Below, in pieces: positions 1-64,000 of a stretch of DNA of 64,000 nucleotides. The position numbers and the translations under genes are program-made. The stretch spans positions 1 to 64,000 of the forward strand of contig JAUQQP010000035.1 of the NCBI GenBank assembly GCA_030549855.1, written 5' to 3'. The notes under the pieces were generated by a model. That model was not told the origin of the DNA. It made no database searches and worked only from the letters and a program-made list of their open reading frames with translations. The stretch comes from Cyanobacteriota bacterium SRBZ.bins.94.201705. Its GTDB lineage: Bacteria > Cyanobacteriota > Cyanobacteriia > Cyanobacteriales > Cyanobacteriaceae. The stretch's first letter is position 1, and each line of letters opens with the position of its first letter.

Positions 1-696
1 TATCTGGCCGCTAATGCCAATGATCCTGTCAGAGGAAGAGGCTTGTTTGACGGTACCTACAGCGCCGGGGTACAGTTAGGATATAACCCCACTAAGAATT
101 TTGGTGTATCCGTGGCCTACATGCATAGCTACTTCACCCAGGGCAGTGTAAGCCTCACTGGGGGCACTGGGAGTGTCTATACCACAAGCGTGGCTAACCA
201 AATTGGGGCAATAGGGCCTTTGGGAAGGACAGGCGGCTTTGCCGGTTCAGATGATCCTTTCAACGGGGCAGCCACTACCTCGGAAAATGTGGGTGTACAG
301 GCAACCTGGCGCATCGCCGACAAGATTAATATAGCCGGCTGGTTTGGCTATGCCCACGCCGAAGCCCGCAGTGCCGACAGAAGGGGGGTACAACGGCGGG
401 GCAATACCACTGACTTGTACAACTGGGCGGCTAACGTCTCCTTCCTGGATTTGGGCAAAGAAGGGGCAGTGTTGACTCTAGCTGGTGGCCAGTTGCCTCG
501 TGCAGGCAAGGTTGATGGCACTATAGGCCGTGACAGAGGGCAGTCTTGGATAATTGAAGGGCAATACAACTATCCTATCAACGACAACATCTCCATCACC
601 CCCGGCATTTATGCCATCTTCAACCCCAACAACAGTCGAGACACTGGGGATAATACTATTGTAGTAGGCGTACTGCGCACTGTGTTCAAATTCTAG
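1..696 (+). CDS. Iron-uptake porin, C-terminal part (5' end outside window)
   Basis: This is the C-terminal part of a cyanobacterial outer-membrane porin of the OprB/iron-uptake porin family, which forms a beta-barrel for passage of small solutes and inorganic ions. The frame is open from the first base and the N-terminal SLH region lies outside the window. The visible part is a run of alternating amphipathic strands rich in Gly, Asn, Tyr and Trp, and it ends in a terminal aromatic residue (VFKF), as expected for a barrel's last strand recognised by BamA. A strong Rho-independent terminator follows 22 bases after the stop. The family call rests on the overall strand pattern and the GVQATWRIADKINIAGW type of segment. 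The exact substrate is not shown by sequence. Confidence 0.8.
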   Translation, partial: YLAANANDPVRGRGLFDGTYSAGVQLGYNPTKNFGVSVAYMHSYFTQGSVSLTGGTGSVYTTSVANQIGAIGPLGRTGGFAGSDDPFNGAATTSENVGVQATWRIADKINIAGWFGYAHAEARSADRRGVQRRGNTTDLYNWAANVSFLDLGKEGAVLTLAGGQLPRAGKVDGTIGRDRGQSWIIEGQYNYPINDNISITPGIYAIFNPNNSRDTGDNTIVVGVLRTVFKF

Positions 697-717
697 TCCA
701 TAGCTGACACCTCCATT

Positions 718-746
718 AGGGGCTTTTTGGAGGCCCCTTTTTTTTA
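718..746 (+). terminator. Rho-independent terminator of the porin gene
   Basis: A perfect 6-bp stem (AGGGGC, 718-723, with GCCCCT, 733-738) and a 9-base loop are followed directly by eight T residues. It sits just after the porin stop codon and ahead of the convergent small gene that ends at 763. Confidence 0.85.
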
Positions 747-762
747 TAATCTGTTTATTTGT

Positions 763-951
763 CTAGTTAATTAGTATCTCCCCATCGCTGATTAGTTTCT
801 GTAACTCCCGCCACAGTTTCATCTCCTCGGGGGTTACCTTTTTGTCTTCATAAATGGCCTGCCTAATCATCTCCGTTTCCTCTCTAGATAATACTCCGTC
901 TGCCAGTGCCCTCTCAATGAGTTTTTTGATTTTTTCTAGATTTTCTGACAT
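763..951 (-). CDS. Small conserved cyanobacterial protein, function unknown
   Basis: This predicted cytosolic protein has 62 residues and is charged and helical (MSENLEKIKKLIERALADGV...). I do not recognise a functional domain. The helix-turn-helix pattern, with repeated 'LSREE' and 'VTPEE' segments, looks like a small helical hairpin of a kind common in cyanobacterial hypotheticals. I chose the start at 951 because a purine-rich GGGGGAAGG ribosome-binding site lies just upstream of this ATG. An in-frame ATG five codons earlier would overlap that site. It is convergent with the porin gene and transcribed alone. Confidence 0.65.
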   Translation of the reverse strand: MSENLEKIKKLIERALADGVLSREETEMIRQAIYEDKKVTPEEMKLWRELQKLISDGEILIN

Positions 952-1067
952 TTTTCCTTCCCCCATTAACAGCTGATTTAATTCTAGCTATATTTTTTCT
1001 CCCCATCTTTGTTTTCCTACTACAATAATGGCCTAGGGGGTGTTAAATTTTTATTAATTTTCCAGAC

Positions 1068-1478
1068 ATGGTATTTAAAGTTGCTTTTACAGTATTCTTC
1101 GGGGTTTATCGACTGATTTTATCTACGGCGATTTGTCAGGGAATAAAGCCGCAAGTTTTCCCCCTTAAACCACCACAAATGGAATGGGGTTGTGCCTATA
1201 CGTTAGATGACTGGCGTTACAATATTCTGGCTTATAATCCCCTGGGAAGTAGTTATTTACGTATGGTCATTGACGGCCAATTGAGAAACATACCCATTCT
1301 GTCTCGCAATACCAACACTATCTACGCCCAGGATAAACAGTATTCAGTGACTATTTCTACCTCCAAATGGCGAAAGACATCCCATGAATCAGAAACCGCC
1401 AAAGCTATTTTAACAGTAGAAGATATACCTAAAAAAACGAAAACAAAACTAATAGTAAGGGCAATCTATGGTTGTTAA
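1068..1478 (+). CDS. Hypothetical protein with N-terminal hydrophobic segment
   Basis: The 136-residue product has a hydrophobic N-terminus (about residues 3-22), which may be a signal peptide or membrane anchor. A soluble region follows that is rich in beta-forming residues and has a WGCAYTLDDWRYNI segment near residue 40 and a final cysteine. I do not recognise the family. No clear ribosome-binding site precedes the ATG, so the start is uncertain. Codon use is like that of its neighbours. It stands alone, between the divergent small gene and the ybeY operon. Confidence 0.5.
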   Translation: MVFKVAFTVFFGVYRLILSTAICQGIKPQVFPLKPPQMEWGCAYTLDDWRYNILAYNPLGSSYLRMVIDGQLRNIPILSRNTNTIYAQDKQYSVTISTSKWRKTSHESETAKAILTVEDIPKKTKTKLIVRAIYGC

Positions 1479-1796
1479 AGTTTACCTCGAAAAACCTGAA
1501 TCTTAGGGGCTAAAACAGGGAAAATCAACAAAAAAAGGCTAATACCAAAAAAAAAACTGACACTCCTAATGAGGAGAATAAAAGTAGCAGGATTTTGCCT
1601 GTTTTAAGAGAAGTGTTGACTACGCAAATGTATACTATCACCAGTTGAACTCTTTTCTCCTGTTAAGTATCTGTTAGTCCAAATCCGGGGGTTGTCGTTA
1701 CTATGGCATCCTCTTTTGGCCCCAGGATTTATGTTACCCCAAGATGTGAGATAATATTCCAGGGTATCATCATCCCCCATCCATATCCCCAAAACC
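1479..1796. other. Intergenic region upstream of ybeY, no gene seen
   Basis: This is 318 bases with several A-runs near 1520-1560. An open frame on the minus strand (1604-1798) has no family resemblance and would overlap the ybeY start, so I do not call it. The region probably carries the promoter of the ybeY operon, but I could not place a convincing -35/-10 pair. Confidence 0.5.
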
Positions 1797-2294
1797 ATGA
1801 CCTATCACCTAGAATTGTATCTGGAAGACCTATATTTCAGCCAAAGACAGGAAAAGCCGCCAATAAACCCTAAAAAATGGCAAGAATACCTGGAAAAATG
1901 GCTAAACAGTCTGGATTTGAAATTAGACGCCCAAAAAAGCTACGAAATGACCCTCCGCCTTACCGATGATGAGGATATCCAAAATTTTAACTACCAATTC
2001 AGAAATAAAAATCAACCAACTGATGTATTATCCTTCGCCGCCTTGGAAACAGACTTCCCCGAATTGGAATTGGACAGTGTTATCCTGGGAGATGTGATTA
2101 TCTCTGTGGAAACTGCATCCCGTCAAGCCCAACAACTGGGACACCCCCTCCAGTTAGAATTGTTATGGCTGGCAAGTCATGGTTTATTACATCTGTTAGG
2201 ATGGGATCATCCTGATGAACATTCGCTACAAGAAATGATAAGCCTACAAACCTCCCTCCTGGCTTCCATCGGCTACCACTACCAATACACCTAA
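1797..2294 (+). CDS. ybeY: Endoribonuclease YbeY (rRNA maturation)
   Basis: This is a single-strand endoribonuclease that helps process 16S rRNA 3' ends and takes part in ribosome quality control. The diagnostic UPF0054 zinc motif HGLLHLLGWDH is present at about residues 128-138 with all three histidines. The upstream segment NKNQPTDVLSF is the conserved strand before it. The length (165 residues) is normal for the family. It is the first gene of a co-directional run ybeY-dgkA-trpG, an arrangement common in cyanobacteria. The gap to dgkA is 81 bases. Confidence 0.95.
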   Translation: MTYHLELYLEDLYFSQRQEKPPINPKKWQEYLEKWLNSLDLKLDAQKSYEMTLRLTDDEDIQNFNYQFRNKNQPTDVLSFAALETDFPELELDSVILGDVIISVETASRQAQQLGHPLQLELLWLASHGLLHLLGWDHPDEHSLQEMISLQTSLLASIGYHYQYT

Positions 2295-2375
2295 TTAAAG
2301 AAAAGGCTACCAGAGAAGAAAAAATTGCTAAAATTCCGGCAGTCGAGGCTATAAAACCAGTAAAGGGGAGTAGTT

Positions 2376-2813
2376 ATGTCAAAATTTGAACTAGCATCAA
2401 TGTCGGAGACAGAAACTGTGGGGAAACGTCGTCTGGCATGGAAAGTGGCAACCAATCTACTAGTCAGTTTCCGCTACGCCTGGGAAGGGGTTAAATACGC
2501 CTTTTTAAGCCAGCGTAACTTCCGCATCCATACCCTTATGACTGTCATCGCCTTGGGTTTGGGTGTCTGTTTCCAGGTGACAGGGGTAGAAATGGCATTG
2601 ATTGCCCTCACCTGTGCCCTGGTGTTAGTATTGGAACTGTTAAATACGGCTATAGAATCAGTGGTGGACTTGACGGTAAAACAAACCTATCATGAATTGG
2701 CTAAAATAGCCAAGGATTGTGCAGCAGGCGCGGTTTTAATTGCCTCCCTGGCTTCCCTGGTGGTGGCGGCTTTTATTTTGTTACCCCATGGGATAGACTT
2801 AATATTTTCATAG
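2376..2813 (+). CDS. dgkA: Diacylglycerol/undecaprenol kinase family membrane protein
   Basis: This is a small integral membrane kinase of the prokaryotic DAGK family. It phosphorylates diacylglycerol or, in Gram-positive relatives, undecaprenol, feeding phospholipid or cell-wall lipid recycling. The signature ELLNTAIESVVDLT is present at about residues 87-100, with three predicted membrane helices (about 53-70, 72-92, 115-140). An N-terminal extension of about 25 residues is normal for cyanobacterial members. The start is supported by an AAAGGGGAG ribosome-binding site. Which lipid is the substrate cannot be told from the sequence. Confidence 0.9.
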   Translation: MSKFELASMSETETVGKRRLAWKVATNLLVSFRYAWEGVKYAFLSQRNFRIHTLMTVIALGLGVCFQVTGVEMALIALTCALVLVLELLNTAIESVVDLTVKQTYHELAKIAKDCAAGAVLIASLASLVVAAFILLPHGIDLIFS

Positions 2814-2850
2814 AGTCTTTCGTTGAGTCTAGAGGGAGAGGAGAAACGGC

Positions 2851-3441
2851 TTGATTGTTGTCATCGATAACTATGACAGTTTCACCTACAATCTAGTACA
2901 GTATCTGGGTGAATTGGCTAGGGAATATGCCATAGCCGAAGACATCAAAGTATACCGGAATGATCAACTGACTGTTGGGGATGTGGCAAACCTTAACCCC
3001 GATGCTATTGTCATCTCTCCTGGCCCAGGTAACCCCGACAGTGCCGGTATTTGTTTAGAATTGATAGAGAAACTAGGGCCAAAATACCCTATCCTAGGAG
3101 TATGTCTTGGACATCAGGCTATAGGACAGGCCTATGGGGGTAAAATAGTACCAGCCCCAGTGTTAATGCATGGCAAAACCTCCTCCATTTACCACAATAA
3201 CGCTGGTGTGTTTGAAAACTTGCCTAACCCCCTCACCGCTACCCGTTATCACAGTCTGGTGGTGGACAGAGAAACCCTTCCCCCCGTCCTAGAAATAACC
3301 GCCTGGACAGAGGATAATACTATTATGGGACTCCGTCACACCCAGTATCCTCATATACAAGGGGTACAATTTCACCCAGAAAGTATCCTCACCGATTCTG
3401 GACTAAAATTATTAGGCAATTTCCTCAAACAGATAAACTAA
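2851..3441 (+). CDS. trpG: Anthranilate/aminodeoxychorismate synthase glutaminase subunit
   Basis: This is a class I glutamine amidotransferase that supplies ammonia to the synthase subunit for anthranilate (tryptophan) or aminodeoxychorismate (folate) formation. It has the oxyanion segment SPGPGNPDSAG (about 56-66), the nucleophile Cys in GVCLGHQAIG (Cys85), and the catalytic His-x-Glu in VQFHPES near residue 173. The start is TTG at 2851, directly after a strong GGGAGAGGAG ribosome-binding site. No ATG is available without losing the conserved first strand VVIDNYDSFTYN. The partner synthase subunit is not in this window, so trpG versus pabA is open. Confidence 0.9.
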   Translation: MIVVIDNYDSFTYNLVQYLGELAREYAIAEDIKVYRNDQLTVGDVANLNPDAIVISPGPGNPDSAGICLELIEKLGPKYPILGVCLGHQAIGQAYGGKIVPAPVLMHGKTSSIYHNNAGVFENLPNPLTATRYHSLVVDRETLPPVLEITAWTEDNTIMGLRHTQYPHIQGVQFHPESILTDSGLKLLGNFLKQIN

Positions 3442-3447
3442 CCTACC

Positions 3448-4221
3448 ATGAAACGCCGTGACTGGATTCGTTACCTTGGCGGGGGATTAGCTACGGCAAT
3501 TCTCTATAAAAATCTACCTGCCATTGCCCAAAATAACCCCCAAGAGGGAGTAACCATCCAATGGTTGGGGCATAGTGCATTTGTATTCACCAACTCCCAA
3601 GCCAGAATCCTGGTTAACCCCTTTACTCCTATCGGTTGTACTGCTAAATATCCCCCCCCAAAACCCTCTGTGGATGTAGTCATGATTAGCAGTCGTCTGT
3701 TGGATGAGGGGAGTGTCACCGATTTGCCAGATAACCCTCTGTTAATGTTTGAACCAGGAGTATATCAGCTAAGGGGCATAGAATTCCAGGGCATCAAAAC
3801 CCTTCATGACAGGGAAAAAGGACGTAGATTTGGCATCAATGTGGCTTGGCGATGGCGTCAAGGGGGGTTAAATATATTACACCTGGGAGGGATTGCCTCC
3901 CCCATCGGCATTGAAGAGAAAATCCTTATGGGAAGTCCAGATATTGTATTTATTCCTGTAGGAGGTGGTCCTAAAAATTATAATGCTAAAGAAGCCATAG
4001 AAGCCATTAAATTCCTCAACCCCAAGGTAGTCTTCCCTACCCAGTATCTCACTGCCGCCGCCGACAAAGACAACTGTAACCTAGACACAGTAGACTCCTT
4101 CTTGGCACTTGCTAAACAGGAGGGGATGGTAGTAGGATTTATCAAAGGCAATCGTACCACCATCAGACCAAAAGACTTACCCCCAAAAGGTACTTTAATT
4201 CGTGTCTTCCAAGCCTTCTGA
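3448..4221 (+). CDS. Exported MBL-fold (UlaG-like) hydrolase
   Basis: The 257-residue metallo-beta-lactamase-fold protein starts 6 bases after trpG. The N-terminus MKRRDWIRYLGGG followed by a hydrophobic stretch to about residue 27 (PAIA) looks like a twin-arginine signal, so export folded is likely. WLGHSAFVF and the following ILVNPF strand (about 40-60) match UlaG-type MBL proteins, which hydrolyse unknown or lactone-like substrates. The classical HxHxDH metal motif is not obvious, so activity is uncertain. Its conserved place beside trpG in cyanobacteria gives no direct clue to function. Confidence 0.7.
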   Translation: MKRRDWIRYLGGGLATAILYKNLPAIAQNNPQEGVTIQWLGHSAFVFTNSQARILVNPFTPIGCTAKYPPPKPSVDVVMISSRLLDEGSVTDLPDNPLLMFEPGVYQLRGIEFQGIKTLHDREKGRRFGINVAWRWRQGGLNILHLGGIASPIGIEEKILMGSPDIVFIPVGGGPKNYNAKEAIEAIKFLNPKVVFPTQYLTAAADKDNCNLDTVDSFLALAKQEGMVVGFIKGNRTTIRPKDLPPKGTLIRVFQAF

Positions 4222-4231
4222 GGTTATATAA

Positions 4232-4765
4232 ATGCTTATCTTGGTGACAGGCGCCGCCGATTCTGGTAAAAGTCAATGGGCAGAATATCTTGCCAGTCAG
4301 TGCCAACAACCGGTAATCTATATAGCCACAGCACAGAGAATCCCAGAAGACGAAGAATGGTCGCGAAAAATAGAAAAACATAGACAAAGAAGGCCAAAAC
4401 ACTGGCAAACCCTGGAAATAACCCATGATATAAGCAATACCCTTCAAAACGCCCCACTAAATACCTGTATTCTCATTGACTCCCTGGGAAACTGGGTTGC
4501 CAACTATCTAGAAACTGACGAAGAGAATTGGGCAAGTATAGTAAAAGACTTTCTTACCACCCTAAGACAGCGTGAGGGAGAAACTATTGTAGTGGCAGAG
4601 GAAACCGGCTGGGGTGTCACACCCCCCTATTCCACAGGTAGAATATTCCGCAGCCGTTTGGGCTACCTGATTCAACAGGTAGGAAAACTTGCCAATACAG
4701 TGTATCTTACAGTAGGCGGCTATGCGGTAGACATTACTAAAATTGGTGTCAGGTTACCTTTTTGA
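4232..4765 (+). CDS. cobU: Adenosylcobinamide kinase / adenosylcobinamide-phosphate guanylyltransferase
   Basis: This bifunctional enzyme of cobalamin assembly phosphorylates adenosylcobinamide and then transfers GMP, making the activated intermediate for nucleotide-loop attachment. The P-loop GAADSGKS is at residues 7-14. The kinase/transferase motif ATAQRIPEDEEW with HRQRRPKHW follows (about 32-57), and AEETGWGVTPP (about 117-127) is the conserved guanylyl-binding segment. Length (177) is typical. It begins 10 bases after the MBL gene and closes the operon. Confidence 0.93.
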   Translation: MLILVTGAADSGKSQWAEYLASQCQQPVIYIATAQRIPEDEEWSRKIEKHRQRRPKHWQTLEITHDISNTLQNAPLNTCILIDSLGNWVANYLETDEENWASIVKDFLTTLRQREGETIVVAEETGWGVTPPYSTGRIFRSRLGYLIQQVGKLANTVYLTVGGYAVDITKIGVRLPF

Positions 4766-4860
4766 TTTTGAACATTTCTCCGGAAAAATTATAGGTTACA
4801 TAGGTAACTAACAATAAATAATTGATAAAAATAGAGATTTTAGTGGCTTTTATTTAGTTA

Positions 4861-6837
4861 TTAGCGGTTGGAATTCTGTTTTTTTCTGTTTTTCTTGTTA
4901 GCAATTTTAAGGGGAGAATTTTCTTGATAAATGGGGATGGTGAAGTGGAAGGCACTGCCCTGATTTTTACCCTTGGATTCGGCCCAGATTTCGCCACCCC
5001 AAGTGTTGACGATTTGCCTACAGATGGCTAAACCTAAACCGGTACCTCCCTTAGACCTTCTCAAGGCCCCCTCCTCTTGGTAAAATCGCTCAAAGACCTT
5101 GTCTAACAATTCAGGTTCAATACCTCTGCCATTGTCAGCAACAGTTACCTCTAGGGTTTGGGAGTCTCTTTCCCTGACGCTGATGGTGACTACCCCATTG
5201 CCATTAGTAAACTTACAGGCGTTGTCCAACAGCTTGCTTAAAACCTCCACTAGCCATTCCCCGTCAGCCTGTACCAAAGGCAGGGAGGAGTCAAAATCAG
5301 TAATAATCTGGGGGAGAGAATTCCCCTTGGCACGGGAGCGAATCTGGGATATAGATAAAGCAATACATTCTTGTAGGGAAAGAGGTTCAGGATGCCATTG
5401 AATATTACCACTCTCTAGCTGAGAGAGGGTAAGGAAATCTTGAATCAGTTGCCGCATCCTCTCAGCATCATGAAGGGCAGTGCTTAACATTACCTGTTTT
5501 AATTCTTCAGACATGTCCGGCTCATTGGCAAGACTCTCTAAACAGACTTGAATAGTAGAAAGGGGAGTCCTTAACTCATGGCCGGTAATAGCTACTAGAT
5601 TGGAGCGAGTGCGATCTAACGCTTCCAACTGCTCATTCAACTCCTCCAGATGGGCATAAGATTCAGCCTGAATGAGGGCAACACCCACCTGGGTAGCAAT
5701 AGTGTTAACCAGGGCAATATCTTCCGGCTTCCAGCTAATGGGATTGCCTCTACAGTGGTGTAATTCGATCATACCCAAGAGTTTGCCCTGGTAAAGGATA
5801 GGCACAATCAACCAGGAAACAAGACAACAACTATTTACCAGGGGTAACAAAACCTTAGTATCTGTTTGAATGCGGGCATCAGCCTTCACATCGTCAATAC
5901 TCACAGACTCCCTTTGGGCAACCACCTCCCGAAACAGGGGATTATCCCGTAAGGGCCATAGGTAACCCTTGATAGAAGTAACCCCCTCCCGGATAAACTC
6001 ATGCTGGATTTCCGCCTCTGTATCCTCTTCCTGACAACGGTAAATAAGACAACGACATACCCCAAAACCCTCCCCCAACTTTTCTACACACAAACGCAAA
6101 ATCTCATCTGGATCCATAGAATGTCGTATAGCAGTAGTAACAGAGTTTAAAAGTCGTTCCTTCTTCTCCTTGGCGGCTAACTGACGATAGGCCTTCATCA
6201 ATTTGTATTGCCCAGCCTGTAAGTAGGTAAGCAATCGCTGGACAAAGGGATCAGAATTAGTCTCCCTTTCTGTTTCAACCTCCTCTTGGAGACAATAAGT
6301 GGTAATAGCCCTTTTTACCTTCTCAGACAATTCGGGGCGGTAGTGAAGAATACGCTGCAACAGAATCATAGCCGCCTTCTTACTCACCTTCTGTTCACAA
6401 GTCCAAATCCCCTCAAACCGGCGACTGTTGTCCATTACCGCCTCCACAGCATCAATACAAGTTTTTTCTCGACAGACCAAACAGCTGGTATAATTAGGGG
6501 CAATGACTACCAGGTGCCATTCCTGGGTTAAAGGGTCATCAAGGGAAAAAGCCACCTTCTCATACACCTCTGAACTGTTGTCAAAATCACTTTCTGGGGC
6601 GGCCAAAACGTAGACTTGGGAACACTTCTGGCCAATTTTTAAGTAACGATGAGCCTCTTGTTTATAAAACTTCTCCCGCTGGAAACTGGCAATTACAAGG
6701 GCATCTTCCCCTGCGGCCAACACCTGGTCTTCCATGGCATGGGAGAGGGCAATTAGGGAAGATTTGAAGTACAATTGTGGTCTCTTTTCCGGGAAGGACT
6801 GTAAAACCTCCGTTACAACCGAACTTAGATTGCTCAT
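4861..6837 (-). CDS. DICT-GAF sensor histidine kinase
   Basis: This is a soluble hybrid-free sensor kinase of 658 residues. The N-terminal 170 residues match the cyanobacterial DICT sensory domain (FKSSLIALSHAMED...). A GAF-type domain follows at about 220-400 (LVNSCCLVSWLIVPILYQGKLLGMIEL region). The phosphoacceptor H-box HELRTPLSTIQ is near residue 420, the N-box LDNACKF near 535, and the G2 box GTGLGLAICRQI near 600. No membrane segment is seen, so sensing is cytosolic. No response regulator is adjacent, so the partner is an orphan elsewhere. It diverges from rpmH across 229 bases. The ligand is unknown. Confidence 0.88.
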   Translation of the reverse strand: MSNLSSVVTEVLQSFPEKRPQLYFKSSLIALSHAMEDQVLAAGEDALVIASFQREKFYKQEAHRYLKIGQKCSQVYVLAAPESDFDNSSEVYEKVAFSLDDPLTQEWHLVVIAPNYTSCLVCREKTCIDAVEAVMDNSRRFEGIWTCEQKVSKKAAMILLQRILHYRPELSEKVKRAITTYCLQEEVETERETNSDPFVQRLLTYLQAGQYKLMKAYRQLAAKEKKERLLNSVTTAIRHSMDPDEILRLCVEKLGEGFGVCRCLIYRCQEEDTEAEIQHEFIREGVTSIKGYLWPLRDNPLFREVVAQRESVSIDDVKADARIQTDTKVLLPLVNSCCLVSWLIVPILYQGKLLGMIELHHCRGNPISWKPEDIALVNTIATQVGVALIQAESYAHLEELNEQLEALDRTRSNLVAITGHELRTPLSTIQVCLESLANEPDMSEELKQVMLSTALHDAERMRQLIQDFLTLSQLESGNIQWHPEPLSLQECIALSISQIRSRAKGNSLPQIITDFDSSLPLVQADGEWLVEVLSKLLDNACKFTNGNGVVTISVRERDSQTLEVTVADNGRGIEPELLDKVFERFYQEEGALRRSKGGTGLGLAICRQIVNTWGGEIWAESKGKNQGSAFHFTIPIYQENSPLKIANKKNRKKQNSNR

Positions 6838-7019
6838 CGCCGCCTGAGTTGTGTTTTTTCTGAATTACACGTCTTTCCGACCTGGCTACACTCCACCGAC
6901 AGGGACTGAAACTACCATCTATCCTATATCACTTAAGGCCGGCCTGCTGGGTAACCCTCTCCTTTTTATGTAAAGTTTTGTAAAGAAAAATTAAACTGTG
7001 CGCCAGAACCCATTGCTGT

Positions 7020-7025
7020 TATAAT
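7020..7025 (+). promoter_or_regulatory. -10 box of the rpmH operon
   Basis: A perfect TATAAT lies 41 bases upstream of the rpmH start codon. No good -35 element is visible at the standard spacing, which is common for cyanobacterial promoters. Confidence 0.5.
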
Positions 7026-7066
7026 GGAAAATGCTCTTTTGAGGGAAAGGAAAAAAGGAGGAAAAG

Positions 7067-7204
7067 ATGACCAGAATAACCTTAATGGGGACCAGAAGGA
7101 AACAAAAGCGCACCTCTGGTTTCCGGGCCCGCATGAGAACAAAAAGTGGTAGAAGAGTAATTCAGGCACGTCGTCGCAAAGGGAGAAAAAGACTGGCAGT
7201 ATAA
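7067..7204 (+). CDS. rpmH: 50S ribosomal protein L34
   Basis: This is the 45-residue ribosomal protein L34, very basic, with the conserved core [17 protein letters not shown]. The start ATG is preceded by an AAAAAAGGAGGAAAAG ribosome-binding site. The gene heads the conserved rpmH-rnpA-PH-yidC-jag run, which links ribosome, tRNA maturation and membrane insertion functions. The N-terminal MTRITLMGT differs from the usual MT(Q)RTLGGT by a couple of residues. Confidence 0.95.
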
Positions 7205-7236
7205 CCACGCCACAGAAAGAAAAGTGGTGCGAGTGA

Positions 7237-7599
7237 GTGGGACTACCTTCCAAACACCGACTAAAACGGCGTCAGGACTTTGAAAGGGTATACAAAGAGG
7301 GCGTGAGGGTGTCTGGTGCTTATTTTATCGTAAGGGCACTGCCGGTGACCACCACAATGACCCCCCCTCCAGCCACTAAAGTGGGTTTGTCTGTCAGCCG
7401 CCAGGTAAGCAAGAAGGCAGTAGTAAGAAACAAGATAAAAAGACATCTGCGCAATGCCATCCGCAGTCTCCTGCCACGCATCCCATCCCCCTGGCTAATA
7501 GTGATCATAGTCAAGCCAGAGGTGACCCAATGCAATTATGATAATTTTTTGAGAGAATTAGAGAAGTTATTTATCAAGGCAGGGATTATCCATGGTTAA
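7237..7599 (+). CDS. rnpA: Ribonuclease P protein component
   Basis: This is the protein subunit of RNase P, which binds the catalytic RNA and pre-tRNA leaders during 5' maturation. The N-terminal KHRLKRRQDFERVYKEGV and the RNR-like basic signature around KKAVVRNKIKRHLRNAIR (about 62-79) are diagnostic. Length (120) is normal. The start is GTG at 7237; the sequence directly before it has no in-frame ATG. The stop overlaps the next gene by 8 bases, indicating translational coupling. Confidence 0.93.
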   Translation: MGLPSKHRLKRRQDFERVYKEGVRVSGAYFIVRALPVTTTMTPPPATKVGLSVSRQVSKKAVVRNKIKRHLRNAIRSLLPRIPSPWLIVIIVKPEVTQCNYDNFLRELEKLFIKAGIIHG

Positions 7600-7981
7600 A
7601 GAAGAAGTATTCTACGAAGGTGGCCCACATATTGGAGACTTGATTATAAACCTATTACTGGCCTTCACCGTCATTTTCTTACCTCTTACCGTCGGCGCCA
7701 TTGTGAGGGCCATCTGGTTGAGGTATCGTATTACTAATCGTAGGATTTCTGTAACAGGGGGATGGATGGGAAGAGACAGGACAGATATAGTCTACGCGGA
7801 AATAGTAAAGGTGGTGAAAGTCCCAAGAGGATTCGGTTTTTGGGGAGATATTGTAGTAACATTGAAAGACAAGAGTCGTCTAGAAATGCGCTCCCTACCC
7901 CGTTTCCGGGAAATATACGACTATATCTGCCAAAAGGCAGCGGAGAAAACCGGTAAGCCCATAGAGGCCATCGCTAAATAG
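7592..7981 (+). CDS. PH-domain (YdbT/bPH2-like) membrane protein
   Basis: This 129-residue protein has an N-terminal hydrophobic hairpin (about residues 14-43) and then a bacterial pleckstrin-homology-like domain ([18 protein letters not shown]... to [12 protein letters not shown]). It overlaps rnpA by 8 bases and precedes yidC, a position that is conserved in cyanobacteria and suggests a membrane-biogenesis role. That role is inferred from context only. Start ATG at 7592 keeps the conserved [16 protein letters not shown]-terminus. Confidence 0.8.
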
Positions 7982-8031
7982 TTAAGAATTGTTTACAATC
8001 AGAACAAAGTACAACGAGAGAAGAAAAAACA

Positions 8032-9177
8032 ATGGATTTTGGCATCAGTTTTATCTCCACCAACATAATGTTGCCAATCCTGGACTTCTTTTATAGGATT
8101 GTGCCAAGTTACGGATTCGGCATAGTGGCTTTAACCCTAGTGGTGAGACTGGCAGTATACCCCCTAAGTGCCGGGCAAATCCGGAATATGAGAAGAATGA
8201 GGATTGCCCAACCCCTTATCCGGGAAAGACAAGCCGAGATACAGAGAAAGTACAAAGATAACCCGCAGAAACAACAGGAGGAAATGGCTAAACTCATGCA
8301 AGAGTTTGGCAACCCCCTGGCAGGCTGTCTACCCCTGCTGTTACAAATGCCTATCCTCTTTGCCCTTTTTGCAACCCTTAGAGGCTCGCCCTTCGCTGAT
8401 ACCAATTATACCGTAGACCTCCAGATTTTCCCCAGAGAACAAATCGAAAGGATACAGCCCCAACCCTTTGCCACCAAGCCCCAAAACCTCTTTGTCAGCC
8501 CAGGGGTGCACTATCCCGTTAGCGTTATCCTCCCCAGCGGCAATAAACTGGTTGTAGGACAAACGGAAAAGATAGAACTACAAACTCCCCAAGGCAAAAC
8601 CCTAGACAGCATCCTTGCCGCCTACCCCGAATCCCACCTCACCCCCAGCTTTAAGATACTGAAGGGACAGGAAAGAGTTAAAATAGATCCAGAAGGGCTT
8701 ATTACAGCCCTCACCCCGGGGGATGCCACCATTCAAGTGACAGTGCCCGGTATTGCCGCCAATGAGGGGTTTTTGTTTGTCAAGGCTTTAGGAAAAGTGG
8801 GGGTGGTGGACGAAGATGGCACCATTAACTGGGACATTCTGGCCATGGTCATTTTCTTTGGTTTGAGTATTTATCTCAACCAGGAATTGGCCTCCGCTGG
8901 ACAAGATACCCCCGAAAATGAACAACAACAGACAGTAAACAAAATTACACCCATAATCTTCTCGGCTATGTTTCTTTTCTTCCCACTGCCGGCGGGGGTT
9001 TTGATGTATATTGTAATTGCTAACATCTTCCAAACCATCCAAACCCTCATCCTAATGCGAGAGCCTTTGCCAGAAAACCTACAAAAAATCGTCGCTGAGA
9101 GAGAAAAAGCCGCTAAGGCTAAACAACCTCTTCCTTTTGAGAAAAAGAAACTGAAAAAGAAAGAAAAAACTTCCTAG
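8032..9177 (+). CDS. yidC: YidC/Oxa1/Alb3 membrane protein insertase
   Basis: This insertase places proteins into the plasma and thylakoid membranes, alone or with SecYEG. The first helix and the amphipathic [23 protein letters not shown] segment (about 23-45), the cytosolic coiled-coil charged region and the [16 protein letters not shown] helix (about 97-112) are typical. The C-terminal helix pair ends with a lysine-rich tail that can contact ribosomes. Between the second and third helices is an insertion of about 140 residues (125-265), which includes a BIG2/Ig-like segment ([20 protein letters not shown]). Insertions here are known for cyanobacterial YidC; the Ig-like reading is mine. Confidence 0.93.
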
Positions 9178-9220
9178 TATTATTTTGTACCGTGTAATGG
9201 AGGAAAGGGAAAGAGCAGTT

Positions 9221-9712
9221 ATGGAGGACAAAATCCAAAGGGGCAAAAAGTGGTTAGAAACCGTCTTGGCTTTAATGGGTGTGCCCGCCAGTGTAAATGT
9301 AAGCAGAATAGAAGAAGGGGAAAATGGCACAGTCTCCTGTTGGCTGACTATCGATCAGACTAATCTCTCCCCCACTGTCATAGACGCCCTTATCGGCAAA
9401 AAAGGGGAAAACATAGACTCCCTGCAGTACCTCATCAACGTCCTGCTCAATCTCAATCTACCCGAAAATGAGCAGTGTACCTATATAATCGAGTTGAATG
9501 GCTACCGTCTTCGCCGCCAGGCGGAATTGATGGCCATTGCCCAACGGGCTGCCGAAAAAGTCCGACTCACCGGTATGCCGGAGGAAATACGACATCTTTC
9601 ATCTGTAGAGAGAAGACAAGTACACAACTTCTTGGCAAAGGCAGGAGACTTGGCCACCGAAAGTTACGGCAGTGAACCAGATCGTCGTCTGATCGTAAAA
9701 TTGAGACGTTAA
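9221..9712 (+). CDS. jag: Jag/KhpB-type KH-R3H RNA-binding protein
   Basis: This single-strand nucleic-acid binding protein has a KH domain (LIGKKGENIDSLQYLINVLLN, with the GKKG loop) and a C-terminal R3H domain (RRQVHNFLAKAG, with the Arg-x3-His pair). Family members act in RNA chaperone and cell-division control and regularly follow yidC. I chose ATG 9221 (163 residues), which has AGGAAAGGGAAAG about 10 bases upstream. An earlier ATG at 9197 and a TTG at 9185 are also in frame. Confidence 0.9.
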   Translation: MEDKIQRGKKWLETVLALMGVPASVNVSRIEEGENGTVSCWLTIDQTNLSPTVIDALIGKKGENIDSLQYLINVLLNLNLPENEQCTYIIELNGYRLRRQAELMAIAQRAAEKVRLTGMPEEIRHLSSVERRQVHNFLAKAGDLATESYGSEPDRRLIVKLRR

Positions 9713-9769
9713 TCTAAACCGCCGCCAGACAATTGACAATTGACAGTGCCTACTTTGAGGAGAAAGACA

Positions 9770-10264
9770 ATGGAAACCATCTATCTTCCCCAGCTGTTAA
9801 AAATGCCGGAGCGCACGATGGTACTACAGCTGTGCCATCGCATTGCCGGCTTAGACACCCTCACCCCCGTAAGGGGGCTTTTTACCATCCGTCATGGGGG
9901 CAATTTTATCGAACTAACCCTTGTAGCAGACACCATCATCACCCTAGTTTGTGATCGTTGTCTCCAAACCTTCAATCATCGTCTTTCTGTAGACACCTCG
10001 GAAATCATCTACTTGAGGGAAGCCCCCAAAAACCCCTCCTACCCTCCCGAAAGGGAAATCACCTGGGAGGATTTATGTGAAACCGTTTCCCCAGACAGCG
10101 AGTTTCTCATTGAAGACTGGATTTATCAACAACTCTGTCTCGCCCTCCCCACTCGCAACATCTGTAGTAATGACTGTAGCATTCCTTCCTACGTACCTAC
10201 GGACAGCGACATCGACCACCGGTGGTCAGCCCTTGCCCAACTCAAACACCTTCTCCCGGAATAA
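9770..10264 (+). CDS. DUF177/YceD-family protein
   Basis: This 164-residue protein is of the YceD/DUF177 family, whose members are linked in bacteria and plants to 23S rRNA accumulation and to ribosomal protein L32 synthesis. Family features are the CDRCLQTF segment near residue 63 and the later Cys pair (ICSNDC), which together may bind zinc. I chose ATG 9770, preceded by TTGAGGAGAAAG, rather than a TTG ten codons upstream. It is the last gene of the rpmH operon and converges on clpS. Confidence 0.8.
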   Translation: METIYLPQLLKMPERTMVLQLCHRIAGLDTLTPVRGLFTIRHGGNFIELTLVADTIITLVCDRCLQTFNHRLSVDTSEIIYLREAPKNPSYPPEREITWEDLCETVSPDSEFLIEDWIYQQLCLALPTRNICSNDCSIPSYVPTDSDIDHRWSALAQLKHLLPE

Positions 10265-10298
10265 ATTATAGCTAAAATTGTATTATTAAGTGCTATAG

Positions 10299-10592
10299 CT
10301 ATGCCGGCTCTAGGGGGGCCATGGTTAACCCCTCCCCCTTCAACTGTTGGTGGTACAACTCCGCTTGCTCTAATGGCCCTACCCACACCAACGCCTGTCC
10401 TTCAAAATGTACCTGGTTGGTCAACTCCCATGCCCTGTCCGGTGTCATATTGGGAATATACTTCAGCAAGCAGTTGGCAACGTGTTCAAAAGTGTTAAAA
10501 TCGTCGTTCAACACAATCACCTTGTAGTTGGGATAGTCCTTGCGGATTGTCTCCCTTGACCTAGTCGCTGCTACAATCGTCCCAGTAGACAT
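10299..10592 (-). CDS. clpS: ATP-dependent Clp protease adaptor ClpS
   Basis: This adaptor delivers N-degron substrates to the ClpAP/ClpCP protease. The core YKVIVLNDDFNTFEHVANCLLKYIP (split here only by description) contains the LNDDFN motif that forms the binding pocket. The pattern continues to the QVHFEGQALVW strand. Length (97) is typical. It is monocistronic and convergent with DUF177. Cyanobacteria often hold two clpS genes; this one matches the standard type by the NDDF motif. Confidence 0.92.
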   Translation of the reverse strand: MSTGTIVAATRSRETIRKDYPNYKVIVLNDDFNTFEHVANCLLKYIPNMTPDRAWELTNQVHFEGQALVWVGPLEQAELYHQQLKGEGLTMAPLEPA

Positions 10593-10730
10593 GACTTCTA
10601 TCCCTCCCTTTGCCTAATTCTTCCCAACCACATAACTTTTCTCCTCCTACATCCCCATTATTATAACAAATTATGCCCAGCCGCCCTCTTTCAGGTCTAT
10701 AATGTAAATAGCACTACTGGTTTCACTCCC

Positions 10731-11138
10731 ATGCCCATCGCTTTTTGGCGCGACGAATACGCCACTGGTATAGAAGAAATTGACCAACAACACCGCTTTC
10801 TCTTCGGCCTTATCAACAAACTCCATGATGCCATGAGTGAGGGCAAAGGCCAAGAGGTGTTGTCTGAAATTCTTGTTGAATTGGGCCAATATACCATGGA
10901 ACATTTCTCCCTAGAAGAAAAAATAATGGCCCAGTATAATTATCCCCACTTGGAAGAACATAGACAAGCCCATCAGGAACTCACACGAGATGTCCTGAAA
11001 CTACAGGCAAAAATGCAAAATAACGAACAATTTTTGACCATTGAACTCTCTCAGTTCCTTACTAATTGGCTTATCCATCACATCAAAAACGAAGATTTGA
11101 AAATGATTGAATATCTCAGAAAATTCAGAAAAATTTGA
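10731..11138 (+). CDS. Bacteriohemerythrin
   Basis: This 135-residue four-helix oxygen-binding protein has a di-iron site. The iron ligands are visible: His in IDQQHRFLF, His and Glu in MEHFSLEEK, the HLEEHRQAH cluster, and the HHIKNEDLK pair near the C-terminus. Family roles are oxygen or redox sensing and storage; the physiological role here is unknown. A TATAAT at 10698-10703 is a plausible -10 box. It is a single gene between clpS (divergent) and asnS. Confidence 0.88.
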   Translation: MPIAFWRDEYATGIEEIDQQHRFLFGLINKLHDAMSEGKGQEVLSEILVELGQYTMEHFSLEEKIMAQYNYPHLEEHRQAHQELTRDVLKLQAKMQNNEQFLTIELSQFLTNWLIHHIKNEDLKMIEYLRKFRKI

Positions 11139-11151
11139 GGCCTAATCGTGC

Positions 11152-11157
11152 TATAAT
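11152..11157 (+). promoter_or_regulatory. -10 box for asnS
   Basis: A perfect TATAAT lies 56 bases upstream of the asnS start and just after the hemerythrin stop. No convincing -35 is visible. Confidence 0.45.
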
Positions 11158-11212
11158 ATGGGGAATACCTGAGAGACTCTATTCCCCAGAAAAAAGGTAA
11201 CAACAAGAAGCC

Positions 11213-12604
11213 ATGCAGTTGGAAAGAATAGCCAGAATACTAAAAGAATCCCAGCCAGGAGAAAGAATAAAAATAAAGGGATGGGTTAGAACTAAAAGGG
11301 AACTTAAAGAATTTTCATTCGTGGAAATAAATGACGGCTCCTCCTTGGCTAATCTCCAGGTAATTATAAACTCCAATCTTCCCCACTATAACGAAAAAAT
11401 CAAAAAAATAAATACCGGCACAGCAGTAGCAATAGAAGGAAATTTGGTAGAGTCTCCCGCCAAAGGTCAAAGAATAGAATTACACGCTGAATCTGTTGAT
11501 ATAATCGGTGATTGTGACCCTGAAACTTATCCTCTACAAAAAAAACGTCACTCCTTTGAATTTTTAAGAACTATAGGCCACCTGCGCATGAGAACAAATA
11601 CTCTCGGCGCCGTTATGCGAGTCAGAAATGCCTGTGCCAACGCCATCCATCAATTCTTCCAAAGTCGTGGTTTCTTGTGGGTACATACCCCTATTATTAC
11701 CGCTAGTGACTGTGAAGGCGCCGGGGAATTATTTACAGTTACCACTCTTTCTTTAGAAGAAATCACTCAACAAAAAGATAAACAAATTACCTACAAAGAT
11801 GACTTTTTTGGCCGTCACACCTATCTCACCGTCAGTGGCCAATTAGAAGCAGAAATAATGGCTATGGCCTTTACAAATGTCTACACCTTTGGCCCCACTT
11901 TTAGGGCAGAAAATTCCAATACCTCCCGACACCTCGCCGAATTCTGGATGGTTGAACCAGAAATGGCTTTTTGTGACTTGGAAGGTGACCAAAATCTCGC
12001 TGAAGAATTCCTGAAATATATCTTTAAATATGTCTTAGAAAAATGCCCCGAAGATATGGAATTTTTCAACCAAAGGATAAACAATAATGTCCTAAAAAAC
12101 GCTGAGAATATCATTAACGAAGAATTCGCTAGGATTACTTATACTGAGGCTATTGACCTCCTGGAGAAAAGCGGGAAAAATTTCGAGTTTCCAGTAGCCT
12201 GGGGAATGGATTTACAGTCAGAACACGAAAGATATTTAGCTGAAGAATACTTCAAAAAACCAGTTATTGTTACTAATTATCCCAAAGACATTAAGGCATT
12301 TTATATGCGTCTCAATGACGATGGCAAAACAGTGGCTGCCATGGATATATTGGCCCCAGGAATTGGTGAGATAGTAGGAGGATCTCAAAGGGAAGAAAGA
12401 CTAGATGTTTTGCAGGCCAGAATCGAGGAATTGAAAATAAATCCAGAACCTCTTTGGTGGTATTTAGAATTAAGAAAATACGGAAGTGTTCCTCATTCAG
12501 GATTCGGTTTAGGCTTTGATAGACTGGTACAATTCATCACAGGAATGGATAATATTAGAGACGTTATTCCCTTCCCCCGCACACCTATGAATGCGGAATT
12601 TTAG
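11213..12604 (+). CDS. asnS: Asparaginyl-tRNA synthetase
   Basis: This class IIb synthetase charges tRNA-Asn. It has an N-terminal OB-fold anticodon-binding domain (about 17-105; [22 protein letters not shown]). The catalytic core carries motif 2 ([20 protein letters not shown], near 220-240) and motif 3 ([15 protein letters not shown], about 438-452). Length (463) is typical. The presence of AsnRS implies direct asparaginylation, not only the transamidation route. Confidence 0.96.
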
Positions 12605-12695
12605 CCTTTTATTGGGTCCATTTTAAATTGATTTTTATCCCCTAATTGTCCCACCAGGTGAGGACAAACCCCTACCCAGTGGTGGAAGATAAGTC

Positions 12696-13439
12696 TTACC
12701 CCCCCCCTATACCCCGTGTTAGGGCAATACCAGACACATAAACTCTCTCCTTTGTCCTCATTATATGGCCATATAAAAATATCCTAACCAGTTGACTTTC
12801 TCCCTTATTATTAACACAAAAACGAAAACCCCCCTTGTCGTCTTTAGTACCTCCGTAAACGCTAGTATTCCACCTATTCATGTCCCACCGTATACCGTCT
12901 TGATTACAAGTAACAGTAGGCTGTTTTTCCCTAACACTAATTAAACCATCTACTATGACGCGCCAACCAGAATCAGTGCCATCCTTTTTTATGGTTTTTC
13001 TCCTCAAAACCCCCGGTTTTTGCCAGGTATGTTGCCCTACACTAATGTCATCAAAAGCATAATAAATAAACTCCTCTCTGTTGGGGTTGTTGTCAATATT
13101 TGAGGTGATTATCTTTAAACAGTGTTGGGAGTCAATAGAAGGAGAGTCACATTTTTTGTCCTCATTTCCCGTCACCGCCATTACATAATCTGCTTGTTTT
13201 ATTTCTTCCTGAATAAAAGAAAGTGCCCTAGCTAAAGTGTTACTCTGGTTAGTTTTAGCTTCCAAGTTTTCGGTTATTCTTAACACATTTACAAAGATAT
13301 TCACTCCCAGCAACAAAATCACACCGCTACATATCCCTGCTACTAACAATTCCACCACAGAATGTCCCTTATTTCGATTGTGATGAGAGGATTGCCATAG
13401 CCAACCTGTTATTGTCTTGTTTTTGGTAGTAAAAGGCAT
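12696..13439 (-). CDS. Type IV prepilin-like protein (possibly HpsB-type pseudopilin)
   Basis: This is a 247-residue secreted pseudopilin. The prepilin peptidase signature is GHSVVELLVAG at residues 25-35: cleavage after Gly25 leaves His at +1 and the required Glu at +5. A hydrophobic helix follows to about residue 45. The C-terminal domain has three or more cysteines that may form disulfides. The basic leader of about 25 residues is long, and the +1 His (usually Phe/Met) is unusual. Cyanobacterial pseudopilins of this size include HpsB, used in polysaccharide secretion and motility, but no hps neighbours are here. I chose ATG 13439; the frame stays open 40 codons further upstream. Confidence 0.7.
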   Translation of the reverse strand: MPFTTKNKTITGWLWQSSHHNRNKGHSVVELLVAGICSGVILLLGVNIFVNVLRITENLEAKTNQSNTLARALSFIQEEIKQADYVMAVTGNEDKKCDSPSIDSQHCLKIITSNIDNNPNREEFIYYAFDDISVGQHTWQKPGVLRRKTIKKDGTDSGWRVIVDGLISVREKQPTVTCNQDGIRWDMNRWNTSVYGGTKDDKGGFRFCVNNKGESQLVRIFLYGHIMRTKERVYVSGIALTRGIGGG

Positions 13440-13716
13440 TTTTCTGTTGAATTTTTGGTTTCCTGTCCATGATACATGCAAACAACCACCAATTATTTCC
13501 CCCGCAGCAATTTTTTCCAGTGGCAACTTTTTTCTACCCCTTTGACACCCCCGTGGCACAATCCGTTATAATCCTAGACATGACAACCTGAAACCCCCCC
13601 ATCACAATTCCTAATCCCCACTTATCCTTACAGACTGTCTTTATCTAACCACCAGCCAGTATCCTCGCCAATCCCTAACTTCACCCCATTATGTCTTCTT
13701 GTTTCCCCATTAGATT

Positions 13717-14925
13717 ATGGCAAATTCATCCCTGTTGTTGACTCAAAAAATTATCGATACTATCCTTGCCTCCCCCCATCAAAAAATCACCTTTTCCGAC
13801 TACATGAATCTTTGTCTCTACAGCTATCCTTACGGTTATTACAACTCGGAAGAAATTTCTATCGGCTTTGAGGGGGATTTTTTTACCTCCCCTACCCTTG
13901 GCGAGGATTTTGGGGAATTGTTAGCCAAACAGCTGGCACAATTTTGGGAAATTTTAGACAAACCTTCCCCTTTTTATCTAGTAGAAATGGGCGCAGGAGA
14001 AGGCAACTTGTCCCTAACCATTATAAAACACCTCCAGCAGAATTACGCCCATATTTACCCCCACCTGCAATACATAATTGTCGAAGCATCCCCTACCCTC
14101 AGGAAGAAACAAACAGAGTTATTACAAAAACACCTTTCCAGTTTGGCAAAAGTAAAATGGTGTAGTCTGGAAGAGATAGAAGACAATTCCATCCGGGGGG
14201 TATTTTTCAGTAATGAATTAGTGGACGCTTTTCCGGTTAATATTGTGGAAAAGAGAAATAATCAGCTAAAGGAAGTCTATGTTACCTACAACCCTCAACA
14301 AGGATTTGTGGAAGTAGTTGATGACTTGTCTACAGACAAAATCCGGGAATATCTGGCGACGTTAAACGTAGACTTAACTGGAGAAGAATACCCTGACAAT
14401 TATCGCACGGAAGTGAACCTAAAGGCAATTGACTGGTTAGAAACAATCAGCAGAAAAATAAGACAAGGGTATCTCCTCACCATCGACTATGGATATACGG
14501 CAGAAAAATACTATCATCCCCAGAGATTCAGAGGCACCCTAAAATGTTATTATCGTCATCGACACCATGACAACCCCTATGTCAACATAGGCTGTCAAGA
14601 CATCACTTGTCATGTGAATTTTTCTGCCATTCAAATCTATGGGGAAAAATGGGGGTTACAAACCCTAGCCTACACCTCCCAGGCATTATTTCTAATGGAT
14701 TTGGGGTTAGGAGAAAGACTGGCAAAACTGTCTGAAAGGGAAATAGGAGTGGGAGAAGCAATCCAGCGTCGTTACCAACTGCACCAACTAATAAATCCGG
14801 AAGGCTTAGGGGGTTTCAGGGTGTTGTTACAGGCAAAAAACCTCACCGACTTTCAAAAGTCACAACCGCTACAAGGCTTCCAACACCTGCGGCCTTGGGA
14901 TTATAAACCTAGAATATTAGAATAA
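13717..14925 (+). CDS. MidA-type SAM-dependent methyltransferase (DUF185)
   Basis: This 402-residue protein is of the NDUFAF7/MidA family, whose mitochondrial members methylate an arginine in a complex I subunit. The SAM-binding glycine loop is VEMGAGEGNLS (about 90-100). FFSNELVDAFPV (about 165-176) and the LLTIDYGYTAEKYY segment are the conserved family blocks. In cyanobacteria an NDH-1 target is plausible but unproven. The last nine bases overlap the 3' end of the convergent TPR-like gene. Confidence 0.85.
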   Translation: MANSSLLLTQKIIDTILASPHQKITFSDYMNLCLYSYPYGYYNSEEISIGFEGDFFTSPTLGEDFGELLAKQLAQFWEILDKPSPFYLVEMGAGEGNLSLTIIKHLQQNYAHIYPHLQYIIVEASPTLRKKQTELLQKHLSSLAKVKWCSLEEIEDNSIRGVFFSNELVDAFPVNIVEKRNNQLKEVYVTYNPQQGFVEVVDDLSTDKIREYLATLNVDLTGEEYPDNYRTEVNLKAIDWLETISRKIRQGYLLTIDYGYTAEKYYHPQRFRGTLKCYYRHRHHDNPYVNIGCQDITCHVNFSAIQIYGEKWGLQTLAYTSQALFLMDLGLGERLAKLSEREIGVGEAIQRRYQLHQLINPEGLGGFRVLLQAKNLTDFQKSQPLQGFQHLRPWDYKPRILE

Positions 14926-15462
14926 TAGGAACCCAGTGAGGACACAAGTGCAAACCAGTAGAGTTAACCAGAGAAAATTGTTATCCTTGGTGTTAATTTT
15001 ACTTAAATCCTCCCATTGAATCTGGGGTGGTTTTTTAATTGTACCAGGATTAGCAGGACGGTATTTATTAAAATTCTCACCGGTAGCAGTCAAATCGGGG
15101 ATTTCCGTCAACCACTCCCGACGACGTTTTAGTCTAGGGGCTTTTAGGATATAAAGTAGGGTAGTAGCGTGGGTTTTGGTTTCATTGTGGGGATGACGGG
15201 TTAACTCCTGACACAGTTTAATCGCCTTGTCTAAATCTCCCACAGCCTGATAGGCGTTTACTAGCCAGAGACGCACCTCTCCCCCCTGTTTGGTATAAAA
15301 ATGGGTTAATTTACTGGCCTCTTCGAGAATACTAACACTTAAACCATAACGACCCCTTTCAAAGGCCAGTTTTCCACTCTCGAATTTCTCCCTAAAATCC
15401 TGAGGGGAACTGGGTGCCACTGTTAGGACATCTACTAGCGTTGATTGAAGCCATTGTATCAT
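14917..15462 (-). CDS. TPR-like protein with C-terminal membrane anchor
   Basis: This 181-residue protein has two helical TPR-like repeats (FREKFESGKLAFERGRYG and VRLWLVNAYQAVGDLDKAIKL, about 25-95). A basic linker and a final hydrophobic helix (about 162-180) would anchor it in a membrane with the repeats on one side. It is a conserved cyanobacterial hypothetical with no assigned function. I chose the ATG at 15462 (MIQWLQS); an in-frame ATG six codons upstream is also possible. The coding end overlaps the convergent methyltransferase gene. Confidence 0.65.
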   Translation of the reverse strand: MIQWLQSTLVDVLTVAPSSPQDFREKFESGKLAFERGRYGLSVSILEEASKLTHFYTKQGGEVRLWLVNAYQAVGDLDKAIKLCQELTRHPHNETKTHATTLLYILKAPRLKRRREWLTEIPDLTATGENFNKYRPANPGTIKKPPQIQWEDLSKINTKDNNFLWLTLLVCTCVLTGFLLF

Positions 15463-16176
15463 AAAACTGACTCCAAACAACCATGGCTACAAAATTTTTT
15501 ACAAACCAGAGACTGGGGAAAGAGGGAGAAAATCAGATGACATACAATACAGTCAGAAATAGTCAGAGGAGACGCCACTGAGGTTCAATTGGTTTGAAGG
15601 GTTACAATTACGGGTAACTAGGTGTGTATTTTACCAGGAAATGTCCCTGTGTATCTGTTAACAAATGACTAAAGATGCCATAGACTTTTCCAGGTATTAC
15701 AGTATTTGTAATGAGGCCCAAATTTGGGGTACATCAGCAACAACTGGCAACAGTGGCAAAGAATAACAATTGAACAATTTGGAAGACAAAGACACAACTA
15801 AATGCCTGTTATGATTTTACCATTCAAAGGGCGTTTATTAAAATGGTAACGGGATTATTACTGGGGATAGCTTATTTGTTAGGCGATATTTGGGAGCATT
15901 TGGTATATCTAAAAGAGGCTATTTACCCTCGGGAGTTTTGGAATTAAAGTAGAATATTCACTCCTCGAATATGCAGCAGATTTTGTCGATTCTTCTTAGA
16001 GAATTGTTGTAGTTTAATTTTCCCCTTGAAAGATGGAATGATGGTGGCATTGTGCTATTTGAGGGATTCTTATTGTTTACAAGATAAATGAAGCCGGGGA
16101 TTGGGGGGTTGTGCGGGAATAAATTAAGGTTTAAAGTATAAGACTTTATCAGCCAAGTTTGCAGAGGGGTGAAAAA
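15463..16176. other. Divergent intergenic region with one possible tiny gene
   Basis: This is about 700 bases between two divergent genes. Apart from the possible 34-codon gene at 15843-15947 I see no RNA gene, repeat or conserved motif. An open frame on the minus strand (15958-16266) overlaps the kinase start and has no resemblance to any family, so I leave it out. Promoters for both flanking genes must lie here. Confidence 0.5.
15843..15947 (+). CDS. Possible small hydrophobic protein (34 residues)
   Basis: The short frame encodes MVTGLLLGIAYLLGDIWEHL... with one hydrophobic stretch (residues 2-15) and a charged tail ending EFWN. The composition resembles single-span or peripheral small membrane proteins of photosynthetic complexes, but it matches none that I know (PsbI, PsbM, PetL, NdhP and NdhQ were considered). 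No good ribosome-binding site precedes the ATG. It could be chance. Confidence 0.25.
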   Translation: MVTGLLLGIAYLLGDIWEHLVYLKEAIYPREFWN

Positions 16177-17724
16177 ATGTCCACACCGCAGTTGATAGAA
16201 AGAATGCAACAAGCAAGTTTCTACCCACATCCTGTCAGTCAACCTATTGAGGTTATACACACTCATTGTTCCATGGTATTTTTAACTGGGGAATTTGCCT
16301 ACAAAGTCAAAAAAGCTGTCGACTTTGGGTTTCTTAACTACTCTACCTGTCAGTTACGGAAACACTTTTTGGAAATGGAATTGACAATGAATAAACCCAT
16401 AGCCCCAGATATATATTTGGAGGTGTTACCGATTGTATATAGGGAGGGAGACTATTATCTGGGGGGAGAGGGGGAAGTGGTAGAATATGCCCTCAAAATG
16501 AATCAGTTTCCCCAGGAAAGCCTGTTAATCAACTTCTTCACGGCGGGGAAACTCACAAGCCAACATATGGAGGAATTGGGGAGGTTAGTAGCAGAATTTC
16601 ATCGTAACGCTAGGACGGACGAATATATTACCAGTTTTGGTCATCCTGACAAGATAGCAGAATCAATCCAAGAGAATTATCAACAAACCGTAAAATACAT
16701 TGGCATTGCCCAAACAGAAAAACAATATAAGGAGACGGTAGCCTTTACAGAGGACTTTTTGGCCAATAAGAGGGAGATTTTCCACCAAAGACAATTAAAC
16801 CAGAAAATCAGAGAATGTCATGGAGATTTACACCTGAAAAACATGTGCTACTGGAAGGGGAAAATACAACTATTTGATCGTATCGAATTCAATGAGCCCT
16901 TCCGCTTTGTAGACGTGATGTATGACGTCGCCTTTACGATGATGGACTTACATTTTCGCGACGCCTTTGCCTTAGCCAATGTGTTTGCCAATACCTATCT
17001 CACCGAAACCGACGACTGGGAAGGCTTGTTGGTATTGCCGCTATATCTTTGTCGTCAGGCGTATGTAAGAGCCAAAGTCACCTCCTTTCTCCTAGATGAC
17101 GAATCCTTACCCCAACAAGAAAGGGAAAAAGCCAGACAAACAGCCCAACAGTATTATCATCTAGCTTGGAAATATACCCAACCTACCAGGGGAAGACTTA
17201 TAATGGTAACTGGCCTCTCCGGCAGTGGCAAAACCACGGTAGCAAGACAAATAGCCCAGAAAATAAACGGTTTCCAAATTCGCTCCGATGCCGTGCGTAA
17301 ACATATAGCAGGGATTGGCCTCCATGTCAAGGGGGATGGTAGCGTTTACTCCCCAGAGATGACACAACGCACTTATAATCGTCTCATTGAACTAGCTAAA
17401 ATCCTCACCAAGGCAGGATACAATATAATCCTAGACGCCAAATTCGATCAACTACAATACCGTCAACCCCTACTAGAATTTGCCCTCCAGGAAAACATCC
17501 CCCTTACCATCATCCATTGTACTGCGCCCCTGTCGGTATTGGCAGAAAGACTGAGTCGCCGTCAGAAAGACATATCCGACGCTACCCCAGACTTGCTACC
17601 ACAACAACAAAGCCAACAACAACCCTTTACAGAAGCAGAAAAACCCTTTGTAGTAACCCTAGACACCAGTTTACCAGGGACGACGCTGTCTGAGAGGATA
17701 AGAGAAATACTAAGCCCAGCCTAA
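16177..17724 (+). CDS. Aminoglycoside-phosphotransferase-like / P-loop kinase fusion
   Basis: This 515-residue two-domain protein has an APH-like kinase domain in the N-terminal 320 residues, with the catalytic loop CHGDLHLKNMCYW near 215 and the metal-binding D in LFDRIEFNE. The C-terminal AAA-type P-loop domain has Walker A GLSGSGKTTVARQ near residue 345, resembling gluconate- or shikimate-kinase-like folds. Such fusions are widespread in cyanobacteria and proteobacteria, but the substrate is unknown. I chose ATG 16177, which has GAGGGG seven bases upstream. Confidence 0.8.
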   Translation: MSTPQLIERMQQASFYPHPVSQPIEVIHTHCSMVFLTGEFAYKVKKAVDFGFLNYSTCQLRKHFLEMELTMNKPIAPDIYLEVLPIVYREGDYYLGGEGEVVEYALKMNQFPQESLLINFFTAGKLTSQHMEELGRLVAEFHRNARTDEYITSFGHPDKIAESIQENYQQTVKYIGIAQTEKQYKETVAFTEDFLANKREIFHQRQLNQKIRECHGDLHLKNMCYWKGKIQLFDRIEFNEPFRFVDVMYDVAFTMMDLHFRDAFALANVFANTYLTETDDWEGLLVLPLYLCRQAYVRAKVTSFLLDDESLPQQEREKARQTAQQYYHLAWKYTQPTRGRLIMVTGLSGSGKTTVARQIAQKINGFQIRSDAVRKHIAGIGLHVKGDGSVYSPEMTQRTYNRLIELAKILTKAGYNIILDAKFDQLQYRQPLLEFALQENIPLTIIHCTAPLSVLAERLSRRQKDISDATPDLLPQQQSQQQPFTEAEKPFVVTLDTSLPGTTLSERIREILSPA

Positions 17725-17732
17725 TTCCCTGG

Positions 17733-17766
17733 GGATGGGGAAGTGTAGCTAAAACCCTCCCCATCC
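17733..17766. terminator. Stem-loop between the convergent kinase fusion and speD
   Basis: A perfect 9-bp stem (GGATGGGGA with TCCCCATCC) and a 16-base loop lie just after the kinase fusion stop. No long T-run follows on either strand, so it may be a weak terminator or a 3'-end stabiliser. Confidence 0.5.
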
Positions 17767-17891
17767 TCTTGACGTAGCGCCTTATAAAGGAGATAAAACC
17801 CTCAAATGCGGACTGTTCTTGCTCTATTCTACCAGTGAGTTAGAGAGAATTTCCTAGAACACGGGATAATTTGAGGGAACTACAAGCGTCT

Positions 17892-18299
17892 TTAACGGGT
17901 ACTGGAAACCAACTCCTCCAGTTTCTTCACAGTGGCTTGATGGGTGGCGTAAATCTCTGGGAAACCACGGTCTATCTCTCGGATTTTGGCCTCTTTTGCC
18001 CCTAGTGCTGCCTGTAAGACCTTCATTGCCTCTTTTGGTTCCCCTTTGCCACAGAAGAACAAATCCGCGGCAAAATAACCATACTCAGGCCACGTGTGGA
18101 TGGCAATATGTGACTCTGCCAAGGTTACAGTGGCAGTTACCCCGTGGGGACTAAACTGGTGTACACACATGTCTATCAAGGTGGCCTTTCCGGCCTTAAC
18201 GGCATTTAATAACCCCTCGCGGATTCTTTCGGGATCATTTAAAAGATCCGCAGGGGCTTGCCATGCATCCACCACTAGATGTGTACCCACTTTTTTCAT
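17892..18299 (-). CDS. speD: S-adenosylmethionine decarboxylase proenzyme
   Basis: This pyruvoyl enzyme makes decarboxylated SAM for spermidine synthesis. It is the prokaryotic class 1B type. The self-cleavage site is in AESHIAIHTWPE near residue 62, where Glu-Ser is cut and the serine becomes the pyruvoyl group. The catalytic His and the later FFCGKG cysteine are present. Length (135) is normal. It stands alone; no speE is nearby. The promoter must lie in the following 460-base gap. Confidence 0.93.
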   Translation of the reverse strand: MKKVGTHLVVDAWQAPADLLNDPERIREGLLNAVKAGKATLIDMCVHQFSPHGVTATVTLAESHIAIHTWPEYGYFAADLFFCGKGEPKEAMKVLQAALGAKEAKIREIDRGFPEIYATHQATVKKLEELVSSTR

Positions 18300-18764
18300 T
18301 CTTCCTAACTCACTCCATACAGTTTTTGCTACAGTATTTGTTTTTTTGTTTTGTTTGTTGGCTTTGGATTTCTTGCTTGGCTACTCTTCCTTATTACCTT
18401 TGTATTTCTTGTGATTTATTAGGTTAAGGAAAAGTAAAGACAAAAAATCACTCAGCTAACCAGCATATACAAAAACGGGCGGGAATGTCAAGTCCCTTTA
18501 CAAAACTTAACGCCAGGTCGAGATGACGCTTGTGTGAAAAACGGCAGAGGCACCGCATCCCACCGGCAGTTGCAAGTTGTTGTAAAGGGAGCCCCTTCAT
18601 TCCCCTGGTAGTCATCATAACACGAGGGTAAGAGGAAGGGGGTATTCGGTAACAATTTTTCACCTGTGGGGCAACAGAGGGGGAAAAATACAGGGGGAAT
18701 AATTGATGGAAGGGAGGGGTATCGCCGATAATGGAAGGGAAAGTGAGGGAAAAGAGTGAAAAAT
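18300..18764. other. Divergent speD/glyS intergenic region
   Basis: This region is about 465 bases long and purine-rich toward glyS (many GGGA/GGGG blocks at 18660-18760). Several long minus-strand frames here overlap one another and match no family. I see no tRNA, hairpin terminator or recognised riboswitch. It should hold the promoters of speD and glyS. Confidence 0.45.
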
Positions 18765-20903
18765 ATGGGAAATTTTCTCTTGGAAATAGGCACAGAAGAA
18801 TTGCCCGCAGACTTTGTGGAAAGCGCAATTGACCAATGGCAGCAAAAGGTAAAACAAGATTTGGAGGCAGAGTGTTTACACCCTAGTGAAGTAAAAGTAT
18901 ATGGCACTCCCAGACGTCTAGCAGTATTAGTAAAAGGCTTACCGGAAAAACAAGAAGACAGAGAAGAGGAGATAAAGGGGCCACCAGTGGCAGTATCCTA
19001 TAAGGAGGGAAAACCCACACCCGCCGCAGAAGGTTTTGCCCGTAGACAGGGGGTTAAAGTAGAGGATTTGGTGGTGAAGAAGACAGAAAAAGGCGAGTTT
19101 ATATTTGCGGTTAAAAAAGTTATAGGAGAAGCCACTACCCATATCCTACAAAGACTAATTCCTCGATGGATTACCGGTTTGGAAGCTAAACGATATATGC
19201 GTTGGGGGGATGGCGATTTGCGTTTTCCTCGCCCTATTCGTCATCTGGTTGCCCTTTGGGATGATCAGATTCTTCCCTGTAGCCTAACCAATGGTTCTAC
19301 CATTTTACAGGCTGACCGCATCACCACTGGCCATCGCGTCTTACATCCCCAGCCAGTAGTCATCCCCACCGCCGTTGACTATCTTGCCACCCTGGAAAAA
19401 GCCTTCGTCTTGGCAGACGCCACCACCCGTCGTCAAAAAATACAACAGGAAGTGACACGCCTGGCAGAAACAGTAGGCGGAGAGGCAGAAATACCCCCAG
19501 ATTTACTCACCGAAGTCACCCACCTAGTAGAATACCCCACTGCCATCTTAGGCCAATTTGAGTCGGAATTTTTGCAACTGCCTCCGGAAGTCATCATCAC
19601 CGTCATGGTAAAACACCAACGCTATTTCCCAGTTAAAAGTAAAGACGGTAAACTACTCCCATACTTTATAACCATCTCCAACGGTGATCCTACCAAAGCA
19701 GAGCTTATTGCTGCTGGAAACACAAAAGTAATACGAGCTAGACTAGCAGACGCCAAATTCTTCTACCAAGCGGATTGTGATGAACCTCTGGCCACCTATT
19801 TGCCTGCCCTGGAGAATGTAACCTTCCAGGAAGAGTTGGGTAGTATGCGAGATAAGGTGAATCGCATCATCGCCATTAGTCAGCAAATTGCTGATCAACT
19901 CGGCTTAGACGATAGTCAGAAGGCAGAAGTGGAAACCACCGCCTCCCTCTGTAAGGCAGATTTAGTTACCCAGATGGTGTATGAATTTCCTGAGTTGCAG
20001 GGGGTTATGGGGGAAAAATATGCTTTAGCCAGTGGTGAGTCTCCCACTGTTGCTAGGGGGATTTTTGAACACTATCTACCCAGACATGCCGGCGACATCA
20101 TGCCAGAAACCCTCAATGGTCAAATTGTGGGCATAGCCGACAGACTTGACACCATTGTTGGTATAATAGGCCTTGGTATGCTCCCCTCCGGCTCCAGTGA
20201 CCCCTTTGCCCTTAGAAGAGCCGCTAATGGTATAATCACTGTGACATGGCATGCCAGTCTCAAAATCAATCTCCTGGAGTTAATACAACAAGCCTGTAAC
20301 GATTTTGTTGTCGCCCATCCCAAATACGACAATCCCCTCCCTCTTATTCAGGACTTTTTCAGTCAACGAATCGCCACTCTCCTGCAGGACGATTTTAATA
20401 TAGATTATGACCTGGTTAATGCCGTTTTGGGCAATCATGAGCCAGAATTTACAGAAAGGGCATTGACTGACCTATTGGATGTAAAAAATAGGGCTTTATT
20501 CCTCCAAAAAATTCGTGACAATGGCCTTCTTTCTCAAATTTATGAGACTGTTAATCGCGCCACTAGGTTAGCAGTTAAAGGCCGTTTGTCTCCCGAAGAA
20601 TTTTCTGTAGACAAGGTGGTTAATCCCCAACTTTTTGAGTCTATTTCCGAACACCAACTTTTTGAGGGTTTGAAGAAATTAGAGACGATTTCCCTTCAAG
20701 CAAGGGCAGAAAGTGACTACCAGTTATTGGTGGAAGGTTTAAAGGAAATTAATCCCCTCTTGGAGGAATTTTTTGATGGCAAAACCAGTGTTTTAGTTAT
20801 GGCAGAAGACGAAAAAATCAGGGAAAATAGACTCAACATGCTAGGCCTAATTCGTAACTACAGTCGCGTCTTGGCCGACTTTAGTGCTATTGTAAAATCC
20901 TAG
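18765..20903 (+). CDS. glyS: Glycyl-tRNA synthetase beta subunit
   Basis: This is the beta subunit of the bacterial alpha2beta2 glycyl-tRNA synthetase. It binds tRNA, and the alpha subunit (glyQ, not in this window) holds the main catalytic core. The N-terminal FLLEIGTEELPADF and the segment VKHQRYFPV near residue 285 are family hallmarks, and the C-terminal region carries the DALR-like anticodon fold. At 712 residues it is of usual length. I chose ATG 18765 (MGNFLL); a GTG three codons upstream is also in frame. Confidence 0.96.
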   Translation: MGNFLLEIGTEELPADFVESAIDQWQQKVKQDLEAECLHPSEVKVYGTPRRLAVLVKGLPEKQEDREEEIKGPPVAVSYKEGKPTPAAEGFARRQGVKVEDLVVKKTEKGEFIFAVKKVIGEATTHILQRLIPRWITGLEAKRYMRWGDGDLRFPRPIRHLVALWDDQILPCSLTNGSTILQADRITTGHRVLHPQPVVIPTAVDYLATLEKAFVLADATTRRQKIQQEVTRLAETVGGEAEIPPDLLTEVTHLVEYPTAILGQFESEFLQLPPEVIITVMVKHQRYFPVKSKDGKLLPYFITISNGDPTKAELIAAGNTKVIRARLADAKFFYQADCDEPLATYLPALENVTFQEELGSMRDKVNRIIAISQQIADQLGLDDSQKAEVETTASLCKADLVTQMVYEFPELQGVMGEKYALASGESPTVARGIFEHYLPRHAGDIMPETLNGQIVGIADRLDTIVGIIGLGMLPSGSSDPFALRRAANGIITVTWHASLKINLLELIQQACNDFVVAHPKYDNPLPLIQDFFSQRIATLLQDDFNIDYDLVNAVLGNHEPEFTERALTDLLDVKNRALFLQKIRDNGLLSQIYETVNRATRLAVKGRLSPEEFSVDKVVNPQLFESISEHQLFEGLKKLETISLQARAESDYQLLVEGLKEINPLLEEFFDGKTSVLVMAEDEKIRENRLNMLGLIRNYSRVLADFSAIVKS

Positions 20904-20925
20904 TAAATACCTATTGGAAATCCCC

Positions 20926-20948
20926 GGGGCACCTTTTATCCGTGCCCC
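20926..20948. terminator. Stem-loop after glyS
   Basis: A perfect 7-bp stem (GGGGCAC with GTGCCCC) and a 9-base loop lie 22 bases after the glyS stop codon. No T-run follows, so intrinsic termination would be inefficient. Confidence 0.45.
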
Positions 20949-21002
20949 ACTGGTATACTGCTATATATCCCTATAATTTTTTGGTATATTTTCTCCCCAA
21001 AA

Positions 21003-21470
21003 ATGAAGCCAAATAACTACTTCTTCTGGACAGTGGCGACTGGGGCACTTATAATAGATCAACTTACTAAATATCTTACAGTTATAACCTTTGAATTGGG
21101 AGAAACTATGCCCCTTTGGCCGGGAGTATTTCACTTAACGTATGTTAGAAACACAGGGGCAGCCTTTAGTTTTTTTCAGGGGGGAGTCGCTTGGCTAAAA
21201 TGGTTGTCTCTTATGGTGAGTTTAATATTAATAGTCCTTGCCTGGAAGGAGAAACTTAGTACAATAGAACAGTGGGGTTATGGTTTAATTTTAGCCGGCG
21301 CCTTGGGTAACGGTATAGACAGGTTTTTATTCGGCTACGTGGTAGACTTTTTCGATTTTAGACTTATTAACTTCCCCGTCTTCAACATCGCCGACGTTTG
21401 TATTAACATTGGTGTTATCCTCCTGATTTACACAACCTTTAAGCCAAGGAAAACCAAAAACAACCACTAA
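21003..21470 (+). CDS. lspA: Lipoprotein signal peptidase (signal peptidase II)
   Basis: This membrane aspartyl protease removes signal peptides from prolipoproteins. It has four predicted helices. The catalytic aspartates are in NGIDRFLFGYVVDFFDF (about 98-114) and VFNIADVCINIG (about 122-133). The VRNTGAAFSFF segment (about 48-58) is the conserved family block. Length (155) is typical. A TATAAT at 20972-20977 is a reasonable -10. The next gene starts 10 bases downstream. Confidence 0.94.
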   Translation: MKPNNYFFWTVATGALIIDQLTKYLTVITFELGETMPLWPGVFHLTYVRNTGAAFSFFQGGVAWLKWLSLMVSLILIVLAWKEKLSTIEQWGYGLILAGALGNGIDRFLFGYVVDFFDFRLINFPVFNIADVCINIGVILLIYTTFKPRKTKNNH

Positions 21471-21480
21471 AATAACCACC

Positions 21481-22341
21481 ATGTATCAACAGGAAAAAGC
21501 ATTAGTAGGTGACATTCAATTGGTTTATCTACACTGGCAGGGAGTAAAACAAGATGACTGGAAAAAAGAAAACATCCTGCTACTACACGGCATGGCAGAT
21601 AATAGTCTGGTGTGGCTAAAACTGGGTGAATTTTTGGCCAGCAAGTATAATAACTATGATATAGTAGCCCCAGACTTGAGGGGCCATGGGAATAGCAGTA
21701 AACCAGAAACCGGTTATTTCACCCACAACTACCTCCAAGACATATTGGGTTTACTTCAACATCTCCACTGGGAAAAAGTACATATAATCGCCCATTCTTG
21801 GAGTGCTAAAATAGCCTGTATATTTGCTACTAAGTTTCCCAATTACTGTAAGAGTTTAACACTGGTAGACCCCTTTTTTATCAACTCTATGCCGTCTGTT
21901 TTTAGAATAACCTTTCCCCTTCTCTATAAAGTCTTGCCCTTTTTAAAGCTAATGCAAACCTTCCCAGATTATCAGTCGGCAGAAAAAGTAGCCAAAACCC
22001 TCAATCAATACCGGGGATGGAGTGAGTGGCAAAGGGAAATTTTTAGATACAATATGGAAGAGGGAAATGAAGGTACCTGGAAAAGTAAATTTCCAAAACA
22101 AGCCCGCAATGAAATCTTTGAAGACGTGTTGAAACAAAGAGGATTAACCACTAAATTGAATATTCCTAGCCTGTTGATTTTACCAGAAAAAGGACTAAAT
22201 CGCACTCCCTGGCAAATCAATCCCTATAGGCAATATCTAACTAATTTGACCATAAAAAAAGTGCCAGGGAATCACTGGGCTTTTATAACAGAAGCAGAGG
22301 CGTTTAATAAGACAATAGAAGAGTTTTTGCAGTCAGTTTAA
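21481..22341 (+). CDS. Alpha/beta hydrolase with altered nucleophile elbow
   Basis: This 286-residue alpha/beta-hydrolase-fold protein has the oxyanion-hole segment [12 protein letters not shown] (about 35-46), the [15 protein letters not shown] block (about 62-76) and a C-terminal catalytic His in PGNHWAFI (about 260). The nucleophile elbow reads AHSWSAK (about 103-109) rather than G-x-S-x-G, so both flanking glycines are replaced, although the serine is kept. The substrate is unknown. It follows lspA by 10 bases and its stop overlaps the convergent aroQ by 4 bases. Confidence 0.8.
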
Positions 22342-22796
22342 GGCTTTGGGACATTGTTTGAGAGATAACTAACCAATGCCTGTAAACCCAAGCGATAGCT
22401 GTCGACACCGAAACCACAAATTTGGCCAATGGCGACAGCGGCAATATAAGAATGGTGACGAAACTCCTCCCGGCGGTGAATGTTGCTTAAATGGACTTCC
22501 ACCACAGGGAGATTAACTGCCGCCAAAGCGTCTCTCAATGCTACACTGGTATGGGTATAGCCTCCCGGGTTGATGACAATCCCATGATGGACACCCAAGG
22601 CTTGGTGGATATAGTCAATCAAAACCCCTTCGTGATTAGACTGTAAACAGGTGACATCCACTCCCAGCCTGGCGGCATCTTCCTGGAGGATGTGGTTAAT
22701 GGTAGCCAGGGAGGTATGCCCATAAATAGCAGTCTCCCTCTTCCCCAGAAGATTTAAATTAGGGCCGTGTAAAACCAGGATACTGAATTTTCCCAA
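22338..22796 (-). CDS. aroQ: Type II 3-dehydroquinate dehydratase
   Basis: This shikimate-pathway enzyme dehydrates 3-dehydroquinate to 3-dehydroshikimate. The type II signature [13 protein letters not shown] (about 8-20, with the catalytic Arg and the later Tyr) is present, as are [15 protein letters not shown] and [18 protein letters not shown]. The start is TTG at 22796, preceded by GAAGGG at good spacing; no ATG preserves the first strand. A possible small gene lies upstream on the same strand. Confidence 0.94.
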
Positions 22797-22848
22797 GGCT
22801 TATTCCCTTCTTTTACTGGCAAAATGGAATGAGGGCATGAGGAGAAAT

Positions 22849-22992
22849 CTAGGGTTTTCTGCCGGGGGGGTGGTTTTTCACGGGGATGGGCACTAATTGA
22901 GGCTCATTTTCCCTAGGGGGATTAAAAAGGGCCTCGATGACTCCCTCAGTCCACTCTTTAATCTTACGCCAAATCCTCTCCACTTCTGCCAT
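22849..22992 (-). CDS. Possible small protein upstream of aroQ (47 residues)
   Basis: The frame encodes MAEVERIWRKIKEWTEGVIE..., an amphipathic basic helix with Trp residues (1-22) followed by a proline-rich tail (VPIPVKNHPPGRKP). It ends 52 bases upstream of the aroQ start on the same strand, so the two could be co-transcribed. The amphipathic helix suggests membrane-surface binding; similar short proteins exist in many cyanobacteria. I infer the gene from composition and position only. Confidence 0.5.
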   Translation of the reverse strand: MAEVERIWRKIKEWTEGVIEALFNPPRENEPQLVPIPVKNHPPGRKP

Positions 22993-23139
22993 TTAATTAC
23001 ACTACCCCATTTTACTGGCTAGATAATCCTATAATAACCTCTGGAGAGAAAAAATGCAACTGTGGGGGGGAAAAAAAATCGTAATAGTTTTTAAATTTAC
23101 CGTCAAACCGGCCGCCTATAATAGGGATATAGCCATCTT

Positions 23140-23568
23140 TTGGAAGTAGAACTGGTGACGGTGGTGCGTTCAGGAAAGTCTCATCCAATCGACCTAAACA
23201 GTGAATATCCCTGCCCCTGTGGACGTAAAGGCACATTGAAACCGATTATACTAACAGAGGCGATGGGGTGTGTGAATTGCCAACAGATTTTCGTGTTGTC
23301 AGAAAATGGGGAGGGGATAGAGCAATTAAACCCTAGTTACCCCTATAAGAGGAAATGGCGTTGGAATGGCAAAAAATGGATTCCTTTGCAGGGTAGCTGG
23401 CCGAGGAATGACGTTTTAGCCTTTTTTGTGATTTTTTTAACGGTCATAGGAATTATCTTATTGTCTAATTTATTCTGGGCGGATTTGGGTATAGTACGCA
23501 GTCTTTTGGTGGTAGGATTAATACTTGTTTTTCTCTGTTTTTTCTTCTTGTTTTTCTATCGCCGTTAG
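23140..23568 (+). CDS. Zinc-ribbon membrane protein, unknown
   Basis: This protein of up to 142 residues has four cysteines spaced as a zinc ribbon (CPCG near 25 and CVNC near 44). A basic KRKWRWNGKKWIPL segment follows, then two C-terminal membrane helices (about 93-112 and 117-140). Upstream in-frame starts are TTG (23140) and GTG (23155), with no clear ribosome-binding site, so the exact start is open. It ends 11 bases before the proA paralogue, suggesting co-transcription. No function is assigned. Confidence 0.65.
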   Translation: MEVELVTVVRSGKSHPIDLNSEYPCPCGRKGTLKPIILTEAMGCVNCQQIFVLSENGEGIEQLNPSYPYKRKWRWNGKKWIPLQGSWPRNDVLAFFVIFLTVIGIILLSNLFWADLGIVRSLLVVGLILVFLCFFFLFFYRR

Positions 23569-23578
23569 GGGAAAAATT

Positions 23579-24838
23579 ATGAATGAATCGGTGTTGGAGC
23601 CCTTGGATGTGATTTTACAAAGGGCAAATAGTGCCTTTCTGAAAATGGGGGTGATAAAAGGGGTTGATCGGTCAAAAGCAGTCAAAAAAATGGCGACGAA
23701 ACTAAATGAGTTTTTGGATGAGATTTTGCAAGCTAACACTCTGGATTTGGAAATAAGTAAAGAGATGGCAGTGCCAGATTTAATCCTAGACTGGCTTAAA
23801 CTCACCCCCCAACGCCTAAAAAGCGCCATAGCAATACTTGATACTTTGGCAGAATTACCAGATCCTCTGCAAAAAGTTATTAACGCACCCTATCAAGTCA
23901 CCTACTCTCAGAATTACTCCCAGTTAATGCCTTTAGGGGTAATAGCATTTATATACGAAGCATTACCAGAATTGGCTATCATAACGGCAGGCTTGACTAT
24001 AAAAACGGGAAACGCCCTAATTTTAAGGGGGAGTAGTGAGGCGAGCAATACAAATGCAGTGATAGTCCAGGCGTTACAGGCAGGGTTAGAAGAAGCAAAG
24101 TTTCCAGCAGGGTGTTTGGAATTTTTGCCGTCGGAACAGGGGTTTAAAATAGAGGACATAGTAACCCAGGATAAGTATATCAGTTTGATAATCCCCTACG
24201 GGAGGCCCAGTTTAATCCAAAAAGTCACCCGTTTTGCTACCTGTCCAGTGATAAAATCAGCCATAGGCAATTGTTATTTGTACTGGTCTAGTTGTCATGA
24301 TTTAGAACTAGTTAAGCATGTAATTGTAGACAGTTATCAGACTATTCCAGATAGGGTAAATGCCATAGAAAAAGTGCTGATAAACAAACAACAAAAATCT
24401 AATTCTCTTTCCCGTCTTTTTGAATACCTAAGACAAGAAAATTTTACCCTGTTAGGAGACCAAACCCTAGTGGGACAATATCCAGAATACCTGCAACCAA
24501 TGCCAGAGGAAAAATGGGGGCAACCGTTTTTAGCGCCAATGATTGCCTTTAAGTTAGTAGAAGACCTATCGGAGGCGATAGCATGGATAAACAAGTATAG
24601 TAGTGGCCATGCCGACTGTTTGCTGACAGACTCCTATCAGGAAGCCAGAATTTTTGCCATGGAAACAGATAGTGCCCTTGTATATGTTAACACCTCTCCC
24701 AGGTTTTATCGTTATATCCCTGGGAGTAATTCGGTGTTTTTAGGGGTGTCTAACCAGAAAGGATACCGGCGCGGTTTAATCAGTCTAGAAACCTTTACCA
24801 CCGTAAAACAAATTATACTAGGCAGTGGGGCCCATTGA
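23579..24838 (+). CDS. proA: ProA-like gamma-glutamyl phosphate reductase paralogue lacking the catalytic Cys
   Basis: This is an aldehyde-dehydrogenase-superfamily protein of the glutamate-5-semialdehyde dehydrogenase family, 419 residues long. The family pattern is clear: NALILRGSSEASNTN, IPYGRPSLIQ and SALVYVNTSPRF. At the position of the catalytic cysteine, in the ...STCNTVETL... context of E. coli ProA, this protein reads DRVNAIEKVL, with valine at residue 260. The later HARGPMGLE block is also altered, to YRRGLISLE. The thioester chemistry of ProA therefore cannot work as usual, so this may be a non-catalytic or repurposed paralogue. A genuine proA should exist elsewhere. The stop is next to the convergent tldD stop. 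Confidence 0.8.
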   Translation: MNESVLEPLDVILQRANSAFLKMGVIKGVDRSKAVKKMATKLNEFLDEILQANTLDLEISKEMAVPDLILDWLKLTPQRLKSAIAILDTLAELPDPLQKVINAPYQVTYSQNYSQLMPLGVIAFIYEALPELAIITAGLTIKTGNALILRGSSEASNTNAVIVQALQAGLEEAKFPAGCLEFLPSEQGFKIEDIVTQDKYISLIIPYGRPSLIQKVTRFATCPVIKSAIGNCYLYWSSCHDLELVKHVIVDSYQTIPDRVNAIEKVLINKQQKSNSLSRLFEYLRQENFTLLGDQTLVGQYPEYLQPMPEEKWGQPFLAPMIAFKLVEDLSEAIAWINKYSSGHADCLLTDSYQEARIFAMETDSALVYVNTSPRFYRYIPGSNSVFLGVSNQKGYRRGLISLETFTTVKQIILGSGAH

Positions 24839-24839
24839 G

Positions 24840-26309
24840 CTATCTACCCCCCACAGTGATAGAATCCACCTTGATATGGGGTTGCCCTACCGTAACATAA
24901 ATGCTACCACTCACAGAGCCACAAAAACCAGGGGCTAGAGCTAAATCCTGAGAGGACATGGAAATCTTCATCAAAATCTCCTTAGCTGTGCCAATGAGGG
25001 TAGCACCTTTGAGGGGTTTGGTAATCTTGCCGTTTTCAATGAGATAGGCTTCATCCACCCCAAAGTTAAACTCCCCAGTGGGGCCTACACTCCCTCCCCC
25101 CATTTTCTTACAATAGATACCACGGTCAATAGAATCAAATAGTTCCTGGAGGGTGTATTTACCAGCAGCTATATATGTATTACGCATACGAGAGGCGGCA
25201 GGAAAGCTATAATTCTGTCGTCTGCCACTGCCGGTGCGAGGGTGGTTAGTGCGAAGACTGCCAGCCCTATCGGCCAAAAAGTTCTTTAAAATACCATTTT
25301 CAATCAAGAGAGTGCGTTGGGGTGGCATCCCCTCATCATCCATATCAATGGTACCAAAAGCGTGTTCAGATAGCCCTTCATCCCAGGCAGTGAGGTTTTC
25401 ATGGGCAATCTGTTGTCCTTTTTTGTCTATAAAGGGGGTAGTTTTTCTTTCTATCTGGGTGGTTTCCAGTAAATGCCCACAAGCCTCATGGAAAATCACA
25501 CCCCCAAACTGATTGGCCATGATAATAGGATACTGTCCAGATTCCACATAATCGGCATATAGCATCTTCCCCGCCGACTCAGCAATTTCCTCTGTCGCCT
25601 CTTCCACATGCCATTGTCTTAAAAAGTCTGGATTACTGGTATCCCCATCCCTTCTCCCTATGGAAGAACGATGCTCCCCATCAGCACACAGTATATTACA
25701 GCCTACAGATTGAGTAAGACGAATATCCCTAGCGAAAGTCCCATCACTGGCGGCAACCAACACCTCTTGCCAATCCCGAAAATAAGACGCCCTTCTAGAT
25801 TGTACATGGGTAGCCTTCTTGTGGAGCAGATGGGTAGCAGAAAGCAAAACCCCGCTTATTTCCTCCAGACTGCTACATTTAGCTAACCAAGCCTCTTTAT
25901 TCTTGGCAGTGGCATAGTCTCGCAGCATTTCCAGGTTAACTTCTGGAATCAAGGCACTCCCCTGAGGCAGGTTGAATCCTAAAATAGATAATGCCTTTTC
26001 TAACGCCCTTTTTAACCCTTCAAAAGTGACATCATTAGTGCTAACATAACAATCCTGTGTCCCCTTGAACACCCTTACTCCTGCCCCAGTAGCCAGGCTG
26101 GGAGTTATGCTGGTTATTTTATCGTCTTCTGCCAGACAACTGATATAATTATTCCTCTCCAAAAAGAATTCTACCAAATCAGCACCCGCCGCCCTGCCTA
26201 AGCCCAACAGTAGAGACAAAGGCTTCTCCCAACTTTCGTCAAACCTTTCTTCTGCCGGATGATATGACAGTTTAGGAATTTCCGCAGATATTATCAAACT
26301 TGAGGCCAT
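24840..26309 (-). CDS. tldD: TldD-family metalloprotease
   Basis: This is a TldD/PmbA-family zinc peptidase. In other bacteria TldD/TldE degrades unfolded peptides and matures microcin B17. The HExxxH zinc motif is in [12 protein letters not shown] near residue 270, and the glycine-rich C-terminal [15 protein letters not shown] block is present. The length (489) is normal. I chose the ATG at 26309 (MASSLII); an in-frame ATG ten codons upstream is possible. The partner tldE/pmbA is not adjacent. Confidence 0.9.
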
Positions 26310-26339
26310 ACAACCACTCTCTCCTACTCCCATACACAA

Positions 26340-26751
26340 TTAATTGTCCATTTTACATAATCCTCCTCCCCGCTTTGCTACAACCTCCTGGATGGCAGTA
26401 GTCCCCCTCTAGATTTTAAAAACAATTTTTCTCAATAAACTCTGACCATCATCTCCTTCTTCCTCCCCATTTGCCAATAACCCAACCTCCCCTTCATTTA
26501 TTTCGCCGTTATTATTATTGATAATCGTTTCTCTTTAAAAAGTTGCCAGGACACACCCTGGCAGTCACCTATCCTGCCGCCCACCAATACCATCATAGCA
26601 GAAAAAGCGGCGGTCGGGGGAAAAGATTAAGAAATGTAAAGGGGAAATAGAAGGGACAAATGCCCCCTCTGTCCCTATGCCCCCTAACCTGTCTTATAAT
26701 GAAGGTTTATCTGTCTAGTCTAGTAGAAGAGAGAGGGTAATTGGGGCAATT
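26340..26751. other. tldD/proS divergent intergenic region
   Basis: These 412 bases lie between divergent genes. A perfect TGCCAGG/CCTGGCA stem-loop (26544-26563, 6-base loop) lies near the middle, and a TATAAT (26695-26700) sits 52 bases before the proS start. I see no gene. Confidence 0.5.
26544..26563. repeat. Perfect 7-bp inverted repeat in the tldD/proS gap
   Basis: TGCCAGG (26544-26550), loop ACACAC, CCTGGCA (26557-26563). It may be a regulator-binding palindrome or an RNA hairpin. It is not followed by a T-run. Confidence 0.5.
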
Positions 26752-28560
26752 ATGCGTCTATCATCCATGTTATTCGTAACTCTGCGAGAAGAACCAGCAG
26801 AGGCGGAAATTGTCAGTCACAAGTTACTATTAAGGGCAGGGTATATCAGGAGAATAGGCAGTGGCATCTACTGTTACCTACCCCTGATGTGGCGAGTATT
26901 GCAGAAAATAAGCCAAATAGTGCGAGAGGAGATGAATGCCGCTGGTGCGGAGGAATGTCTATTACCCCAACTACAGCCGGCAGACTTGTGGCAGGAATCA
27001 GGACGTTGGGATACCTATACCAAAGCAGAAGGAATTATGTTTTCCTTACAGGATCGTCAAAACCGTCTTATGGCCTTAGGTCCAACCCATGAGGAAGTCA
27101 TAACTACCATCGCCCGAGAGCTTATTAAATCCTATCGTCAGCTCCCTGTCAACCTATATCAGATTCAAACTAAATTCCGGGATGAAATTCGCCCCCGTTT
27201 CGGCTTACTACGGGCAAGGGAATTTATAATGAAAGACGGCTACTCCTTCCACACCAGTTGGGAATGTCTGCAAAATACCTATGCCCGAATGGAACAGGCC
27301 TATCGTAACATTTTCACCCGTTGTGGCCTATCCTTCAAGGTAGTAGAAGCAGATTCAGGCGCCATCGGTGGTGCGGCTTCCCAGGAATTCATGGTTTTGG
27401 CTAATGCCGGCGAAGACGAAATCCTCTACACCGACGATGGGGTATATGCGGCTAACGTGGAAAAGGCCGTCTCCCTGCCTCCTTCCCCCGCCTCCTCCCC
27501 CTTCCACTTCTACCAAAAAAAAGAAACCCCCGACTGTGAAACCATCGCCAAAGTCTGTGACTTCCTCAACTGCTCTGATACGATTGTAGTAAAAAATGTT
27601 TTGTACCAAGCCCTGTACGACTCGGGGAAAATGGTGTTAGTATTGGTAAGTATTAGGGGAGACCAGGAGGTGAATGAGGTAAAACTGGCTAACCAGCTAA
27701 GCCAACTAGCCTCCCAATATGATGCCAAAAGTCTCCTCAGTCTAAAGGTAGCCGACGAAATCAGTCAGAGTCAATGGGCTGCCAAACCTCTCCCCCTCGG
27801 CTATATTGCCCCAGACTTACCAGACGACTACATAGCCGCCAGTGACAGGGTGGTAGGCAAATTCCTCCGTATGGCAGATCAGACTGTGGTAGAATTAAAG
27901 GACTTTGTAACAGGGGCTAATGAGTCAGGATACCACGTGGTAGGGGCTAATTGGGGAAAAGAATTCACCCTCCCCCCCATTATAGCAGACCTGAGGAAGG
28001 CTAGAGCGGGTGACAGGGCTGTCCATAACCCCCAACAAACCCTCAAAAGTGCTAGAGGTATTGAGGTGGGGCATATCTTCCAACTGGGCACTAAATATTC
28101 TACCGCCATGGAAGCCACCTATACCGCCGAAGATGGCAGTGAAAAACCCTTTATAATGGGCTGTTATGGCATTGGCGTCTCTCGTCTCGCCCAAGCCGCT
28201 GTTGAACAATCCCATGATTCAGACGGTATTATCTGGCCCGTCGCTATTGCCCCCTATCATGTTATCATAGTAATCCCAAATGTCACAGATGCAGAACAGC
28301 TAAAGGTGGCAGAAGACATCTATAATCGTCTCAATGAGGCAGGTATCGAAACCCTTTTAGATGACAGAGATGAAAGGGCAGGGGTAAAATTCAAAGATGC
28401 CGACTTGATTGGTATACCCTATCGTCTTGTGACTGGAAGGGCATTAAAGGAGGGTAAGGTAGAATTGGTAGAGAGGGCAACTAAGCATTCTCAACTAATC
28501 CCCATTGAGGATGTGGTTGAGACATTACACCAAAAAATCAATGCCAACTCTTATAAATAG
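26752..28560 (+). CDS. proS: Prolyl-tRNA synthetase (long bacterial type)
   Basis: This class II synthetase charges tRNA-Pro. Motif 2 ([21 protein letters not shown] begins near residue 140; only the core [13 protein letters not shown] is cited) and motif 3 ([10 protein letters not shown] near 465) flank an editing insertion at about residues 225-400, as in the long bacterial type. The C-terminal anticodon domain follows (HVIIVIPN onward). Length (602) is typical. The next gene starts 3 bases after the stop, so the two are likely co-transcribed. Confidence 0.96.
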
Positions 28561-28563
28561 CAT

Positions 28564-29085
28564 ATGTCCGAACGCCCCTTGCAAACCTATAAAAATGTAA
28601 TGGAAGAATTTGTAGAGGAGGAGATTAAATACCAAATAGCCGTCGACAAAAATTTGGCTAAAAAAGCCTCCTATCTCAACTTAGTAGAGGTGGCTACCTT
28701 TGCACTAAACCGCCTCCCCTGCTACTATGCCTCCTCTGTAGAGGGAATAGAAAGACAACGACGGCGAATCAAGGAAAAAAGAGACTTAAAACAAAAAATC
28801 TCCTTCGTAGTCACCCAAGCCTTTGCCGCCGTCGAGAGAGACCCCCTCCGACGCTCTACCCCTATAATAGAGGAAAGAGAGGATCTCCTTCAAGAGGCAA
28901 AGGAAATTATCTCCCGCCTAGATGCCCAATCCTGTAGACAGGAATTATCTTGGATTATTTCCTTTATTGAAACCTTTTTAATCAATCTAAAAAATCAAGC
29001 CCTCTCCCAACAAGAAATCATCAAATTTTATTACCTACTATACTACTATTGGCAGGAAGGAGAGGAACAAAAAAAGGGTCAGTAG
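28564..29085 (+). CDS. ComFB-family protein
   Basis: This 173-residue protein is of the late-competence ComFB family. Cyanobacterial ComFB-type proteins bind cyclic dinucleotides or cAMP-related signals and influence natural competence and stress responses. The hallmark segment NLVEVATFALNRLPCYYASS is present at about residues 39-58, preceded by the MEEFVEEEIKYQ helix. A C-terminal helical region of about 80 residues extends beyond the core. It sits 3 bases after proS. Its 3' end opens a 2.1-kb non-coding convergent gap. Confidence 0.8.
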   Translation: MSERPLQTYKNVMEEFVEEEIKYQIAVDKNLAKKASYLNLVEVATFALNRLPCYYASSVEGIERQRRRIKEKRDLKQKISFVVTQAFAAVERDPLRRSTPIIEEREDLLQEAKEIISRLDAQSCRQELSWIISFIETFLINLKNQALSQQEIIKFYYLLYYYWQEGEEQKKGQ

Positions 29086-29189
29086 ATGCCCTATTTTCTG
29101 CTATTTTTACTTCACAAAAGCCTTTCTCCTGCAGGGGTAGTTTTACAGCAAATCCCTTGTTTATTTACTCCCCATCTTGTTAAAAGATA

Positions 29190-31193
29190 TTCCGCATATC
29201 CCCAGCCATTCCGGAAAAACTGCCGGCAAACAATATCCAATGGGAGGAAAAACCAAGATGGAAATGCTACCAAGACAACCTATTAGCCTGAATAACATTA
29301 GCCTGAATAACAACAGTCAGAAAAAATCCACTACCCTGTGGCATACCCCACAAATACCCCGCATTTTTTTAGGCTGGAAATCGCTATAGTTGTGAACTAT
29401 ACCATAAAGGCCTTTCTTTGCCAAGGGAAATGACACTAGTTGCCCTATAATGGCTTTATCCAAGGCTAGTAGGATAACTTTTGCCATGAAAGCCTTTGTC
29501 TAGGGGAATAACTAGTTGCTGTATGGCAGCATTATCCGGGATAAGTGATATGGTTTTTGCTGGTGTCGGGGGAAAACCAAAAGGGAAATGCTACAAATAA
29601 GATAGTCTTTTGGCATGGGTGACAATAGCCTGTAAAATTTACCCCATGGGGTATTATCTGTCTGTCCTTGTGAATATTTCTAATTGTAGGCCGAAAATAG
29701 AGGTAGAATAGACTGTACCATGTAGGACAAGGATGAAAATTACCAGTTATTGTCTAACAGTGTTGTCTAACTCCTGTAGGGTATTGTCTTAAAGTGTAGG
29801 AAAAGGCCAAAATAAGTGTTACCATGAACAATAACTGCCAGAAAAGTCCATCTCAGAGGTTGCCGCAATTCTCTCCATTTTTGGAGGCTGGGATAAGGGA
29901 TAATAAAATGGCAACTACCATGTTTAGTTGTACTGCAGTGTAGCTGTAGGATTTTTGCTATAGAAATGACTAATGCCGTTTTAGTGGCATTACCCAGCCA
30001 TAACTAGTCATAGTAGTCGCCAAGTGGGATAAAGACAAACGGGGAATACTGAAAAAACAGTCCAGTGGTATAAATAACAATAATCAGAGAAAGTAAATAC
30101 TCCCTAGGATACACCCAAGGCATACTACGTATTTTCCTCCACTAGAAATAACGAGGTAAACTCCAGATGAATGCCTTTGGCTGGAGGAAAGAATGACCAT
30201 TTGCCACATACTAGCATTATCCAGGAATAGGTGACCATAATTGTAACCAGGGTAGGGAAAAAAGCTAAGACAGAATTGTTGCAAGAAGAATATTCTATTG
30301 GCATAAACAACTAGCCGGAAGAATTCTATTTTCTCTGCTGGCTGTGGCAGTGACGTAACCCTTGCTATAAATGCCTTTACCTAGGGAAATAACTAGTCAC
30401 CGTATAGTAGTCTTATCCAGCAAGAGGTGATTATGACGATTAGCAGTTTGAAGGGAAAAGCAAAAGGGGAATGCCACAAAGATATTCTGTTGGCATGAAT
30501 GACAATAGCCTGTACAATCTATACCATGGGGTGTTGTCTTTCCCTGTGAATATTTCTAACTGTAGGCCGAAAATAGAGGGAGAGTAAACTGTACCATGTA
30601 AGGCGAGGATGAAAATTACCAGTTACTGTCTAAAGGTGTTGTCTAACTGTAGAGGATTATATTCGTTGCCATTGTCGGGGGAGGGGTAAAAGGAATGTTG
30701 CCATGAATAACAACAGCCAGGAAAATCCATCGGCGGCGCTGTGGCAATTTACCTCATTTTTGTAAGCTAAGAATTGGGACAAAATATACTCTGCCATTTT
30801 ATGAGGCGTATTGCAATATGCCCCTGTGGCAGCTTTCTCCAGGCTGATGTAAAACCAAAGGGAAGGTCTTGCTGAAAAAACAATCTACTGGTATAAGTGA
30901 GAATAGCCGACAACAATCCACATTCCCCAAGTCCTTAGAAGTGCTTCTTATTTTTGTAGGCTGGAAGTAAGTAGCGATGGGATAAACTATACCATGAGAG
31001 AAAAAATAACTGGTTGCCCTATAGTAACCCTAAGGGGGATTATAGTCGTAACCAGTGGGGGGAAAACCAAAACGGAAATGTTGCCAAAAAGATACTCTAT
31101 TAGCATAAACAACAATAGCCGGAAGAATCCTATTTCCCGCCGCCTGTGGCGATGGGATAAACCTTACCATAAAAGCCTTTGCCGGGGGGATAA
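29190..31193. repeat. Diverged tandem-repeat array downstream of the anion permease gene (array 1)
   Basis: About 2 kb contains roughly nine diverged copies of a unit of about 180-225 bases. Recognisable unit starts (variants of ATAACTAGTTGCC) lie at 29430, 29508, 29966, 30192, 30389, 31006 and 31190. The last two are 184 bases apart and very similar. Each full copy continues with a GTGATT..GTAACCAG, AAAACCAAAACGGAAATG and TTGGCATAAACAACAATAGCC series. The rightmost copy runs into the coding 3' end of the minus-strand permease (31194-31290), so the unit appears to derive from that gene's end plus downstream DNA. No reading frame is conserved. A larger period of about 880 bases relates 29621-29990 to 30501-30870. 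Confidence 0.75.
29282..29311. repeat. Exact 15-bp tandem duplication
   Basis: ATTAGCCTGAATAAC is present twice in tandem without change, inside the leftmost part of array 1. It is a recent slippage event in otherwise diverged repeats. Confidence 0.8.
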
Positions 31194-32423
31194 CTAGTTG
31201 CCGTATAGTAACTCTATCCAGAAGTAGGTGATTGTAGTCGTCACCAGAGTGAGGGGGAAACCAAAACGGAAATGTTGCCAGAAAGATAGTATATACCCCC
31301 TAGTTTTGGCACTTTCTGCCATAATCAAATTAGCCACTGAACCAAACAAGGTAAAATTTCCTGCTAAGGTGGCACTACTGGCTAAGAGTAGCCATTTCTC
31401 TGAAGACTTCTCCCCCATTATTCCTTGTAATAATAAAACTGCTGGTACATTAGAAATGAGATTAGATAAACCAACCGTTGCCAATACCAGATTTACGTTA
31501 TTATTCAGCCAATCCTCCATAAAACCAAAAATATTCAAAGAACGCACACAGTGGGTTAGAATAAATAGACCAGAAAACATCACTAATAGAGGCCAATCGA
31601 TTTGTTTAAACACTTTCTCTGGTTTTAATCGTCGAGTAATTAACAAGATTGTAGCGCCTAAAAAAGCAACTTCTGTCATGGGTAACCCCACCACAAAACC
31701 TGCTAAGGTTGCGGCAGTTATTAGTAGTGTTTTCCTCAAAAGTGGCAAGTAGATACCATATTTCCATTTTCCCTCCCTTTTGGTTAACAAAATCTTTCCG
31801 CTTCTCACCTCTGGATACAACCACCACAACAAACCAATTTGTGTCAGCAAGCCAGCTATAGCCGGGAAAATTAGGGCTTTTGTAAATTGTAAATAACCTA
31901 TTCCCGACAATGACCCTACTAAAATATTCTGAGGATTACCATTAATTGTAGCTAACGAGCCTATATTTGTCGCCCCGGCAATCGCCAAAAGATAGGGGAT
32001 AGGATTTATCTGTAAACTGGCAGTCAATTCCAAAACAAGAGGAGTGGTTATGGACACCAGGGTGTCATTTAAAAATAAGGCAGATAGAAATCCCGTTGTC
32101 AATGTTAGCAACACTATTAAACGGAAAGGTGTTAGAATAAGTCGTTGTAAGTACCATATACATAGATTGAAAAATCCACTATAATTTAGATTGCCATTAA
32201 TTATCATCATACTTAACAAAAAAATGATAGTATTCTCGTCAATTGCCTCCCACGCCTCCGATAAACTCAAACCTCCTAAACTGACTAACAAACCAGTAGT
32301 AATTAAAGCGATTGTTGCCCGATTAACCCGAAATCCCGGTATATATCCTAAAGCTAGGGTTAAATAACTTCCAATGATAACCAATACCTTGAAACCAAAA
32401 AGAATATCCTGCCAGTATTTCAT
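31194..32423 (-). CDS. SLC13/ArsB-like anion permease
   Basis: This 409-residue integral membrane protein of the ion-transporter superfamily (ArsB/NhaD/SLC13-like) has about 10-11 predicted helices. TTGLLVSLGGLSLSEAWEAI near residue 45, FLLSMMIINGNL, ATNIGSLATINGNPQNILVG (about 150-170) and the second-half repeat VGLSNLISNVPAVLLL (about 315-330) are the paired re-entrant segments of the family. The substrate (arsenite, sulfate or another anion) is not evident. The final 30 codons (FWQHFRFGFPLTLVTTTI...) are a normal family C-terminus, yet their DNA matches the repeat unit that fills the gap downstream. Confidence 0.82.
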   Translation of the reverse strand: MKYWQDILFGFKVLVIIGSYLTLALGYIPGFRVNRATIALITTGLLVSLGGLSLSEAWEAIDENTIIFLLSMMIINGNLNYSGFFNLCIWYLQRLILTPFRLIVLLTLTTGFLSALFLNDTLVSITTPLVLELTASLQINPIPYLLAIAGATNIGSLATINGNPQNILVGSLSGIGYLQFTKALIFPAIAGLLTQIGLLWWLYPEVRSGKILLTKREGKWKYGIYLPLLRKTLLITAATLAGFVVGLPMTEVAFLGATILLITRRLKPEKVFKQIDWPLLVMFSGLFILTHCVRSLNIFGFMEDWLNNNVNLVLATVGLSNLISNVPAVLLLQGIMGEKSSEKWLLLASSATLAGNFTLFGSVANLIMAESAKTRGYILSFWQHFRFGFPLTLVTTTITYFWIELLYGN

Positions 32424-32571
32424 ATTATTGCCTTTCTTTACCCGGGAGTCACCCTCCGGTTAGTTTTGACGAAGAAACTCTAGACTATTTTACTAAAAAA
32501 GCAGATGGCAATCCAGATTTGTAGTAGTTAACAAGAAAAGAGGATAAACGGGAATAGGAAAACACAATATT

Positions 32572-35500
32572 ATGATAGAATCCCTAATCAATAGACTGAG
32601 AAAGCTGACAGAGGTAGACATTCAAAATGACTGGTTTTTTTGTGACGTCGACTTCCATTATACTCCCACAGAAATAGATGAGAGATGGCAGAAGGCTAAA
32701 GTCAACGATAGGGGATATATAGTATGGGAAAAAGGCAAAAAAATCAGATGGTTTGCCCAAAAAATTATCATTCCAGCCAGTCTAGGTGGAGGATACCCAC
32801 TGGCAGGATTAAATTTGCGTTTAGCCTTGACATGGTGGGCAGAATTAGCCCAGGTTTTTGTCAACGGGAAACTGAGGAGAGAGGGAGATTTGTTTGACTC
32901 TTCCTGTAGATTTTTGATAGCAGAAAATGTCCAAGAGAATCAGCAATTTGTCGTCGCCATCCGTCTGGTAAGCCCTAGCCACGACAACGGCGCCTTGATG
33001 GTTTCTCGTTGTATCTATGAGGCTAAGCAAGATAGAATTGATCCCAGTTTTGTGGCTAATGAGTTAGAGGTTGTAAGCAAATACCTTCAAAATTTTTACC
33101 CCGAGATTCAGGCAGAATTTGAGAGAGTAATAGGGGGTATAAACTGGGGTTATGTAGATAACCATTCCCTGTTTAACCAGGAATTGGAAAGGGTAAGAAA
33201 CCGCCTACTACCTTTTTCAAAATACATCAAAGAAAGAAAATTTTATCTACTAGGACACGCCCATCTGGATTTAGCATGGCTTTGGAATATCGAGGAGACA
33301 TATAGACTGGCAGAAAATACCTTTAAATCTGTGTTAAAACTTCAGAAAGAATACAAGGATTTAGTATTCGGACACACCACGATATATCTCTATTCTTGGT
33401 TATCCCAAAAACACCCCCATATATTCAGGCAAATTCAAGAGGCAGTGAGGGAGAAGAAATGGGAAATACTGGGGGGGATGTGGGTTGAACCAGAGGTGAA
33501 TTTGATAGGGGGAGAATCCCTAACAAGACAACTACTATATGGGCAAAAACACGCATTATTATTGTTTGGAAAATACTGTGAAGTAGCCTGGTTGCCAGAC
33601 AGTTTCGGCTTTCCCTGGCAATTACCACAATTTCTACAACAGGCAGAAATAAAATACTTCGTAACAGGCAAATTACACTGGAATGACACCAACAAATTTC
33701 CCTATGGTTGTTTTTGGTGGGAATCTCCAGATGGAAGTAGAATTTTTACCGTGATGTCTCCCCCTAATGTAGCCGGGGTAATGGATACCAACCCCCTCAC
33801 CATGACTGACTACGGTATCCAATGGGAAAAACAAACGGGGTTAAAAGAGATTTTCTGGCTGCCAGGGGTGGGAGATCATGGAGGCGGCCCTACTCGTGAT
33901 ATGCTAGAGGTGGCACAGCGTTATCAGCAGTCTCCCTTTTTCCCAAACCTCCAATTCGTCACCGCCTCAACTTTCTTAGACAAAATCAGTAGTCTTACCC
34001 CCGATAACTATCCTATATGGAAAGATGAACTCTATCTAGAATTACATCGTGGTTGTTATACCACCCATGGTGACCAGAAGTATTTTAACCGCTACAGCGA
34101 AACTCTACTATACCAAGCCGAATTGTTTGCCACCATTGCCACTATTCTGAAAAAACGACATACCCCCGCCGTGACGAGAAAAAACCCCCCCCACAATGAA
34201 TACAATCCAGCCATTATAGAATCTCTCTGGCAGAAGGTATTAGTTAACCAATTCCATGATATACTACCGGGGACGTCTATCACTCCAGTCTTCATCACTG
34301 CCAACAAGTGGTGGCAAGAGGTTATCGCTACTGCCAAGACAATCCTAACTCAAAGTCTTAAATCCATCGCCACCCATCTTCCTCCACCTCCTTTTGATTG
34401 TCTCCAAGAGGTAGTGGTTTTTAATAGTCTCAATTGGCAAAGAGGGGGAATTGTAGAGTTAGACTGGAATAGGGAGACAGAGAAGGCTGGTGTTGGGGAG
34501 ACACTAAAACAAAAGTATCAGATTCAGATTTATGACGCAGAAGGCAAGCCAGTTATATCAGAAATTACCCCGGAAGGCAAACTACTATTCTATGCCGACA
34601 ATATACCGGGTATTGGCTATAAAACTTTCTATCTAGTGGTTGAAAGTAACCCTCCCAACACCCAATACTCGTCTCAAGATTCCCCCCTTCACACCCCAAC
34701 AGAATTTGTTTTGGAAAACGAATACCTCAGGATTACCATTAACCCCGCCACCGGCAATTTAAGCCAACTGTTGGATAAGGTAAACCAGAAGGAAGTATTA
34801 GCAGGGGAAGGAAATGAGTTAGAATTGTTTGAAGATAAGGGCCAATATTGGGATGCCTGGAATATCAACCCAGAATACAGAAAATTCCCACTACCACCTC
34901 CAACAGTGGCAGAAATCAGATGGCTGGAAAAAGGCAAGTTGAGACAGATAATTAGAGTCAGGAAAATTTACAATCGCTCCTTTTTTATCCAAGACTATAT
35001 ACTAGAATACAACTCCCCCCTGTTACAGATAAGAAATGAGGTAAACTGGCAAGAAGACTACACCCTTGTCAAAACAAAATTCCCTCTTGCCGTAAAAAAC
35101 GAGTTTGTAACCTATGAAATTGCTTGTGGCAGTATTCAGCGAAAAGTCATAGATAAGGCAGTTACCCCCTTCGATAAAGCCAAATGGGAGGTGTATGGCC
35201 ACCGTTGGGCTGACTTGAGTGATAATATTGCTGACTATGGGGTTAGCCTCCTTAATGACTGTAAATATGGTTATTCTGCTACTTCCTCTGAATTACAATT
35301 GACACTTTTACGTAGTCCGAGGTGGCCAGATGCTACCGCCGATAGGGGAATACACCGCTTTAGATATGCCATATATCCCCACAAAGGCAGTTGGCGGGAA
35401 GCGAAGACAGTCAGAAAAGGCTATGAATTCAATCAACCACTCTTGTATTTCATTCCCAGTGACAAAAGACAGCAACCTCTTTTAGGTTACCGGGAGGAGT

Positions 35501-35751
35501 TTATAAGTTTAGGGGATAATAGTCTAGTTTTGATGGCATTTAAACAGGCAGAAAACAATCCAGACGAGTATATTCTGAGACTCTATGAGAGTGAAGGCAA
35601 ACAATGTGGGATGAAAATACACAACCGCCTAGGTTTGGAATATTCCCACGGGGTAAATCTTCTAGAAAACCATGCCTTTGACGAAATGCCTCAGGTAATT
35701 CAGCCTTATAAGATAGTAAGTCTGTTATTTAAGATGAATTCCCCCGGTTAA
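32572..35751 (+). CDS. GH38 alpha-mannosidase
   Basis: This 1059-residue glycoside hydrolase family 38 enzyme releases alpha-linked mannose. The zinc-binding HAHLDLAWLW is near residue 230. The nucleophile Asp is in WLPDSFGFPWQL near 341. HDILPGTSI near 565 carries further metal or active-site residues. The C-terminal half is the beta-sandwich region typical of the family. No signal peptide is seen, so it is probably cytosolic. The enzyme could recycle mannose-containing glycans or storage oligosaccharides; the GH57 enzyme across the next gap may share that metabolism, but this is only proximity. Confidence 0.92.
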   Translation: MIESLINRLRKLTEVDIQNDWFFCDVDFHYTPTEIDERWQKAKVNDRGYIVWEKGKKIRWFAQKIIIPASLGGGYPLAGLNLRLALTWWAELAQVFVNGKLRREGDLFDSSCRFLIAENVQENQQFVVAIRLVSPSHDNGALMVSRCIYEAKQDRIDPSFVANELEVVSKYLQNFYPEIQAEFERVIGGINWGYVDNHSLFNQELERVRNRLLPFSKYIKERKFYLLGHAHLDLAWLWNIEETYRLAENTFKSVLKLQKEYKDLVFGHTTIYLYSWLSQKHPHIFRQIQEAVREKKWEILGGMWVEPEVNLIGGESLTRQLLYGQKHALLLFGKYCEVAWLPDSFGFPWQLPQFLQQAEIKYFVTGKLHWNDTNKFPYGCFWWESPDGSRIFTVMSPPNVAGVMDTNPLTMTDYGIQWEKQTGLKEIFWLPGVGDHGGGPTRDMLEVAQRYQQSPFFPNLQFVTASTFLDKISSLTPDNYPIWKDELYLELHRGCYTTHGDQKYFNRYSETLLYQAELFATIATILKKRHTPAVTRKNPPHNEYNPAIIESLWQKVLVNQFHDILPGTSITPVFITANKWWQEVIATAKTILTQSLKSIATHLPPPPFDCLQEVVVFNSLNWQRGGIVELDWNRETEKAGVGETLKQKYQIQIYDAEGKPVISEITPEGKLLFYADNIPGIGYKTFYLVVESNPPNTQYSSQDSPLHTPTEFVLENEYLRITINPATGNLSQLLDKVNQKEVLAGEGNELELFEDKGQYWDAWNINPEYRKFPLPPPTVAEIRWLEKGKLRQIIRVRKIYNRSFFIQDYILEYNSPLLQIRNEVNWQEDYTLVKTKFPLAVKNEFVTYEIACGSIQRKVIDKAVTPFDKAKWEVYGHRWADLSDNIADYGVSLLNDCKYGYSATSSELQLTLLRSPRWPDATADRGIHRFRYAIYPHKGSWREAKTVRKGYEFNQPLLYFIPSDKRQQPLLGYREEFISLGDNSLVLMAFKQAENNPDEYILRLYESEGKQCGMKIHNRLGLEYSHGVNLLENHAFDEMPQVIQPYKIVSLLFKMNSPG

Positions 35752-35859
35752 GACTACCACTGCCTTGTATCTTTTGGCTTTTGTGTTAGTCTATTTTAGA
35801 CCAATACACAGTAACCGAGTCACAAAAATTGCCAAAATAATGGGTTTATACCGATGATT

Positions 35860-37660
35860 TTACACTAATAATGCCTCCCACCGATGCACCATGACAACTT
35901 CCCCCATAACAGACAATACCCCCCTTGTAAATGCTTTTGGTGTAACGGAAAATATATCTCTTGTTGGAAACTAAAATAGGGGTTGCCAAAAAAACATACC
36001 ATCCCCGTAGAGACTAAGCAGGATATTTCCATAAAAAATAATACATCCCTTGTGGGAGGCATTCATAAACCCTCCTGGCAAAGACTATACATCCCCTCCC
36101 CCGGGATAGATGTTTCCAGGCAAGACTATAAACCTCCAACTAGAAACTTTAATAAGCATGGGTTTGTTGTTGGGGAATAAACCTCTTGGTTAAGAATCAC
36201 ATGAACACATCTAAAATAGAAGATATGCTACCCAGTCAGTCATTAGACAAATACCTCCCCCGAAGACGATACCTGCCTTAGTGTAGTAACCCCCTAGACA
36301 AACATGCCCATTATAGCCCATAAAACTTTTAGTCAACAATCAGATGAATCTCTCTGGAAAAGACTATACCTCCAGTCAAGACTAAATTCCTTCTATAGAC
36401 TACAAACCCCAGGGTTAACACTAAGACATATTATTCCACAGGGGAAGACAAATCTCCTAGTCTACAATTACATAAACTCTATGCCATTAGAAGGCACATC
36501 CCTAGATAAAGAGTAACAGACATAAGCCACCCTTCAAGACTTGTATAAACACCCCCTCCCCATTCCTCTACCTACACCCCCACACCCTTGCCTCAAACCA
36601 TAGTTTTAACCCCAAGACATTTATCCCCACAGACTACTCCCTTTCAGTTAACAGCTGGATAGATACCAGCCTACTATGAGAAGGATGATTCTTATACTAG
36701 ACATTCAGATAAACATTTGCCTCGGGGATAATGATTACCCTGGGTGACTCCAATACTAACTTTTCTGACTGACTCTGTGTCTTCCCTAGTCACAGCTAAG
36801 ATAAGTGTCTCTATAAATGACAATCTCCCTCCCTGGAAAAAATGCCTCCACATAAAAAGACAATACAATTTGCCGCCGCCGCTGGAGAAGACACCTCCTA
36901 GTCAGATTTAACCAAAACACTTTTGCCGTTAGAAAACAAAATTCCTGGTAAGCAAGATAAGAGTCTGTATAACTACAGTATTAAAAATGCCTACAAAGGA
37001 GGGAGTAAACAAGACTAGGATAAACAAGTCTACAACAGACGATACACTCTCAGGTTTTCCTTAGAAAAAACACCCCCATTCCCCTCCTTACCTCTTGGTT
37101 AACACAAACACACCTCAAACAGACAAACCACCCCCCGTCGACTAAGATAAAAACCCTCATGAGGAAAACAACCTCTCTAATTGCAGACTGGCAACAACAA
37201 GAGTATGCCATAAGATAAATTCCTAATTCCCACCTCAGATATATGCCTCTACCTCAGACTTACCCCCCCAACCTAAAACTAACTGATATGCTAACCTAAA
37301 ACTAACTGATACGAATACCTCCAGGCAATAGTATAAACCCTACAGTTGGCACTAAGAGAGGCGAATACATGATAGTAAAAGACAAACCCCCGCCAATCAC
37401 TGTCAGACAAACACCAACCAAGGTATATCACCTTTTCGTCGGTTTGAGAGAGTAGTCCCATTATACAATAAAACCCCTGGCTACCAATCAGATGTGCCCC
37501 CACAAAAGACTATAAATCCCCCCGTAACTAGGAGTATAAATCTCCCCCATAGAGACAACAAAGATAGAGGTTTAAAATCATAAACCCCTCGATGACAAGA
37601 AAGTGGATACCACCACCTGGGGGGATAGGCTTATCCCTCCCCTTGCCTCCAACCGCATTC
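35860..37660. repeat. Diverged short tandem-repeat array downstream of the GH57 gene (array 2)
   Basis: These 1.8 kb of non-coding DNA are strongly A+C-rich on the plus strand and built from variants of a unit of about 40 bases centred on AAGACTATAAACCCC. Clear copies lie near 36082, 36122, 36356, 36380, 37010 and 37505. Two longer copies (about 36341-36375 and 37480-37517) share the string CAATCAGATG followed by AAAAGACTATA. The last codons of the minus-strand GH57 gene read AAAGGACGATAAACCC on this strand, the closest non-array match. No ORF of known family occurs here. Frames of 60-70 codons are scattered and unconserved. Confidence 0.65.
37270..37315. repeat. 23-bp tandem duplication inside array 2
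   Basis: Two consecutive copies beginning AACCTAAAACTAACTGATA differ only near their ends (TG versus CG). It shows recent duplication inside an otherwise eroded array. Confidence 0.8.
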
Positions 37661-39253
37661 TTACAAAGGACGATAAACCCTATAATCGAGATGGGGGAAA
37701 ATATTGTCCTGCCATTCAACTTGTTCCAACCAGCGATGGGGGATGTTATTATCTAAGATAGCATGATAGAGTCTGTCGAATCGAAACAGGTGGGTTTTGA
37801 GACGGGCAGTGGCATAGGATACCATGGTACCAGATTTGAGGATAAACGCCCAATCGGAAGACTGCGCCAACAGTAATTCCCTAGCCGCCTGGTTTAATGC
37901 CCTTAATTGTAACGGATTGTCTGTCTCTAGGGTGGCTAATTTTATCATTTGTCGGATTGCCCGATGGAGATGGGGATAAATCCAATCATTGGTATCGTTT
38001 AACCAATACTGGTGATAACCCCCTTCTCCCCAACTAGACTCGGCTGGGATAGCTAACTGTTGAGTGGGATGAGTTTTGAGATATTGGGATAGATGTACAA
38101 AGGAGAGAGAATCCTGATAACAGTCTACAGCTTTGCGGAAAAGAAAATCTAAAAACCATGGCCCCTCATACCACCAGTGGCCATATAATTCTGCATCATA
38201 GGGGCAAACAATAATAGGCTGTCTTTGGATAATATCAGCCACCTGCTTAATCTGCTTTAGGCGACTGTTAAGAAAATGGGAGGCATCTGTAGCTGCCCTT
38301 TCCCTGGCACAATAGGGCTCATATAATTGTTTATGACCAAGGTCACAATAGCGGGAAGTAATGCGATAATACTTTATGCCCACATTTTTCCGTTGACCAT
38401 TGGGCAAAAGATATGGTCTAATATAATCATAGTCGGCTTCCCATCCCAAGTCCTTGTAGAATTCACGATAGACAGGATTACTGGGATAGCCCACTTCTGA
38501 TGACCAAACTTGTTGAGAGGAAAAATCATCACGCCCAAAAGCCGCCACCCCACAGTGTGTGAAAATAGGGGCATAGGTGCTAAAACGAGGACGAGGTTTG
38601 GCATTATTAATCCCATGACTATCAATTATAAAGTAACGAAGGCCGGCTTTAGCTAACAATTCTTCTAATCCCTGGTAATAGCCACACTCAGGCAGCCAGA
38701 TACCATAAGGGCGACAACCAAAAACCCTTTGGTAGTATTGGCAGGCAGTCTCAATTTGTGCCCAAACTGCTTCAGGATACATTTTCATTAAAGGTAGATA
38801 AGCATGAGTTGCGGCAGAGGTGATAATCTCTAGATAGCCACCTTCCTGAAACTGTTTAAAGGCAGACACTAAATCCCCCCCACACTGGCGCCAAATGTCT
38901 CCTATTTGGCAAAATTCCTCTTGGTAGTATTCGGCTAACTGTCTCAGTTGACTGTTACGGGGATAGCGACTTACTTCTCTAGCAATTAATTGTTGCAGCC
39001 TATTGAGATATTTTTCGTAACGTTTTTGTAGTAAATCGTCCTGCAACAAGGAAAGGAGGGTGGGAGAAAAACTAAGAGTCAGACGAAAATCAATACCATC
39101 CCGTTGTAATCCCCGGAAAACCCTCAATAGGGGGATATAAACTTCAGTTATTGCCTCATACAACCACTCCTCTTCCAATACCCCCTCCTTCTCGCTGTGA
39201 CGCACAAAAGGCAAATGGGCATGTAGGATAAAACAAATATAACCAATGGCCAT
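37661..39253 (-). CDS. GH57 glycoside hydrolase (alpha-glucan branching-type)
   Basis: This 530-residue protein is of glycoside hydrolase family 57. The N-terminal ICFILHAHLPFVRH carries the family HxH. The nucleophile Glu is in IWLPECGYYQG near residue 187, and the acid Asp is in PYDAELYGHWWYEGP near 354. The C-terminal helical domain (DUF1957-like) matches GH57 1,4-alpha-glucan branching enzymes, so glycogen branching is the likely role. I chose the ATG at 39253 (MAIGY); a TTG five codons upstream is in frame. It diverges from tolC. Its 3' end seems to have seeded array 2. Confidence 0.88.
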   Translation of the reverse strand: MAIGYICFILHAHLPFVRHSEKEGVLEEEWLYEAITEVYIPLLRVFRGLQRDGIDFRLTLSFSPTLLSLLQDDLLQKRYEKYLNRLQQLIAREVSRYPRNSQLRQLAEYYQEEFCQIGDIWRQCGGDLVSAFKQFQEGGYLEIITSAATHAYLPLMKMYPEAVWAQIETACQYYQRVFGCRPYGIWLPECGYYQGLEELLAKAGLRYFIIDSHGINNAKPRPRFSTYAPIFTHCGVAAFGRDDFSSQQVWSSEVGYPSNPVYREFYKDLGWEADYDYIRPYLLPNGQRKNVGIKYYRITSRYCDLGHKQLYEPYCARERAATDASHFLNSRLKQIKQVADIIQRQPIIVCPYDAELYGHWWYEGPWFLDFLFRKAVDCYQDSLSFVHLSQYLKTHPTQQLAIPAESSWGEGGYHQYWLNDTNDWIYPHLHRAIRQMIKLATLETDNPLQLRALNQAARELLLAQSSDWAFILKSGTMVSYATARLKTHLFRFDRLYHAILDNNIPHRWLEQVEWQDNIFPHLDYRVYRPL

Positions 39254-39355
39254 GGGTGCTAGTGGCAAACAAAACTAATATATTACCTATAGGGGTGACG
39301 CTGGAGACGGGTTTTTCCTGTTACGATATTTTTGGGAAGTGAACATGGGAGGTAA

Positions 39356-40756
39356 ATGTATAGGAGATATTGTTGTCTTTTAATCCTCGCCTGGCTGTTA
39401 ACGAGTGTAAATCCCGCAAGGGGGGATGACAACTCTTCCGGCCAAAGATATAATCCTAGTGCCAACCCTCTACTTTTCCCCACAAAAAAAGAAGAGGTGG
39501 AAATCCGCAGAAGGCAATCCATTAGTCTAAATGAGGCCATCAAAATTGCCTTGGAAAACAACAAACAGTTGCAGGCAGCTAGAATACAATTGGAAAGGGC
39601 AGAGGAAGGACTAAAGGCGGCTTTGGCGACGGAATTACCTACCGTCACCGGACAACTGGAGTTCAACCAGAGAGCCGATGATGCCCCCACTCTTCCTAGT
39701 GCTAGAGATAGGACTTTACTTTTAGGACAGGTTGAGTTAAGATATAACTTATATGATGGGGGGCGTCGTGACGCTACTATCAGTCGGGCGGAAAGAGAGG
39801 TTTACCTGAATAAACTAGAAGTAGAGCGTATTGCCGAAGAGGTGCGTTTTGAGGTCACTGATGCCTATTATAAACTACAAAATGCCGATGCCCAAGTGGC
39901 TATAGCCCAGGCGGCAATTGAAGACTTCTCTCAAACCCTTAGAGATGCCCAGCTGTTGGAAAGGGCAGGCTTGGGCACGAGATTTGATGTGTTACAGGCA
40001 GAAGTGGACTTGGCTAACGCCCAAAGTGCCTTGACTAGGGCAATTTCCCAACAGAGGAATGCCAGAAGGGAATTGGCAAGGATATTGGGGTTAGGGGAAG
40101 ATGTGGAGTTAACCGCTGCCGATGAGATTAAGGAAGCGGGGGAATGGCAATACAGTCTCGAAGAGACTATTGTAATGGCTTATAGGAATAGGGCAGAATT
40201 ACAACAGGCACTGGTGCGTCGGGAAATCAGTGAGAAAAACAGGGAAATTGCCCTCGCTGACACTCGTCCCAATGTTAGTCTGTTCCTTAATTATAACTTC
40301 ACTAATACCTTCCATGACACCTTTGGACCCACTGGCTATGCCCAAGGGTATAATCTAGGGGCAAGGGTGAGTTGGAATATATTCGATGGCGGTGTTGCCA
40401 AAGCTAGGGCAAATCAGGAGACTAAGACTAAACAGATAGAAGAAACTAATTTTGCCTCCCAGAGAAATCAAATCCGTCTTGCAGTGGAAACCGCCTACAA
40501 CCGTATGATTGCCAACAAGGAAAACATTAAAACTACCGAGAAAGCCGTTGCTACTGCCGTAGAAAGTCTCCGTCTTGCTAGACTCCGATTCCAGGCTGGG
40601 GTTGGTACTCAAACTGATGTTATCAATGCCCAAAGAAACCTCACTGAGGCTAGGGGTAACTTTCTCCAGGCTATTATCGGTTACAATCAGGCTCTTAACG
40701 AACTACAAAGGGCTGTCAGCAATCTCCCCGACAAGGGATTATTCCAATTTCGATAA
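39356..40756 (+). CDS. tolC: TolC-type outer-membrane efflux protein
   Basis: This 466-residue outer-membrane channel of type I secretion and multidrug efflux systems has an N-terminal hydrophobic signal (about 4-22, cleavage after PARG or nearby). It contains the repeated TolC structural motif: two long coiled-coil helical pairs (SLNEAIKIALENNKQLQAAR and RIAEEVRFEVTDAYYKLQNA, then again RNQIRLAVETAYNRMIANKE) and short beta strands (VSLFLNYNFTN). The ATG has GGGAGG directly upstream. No inner-membrane pump partner is adjacent, as is common for cyanobacterial tolC. Confidence 0.93.
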   Translation: MYRRYCCLLILAWLLTSVNPARGDDNSSGQRYNPSANPLLFPTKKEEVEIRRRQSISLNEAIKIALENNKQLQAARIQLERAEEGLKAALATELPTVTGQLEFNQRADDAPTLPSARDRTLLLGQVELRYNLYDGGRRDATISRAEREVYLNKLEVERIAEEVRFEVTDAYYKLQNADAQVAIAQAAIEDFSQTLRDAQLLERAGLGTRFDVLQAEVDLANAQSALTRAISQQRNARRELARILGLGEDVELTAADEIKEAGEWQYSLEETIVMAYRNRAELQQALVRREISEKNREIALADTRPNVSLFLNYNFTNTFHDTFGPTGYAQGYNLGARVSWNIFDGGVAKARANQETKTKQIEETNFASQRNQIRLAVETAYNRMIANKENIKTTEKAVATAVESLRLARLRFQAGVGTQTDVINAQRNLTEARGNFLQAIIGYNQALNELQRAVSNLPDKGLFQFR

Positions 40757-40903
40757 CCTCCGCGGCATCGACCATACGGGCATTTTGCCCTACGCCCCAT
40801 CTGCCCTTTTCCTTACATTTTCTTTTTACATTTGTTAACAAATGCCCCAAAAAGACCCCGGCCCCTGCTACAATGGAACCATCGGACGGCAGGAAATGGT
40901 GAC

Positions 40904-40932
40904 TGCCAGGGCCGACCCTGGGCACTTTTTAT
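40904..40932 (+). terminator. Likely Rho-independent terminator of tolC
   Basis: The stem TGCCAGGG pairs with CCCTGGGCA (one bulged G) around a CCGA tetraloop and is followed by CTTTTTATTT. It lies about 150 bases after the tolC stop. Confidence 0.7.
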
Positions 40933-41100
40933 TTGCAAAATATAAGCGATTATTTACTATTATTATAGGGCATAATTGCTAATAAAATGAGAGGTAATTT
41001 CCGGCATAAAGACCTTTTTATGGAATAAAAGTACCCCCTTCCTGTAACTCTAAACATCGCTTATATCTAAAAATATTTTCAATTATTTTTTGTTACGGCT

Positions 41101-41140
41101 CCGCTAGCGGTATATTGCAAATCATGTTAGTTGCAATATA
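41101..41140. repeat. Palindrome plus 10-bp inverted repeat
   Basis: CCGCTAGCGG (41101-41110) is a perfect palindrome. It is followed directly by TATATTGCAA (41111-41120), a 10-base spacer and TTGCAATATA (41131-41140), a perfect inverted repeat. Its purpose is unknown: a protein-binding site, an RNA hairpin or a small mobile-element remnant are all possible. Confidence 0.7.
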
Positions 41141-41358
41141 TAATCATTTACTAAGGCTAAAAGCTTTTATATATCGGAAATTAGCTAGCTATCCTTAGCG
41201 TATTTTATGATATAAATAATCAACAAAAATGTGGGCAGGGACAGCCCTGGTAGTACCTTCGCCTACCGCCCCCCATCCTATGCTAGCACAACGGCCCCAA
41301 AAATAGGGGAAAAAATTAACAAAGGTAAACACACTCTACCACCCCTACACCAAGAAGA

Positions 41359-41439
41359 ACAAGCCAAAGGGGAGAGACAAGCCAAAGGATAGAGACAAGC
41401 CCCATCCCTACTATCCCTACTATCCCTACTATCCCTACC
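41359..41439. repeat. Short tandem repeats at the tyrS 3' end (array 4)
   Basis: About two and a half 18-base units (ACAAGCCAAAGG plus GGAGAG or ATAGAG; 41359-41400) are followed by four tandem copies of the 9-mer ATCCCTACT (41404-41439, the last with C at the end). This run lies six bases before the tyrS stop codon. The tyrS terminal codons read CTAATCCTCCC on this strand, similar to the 9-mer. Confidence 0.85.
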
Positions 41440-41445
41440 AACCTC

Positions 41446-42663
41446 CTAATCCTCCCAAACCAGACGGACAAATTTCTTCTTGCCCAGTTGGAGAATCTTG
41501 TTGTGTAGTTGGTGGGGAGAATCAAAGGTAGTATTGGGGTCAGTAATACGTTCTCCGTCAAGGCGAATACTACCACCCAGGATTTGTCTCTTGCCTTCGC
41601 CACTAGTGTTGACTAAACCACTGGCAGAGAGGATGTAAAACAATTTGGCAGGAAAAGTGATATTCTTGAGGGAGAATTGGGGCACAGCAGAGGCATTGGC
41701 CATGTTTTTCTCCCAGACGATGCTTAAAGCCGTCTGTTGGGCAGCCTTGGCGGCTTCCTCCCCATGGTATTGGGCAGTTATAGTTAACGCTAACAATTTC
41801 TGTGCTTCCCTGGGATTGTCGGGGATTTGTGAAAGGGGAAAGTCGGTTAAAAGTTCAAAATAACTGGGAATGAGGGCATCTGGAATTTTCTCCAGTTTAG
41901 AATACATGGAAAGGGGATCTTCCCGCAAGCCTACATAATTATTAAGGGATTTTGACATTTTCTGTTGCCCATCGGTGCCAATAAGAATGGGTAACAAAAC
42001 GCCAAATTGGGGTTTTTGGCCAAAATGACGTTGTAAATCTCTACCTACTGCTATGTTAAACTTCTGATCAGTTCCCCCTAATTCCACATCCGCCTGGACT
42101 ACCACTGAGTCATAACCCTGCATGAGGGGATAAAGAAACTCGTGAAGGTAGATGGGGGTTTGTTGGGCATAACGGTTGTTAAACCCCTCTTTGGCTAACA
42201 TCTGTTGTACTGTCATAGTGCTCAACATTTCAAGGATTTGGGCAAGATTCAGTCGGCTTAGCCACTGAGAGTTGTAGTGAATCTCTAGACGGCCGGGAGT
42301 GTCGAAGTCTAAAATGGGTTTAAGTTGGTCTAAATAGGTTTCGGCGTTGCGTTTTACTTCTTCCTCTGTGAGTTGTTTTCTTACCCTGTCTTTGCCAGTG
42401 GGGTCTCCTATTCTGGCAGTAAAATCCCCTATAATTACTACGGCTATATGTCCTTTGTCTTGAAATGCCCTTAGTTTTCGGAAGGCAATACTATGTCCTA
42501 AGTGTAAGTCGGCACCAGTAGGATCTATCCCTAATTTTACTCGCAGGGGCCGACCCTGACTACATAATTTTTCCAGGGTTTCTTCTTCTCCTTCCTCCTG
42601 AGAGGGGAAAATCTCTGCTACCCCTCTATACAACCATTCCCAATCCTTATCCGTCTTTCTCAT
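41446..42663 (-). CDS. tyrS: Tyrosyl-tRNA synthetase
   Basis: This class I synthetase for tyrosine is 405 residues long. The HIGH-type motif is [10 protein letters not shown] near residue 52 and the KMSKS motif [11 protein letters not shown] near 236. An S4-like RNA-binding domain forms the C-terminus ([12 protein letters not shown] to [10 protein letters not shown]). The KMSKS form and length match the TyrZ-like subtype. The start ATG at 42663 is well placed. Transcription ends toward a tandem-repeat run at its stop codon. Confidence 0.95.
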
Positions 42664-42800
42664 TGACTCTTTGCGTCAAAAATTGCCAACAAACATCATA
42701 CAACAACGGCGGATGGGGCATGGCCTTCTGTCACACCCCTAGTAAGGGTATAATAGTATATCCCTTCACCATGGGCCCCAACCACCTTACTACTTCCCTG

Positions 42801-43205
42801 TTAGTCTTGGATATATTCTTCTCCTGTAGCTAGGGCATATTCTGCCCTCATAAACTCTCTTCCTAAGTAGGCTGCATGATCTAATCTACTTACAGGGACG
42901 GGTTTAGTTTCTTCAAATATTTTTACACAGATTTCTTTTGCCGTCCTTCCCTTGAATATGGTAGTGGGTTTACGCACATTCCCCCCCCTACAGGCTATTA
43001 CCTCCCCTGTCTCTGGGTCTACTGCTAATCCTTTTTCGTTGATAATATTGGTATAATGTTCAGCGCAGATTAGCCCTGCTTCCCTCTCTAGGTAGATTAT
43101 AAAGTAGCCTGCCGGGTCTAGGTCAATATGTCTTTTGGATAGTTTGTCGTCTATTGCTTTCCTTTCTTCTGCAGAATGTCCTTTAGTGGATGGGGTTTGT
43201 GTCAT
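42801..43205 (-). CDS. DUF4346 family protein
   Basis: This conserved cyanobacterial protein of 134 residues is close in character to the DUF4346 domain (LDPAGYFIIYLEREAGLICAEHYTN and DPETGEVIACRG). In some archaea and bacteria the domain is fused to tetrahydromethanopterin/dihydropteroate-synthase-like proteins, but no enzyme activity is known for the stand-alone form. The start ATG 43205 is supported by GGAGAAAAAAA. It is downstream of the next gene on the same strand with a 39-base gap. Confidence 0.7.
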   Translation of the reverse strand: MTQTPSTKGHSAEERKAIDDKLSKRHIDLDPAGYFIIYLEREAGLICAEHYTNIINEKGLAVDPETGEVIACRGGNVRKPTTIFKGRTAKEICVKIFEETKPVPVSRLDHAAYLGREFMRAEYALATGEEYIQD

Positions 43206-43244
43206 GGTTTTTGATATTTTTTTCTCCTATTTTACTCCTTATTA

Positions 43245-44012
43245 TTATTGCATTTTACCTCGCCATTTGTCTACTATTTTTTGGCTTATTTCTCCTAATT
43301 CATCCCTGTTTTTTTGAACAAGCCAGCATTTTTGGGTAATTGCCTTCCAGCCATTAAACAGCCCCAACAAGATGCTATTGAGGGCAATGGTTTCTTCTTT
43401 CTGTTTTTTAAAATTTGCGCTTCTCTTTAGCCCTGTCTCTATGGGGTTTGGCAGACAAAGAAAGTTATATAGGCTCTGATAAATAGCCAATTCACTTTCA
43501 TCAGAGGTTTGGGATAAAACTGCTTCTGCTTCTGAGAGAGGAGATTTTTTTTCTATTAGCATATCTATTAGTTCCAGGGGTTTTATTTCTTCTGATTGGT
43601 ATTTTTCTAGGTGGATTGTAATCTGTGGGGTGATTTTCTCTGTTATTTGGATTTCTCTTGTCCAAATTAGGTGAATGATGACAGTCCATACTAGCCAGCT
43701 ATTTATGCTTTCCTGGGAATATCCTAACTTTTGCCCTATTTTTTCTAGGTCGTTACTGAGTTGTGTTTTGTCTCCATAGCGGTATATTATCAGGGGGTAA
43801 ATAACTATTGCTGTCTGACTTTTATTAAGGAGAATACCAGAAGCCGGGGGGAATAGCTGGAAGATGTCTTCATCTCTTATTATATTTTTGGCTAGGGCAA
43901 GGCAAAGATTTATAGCCTCCCGACAGGAGGAAAGGGTGAATTGATAATAGGAGTTGTTGAGGAGAAAGAGAGAAGCGAATAGGGAAAGATAGTTGGGGTA
44001 AAAAGGTATCAT
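43245..44012 (-). CDS. Hypothetical protein, possibly degenerate ADP-ribosylglycohydrolase-like
   Basis: This 255-residue mostly helical protein has hydrophobic patches. The C-terminal NSILLGLFNGWKAITQKCW resembles the final helix of ADP-ribosylglycohydrolase-like proteins (GALAGAYNGL...). The acidic metal-binding residues of that family are not visible, so if related it is probably inactive. Several cyanobacterial relatives of this kind are annotated only as hypothetical. It may be co-transcribed with the DUF4346 gene. Confidence 0.4.
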   Translation of the reverse strand: MIPFYPNYLSLFASLFLLNNSYYQFTLSSCREAINLCLALAKNIIRDEDIFQLFPPASGILLNKSQTAIVIYPLIIYRYGDKTQLSNDLEKIGQKLGYSQESINSWLVWTVIIHLIWTREIQITEKITPQITIHLEKYQSEEIKPLELIDMLIEKKSPLSEAEAVLSQTSDESELAIYQSLYNFLCLPNPIETGLKRSANFKKQKEETIALNSILLGLFNGWKAITQKCWLVQKNRDELGEISQKIVDKWRGKMQ

Positions 44013-44064
44013 CCCTGGAATTGATTATAAGGGGAAATGACTTATTAAAGGGGAAATTGGAAAC

Positions 44065-44086
44065 AAAAAACGGGCGAAATGCCCGC
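44065..44086 (-). terminator. Rho-independent terminator of aspC
   Basis: Read on the minus strand, CGGGC, loop ATTTC, GCCCG and then six T's. It lies 38 bases after the aminotransferase stop codon at 44124. Confidence 0.88.
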
Positions 44087-44123
44087 AGTTTTGGGGGCAA
44101 GTAGCAAAGGCCCGTACTTGTAA

Positions 44124-45290
44124 TTATAAAGCTCTAATGAAATTGGCCAGTCTGTTCATACCTTTTTCAATGGAATTCATATCAGTGGCATAGGAGAGAC
44201 GAATACAGTTGTCGTCGCCGAAAACAATACCGGGGATGGCGGCAACCTTTTCCTCCTCTAAGAGTCTCTCACAAAATTCTAGGGATTTTAGACCAGTAGA
44301 GCTAATATCTACAAAAACATAAAAGGCACCATAGGGCAAGGGGGCAGAAATGCCGGCGATGGCACTGATGGCATTATAGATGAACTTACGCCTTTCGGCA
44401 AAGGCAGATAACATCTCTTTAACACAATCCTGGGAAGATTGTAAGGCGGCAAGGGCACCATATTGGGCAAAGGTGCAAACATTAGAAGTACTATGACTTT
44501 GAATTTTGGTCATGGCCTGGATTATACTAGCATCAGCGGCTATGTAACCAACACGCCAACCTGTCATGGCATAGGCTTTGGCAAAACCGTTGCTGACAAT
44601 GGTGCGGGCAAAAATTTGGTCGTTGATGGCACCAATGCTGACATGGGTAACTCCGTCGTAGACAATCTTCTCATAGATTTCGTCAGAGACGACTAGAATG
44701 TCATGTTTGACTATGACGTCTGCTAAGGCTTTTAACTCCTCGGGGGTATAAACGGCACCAGTGGGGTTGGAGGGGGAGTTTAAGACAAATAAACGGGTTT
44801 TGGGGGTGATAGCGGCTTCTAACTGTTCAGGGGTAATTTTATAACCATTTTCGGCGCTGGTGGGGACAAATACCGATTTTCCGCCTGCTAGTGTCACCAT
44901 CTCGGGATAACTCAACCAATAGGGAGAGGGGATGATAACCTCGTCTCCTGGCTCAATTAGGGCTAACATCAAATTAAAGAGAGACTGTTTACCACCGTTG
45001 GTGACGATGATATTTTCTGCTTCGTAGTTCAGATTGTTTTCTTGACGTAGTTTGGCGGCAATAGCTTCCCTAAGAGGCATTTCGCCGGCAACTGGGCCAT
45101 ATTTAGTCTTTCCCTCGTCTAAAGCCTTTTTGGCGGCCATTTTAATGTGTGGTGGGGTATCAAAATCAGGCTCTCCTGCACTAAAACTACATACGTCTAT
45201 ACCCTCTGCTTTCATTCTCTTGGCTTTGGCTGAGATACTTAGTGTCAAGGAAGGTGTGACATGCTTAACTCTCTCGGCAATTTTGACCAT
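44124..45290 (-). CDS. aspC: Class I aspartate aminotransferase
   Basis: This is a PLP-dependent aminotransferase (AATase gamma type, 388 residues). It contains [20 protein letters not shown], the [17 protein letters not shown] block and the PLP-lysine motif [17 protein letters not shown], with Lys near residue 238. It interconverts aspartate and glutamate with their oxo-acids; related enzymes also act on prephenate. I chose the start at 45290 ([11 protein letters not shown]). The frame is open 33 codons further upstream into a 39-bp imperfect duplication, which I regard as promoter DNA. Confidence 0.9.
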
Positions 45291-45335
45291 TGTTTCCCCT
45301 ACAAAAAAGTCTTTAATAAATGATAATGGCTGGGC

Positions 45336-45388
45336 AATGGGGTGTAACAGGATTTTGCGGGAGGCAGGGGCTATAATGGGGTGTAACA
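45336..45388. repeat. 14-bp direct repeat in the aspC/DUF1995 divergent promoter region
   Basis: AATGGGGTGTAACA occurs exactly at 45336-45349 and 45375-45388, 39 bases apart. The second copy overlaps the TATAAT -10 box (45372-45377) of the DUF1995 gene. It could be a tandem regulatory site or a small duplication of promoter DNA. Confidence 0.6.
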
Positions 45389-45406
45389 AGATTTGGGCAA
45401 GAGACT

Positions 45407-46141
45407 ATGAGTACAATCCCCGAGAGTTTGGAAGCGGCTATCAGTCAGGCGAAAGTGGCATTGAAGGCGGCTTTGGCCAATGGCTGTAAACGCATTACTA
45501 TAGACTTGGTGATACCAGACATTTCCCTTAAGGCACAGTATTTAGCCTGGGAATTTGCCCAGGAGTTGTCAGACTATGGTAGTGGGTTAAAGGTAGTTTT
45601 TCCTGACACAGGCGCGGCTGCCCTAGCCAGGAGGGATTGGGGGAAAACGGAGTTTGTGGTGACGGATATAGGTAGCAGTCGCACCCCAGTGGAGACTAAA
45701 ATCAGTGACACTGACGAGATTTTCTTGTTGGTTTGTCCTTCTGCCGTCGAAGTAAATCTAGTTGAAAGATTGTGTCTTCTGGCGGAAGAAAGACCAGTGG
45801 TGATGTTGATACCACAACTAGAGGATATAATGGGGGTGGGGATTGGGTATGCCGCCAGGCAGTTGAGGGAGAGATTTATCAATACCTTGGAGTCTGCCTA
45901 TTATTTTAGGCCCTTGGAGGGGGCGGTGGTGATGCGTCAGTATCCTCATCTGTGGCAGGTATGGAGGGAAGAGTCTAACAGTGGGGAATATTTTTTGGTG
46001 GCAGAGGTGTCTCACAAGCCTTTAGGGGAAACCCTTGAACGTATTTTATCAGGTAGAGGCGAGGAAAAAGACACCGCTGTTTCTTCCCCACGAGGTTTCT
46101 TTGCCTCCTTGAGGGGTTTATTTCGTGCCCTCAACAACTAG
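45407..46141 (+). CDS. DUF1995 protein (LPA3-related)
   Basis: This 244-residue cyanobacterial/plastid protein is of the DUF1995 family; a plant relative (LPA3) assists photosystem II assembly. The core around KRITIDLVIPDISLKAQY and the VCPSAVEVNLVERL region is conserved. No signal or membrane helix is seen. It is divergent from aspC with a -10 box at 45372-45377. The small DUF2997 and ycf35 genes follow on the same strand. Confidence 0.85.
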   Translation: MSTIPESLEAAISQAKVALKAALANGCKRITIDLVIPDISLKAQYLAWEFAQELSDYGSGLKVVFPDTGAAALARRDWGKTEFVVTDIGSSRTPVETKISDTDEIFLLVCPSAVEVNLVERLCLLAEERPVVMLIPQLEDIMGVGIGYAARQLRERFINTLESAYYFRPLEGAVVMRQYPHLWQVWREESNSGEYFLVAEVSHKPLGETLERILSGRGEEKDTAVSSPRGFFASLRGLFRALNN

Positions 46142-46219
46142 GGTTACAATCTACGGGGGAGGCTACTACAATGGAAGAGACTGTAATGGTCGTTATGGCA
46201 ACAAGGGAGGAAATGGGCT

Positions 46220-46423
46220 ATGAGTATGGAAACCCTAGAGTTTATTATCTACCCTGATGGAAGGGTACAGGAAAGAGTAACGGGGATTATGGGTAAATCC
46301 TGTGAGGAGGTGACTCGCGCCATTGAAGAGGAATTGGGAATAGTGGTCAGCCAGGAGAGAACTGGGGATTATTACAATGAAAAAGTAGAATTAAATAACC
46401 ACATTCACAATAGGAGTTGGTAA
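46220..46423 (+). CDS. DUF2997 small protein
   Basis: This 67-residue protein is of the DUF2997 family, with the typical METLEFIIYPDGRVQERVTG beta-hairpin start followed by a helix (CEEVTRAIEEELG). In cyanobacteria this gene and ycf35 are found together with a ferredoxin, as here, suggesting a shared role. A GGAGGAAATGGGC site precedes the ATG at 46220. Confidence 0.85.
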   Translation: MSMETLEFIIYPDGRVQERVTGIMGKSCEEVTRAIEEELGIVVSQERTGDYYNEKVELNNHIHNRSW

Positions 46424-46478
46424 ACTTTTAAGTATAAATTTGTTTGTATTCCTAGTCAAAGATTGTTGAAAAAAGACT

Positions 46479-46862
46479 ATGTCTCACTTCAGCAGTATTA
46501 AAACCCAAATTCGCAATCTAGAGTCTCTAAAGGCAGCCCTCAATGACTTGGGAATAGCCTGGAAAGAAGGCCCAGCGCCAATTCGCGGCTACCGTGGCCA
46601 AACCGCCCAGGCACAAATCGTCATTGAACAGGAGAATAACTATGATATTGGCTTTGCCTGGAATGGTCAAGAGTATGAACTTGTAGCCGACTTGCAATAC
46701 TGGCAACAACCTTGGTCTGTAGAGGGCTTCTTACAGCGTGTAACACAGGGATATGCCCTCCACACCATCCTGCGGGAGTCTGCTAAACAGGGTTTTGCCG
46801 TCACTGAACAACAGAAAAATGCTGACGGTTCTATTCGTCTTGTAGTACAGCGCTGGAATTAA
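46479..46862 (+). CDS. ycf35: Ycf35 (DUF1257) protein
   Basis: This 127-residue protein is of the Ycf35/DUF1257 family, conserved in cyanobacteria and in red-lineage plastids. Family segments are MSHFSSIKTQIRN at the start and DIGFAWNGQEYELVADLQYW in the middle. The molecular function is unknown. It lies 55 bases after DUF2997 and is likely co-transcribed with it and with the ferredoxin gene about 220 bases further on. Confidence 0.92.
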   Translation: MSHFSSIKTQIRNLESLKAALNDLGIAWKEGPAPIRGYRGQTAQAQIVIEQENNYDIGFAWNGQEYELVADLQYWQQPWSVEGFLQRVTQGYALHTILRESAKQGFAVTEQQKNADGSIRLVVQRWN

Positions 46863-47079
46863 TAGGGAATTATACCAAAAGAAGTTGGGATGTCCTTTTA
46901 CACATAATCCCCAACCTCTTAGGTAAAACCGAGACTCGGGGCAAATGGACAAGGTGGAACAGTTGCCCACTGCCTACCTTGTTCCCCCCCACTAATATTA
47001 TATAGACAAACGCTTATTATTACCATTGACCTGTGGGGCAGGGGGGCTATCGTTTTCCTTTTTCCTTTACTTTTTTGTT

Positions 47080-47565
47080 ATGTTGCAGCCTGAAGATTTC
47101 CAAGCTAAAGATTTCCAGCCGGAGAATAATGATGCCGAAAGAAGCCTGGCGCCAGAATTGGGAGGTATTTGGCGAGAGGAGGCGGAAAGGACGGGTTTTG
47201 AGCCAGAATTGGGTGGAGATGACCGTATTAAGGGGGTTTATGTGGACGAGGCTATCTGTATTGGCTGTAAACACTGTGCCCATGTAGCTCCTAATACTTT
47301 TTATATAGAGGCGGAATATGGTCGCTCCCGGGTGTATAATCAGAATGGGGATCCAGAGGAGCTAATCCAAGAGGCTATTGACACTTGTCCCGTAGATTGT
47401 ATCCACTGGTTGGACTTTGAGGAAATCAAACGACGGGAGGAGGAAAGAAAGAGTCTGGAGATTCGCCCTCTTGGTTTTCCCCAACATCATGCCTCCTCGA
47501 AGAGAGTTAAAAAGAGGAAACACCCCACCCCCTCTTCTGACAACTGGCCTATTATGCCCATTTAA
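47080..47565 (+). CDS. Ferredoxin with extended C-terminus
   Basis: This single-cluster Fe-S protein of 161 residues has the ferredoxin motif CIGCKHC (about 60-66) and a remote fourth cysteine in DTCPVDCIHWL (about 104). That layout matches a [4Fe-4S] cluster of the cyanobacterial ferredoxin group found next to ycf35. The C-terminal 45 residues are basic and low in complexity. The predicted function is electron transfer to an unknown acceptor. I chose the ATG at 47080 (MLQPEDFQ), because the open frame upstream is hydrophobic and not conserved. Confidence 0.88.
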   Translation: MLQPEDFQAKDFQPENNDAERSLAPELGGIWREEAERTGFEPELGGDDRIKGVYVDEAICIGCKHCAHVAPNTFYIEAEYGRSRVYNQNGDPEELIQEAIDTCPVDCIHWLDFEEIKRREEERKSLEIRPLGFPQHHASSKRVKKRKHPTPSSDNWPIMPI

Positions 47566-47588
47566 ACTTGTTTTTTGAAGTCACTGCT

Positions 47589-47801
47589 ATGTCTGACGGC
47601 AACAATCAGCAGTTACCCTTCCCCCTAGCTTGTCTGGTGGGGATATTGGCGCCTCCTGTGGTTATGGGGCAACTGGTGGGCAATATGCTTATGGATATGC
47701 TAGAAAATATGGGGAAGGACAGTGAGGAGATATTCCGCGCCCAAAGGTTGCCTCTTTTGAAGGAAAACCCCCGCCATCCTCCCCAAAAAACAGAGGCTTA
47801 A
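47589..47801 (+). CDS. Small conserved protein after the ferredoxin gene
   Basis: This 70-residue product has a hydrophobic middle (PLACLVGILAPPVVMGQLVGNML, about 9-31) and a basic, proline-rich tail. It starts 23 bases after the ferredoxin stop and is probably co-transcribed. I do not know the family. It may be a membrane-bound accessory, but this is a guess from hydrophobicity. I chose the ATG at 47589 (MSDGNN). Confidence 0.6.
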   Translation: MSDGNNQQLPFPLACLVGILAPPVVMGQLVGNMLMDMLENMGKDSEEIFRAQRLPLLKENPRHPPQKTEA

Positions 47802-47835
47802 TTCAGGGAAATTACTGTTGTTCCTTAAGGGAAAA

Positions 47836-48669
47836 CTATGCTATTGTCCTTTTCACGAGGTGTTCTACTGTTAGTTTTTTCTCCTCAACGATAGCAGGCA
47901 AGTCCTGTATTACGAGGGAGCATTTCTTGATGAAGGCATCTGTCCATTTCTCGAACCATTTTAGCTGAAGTGCCGTTGCCGGCGCGGTAAGACTCCCCGG
48001 GAAATGGACTTTGCCTTTTTTATCCATCGAGAAGTTATGTAGCCATTCTACTTCCGGACGTGTTTCTTCAAAGTATTTGGCGGTGATAGTGTTGCCCAGA
48101 TATTTACTTACAATGGCAGCAATGGCTTCAAAATAGATAATAACTTCACCAAGGGTAACCTTAACACCCCCCTCAGGGGTAAGGATGGATACTTTTTTCA
48201 TCCCCAACGATTCTGGGTTTAATCCCCTGTCGAGACGGGTAGTGCCGTCATATTTGGCGTCGCGAAACACTCCACTGCTGAGATAGGCGCCACTGAGGAT
48301 TGCACCGGTTAAGTCGGCTTGAGTAAAATTAGCCTTACTCAAAAAACTACCGGTGAAGTTGGCCTCCTTAGCTATTACCTTATGGCAATTTGCACCGATG
48401 AGGTAGGCTTTGATAAAATAAGCACCGGTGAGGTTGGCACCAGTGAGGTTGGCACCAGTGAGGTTGGCTTCGTTAAAATAACACCTGCTGAGGTTGGCAC
48501 CAGTCAAATCGGCATCCCGTAAGTCGGCATAACTCAAATCTGCGCCTTCCAGGTTGATACCCCTTAACTGGGCCTTCCTCAAGTCTATTCTCCTCAGTTG
48601 TGCCTTGGAGAAGTTTCTTTCCCCTCTGTTGTATCTTTCCTGTATGTCAAAAACGCTGCTAGTTAGCAT
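47836..48669 (-). CDS. Pentapeptide-repeat protein
   Basis: This 277-residue protein has an N-terminal pentapeptide-repeat block of about 18 A(D/N)LXX repeats (residues 20-135), folding as a right-handed quadrilateral helix. The remaining 140 residues are a globular C-terminal domain of unknown type, containing the YFEETRPEVEW segment. Pentapeptide proteins often mimic DNA or scaffold other proteins; the role here is unknown. The repeats are near-identical at the DNA level (48420-48470). Confidence 0.88.
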   Translation of the reverse strand: MLTSSVFDIQERYNRGERNFSKAQLRRIDLRKAQLRGINLEGADLSYADLRDADLTGANLSRCYFNEANLTGANLTGANLTGAYFIKAYLIGANCHKVIAKEANFTGSFLSKANFTQADLTGAILSGAYLSSGVFRDAKYDGTTRLDRGLNPESLGMKKVSILTPEGGVKVTLGEVIIYFEAIAAIVSKYLGNTITAKYFEETRPEVEWLHNFSMDKKGKVHFPGSLTAPATALQLKWFEKWTDAFIKKCSLVIQDLPAIVEEKKLTVEHLVKRTIA

Positions 48670-48977
48670 CTAGTCGCCTCCCTTTCTAAGAGACTTGTCC
48701 AAGAGGTGAACACTAAAATCAACCCAGTACCCCTACAATTGTCACGTATATCTCTATAACCTCCTTATTTTCTTTAGGTTCTTTTTATTTTTAATCCTAA
48801 TTTAATTGTAGCCAAAAATACAGCAGAAAAACCCCTTTTTTGCGCGGAAATGGAACATTTTTTACAAAATTTAATTTCTAGCTCCTATGGTCATATAGTA
48901 GTAAATTTGTTGGAGAATGGTAATGTAGAATACACGGAAAAACAAAAAGTAATATTTTTTACCAATCAGGCTGGAGT
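48670..48977. other. Gap upstream of the pentapeptide gene, no gene seen
   Basis: This 308-base A+T-rich stretch separates two minus-strand genes. An open plus-strand frame (48850-49035) would overlap the mscS end and has no conserved features. The stretch probably holds the pentapeptide gene promoter. Confidence 0.45.
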
Positions 48978-50579
48978 TTACTGCAAACCTAGGTGGGTTT
49001 TTAAAGGGAGTTTAAGATGTCGGAGGATTTCCTGATTGATTTGACTGCAGATGCGATCACCCCGTTGGCCGTATTCTAGTTTTATATCATCGACACAGAA
49101 ATTAATCTGAAACTGATAGTAGAGATAGCCTTCATCGTGATTTAGGCCTTTAATCCAAATTTGAGGTGCCTGCCATTTATTTCTTTCTTTAAAGCGGGAT
49201 TTTAGCCATTCATTTAATTCCAAGACGTAGTCATCCAGTCTGGTTTCGTCCCGTTTTGGTTTAGTAAGTTTTTGGTAGAGGCGGTAGGTTCTTTTTTTGA
49301 GCAAATTGATTTTTATTTCCCATTCTTGAGATATTATATAAAGGTCTTCTTCTTTGAGATTGGGGTCTTTTAGCCAAATACGATACCATTCTCGTACTAA
49401 TTCGATGAGACAGGTGGGGCATTTGGATTCGCTGATAGGTAGATTTATACTATTATCCGTTGGAGAATTATCTGGGGATATTGATAAGCCAATAAGGGAG
49501 AGGATTTGCTGGTATTCTTGATAGATGTTGTTGATTTCGTCAGCAGTTAAACCACCTTTTTCGGCAAACTGAATAGTGACGACTAATGCTTCTAAGGATT
49601 CTTCAATTTCCTGTAGTTTTTGGTTGACTTTTTGTTCAGCAAGGAGGCGAAGTTTGCCATATTTTTGTTGTTCGTTGAGGGGGTGGCTGGGGTCATTTAC
49701 AATATAGTATTTGTCAATGAGACTTATTTTGGTGTCAATGTCAGCAAGAGTGTCGGGGTGGGCTAAGACAATTTCTGTAATTAAATTGCGGGTATAGTCT
49801 ATTTCCAACTGGGCAGGGATTTCTAGGGTGCTGGTATAGTAGTAATAAGAGGTGGGACGACTAAGGTTAGTGATAGTCTGGTTTTGGAGAATACTATTGG
49901 GGATGTAAATTTCACAATGGCGGTTAAAGAGGTAAAGTTTGGTAACACGGACACCAATACGTTGTAGCATACCGATAGTGCCGTCTTCCAAACGTAAAAC
50001 ATCCCCAAATTGAAAGGGGGTATCGATGAGTAAGACAATGCCGCTGAAAAAATTGGCCAGAATGTCTTTTAGGGCAAAACCGATAATAAAAGTGGCACCC
50101 CCTAAAGCCACCCAAATGCCAGTTAAGTCTACCCCAAAGTTTTTTAAGACAAAGACAGCGGCTATTAAAAAGATAATCACCGGGGAGATGGCACCAACTA
50201 AGGGCAACAAAACGTCATCCCACATCACCTCCGTCTGTTTGGTGTATTCCCGCAAGTAGTATATCAATACTTGTTTCAAAAGAGTTACAGACCAGGAACT
50301 GAGAATAATTATTAAGGCGGCATTAAGAAACTTGAGGGTTAAACTCTGCCAGGAGAAATCTAATAGAGAAAATATAAATTTGGCATAAAGAAGAACAAAA
50401 ATGGTGAGGATGGGGTTAATAGAAAGACTAAGGGTGACAAGAGGAATATCTGTGTCTAGACGTCGACAAAGGGGGAGTAAAACCCAGTTTAAAAGGGCAT
50501 AGAGACAGAGGAAACTAGGGGCAAAGAGGAGAACATGATATACAAGAGGGGGAAAATCTAACCAATATTGTAGCCACAT
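48978..50579 (-). CDS. MscS-family mechanosensitive channel protein
   Basis: This 533-residue protein has four or five N-terminal membrane helices. A pore-lining segment ([21 protein letters not shown]) with the conserved small residues leads into the MscS beta domain ([26 protein letters not shown], about 185-210), which is followed by the long [18 protein letters not shown] strand. A large cytosolic C-terminal part (about 230-533) goes beyond the standard MscS. The N-terminus begins at 50579, 14 bases from an NtcA-type site that belongs to the divergent amt promoter. Confidence 0.88.
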
Positions 50580-50592
50580 AATCAGGGAAATT

Positions 50593-50606
50593 GTATATCC
50601 GTATAC
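50593..50606 (+). promoter_or_regulatory. NtcA-binding site of the amt promoter
   Basis: GTATATCCGTATAC is an exact GTA-N8-TAC match to the NtcA consensus. A -10-like TATTTA lies at 50631-50636, 24 bases downstream, close to the class II activator spacing of about 22. This supports nitrogen-starvation control of amt. The site lies 14 bases from the mscS start codon on the opposite strand. Confidence 0.88.
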
Positions 50607-50705
50607 AGAAAACCCGGGGAAAACCGTGAATATTTAACAGTTATTCCATGGTTTTACAACCGTTTTATAGAAGTTATCTCACAGACTAGTGGAGAGTATA
50701 AGGGG

Positions 50706-52184
50706 ATGAGTTTAAGAAAAAGTAAACAAGGCTTGTCAAAAGGGCACAACAGTGTAGTACTGAGTCTGATAGATAAAATAACTAGCCGGATTTCTCCCTA
50801 TTGGTTAGCCTGTATTCCCCTGAGTGCCCTCTTAGTTGTAATCTGGGATGCGGCAGTAATGGCACAGGGGTTAGAAGGGCCTAAAACCCTGGAAGAGATA
50901 AAAATAATTCTAGATTCGGTATTCTTATTGTTCTGTGCGGTATTAGTAATATTCATGAATGCCGGCTTTGCCATGGTGGAAACTGGTTTTTGTCGGCATA
51001 AGAATGCGGTAAACATCCTAGCCAAGAATTTGATTGTTTTTGCCATTGCCACTATAGCCTATTGGGCAGTGGGTTATGGTTTCATGTATGGGGAGGGGAA
51101 CAGTTTTATTGGTACTCAAGGATTCTTTTTCCACGGAGACGGTACCCCCTATGGTAACGAAAACTATCCCAAGGCGGTACCAGCGGCCATTTCTTTCCTA
51201 TTCCAGGTGGCCTTTGCGGCAACAGCAGCTACAATTGTTTCCGGTGCGGTAGCAGAGAGAATTCGCTTTGATGCCTTTTTGATATTCAGTTTCCTCCTAG
51301 TGGCTATTTCCTATCCTATCACTGGCCGTTGGGCGTGGGATGGCAGTTGGTTGGCCAATTTAGGATTTAAGGATTTTGCCGGTTCCACTGTAGTACACTC
51401 TGTAGGAGGCTGGGCAGCATTGGTAGGTGCGGCAATTTTAGGCCCTCGTCAAGGGAAGTATTCTCCTGACGGCAAGGTCAACGCCATTCCCGGTCATAAT
51501 TTAAGTATTGCCACCCTGGGATGTCTAATTCTGTGGATAGGCTGGTTTGGCTTCAATCCTGGTTCAGAATTAGCGGCTACTGCTAATGTACCCTATATTG
51601 CCGTCACTACCAACCTGGCTGCTGCTGCCGGAGGGGTTGCTGCTACTATCACCTCCTGGTTTAAAGACGGCAAACCCGACTTGTCTATGATTATCAACGG
51701 CATTTTGGCTGGACTGGTGGCCATTACTGCCGGCTGTAACGTGGTGGGTTACTTCAGTGCTGTAATTATTGGTGTAATTGCTGGTGTTATAGTAGTATAT
51801 TCGGTAGTATTATTCGATCGGGTGTTAAAAATAGACGACCCAGTGGGGGCCATATCTGTACACTTAGTAAATGGGGTGTGGGGCACTCTGGCTGTAGGCT
51901 TGTTTGCTACAGAAGGAGGACTGTTTACTGGGGGAGGTATTAAATTACTAATCAATCAGATTATTGGGATTGTAAGCATTGGGGCCTTTACAGTGATTTT
52001 CAGTGGTATAGTGTGGTATATATTGCGGGCAACCATTGGCATTAGAGTCACCCCAGAAGAGGAAGTCCAAGGGTTGGATATTGGTGAACATGGTATGGAA
52101 GCCTACAGTGGTTTTGTCAAGGAGGCAGATGTATTAACTGGCGGTTTTGCCATCAACTACGAAAGCAAGTCTGCCTCACAATAA
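50706..52184 (+). CDS. amt: Ammonium transporter
   Basis: This 492-residue Amt/Mep/Rh channel-type protein carries ammonium. It has about 11-12 helices. The pore twin histidines are in [17 protein letters not shown] and [13 protein letters not shown]. An N-terminal extension of about 70 residues includes a first hydrophobic helix with ...AAVMAQG, possibly a cleaved signal. The PII-binding C-terminal tail runs after [15 protein letters not shown]. An NtcA site lies 100 bases upstream. No glnB neighbour is present. Confidence 0.95.
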
Positions 52185-52192
52185 GGAGACAC

Positions 52193-52224
52193 AAGGGGGC
52201 ATTGTCAACCACCCCCTTTTTTTT
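52193..52224. terminator. Bidirectional terminator between amt and crcB
   Basis: AAGGGGG (52193-52199) pairs with CCCCCTT (52212-52218) around a 12-base loop, with a T8 run after it for amt. The right arm overlaps the codons for the C-terminal lysines and glycines of the convergent crcB gene, so that gene's 3' end doubles as terminator DNA. Confidence 0.85.
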
Positions 52225-52609
52225 GTAGCCATTTATAGGCCATTAAATTCCCCAACTGGAGACAGACTACCCCCAAAATAGGACTACTAAGCCAGTATAT
52301 CAGACTTTCCTTGGAATTGCCGTGGTCCCACATGACAGAGGCATCCAGCTGGTAAGAGGAGAAGGTGGTAAAGGAGCCAAGGAAGCCTACCGATACCAAC
52401 AAACGTATTTCAGACGAGATATTGGTTTTGATAGCCAGGGTAACAAACAAGCCCATGAGGAGACAACCAGAAGAATTGATGATTACATGGGCAAGGGGTA
52501 AACCAACGCCTCCATGATAAAGCCAGGTTTCCAGATAATAACGACTCAATGCCCCACCAATGGCGCCTAGACTTACCGCCAGGGGTGTACGATATTTGTG
52601 TTTATCCAT
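52205..52609 (-). CDS. crcB: Fluoride channel subunit CrcB/FluC (second of pair)
   Basis: This 134-residue four-helix fluoride channel protein has the conserved GFLGSFTTFSSYQLD segment near residue 77, which carries the channel's polar lining, and an N-terminal GAIGGALSRYYLE motif. The gene overlaps the previous crcB by 8 bases, so the two subunits are translated together and probably form a heterodimer. FluC exports fluoride to protect enolase and pyrophosphatase. The C-terminal KKGGG is encoded by terminator DNA. Confidence 0.92.
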   Translation of the reverse strand: MDKHKYRTPLAVSLGAIGGALSRYYLETWLYHGGVGLPLAHVIINSSGCLLMGLFVTLAIKTNISSEIRLLVSVGFLGSFTTFSSYQLDASVMWDHGNSKESLIYWLSSPILGVVCLQLGNLMAYKWLQKKGGG

Positions 52610-52991
52610 GGATTAACCGCGGCAGGAAAATACCAACTTCCAGAAGACTCATCCCCAAAAGAATACTTCCCAGATAGTATAACAAAGCCCTTTTCTTTTC
52701 TCCCAGCTGCCACAAGGTAACAGTGTCTAGGATGAAGGTGGAAAAGGTGGTATAGGAAGCCAAAAAGCCATTGGCCAGTAGTATTCTTAGGGGGTCATTT
52801 TTGAGAGAAATGCCGGTTACCACCCCCATAAAAAAGGCACCAGACAGATTAATGATAAAAGTACCAAAAGGGAAGTGGGTGCCCCACCATTCTGCCGAAA
52901 AACGGGTAAGATAATAACGGGCAACCGCGCCTGGTATAGCCCCTGTTATCACTACCAGGGTAGCAATTACTGGGTTAACTGTGGTGGACAT
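52602..52991 (-). CDS. crcB: Fluoride channel subunit CrcB/FluC (first of pair)
   Basis: This 129-residue FluC-type protein has GAIPGAVARYYLTRF (about 17-31) and the GFLASYTTFSTFILDT lining segment near 73. It starts 2 bases upstream of where selO ends (52994), so it is likely co-transcribed with selO, and it overlaps the second crcB by 8 bases. The pair arrangement implies a heterodimer. No fluoride riboswitch was recognised upstream in this operon. Confidence 0.92.
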   Translation of the reverse strand: MSTTVNPVIATLVVITGAIPGAVARYYLTRFSAEWWGTHFPFGTFIINLSGAFFMGVVTGISLKNDPLRILLANGFLASYTTFSTFILDTVTLWQLGEKKRALLYYLGSILLGMSLLEVGIFLPRLIHG

Positions 52992-52993
52992 GA

Positions 52994-54400
52994 TTATTTT
53001 TTTATCCCCTCTAATAGTTCATAAAAGGGCAGCCAATTATCATATTCAGATATAGGCCCCCATACTGATTCAATTATGTCTTTTGTGGGGACAATTTGGG
53101 GGTTATACTGGTGGAGGGTTTTTGCTATTTCATCTAACTCATCTCTTGTAAACTGTTCTAGACAACGGTGGTATAATCGCCGCCAATGGTTTATATTAGC
53201 TGCGTTTATCTCCCTATTTTCTAGGATTAAATTTTCGTCTGTATGCCAGCTATAGTTAAAATCCTGGGTTAAATGGGCAAAAAATTGATGGTAAAGGTAT
53301 CCACTGTCTTTTAGCAAGATAATCGTCTGTTTAACTAGTTCTTCTCCCAGCTGTTTGTCGTCCAAGGATTTAAAACCAAGTTTTGAGAGCATCAAATCCC
53401 GGTAATATTGGCCATATAAATCATCAAAATAAGCCAACTCTTCCTCTAAATCCTGTTTAGGAATAACTAGACTAAGAGGCTTTTGTAATAACTCCAAATT
53501 CAGACGACAAATAAAAGGCTGATTGCCATAACTGTACCTGCCAGTATAGTCAAAATAGGCGGCGGTAAAAGAGGGATCCATAGTATATATAAAAGCATAA
53601 GGGCCATAGTCAAAACTTTCACCAGTGATGGACATGTTATCAGTATTCAAAACCCCATGACAGAAACCGGCAGCCATCCACTGGGCAGCAAGGAGGGCAA
53701 TTCTTTGAACCAATTCCCTGTAAAATTGACGATAGGGATTATCTGAAGAGATAACGTGGGGATAATAGTAGTAGATAACGTGGTCTAACAGTTTTTTGAC
53801 TAAATCGGGGCGCTGGTGGTAATAAAGACGCTCAAAAGTGCCAAAACGGATATGGGATTTACTAAGCCGTACCATAACAGAACTACGAGTAGGTGACGGC
53901 TCATCGGTGCGCCAAAGAGACTCCCCAGTTTCAATAAGACAGAGACAGCGAGAAGTATTAACCCCAAGACGGTATAATGCTTCGGCGGCAATAACCTCCC
54001 TCACACCCCCCTTAAGGGTAAGCCGGCCATCTCCCTGGCGAGAAAAAGGAGTCCTCCCAGACCCTTTTGTGCCAAGATCATATAATACCCCATCAGTACC
54101 CCTCACCTGACCATATAAAAAACCTCTGCCATCTCCCAGGTGGGGATTATAGACACCAAATTGATAACCGTGGTATTTGAGGGCTAAAAAAGGACGTACT
54201 CCTCTAAATTTCCCAAAGGCTTCAATCCAATGGTCAGGAGTGACAGTATTCTTGTCAATACCTAAAAGGGGTAACAAGTCGTAGTTAGCAAAGCGGAGAA
54301 TGTGTTGGGGAAATTCGGCGGCAAACACCTCAGTATAAAAATCATCCCCCATATTCTCCATAACAGGCTCGTATTCCAAACAAAGAAAGGGATTTTTCAT
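52994..54400 (-). CDS. selO: Protein adenylyltransferase SelO (YdiU family)
   Basis: This pseudokinase-fold enzyme transfers AMP to protein Ser/Thr/Tyr in redox control. It is 468 residues long. Blocks of the family present: [41 protein letters not shown] near residue 115, and [19 protein letters not shown] near 235 with the metal-binding Asn and Asp. I chose the ATG at 54400 (MKNPF); the frame is open for 11 more codons upstream and would overlap the ROK gene end. It is co-directional with ROK and the crcB pair. Confidence 0.9.
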
Positions 54401-54405
54401 AACCA

Positions 54406-55305
54406 CTACTGTGAAGGGAAAAAAGTTTGCCATGCCAAAAAAGCGGCACCTACCATTCCCGCCTTCTCCCCCAATTGGGCTACAGTTATTTTTAGGCCAA
54501 CCCGGGAAGTAGGTAACACCCTTTTCTCTACCTCCCTAATAGTGGCAGGCAGAAAATATTTGGCACTTTTACTTATCCCTCCCCCAATAATCACTACCTC
54601 TGGCGTCAGTATGTAGATAATACTGGCTAATCCTGCCCCCAGTTTCCTACCATATTCCTGCCAAAAAGTCAAGGCCTCTGGGTCATTTTTTTCCGCCAAT
54701 AGGCCTAACTGGGCGGGGGTTTTGCCAGTTTCCCGTATTATAGCAGTAGCAGAGACATACTGTTCCAAAGAGCCCTGGTTGCCACTGTTACAAGGAGGGC
54801 CATCGGGATTAAGGGTAATTAAGCCTAATTCGCCAGCAGCCCCCAAATGTCCTGTAAATAGTCTACCATTGAGGATAATGGCTCCACCTACCCCTGTGCC
54901 CAGGGTGAGAAGCACAAGATGGTTGTAGCCTTTGCCGGCGCCTAACCAGGCTTCCCCCAAACCGGCACAATTGGCATCATTAGCTATAACCGTCTGTAAC
55001 CCCGTCTTTGCCTCCAACAATTGGGCAAGGGGTACATTTTGCCAGTCTGTAAGATTAATAGCTACTAATGCAATTCTTCCTGTAGCATCGGCAGGGCCAG
55101 GTGTACCAACCCCTAAGGCAATGGCCTGTTTATGGCGGTTGAGATGGTTGACGCCACGGGAAATGGCTTCTACTACGGCAGTGGGAGTGGAGGGTTGAGG
55201 GGTGGGAATGGTTAAAGATTCTAAACAGTCACCGGTGAGGGTAAAACGTCCCATTTTAATAGCAGTACCCCCTAAGTCTACACCAATAACCTCCTTCATG
55301 GTCAT
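54406..55305 (-). CDS. ROK-family sugar kinase
   Basis: This 299-residue ROK kinase, a likely glucokinase, has the ATP-binding [13 protein letters not shown] (6-18) and the catalytic-region [13 protein letters not shown] near 105. The zinc-binding motif CxCGxxGC of classical ROK proteins is replaced by [13 protein letters not shown], and the His in ExGH is Leu (GELGLI), so this is a zinc-site-less variant. The stop lies 5 bases before the selO start, and the gene's start overlaps rdgB by 4 bases. Confidence 0.88.
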
Positions 55306-55880
55306 GGTTTTCCTAAAAGAGACTGTAAAAGTGGACGAAATTGGGCAAAGGCTTTACCCCGGTGACTATAATTACCCTTCTCCTCTACAGACATCTGGGC
55401 AAAGGTTTTCCCAGCAGCAGGGATGTAGAATATAGGATCATAGCCAAAACCCCCTTCCCCCATGGGGCTTTCTGCAATTACCCCCTCACATACCCCCTCC
55501 GTTTCAATTACTATCTCTCCCCGGGGGTTAGCCAAGGCAATAACACAGACAAATTTTGCACTACGGTCTCTTACTCCTCGTAATTCTTGCAAAATCCTAG
55601 CAATACGCTCACTGTCACTGTTACCATAACGGGCAGAATAGACACCAGGTTTACCCCCCAAGGCATTGACAGATAAACCAGAATCATCGGCAATAGCCCA
55701 CTGGTTTAGGGCCATGGCAGTGTGGGAGGCTTTTAGCCGTGCATTTTCCGCAAAGGTGCTGCCAGTCTCCCCTATCTCCAACGCCGATGGCTTAGCTACC
55801 AATTCTACCGGCAACCCCTGTAAGTAAGCCTCCATTTCCCTCAACTTCCCCGGATTGCCAGTTGCCACCACTATTTTCAT
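55302..55880 (-). CDS. rdgB: XTP/dITP pyrophosphatase (HAM1/RdgB)
   Basis: This enzyme hydrolyses non-canonical purine triphosphates (XTP, dITP) to keep them out of nucleic acids. It is 192 residues from the chosen ATG 55880 (MKIVVATGNPGKLREM). The family motif VATGNPGK is at the N-terminus, SGLSVNALGGKPGVYSARY near 70, and GEGGFGYDPIF near 140. Its end overlaps the ROK gene start and its own start overlaps the serS stop. Confidence 0.94.
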   Translation of the reverse strand: MKIVVATGNPGKLREMEAYLQGLPVELVAKPSALEIGETGSTFAENARLKASHTAMALNQWAIADDSGLSVNALGGKPGVYSARYGNSDSERIARILQELRGVRDRSAKFVCVIALANPRGEIVIETEGVCEGVIAESPMGEGGFGYDPIFYIPAAGKTFAQMSVEEKGNYSHRGKAFAQFRPLLQSLLGKP

Positions 55881-55885
55881 CCCCC

Positions 55886-57178
55886 TCACTCCCCTTCCAC
55901 CAACAACTCTCTTTTTAGATACGGCTGTAGCACTTCAGGTACACGAACATTACCGTTGGGAAGTTGATAGATTTCTAGGATAGCAGCCATGGTGCGCCCT
56001 ACAGCTAAACCCGAACCATTGAGGGTGTGGACAAAGGCAGTGCCCTTTTTGCCCTTTTCCCGGAAGCGGATATTAGCCCGTCTCGCCTGGAAATCAAGAC
56101 AGTTGGAACAACTAGAGATTTCCCTATAGCCGTTAGCAGAGGGCAACCATACCTCTATATCATAACACTTGGCCGCACTGAAGCCCAAATCCCCCGTACA
56201 CAATTCCACCACCCGGTAGGGTAATTGTAATAACTGGAGTATACGTTCGGCATCCTGTACCATTTTCTCATGTTCCAGGGGACTGGTGTCGGGGTGGACG
56301 ATTTTGACTAATTCCACCTTATGAAATTGATGGAGACGGATTAAGCCTTTGATGTCTCGCCCATAACTGCCAGCCTCCCTCCGGAAACAAGGGGTAAAGG
56401 CACAGTGGTATATGGGTAACATGTCTGCCTCTAGGATTTCCTCCCGATAAAAGTTGGTAACGGGGACTTCTGCAGTCGGGATTAACCATAAATCATCCTT
56501 GTCACACTTGAAACTTTCATCGGCAAATTTTGGTAGTTGTCCTGTCCCCTGTAGTGTTGCAGAATTTACCAACAAGGGAGGGAGGATTTCCTTATAGCCC
56601 GCCTGGATTTGTTGGTCTAACATAAAGTTAATAAGGGCCCTTTCTAGGGCTGCCCCAGCCCCTATGAGGGCTACAAAACGACTCTGGGCTATTTTTACCG
56701 CCCTTTGGCTGTCTATAATCCCCAATTTTTCCCCTATTTCGTCATGGGATAACAGATTTGGCCTGTCGGGTATGTATTCATCCCCCCAACGTCTTATCTC
56801 CACATTGTCTTTTTCGTCTTTACCCACCGGCACAGTATCACAGGGTAAATTGGGTAATTCCAGTAATAAAGCCTCTATTTGGGCTTTTAATTCCCTCTCC
56901 TGGGGCTCCAACTCTGCTAAAATGGCTTTTATCTCATTTCCCTCCTCTTTTAGTCTCAAAATCTCCTCACTTTGCGGATTAGCCCCAGCCCTTATTTTCT
57001 GCCCAATTATTTTCCCTATCTCATTGCTCCTTGCCTGCAATTCTATCCTTTTCTTTTCAATTTCCCTCTGCTTTTTATCCAGTTCCAATAGGGGTTCCAG
57101 GTGGTAATCTTGCCCTCTTTTTCGCAATTTTTCTAGAAATTCACCAGGATTTTCCCTAATTTTTTTCAGATCTAACAT
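55886..57178 (-). CDS. serS: Seryl-tRNA synthetase
   Basis: This class IIa synthetase charges tRNA-Ser and tRNA-Sec. It has an N-terminal coiled-coil tRNA-binding arm ([20 protein letters not shown], about 31-95). The catalytic core has motif 2 ([18 protein letters not shown] near 265) and motif 3 ([16 protein letters not shown] near 385). Length (430) is typical. It lies in a minus-strand run serS-rdgB-ROK-selO-crcB-crcB with overlaps of a few bases, so it probably heads an operon. Confidence 0.96.
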
Positions 57179-57245
57179 AGTGTGTTTCTTCCATGGATGG
57201 GGTGAAATGGGTATTTTAGGTGGTAGGAGAAAATTATAGCATCAT

Positions 57246-57938
57246 CTATTGAGAATTAGCCCCATTTTTGGCAGAAGATTCCTCCTGTCTTTTCTTCCTG
57301 GCGGCTTCTAAAATGTCCGACATAACACTGAGCATTTGCTTCATTTTATCTAAGTTGCTGCGATACAAATCCAAATCCTTTTTCAGTTTTTCTACAGGCA
57401 AATTGAGTCTAGCGGCAAGGGGTTGGATGGTTTCTATAAACTTATCCTGATTCTTGGCTAACTCCTCGTCACTGGTAGTCATGAGAGTATACAAGCCAAT
57501 GGCAAAAAGACGACTATACTTGAAACGAGGATTGTCTAAAGCTTGACGCCAAGAAGCGGCAACCGAAGCCAAACCGTCAAGGGGAGTGGGATTTAATAGC
57601 CAGTCGATGACTTTGGAAGGGGGATTATTCTTGGCAAACTCTAGTAATGCCTTACTCAGTTGTTGGTATTCCTCGGGATTGCCTCCCACCGAAAGACATA
57701 AGGCGCGAAAAATAGAATCAAAATCTCTTTCGGGGGTATAACCCTCCATAAAACGGCGAAAACTCTCACAGACTCCTAGATAATAAATGGGCTCGGGCCT
57801 AAAGTCAACATTCACCGACAACAAATGCATTTCCACAATTAATTCTTCCACCACACGACGATAGACAGAATTAATTGGGCGACGGTGATGCTGGTAAAAA
57901 CTCCTCTTGGTATCGGAAAGAGTGCGATTTTTGTCCAC
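57246..57938 (-). CDS. thf1: Psb29/Thf1 photosystem II biogenesis protein
   Basis: This 230-residue helical protein is of the Thf1/Psb29 family, needed for photosystem II biogenesis/repair and FtsH complex stability in the thylakoid. The conserved block SDTKRSFYQHHRRPINSVYRRVVEEL is at the N-terminus (8-33) and YIGVCESFRRFMEGY-type near 57. The C-terminus is a basic coiled coil. The start codon is GTG (57938), as no ATG preserves the N-terminal block. Confidence 0.94.
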   Translation of the reverse strand: MDKNRTLSDTKRSFYQHHRRPINSVYRRVVEELIVEMHLLSVNVDFRPEPIYYLGVCESFRRFMEGYTPERDFDSIFRALCLSVGGNPEEYQQLSKALLEFAKNNPPSKVIDWLLNPTPLDGLASVAASWRQALDNPRFKYSRLFAIGLYTLMTTSDEELAKNQDKFIETIQPLAARLNLPVEKLKKDLDLYRSNLDKMKQMLSVMSDILEAARKKRQEESSAKNGANSQ

Positions 57939-58022
57939 GAATTAATACTTCTTGACTATTGTTAACAATGGTTAATTATCTCATATTCATCATCCCCAGT
58001 CACCCCTTATTCCCGTAGCCGC

Positions 58023-59825
58023 CTACAACCCGTATATTTTTATCACTAGCCATGGCACTATAAAAGTAAACAAGATAGTGAGAGGGAGACCAATACGAGT
58101 GTAGTCGAGGAATTTATAACCTCCCGGGGCATATACCATAGTATTAGTCTGATAGCCAATAGGTGTCATAAAACTGTTAGAAGAGGCAAAGGTGACTACA
58201 TACATGAAAGAATAAGGATTAAGGGCAAAAATCTCCGCTATTTTTACGGCAATAGGTAACATTATTACCACAGTAGCCTGATTGGAAAGGACTTCTGTCA
58301 AAATGGCAGTGACTAGATACAATACCACTAAAAGCCAATAACCGGAAAGATTGCTGGCAAGACGGGTAATATTATCTGCTAGCCATTGGTTTGTGCCAGA
58401 ATTATCCATGGCAATACCAAGGGGGATTAAGCCGGCGAGGAGGAAGATTATATCCCATCTTACTGCCCCATAGACTTCCCCGGGTTTAAGACAACCGGTA
58501 ATTACCATCAAAATCACACCGGCTAGACTAGTTACCAGAATAGGCAAAATATCAAAAGCAGAAAGAAGAATCACCCCGGCAACAATAGCTAAGGCTATAC
58601 CTGCCTTTTCCCTTCTTAGGTTTTCTATGTCTTTCTCCTCCAAAACCAACAACTCCCTCGTAGTCTGCAACCCTATAAAACTTTCCTTTGGCGCTTGCAC
58701 TAAAAGTAAGTCACCAAATTTCAAAGGTACTCGGCCAAGTCTTTCCCTAATGATTTCCTCCCCCCTCCTAATAGCCAAGACGGTGGCATTATATCTTTGT
58801 CTAAATCTAATATCTTTCAGGGTGGTGCCTACAAGCCGGGAATTGGAAAGGATTAATACCTCGGCAATTTTTTCCTCCTGTTGGCTTTTTCCCTGCAAAC
58901 TGTTAAACTTGAAATCTGCTAGTATTTCCACCCCCTTTTCGTCTTTAATTTTCAACAGACTATCACGACTGCCTCTTACCAGGAGAATATCCCCCACATT
59001 CAAGACTTTATCAGCCAGGGGAGGGGGAAAGTGGATATCATTGCGGATGATTTCCAACACGTCTAAATCGAATTTCCTCTGGATGCCACTACTTCTGAGG
59101 GTTTGTCCCACCAAACTGGATTTAGGGGTTATAATTATCTCGCTGACATATTCCTTTAACTGGTAGTCTTCGGCAAGAGAATCGCCACCAGGAGGTTTTC
59201 TGGCGGGTAACAACCTTGGCGCGGCTAAAGACAGATATACTAAGCCTATAAAGAAAACAGGAATACCCAGTTTAGTAAATTGAAACAGGGAGAATTCCTT
59301 ATACCCCAACTTGGCGGCTATGCCACTGGCTAGGATGTTAGTAGAGGTGCCCACTAAGGTGGTTAACCCCCCGAGAATGGTACAATAGGACAGGGGAATT
59401 AGCAGTTTGGAAACGGATACCTTTGTCTGTTTACTCCATTGTTCCACAATAGGTAAGAAAAGGGCCACTACCGGGTTATTATTCACAAAAGCACTTATAG
59501 AGCCAACCGTCAAGCCCAAAACAAACACCTGTCGACTAAGACTTTTTCCCCCCCAACTTATGAGAAAATCCCTCACAGTATTAATTACACCAGTTTTGGT
59601 AACCCCGGCACTGAGAATCAACATTGCCATGATGGTAATAGTAGCGGGGTTGCCGAAACCAGATATACCTTCCTCCGGTTTTACTAAACCTAGTATCATC
59701 AAGACGACAGTGACAGCCAATGCCGTCAAGTCTATTGGCAACCACTCGCCAACAAAGGCTATCAATGCTACAATTAACACCACTAGTGTCAGGGCTATGG
59801 GGGATATTTCCGGAAACCAATTCAT
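58023..59825 (-). CDS. SLC13-family permease with two RCK_C domains
   Basis: This 600-residue anion transporter (DASS/SLC13-like; sulfate or dicarboxylate) has two membrane halves (about 5-205 and 400-600) separated by two RCK_C/TrkA-C type regulatory domains (about 215-295 and 305-385, ending AGIALA). Conserved permease segments are FVNNNPVVALFLPIV near 110, STNILASGIAAKLG and SNQATVVIMLPIAVKIAEI. The substrate is not evident. It diverges from the cbiX gene across 91 bases. Confidence 0.88.
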   Translation of the reverse strand: MNWFPEISPIALTLVVLIVALIAFVGEWLPIDLTALAVTVVLMILGLVKPEEGISGFGNPATITIMAMLILSAGVTKTGVINTVRDFLISWGGKSLSRQVFVLGLTVGSISAFVNNNPVVALFLPIVEQWSKQTKVSVSKLLIPLSYCTILGGLTTLVGTSTNILASGIAAKLGYKEFSLFQFTKLGIPVFFIGLVYLSLAAPRLLPARKPPGGDSLAEDYQLKEYVSEIIITPKSSLVGQTLRSSGIQRKFDLDVLEIIRNDIHFPPPLADKVLNVGDILLVRGSRDSLLKIKDEKGVEILADFKFNSLQGKSQQEEKIAEVLILSNSRLVGTTLKDIRFRQRYNATVLAIRRGEEIIRERLGRVPLKFGDLLLVQAPKESFIGLQTTRELLVLEEKDIENLRREKAGIALAIVAGVILLSAFDILPILVTSLAGVILMVITGCLKPGEVYGAVRWDIIFLLAGLIPLGIAMDNSGTNQWLADNITRLASNLSGYWLLVVLYLVTAILTEVLSNQATVVIMLPIAVKIAEIFALNPYSFMYVVTFASSNSFMTPIGYQTNTMVYAPGGYKFLDYTRIGLPLTILFTFIVPWLVIKIYGL

Positions 59826-59916
59826 AGGCTAACCCAAATTTGGACTTACTTGACTTTTACTTGACTGGTTAGGGTTTTTGCATTGTAGACTAGTAGGAGT
59901 TTATTTGGGGGATTAA

Positions 59917-60654
59917 ATGAATTCTTCTGCCTTTCTCTTGGTGTGTCATGGTAGCCGTAGTGGCAATTATAGTTTGCAAGTCAAGAATTTTTGTGCCAGT
60001 TTGCGGAAGGATTTATGCAGTTTGGGTTTTACCTTTCCCCTCTTTGCCACCTATCTGGAATTGGCACAATCCCCCCTATCTGAGAGGATTAAACAACTAG
60101 CAGTCAATTTAGCCACAAATGGGTATGACAAGCTCTATATTCTACCACTATTTTTGTTGTCAGGCTACCATGTAGTCAAGGACATCCCCACAGAAGTAGC
60201 CTTGGCTGCCAAAGATTCCCCCCTTGTGTTGGAAATTATGCCTTCTTTGGGGCAAAACCCAGAGTTAGTCACCCTGTTACGGCAGTTATATGACACAGAG
60301 GGAGACTGTGAGAGGATTCTACTTGCCCATGGTACCAGTTTAGAAGGAGGCAATCAAGAGTTAGAAACCCTTGCCGGTAAGTTGGAAGCCAGACTTATTC
60401 TCTGGGGTGACAACTTTCCAGGTTTATCCTTTTCCCAGGAAGGTAAACCAATTGTAATCCTCCCCTATTTTCTATTCCCAGGTAGAATTATAGAGGACAT
60501 TGTCCAGCAGGTAGGACAGTTAGCCGAAAAACACCCCGGAAAGGTTAAACTACTACCAGTGTTAGGAGAAACCCCCCAACTGGGGAGACTACTAGTAAGA
60601 CAAATAATCCAGCAACTAGGTGTTACATCTCCACCCACACCTCGGGGTTTATGA
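59917..60654 (+). CDS. CbiX/SirB-type sirohydrochlorin chelatase
   Basis: This class II chelatase inserts Fe or Co into sirohydrochlorin for siroheme or cobalamin. It is 245 residues long, with two tandem CbiX-type halves. The metal-binding His residues are in LVCHGSRSGN (about 8-17), SGYHVVKDIP near 85, and LLAHGTSLEGG near 135. Cyanobacteria often use this protein for siroheme, since nitrite and sulfite reductases need it. The C-terminal codons form one arm of the next hairpin. Confidence 0.88.
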   Translation: MNSSAFLLVCHGSRSGNYSLQVKNFCASLRKDLCSLGFTFPLFATYLELAQSPLSERIKQLAVNLATNGYDKLYILPLFLLSGYHVVKDIPTEVALAAKDSPLVLEIMPSLGQNPELVTLLRQLYDTEGDCERILLAHGTSLEGGNQELETLAGKLEARLILWGDNFPGLSFSQEGKPIVILPYFLFPGRIIEDIVQQVGQLAEKHPGKVKLLPVLGETPQLGRLLVRQIIQQLGVTSPPTPRGL

Positions 60655-60675
60655 TTATCTACAACTATAAACCCC
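60644..60675 (+). terminator. Hairpin at the end of the cbiX gene
   Basis: GGGGTTTAT (60644-60652) pairs with ATAAACCCC (60667-60675) across a 14-base loop that contains the stop codon. A C-rich run, not a T-run, follows, so it may be a weak terminator or a 3'-end stabiliser. Confidence 0.5.
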
Positions 60676-63079
60676 CCGGAAGGGATATGCCTTTCCCTTT
60701 TTCCCCACCTTCCCCCGCTTGCAATATTCTCCATATTTGTTGAAAATTTTTTTTACAATTTCCTTATACATCTCCGAGGAAATCGCTTCTATTGCAATTC
60801 ACTCTCATCAGCTTGTTGATAAATAGAATAATGATTATCATTCGTATATATTTGGCCAAGTCCTATCAGATGCCTCTCTGAAAGTATCCCGTGGCGGATA
60901 GAGGAAAATGGATTATCATTCGTATGCGTCTGCTTAACCCCTATTCCAGGATAAACCTCGACAAAGGGCGAGGGACTATTATACATGTTATCACTGGCCA
61001 TCGCTGCTACTGCCCACCAGTAGATTGTCATCCGTCTGTAATTTTTCTCCCGAAACCCCTATCTGAGGCGATAATAAAATGATTATCATTCGTATAAATT
61101 CGTCTAATCCCAAAGGCTTTTGCCACAAGACACCATGACTAGTATCCCAGTGGCGAATATAGGAAAATAACCATTACTACGAATATAGGAAAATAACCAT
61201 TACTACTAGGCATTCATTCACCCTTCCCCTTCTTCCCTCTAGCAGACGACTAGTCATTTCTCCCTAGCGGTAAGCCCTCTATTTGAGAGAATGATTATCA
61301 TTCGTTTATATTCGCCTCACAAATGGGGGGTTGAGTAGCCTTTTCCACTTATTCCCTCCTGTTTTTAGTGGCGAGATAATGACTATCACCACTGTAAATT
61401 CATTTACCACCATTTCCAGATACCCTGGCGAGGGATTATTGTTGTCTCCACCAGCCACCCCAGAGTGTGACAATGGTTGTTAGCCACAGGGTTACCCCTT
61501 TCCCCGGGGTGTCATTTAGATTTTTATTCATCTACGGTTGGCGGCTTTCCCCTCACCAAACTCCTTCCAGAAAGGAATTGGGAGTTTTATACAGGCAAAC
61601 CACCTCTGCTGGGGGATAACCATCGTAGTTAGCATACAATTACTCGTTGGTGGGTAGTCGTGAGATTAGAGATTGCCTTCCAATATAGGGTAATGATTGT
61701 CACTGGTATACCCTCGACTAGTCTCCTTTTGACGAATACAGGAGAATGATTATCATTCGTCTAAAATTAGCTAATCCCCACTACTGGATAACCTCCTGCA
61801 GGTAAGAGACTATTATTCGTATCCCCTTCCCCTCCCATGAGAGTAGACTGGCTATCTCCACAACCCATAGCTTCGGCTACTCCCGTTTATTTCCAGAAAA
61901 CTGCCGACGGTGGCTGAAGGGTTTTTGTTAGTATCCAACTGGTTAGACAATTCTCCCTCCTCAGGGTAGCCACTTTTCCCTGCCGAAAACATACTAGTAG
62001 ACTGTCATTAATCTCCGGCTGTCAGACTAGTCAATTTCTTTACCCCTGACGACTACTTCCCCACCAGCTATCCTACTTCCTCTCCTCCAACAGAGGAAGA
62101 ATTACTAACATCCCATCAACCATCTGCCATCATTCCATGGGATACCTATTCCCACCTGTATTTCCCCCGCTTATTCCCCAGAAGGTTACTTGTTGGGGAT
62201 GAAGTGGTGATTGTCAGCATTTTGAGGGGTAACTGTCTTCCTCTATTCACGGTGATGATTACCATTCGTCTACGATTATCTCGCCAGGAGGAATTGTAGT
62301 TTCCGAAAAAGTTAGTTGTTTTACCTCAGAGAAGTTGTCGTTGGTAGACAGACTAGAAGTTATTTGCCTCCCCTTGGCTAGTATACAAACATGAAGACAA
62401 GACTAGTCCAAAAAAAGATAATAACCATTTTTATGTCACGGTCAACAGAAGGATGCCAATTACTCCTTCAAATAGAATAACTGCCAGTGGTATGCAATCG
62501 GAAAGGTGGCAACTGGGGTGACTAGTATGCCGGCAGTTAATCTTGTCTCCCAGTTAATCTTGTCTCGTGGTAGTCAACTGGTTGCCATAGCTGTAGGGAT
62601 ACAGAGAAATTGGGGTGATGGAGAAACCCAGAGACAAAAACTATCCTCTTCCCACTTCACCCCTTCCGGATAACTTCTGATGGCATACCCTTTGCCGGCA
62701 ACTGGTTGAAGGATACCTTTGCATGGGTTACCTTTGTTACCGGTAGGCGAATGATTATTACTGGCATCACAACTTTGATTACACGCTATGTTGCTAAAAT
62801 CTGTCGACTCCCCGGCGACAATATACGAATGGTTATCATTATTATGTATTTAGCGGCCCCACCACAAGAGGTGATTAGTAGTGGCATCCCTACCAGTCAT
62901 TTTCTCCCCCCACACCCCGAGTGTATATAGTGACTCCATTGTACTGAAATGGGCACACATGTGGCATCCACCCCCACCATAATCCATTTTTTAGCCCAGG
63001 GGGGTATAATAACTATCATTTAATCACATATAACTCCCCCGCCAATCCCCCACCCCCGTCGGGTGAAGACAGGGGATAC
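60655..63079. repeat. Diverged repeat array downstream of rsmE (array 3)
   Basis: This 2.4 kb between the convergent chelatase and rsmE genes holds no coding gene I can support. At least fifteen diverged copies of a motif occur: AATGATTATCATTCGT is exact at 60830, 61078, 61290 and 61745, with variants at 60911, 61376, 61692, 62253, 62750, 62826 and 63009. Copies usually have an AGTGGCGAATATAGGA-like lead-in and a CGTCTAATCCC-like tail. The same order occurs in the 3' coding DNA of rsmE (about 63085-63150 on this strand: CACTGCC, CATAGGGAGG, AAATTATC, CATTGCCGTAAGG, TAATTGCCC). I infer the array descends from that gene end. Confidence 0.7.
61154..61205. repeat. Exact 26-bp tandem duplication inside array 3
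   Basis: A 26-base unit that begins GAATATAGGAAAATAACC and ends ATTACTAC is present twice in tandem without any difference. It demonstrates recent copy-number change in the array. Confidence 0.85.
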
Positions 63080-63856
63080 CTAATTCCCACCACTGCCTTC
63101 CCATAGGGAGGAAATTATCGCCATTGCCGTAAGGGGTGCAGTAATTGCCCTTAAAATCCTTTTACCCAATGATACCACTTTAAAGCCCGATGCTATTGCT
63201 GTTTCTATTTCTTCTGTTGTCCAACCGCCTTCACATCCTGTAGCTACGACTATTTCTGAAGGAGGGTTGGGAGAGGAGAAGTCTCTTTGACAAGTGGAAA
63301 GCAGATGGGGAGAATCCCTCCTGGCACAAGCAATGTATTTTGGTATATTTCTTGTGCTAAACTCTACAAAAATCTCCTTTATGGGTCTGGGTTTGGTTAT
63401 ACTGGGTACGATAAGTCTTTCTGACTGTTCTACTGCTTCTTTTGCTATTTTCCTCCATCTTTGTATTTTATTCTCTCCTGGGTTAAGGAGGGTGCGCTCA
63501 GCCTTTGCTGGTAAGAAACTGGTTGCGCCTAATTCTGTACAAAAACGAATAATATCATCAAAACCGTTACCCTTGGGCAAGGCTACCACAAGAGTAACAC
63601 TGACGGGTAACTCCCTATTTTCTGATAAAGATTCTAGAATTTGAGCCCCATATTCTGTCAAACAAACACGCCAGGCTAAACCTTTACCATCTATTGCTAC
63701 AAAGGACGTCCCATTTTCCAATCTTACCACCCTTCGCAGATAATGCTCCTGTTCTCTATTCAAGACTATAATGTCTTCCCGTATTTGGTGGGAATCCACC
63801 ACCAGCCGAATGTCACTAGTCTTTCTCTTTTCCTCACCGACTACAGGCAACTTCAT
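63080..63856 (-). CDS. rsmE: 16S rRNA m3U1498 methyltransferase
   Basis: This SPOUT-fold enzyme methylates N3 of U1498 in 16S rRNA. It is 258 residues. The N-terminal PUA-like domain (EHYLRRVVRLENGTSFVAIDG near 38) is followed by the SPOUT knot with VATGCEGGWTTEEIE (about 207-221) and SLGKRILRAITAP (about 234-246). The RILRAxTAP form, replacing the RILRTETA of proteobacteria, is what I expect for cyanobacteria. The 3' end of the gene resembles the neighbouring array. Confidence 0.93.
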   Translation of the reverse strand: MKLPVVGEEKRKTSDIRLVVDSHQIREDIIVLNREQEHYLRRVVRLENGTSFVAIDGKGLAWRVCLTEYGAQILESLSENRELPVSVTLVVALPKGNGFDDIIRFCTELGATSFLPAKAERTLLNPGENKIQRWRKIAKEAVEQSERLIVPSITKPRPIKEIFVEFSTRNIPKYIACARRDSPHLLSTCQRDFSSPNPPSEIVVATGCEGGWTTEEIETAIASGFKVVSLGKRILRAITAPLTAMAIISSLWEGSGGN

Positions 63857-63894
63857 CTGTTAAATAACAGGCTAGGTAAAGTCTAACACAGTGG

Positions 63895-63999
63895 TTATAC
63901 CTCCAGGCTTTTCCTCCTTTGTTGTTGATGTTTCATGCCCAGTCCCAATCCCAATGCTAACACACTTCCCATAATAGTCAAGGGCTCGGGTACCTCTTC
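63895..63999 (-). CDS. PEP-CTERM protein, C-terminal end (truncated by window)
   Basis: The minus strand is open from the window edge to a stop at 63895 and encodes EEVPEPLTIMGSVLALGLGL followed by a basic tail (KHQQQRRKSLEV). This is a classic PEP-CTERM sorting tail: VPEP, a short membrane helix, and positive residues at the cytosolic end. In cyanobacteria such proteins are handled by exosortase-type enzymes and placed at or outside the cell envelope. The body of the gene lies outside the window. Confidence 0.85.
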   Translation of the reverse strand, partial: EEVPEPLTIMGSVLALGLGLGMKHQQQRRKSLEV

Positions 64000-64000
64000 A

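Follow-up and report, generated by a model that had tools for sequence, protein, structure and literature searches.

The repeat array between cbiX and rsmE

The DNA analyzed here (a single stretch of 64,000 nucleotides, hereafter the window) belongs to the genome under study (G000), which was compared with a sister species of the same genus (G001) and with other relatives. At positions 60655–63079 of the window, the facing genes cbiX (59917–60654, plus strand, PF01903-type) and rsmE (63080–63856, minus strand, PF04452, 84% identity to G001) enclose a convergent gap of 2,425 bp with a GC content of 0.44, a GC skew of −0.15 and no ORF longer than 80 aa. A terminator-like stem, recognized as a consensus match only, is located directly past cbiX (60678–60696, plus strand), and the gap itself contains a degenerate repeat array (A3). 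Similar 12-mer pairs are far more numerous in it than expected (712 vs. 162, z = 29; control coding segments of the same genome, z 1.5–5).

The most conspicuous word of the array is the 16-mer AATGATTATCATTCGT, which has 4 exact copies on the plus strand of the gap and none in shuffled sequences. Allowing up to 2, 3, 4, or 5 mismatches, the number of copies increases to 6, 8, 10, and 13, while 0, 0.01, 0.27, and 1.2, respectively, are expected (means of 200 dinucleotide shuffles). Exact cores were located at 60830–60845, 61078–61093, 61290–61305, and 61745–61760, cores with 2 mismatches at 60908–60923 and 62254–62269, with 3 mismatches at 61692–61707 and 62828–62843 (the latter overlapping a minus-strand match at 62825–62840), and with 4 mismatches at 61805–61820 and 62750–62765, all on the plus strand and at irregular distances from each other (78, 170, 212, 402, 53, 60, 449, 496, and 78 bp). 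The whole unit, approximately (TATAGGA-A)GAATGATTATCATTCGTcTacaTTtgg, is a few tens of bases long. From Tandem Repeats Finder, the gap yielded no more than two very short exact tandems, one of 17 bp × 2 (62534–62566) and one of 26 bp × 2 (CGAATATAGGAAAATAACCATTACTA; 61154–61206, plus strand), the latter being a recent local duplication within A3.

According to the original prediction, this gap holds the third array of its kind in the window, with at least fifteen diverged units of a common wider word order filling 2.4 kb. The array is real, and its same-direction copies stand far above randomized sequence in the very comparison that had been proposed (10 copies at up to 4 mismatches), but its extent was overstated. 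We counted 10–13 copies (up to 4 or 5 mismatches, respectively), less than half of the gap is made up of units, and the DNA between them is mostly other sequence, likewise repetitive. The companion word GTGGCGAATATAGGA, found at 61147 and in weaker versions at 60888 and 61726, does not recur once per unit.

The length of the gap could be taken as a hint of a non-coding RNA gene or a decayed gene, but besides lacking longer ORFs, A3 has no stable fold (z = −0.8), no Rfam match, and promoter-like sites at the level of shuffled sequence, and we consider such a gene extremely improbable. A phage or plasmid origin of A3 was also searched for, with no match.

Gene 3′ ends and other gaps as possible sources of the repeats

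The units of A3 had been proposed to derive from the 3′ coding end of rsmE, in which a parallel order of words was seen. A loose order of similar words does exist, and a 3′-end origin is true of the arsB-derived array described below and of several other gaps, but the resemblance to rsmE is at chance level. The score of eight A3 units against the rsmE 3′ end is matched by 6% of random coding 81-mers and by 17% of 3′ ends taken from other genes. A count of 14-mers likewise did not place A3 among the 3′-end-seeded arrays as regards rsmE (p = 0.23) and gave the better score to the cbiX end (p = 0.04). The sliding similarity profile stays at background level at the rsmE border, with no rise, and the rsmE 3′ end is conserved, ordinary coding sequence in the sister species. 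Far better matches to the unit lie in other gaps, its best relatives being in other intergenic arrays, which the original prediction itself had named as evidence against seeding from rsmE. We therefore rejected rsmE as the source, and the odds that the array nevertheless started there are minimal.

The two other arrays of the window were used for comparison. A1 (29086–31193, minus strand) is made up of diverged copies, pointing the same way, of the last ~100 nt of a minus-strand arsB-like gene, whose 3′ coding end (31194–31290, minus strand) is the seed (79% over 101 nt, E = 6e−19; further copies 70–73%), and here the rise in the sliding similarity profile extends ~100 bp into arsB. The array also includes DNA from downstream of arsB and an ~880-bp higher-order repeat. 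The arsB-like C-terminus is conserved in G005, a relative from another genus of the family, and the gene end is thus older than the A1 copies. G001 has arsB as a pseudogene and lacks A1, with only ~150 bp between arsB and comFB instead of the ~2.1 kb of array present in G000. For A2 (35752–37660, z = 13.6), seeding from the 3′ end of a GH57 gene is borderline (p = 0.07). A single geometry had been claimed for the three arrays; all three gaps are indeed convergent, but a source at the 3′ end of the minus-strand gene applies to A1, is borderline for A2, and does not apply to A3. As a general idea, judged by sequence similarity, 3′-end seeding holds for A1, and among the gaps sampled in the genus 10 of the 67 adjacent 3′ ends were at the floor p value (~0.6 expected) vs. 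3 of the 42 5′ ends. A small-scale 3′-end-seeded repeat was seen on contig C51 (L044:3960–4130), where a 732-aa gene ends in AAAAGGGATAACTAA and this word continues directly downstream in eroded tandem copies.

The A3 unit itself occurs in at least seven further gaps of G000 (on contigs C14, C19, C25, C51, and in three places on C39, near 53.6, 87, and 526 kb), i.e., the family occupies at least eight gaps, and within one gap the units mostly point in the same direction. A block of 867 bp (60820–61686, plus strand) is common to A3 and a convergent gap on C14 (~41.7–42.5 kb), with 81% identity at aligned positions and many indels, and a 109-bp stretch (60734–60842, plus strand) is 79% identical to C3:51082–51189 of the same genome. 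Within the A3/C14 block, conservation is slightly higher at the cores than elsewhere (p ~0.01), in an alignment that is itself biased towards cores.

The core contains AATGATTATCATT, an exact 13-nt palindrome (6-1-6). With a short palindromic core, an extragenic position, many copies per genome, and a preference for gaps between facing genes, the family resembles REP/BIME elements or REPINs, which are spread by RAYT transposases (PMC8049555, PMC2817692). These elements, however, are short and scattered, while the A3 copies form kilobase arrays with diverged flanks, mostly point one way within a gap, and do not occur as hairpin-forming doublets; the palindrome, with its one-base loop, is unable to form a REP hairpin, and the Y1/RAYT transposase (PF01797) is absent from the genome, although it was detected in control genomes. 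Spread by such a transposase is accordingly very unlikely.

Array-rich gaps in the genus and their turnover

Arrays were counted by a fixed rule (≥ 800 bp, repeat ratio ≥ 1.8, z ≥ 6) in sampled stretches of G000 (892 kb), of G001 (665 kb), and of four relatives (~740 kb in total). Gene-free gaps of 1 to 8.5 kb are numerous in the sampled DNA of G000 and G001, and most of them are strongly self-repetitive with a vocabulary of their own. The rule identified ~67 kb of arrays in G000 (~7%), ~28 kb in G001, and three short ones in the four relatives. Arrays are enriched in convergent gaps (17/242 vs. 22/917, odds ratio 3.1, p = 0.001), and long ones are also present in tandem and some divergent gaps, these counts being based on gene calls of a simple script, on contigs some of which were chosen for the A3 unit, and on statistics that ignore kinship. 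No description of degenerate repeats between convergent cyanobacterial genes was found in the open-access literature.

Other repeats were noted along the way. The G000 arrays C14:83899–92398, C25:11549–17943, C4:92648–97741, and C4:98885–102165 are gene-free and degenerate, 3 to 8.5 kb long, several of them strongly strand-skewed and each with its own vocabulary. At positions 40757–41445 of the window, a dispersed element of ~130 bp, possibly a MITE, has counterparts of 63–78% identity in many gaps (C14:135776, C4:159139, C39:48582, and others), and at 48392–48504 a 15-bp coding repeat (GCACCAGTGAGGTTG) lies within a minus-strand ORF that probably encodes a pentapeptide-repeat protein.

The gaps of G000 and G001 were compared in 20 orthologous convergent pairs. 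In G001, the gap between rsmE and cbiX holds an array of 1,782 bp (z = 33) made of unrelated words (AACAGTTGTCTGTT), while the A3 unit is present in other gaps of that genome, from which it follows that the arrays turn over. Together with the absence of A1 in G001, this is the rapid turnover known from satellite-like arrays. Once orientation is matched, the sign of the skew in the rsmE/cbiX gap is equal in both species. A long gap with the same skew sign despite replaced sequence, as well as the enrichment in convergent gaps, would agree with a structural spacer that buffers supercoiling or separates colliding transcription, for which length and composition would matter and sequence would not. 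Many convergent gaps are short, however (median 57 and 32 bp), the sister species lacks A1, and long arrays also occupy tandem and some divergent gaps, and hence this role appears quite unlikely. Loss of mismatch repair was considered as a cause of the arrays and dismissed, as mutS and mutL were found in all genomes checked, and no simple mutator can therefore explain the genus.

The Zur/Fur-type core and the probable making of A3

Exact copies of AATGATTATCATT are also found in promoters of the family. In G000, the palindrome lies 56 bp upstream of hemB-folE (L054:18952, C39:118952), an operon whose third gene is NTPase-like; in G003 and G006 it is placed between znu/azt-type solute-binding and ATPase genes, in G009 upstream of a znu/azt-type solute-binding gene, and in G011 directly before thrS. 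Paralogues of znuABC, hemB, folE, and thrS are Zur targets in cyanobacteria (PMC6103462), which suggests that Zur may bind the promoters bearing AATGATTATCATT. No Zur-type box was present in the promoters of ZnuA-type genes examined in G000, and hemB-folE is thus the only promoter example in this genome, which encodes three FUR proteins, with their genes on contigs C16, C23, and C35. There are 18 exact cores in G000 and 15 in G001 vs. 0–5 in 18 relatives, and only three of the core sites in the sampled DNA lie within called genes, nearly all being in gaps.

The 13-nt core of the A3 repeats thus matches exactly the boxes in promoters of Zur-type target genes within the same taxonomic family, but unlike the Zur/Fur operators described in cyanobacteria (PMC6103462, PMC4005646), it is found in dozens of copies within gaps that separate facing genes, and A3 lies between two 3′ ends and not in the promoter of a target. 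Gaps of this kind served as the negative set in PMC4005646, operator sites being expected to be rare there. Such sites could titrate a Fur-family repressor and tune the zinc or iron response, as a sponge would. The identity with promoter sites, the enrichment of exact cores in the gaps of G000 and G001, and the three FUR proteins agree with this possibility, and DNA sponges work in principle (PMC7686491). Like the synthetic sponges, A3 is an array of operator-like sites parted by unlike spacers, but it is natural and degenerate. Against it, 19 of the 31 sites anchored on the neighboring CGTMTRY word have a core with up to 2 mismatches and the others decay gradually, a graded erosion from 0 mismatches upward that fits a repeat growing old as well as it fits a protected binding site; the conserved TCGT tail lies on one side only, as it would in an ordinary repeat, and most other arrays are made of quite different words with no Zur-type box. 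We consider titration by A3 unlikely.

We regard as probable that A3 is a satellite-like non-coding array, in which an operator-cored unit was duplicated, copied in blocks between gaps, eroded, and passively kept. The unit would have multiplied by local tandem duplication and been copied ectopically from gap to gap as blocks of at most ~870 bp, after which point changes and indels would have worn the copies. Selection would tolerate arrays that push no promoter away from its gene, chiefly those between facing genes, and A3 would thus persist in its convergent gap because a duplication at this place leaves every gene joined to its promoter. Growth of other arrays from gene 3′ ends would be accounted for by this filter too, as a duplication across a 3′ end would leave an intact gene with a truncated tail downstream. 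We infer that duplication and recombination drive the process and that the copies are maintained passively, passive persistence being the simplest account; the unit either arose from a Fur-family operator or happened to include one. Some observations count against a passive satellite: the core doubles as a genuine promoter site in the family, which junk would hardly match by accident; cores are slightly better kept in the block shared with C14, with the alignment leaning on them; and in G000 and G001 alike the rsmE/cbiX gap is occupied by a long array, the sign of its skew being equal.

Satellite DNA of the eukaryotic type is made of diverged units, duplicated in tandem and block-wise, with private vocabularies, fast turnover between sister species, and spread between arrays. 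All these traits are found in the arrays described here, including many diverged unit copies well above chance in A3, which appears to be an unusual, bacterial kind of satellite DNA. The differences are that the arrays lie in a bacterial genome of 2.9 Mb, are intergenic and only 1–8 kb long, and were in some cases seeded from gene 3′ ends.

Bacteria are expected to rid their genomes of non-coding repeats. Despite this expectation, ~7% of the sampled sequence consists of kilobase, gap-specific, satellite-like arrays that differ between sister species. For one of them, A1, a route of birth can be seen directly, with copies of a gene 3′ end growing into the gap between facing genes. In the A3 family, the core is the box of the zinc-regulator type used in this clade, present in dozens of copies at places where a promoter would not be expected. 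There is a small chance that dozens of such Zur/Fur-box units between facing genes, renewed by satellite-like turnover, act as a natural transcription-factor sponge, which would hold a reserve of repressor and set the threshold of the zinc or iron response in the genus.
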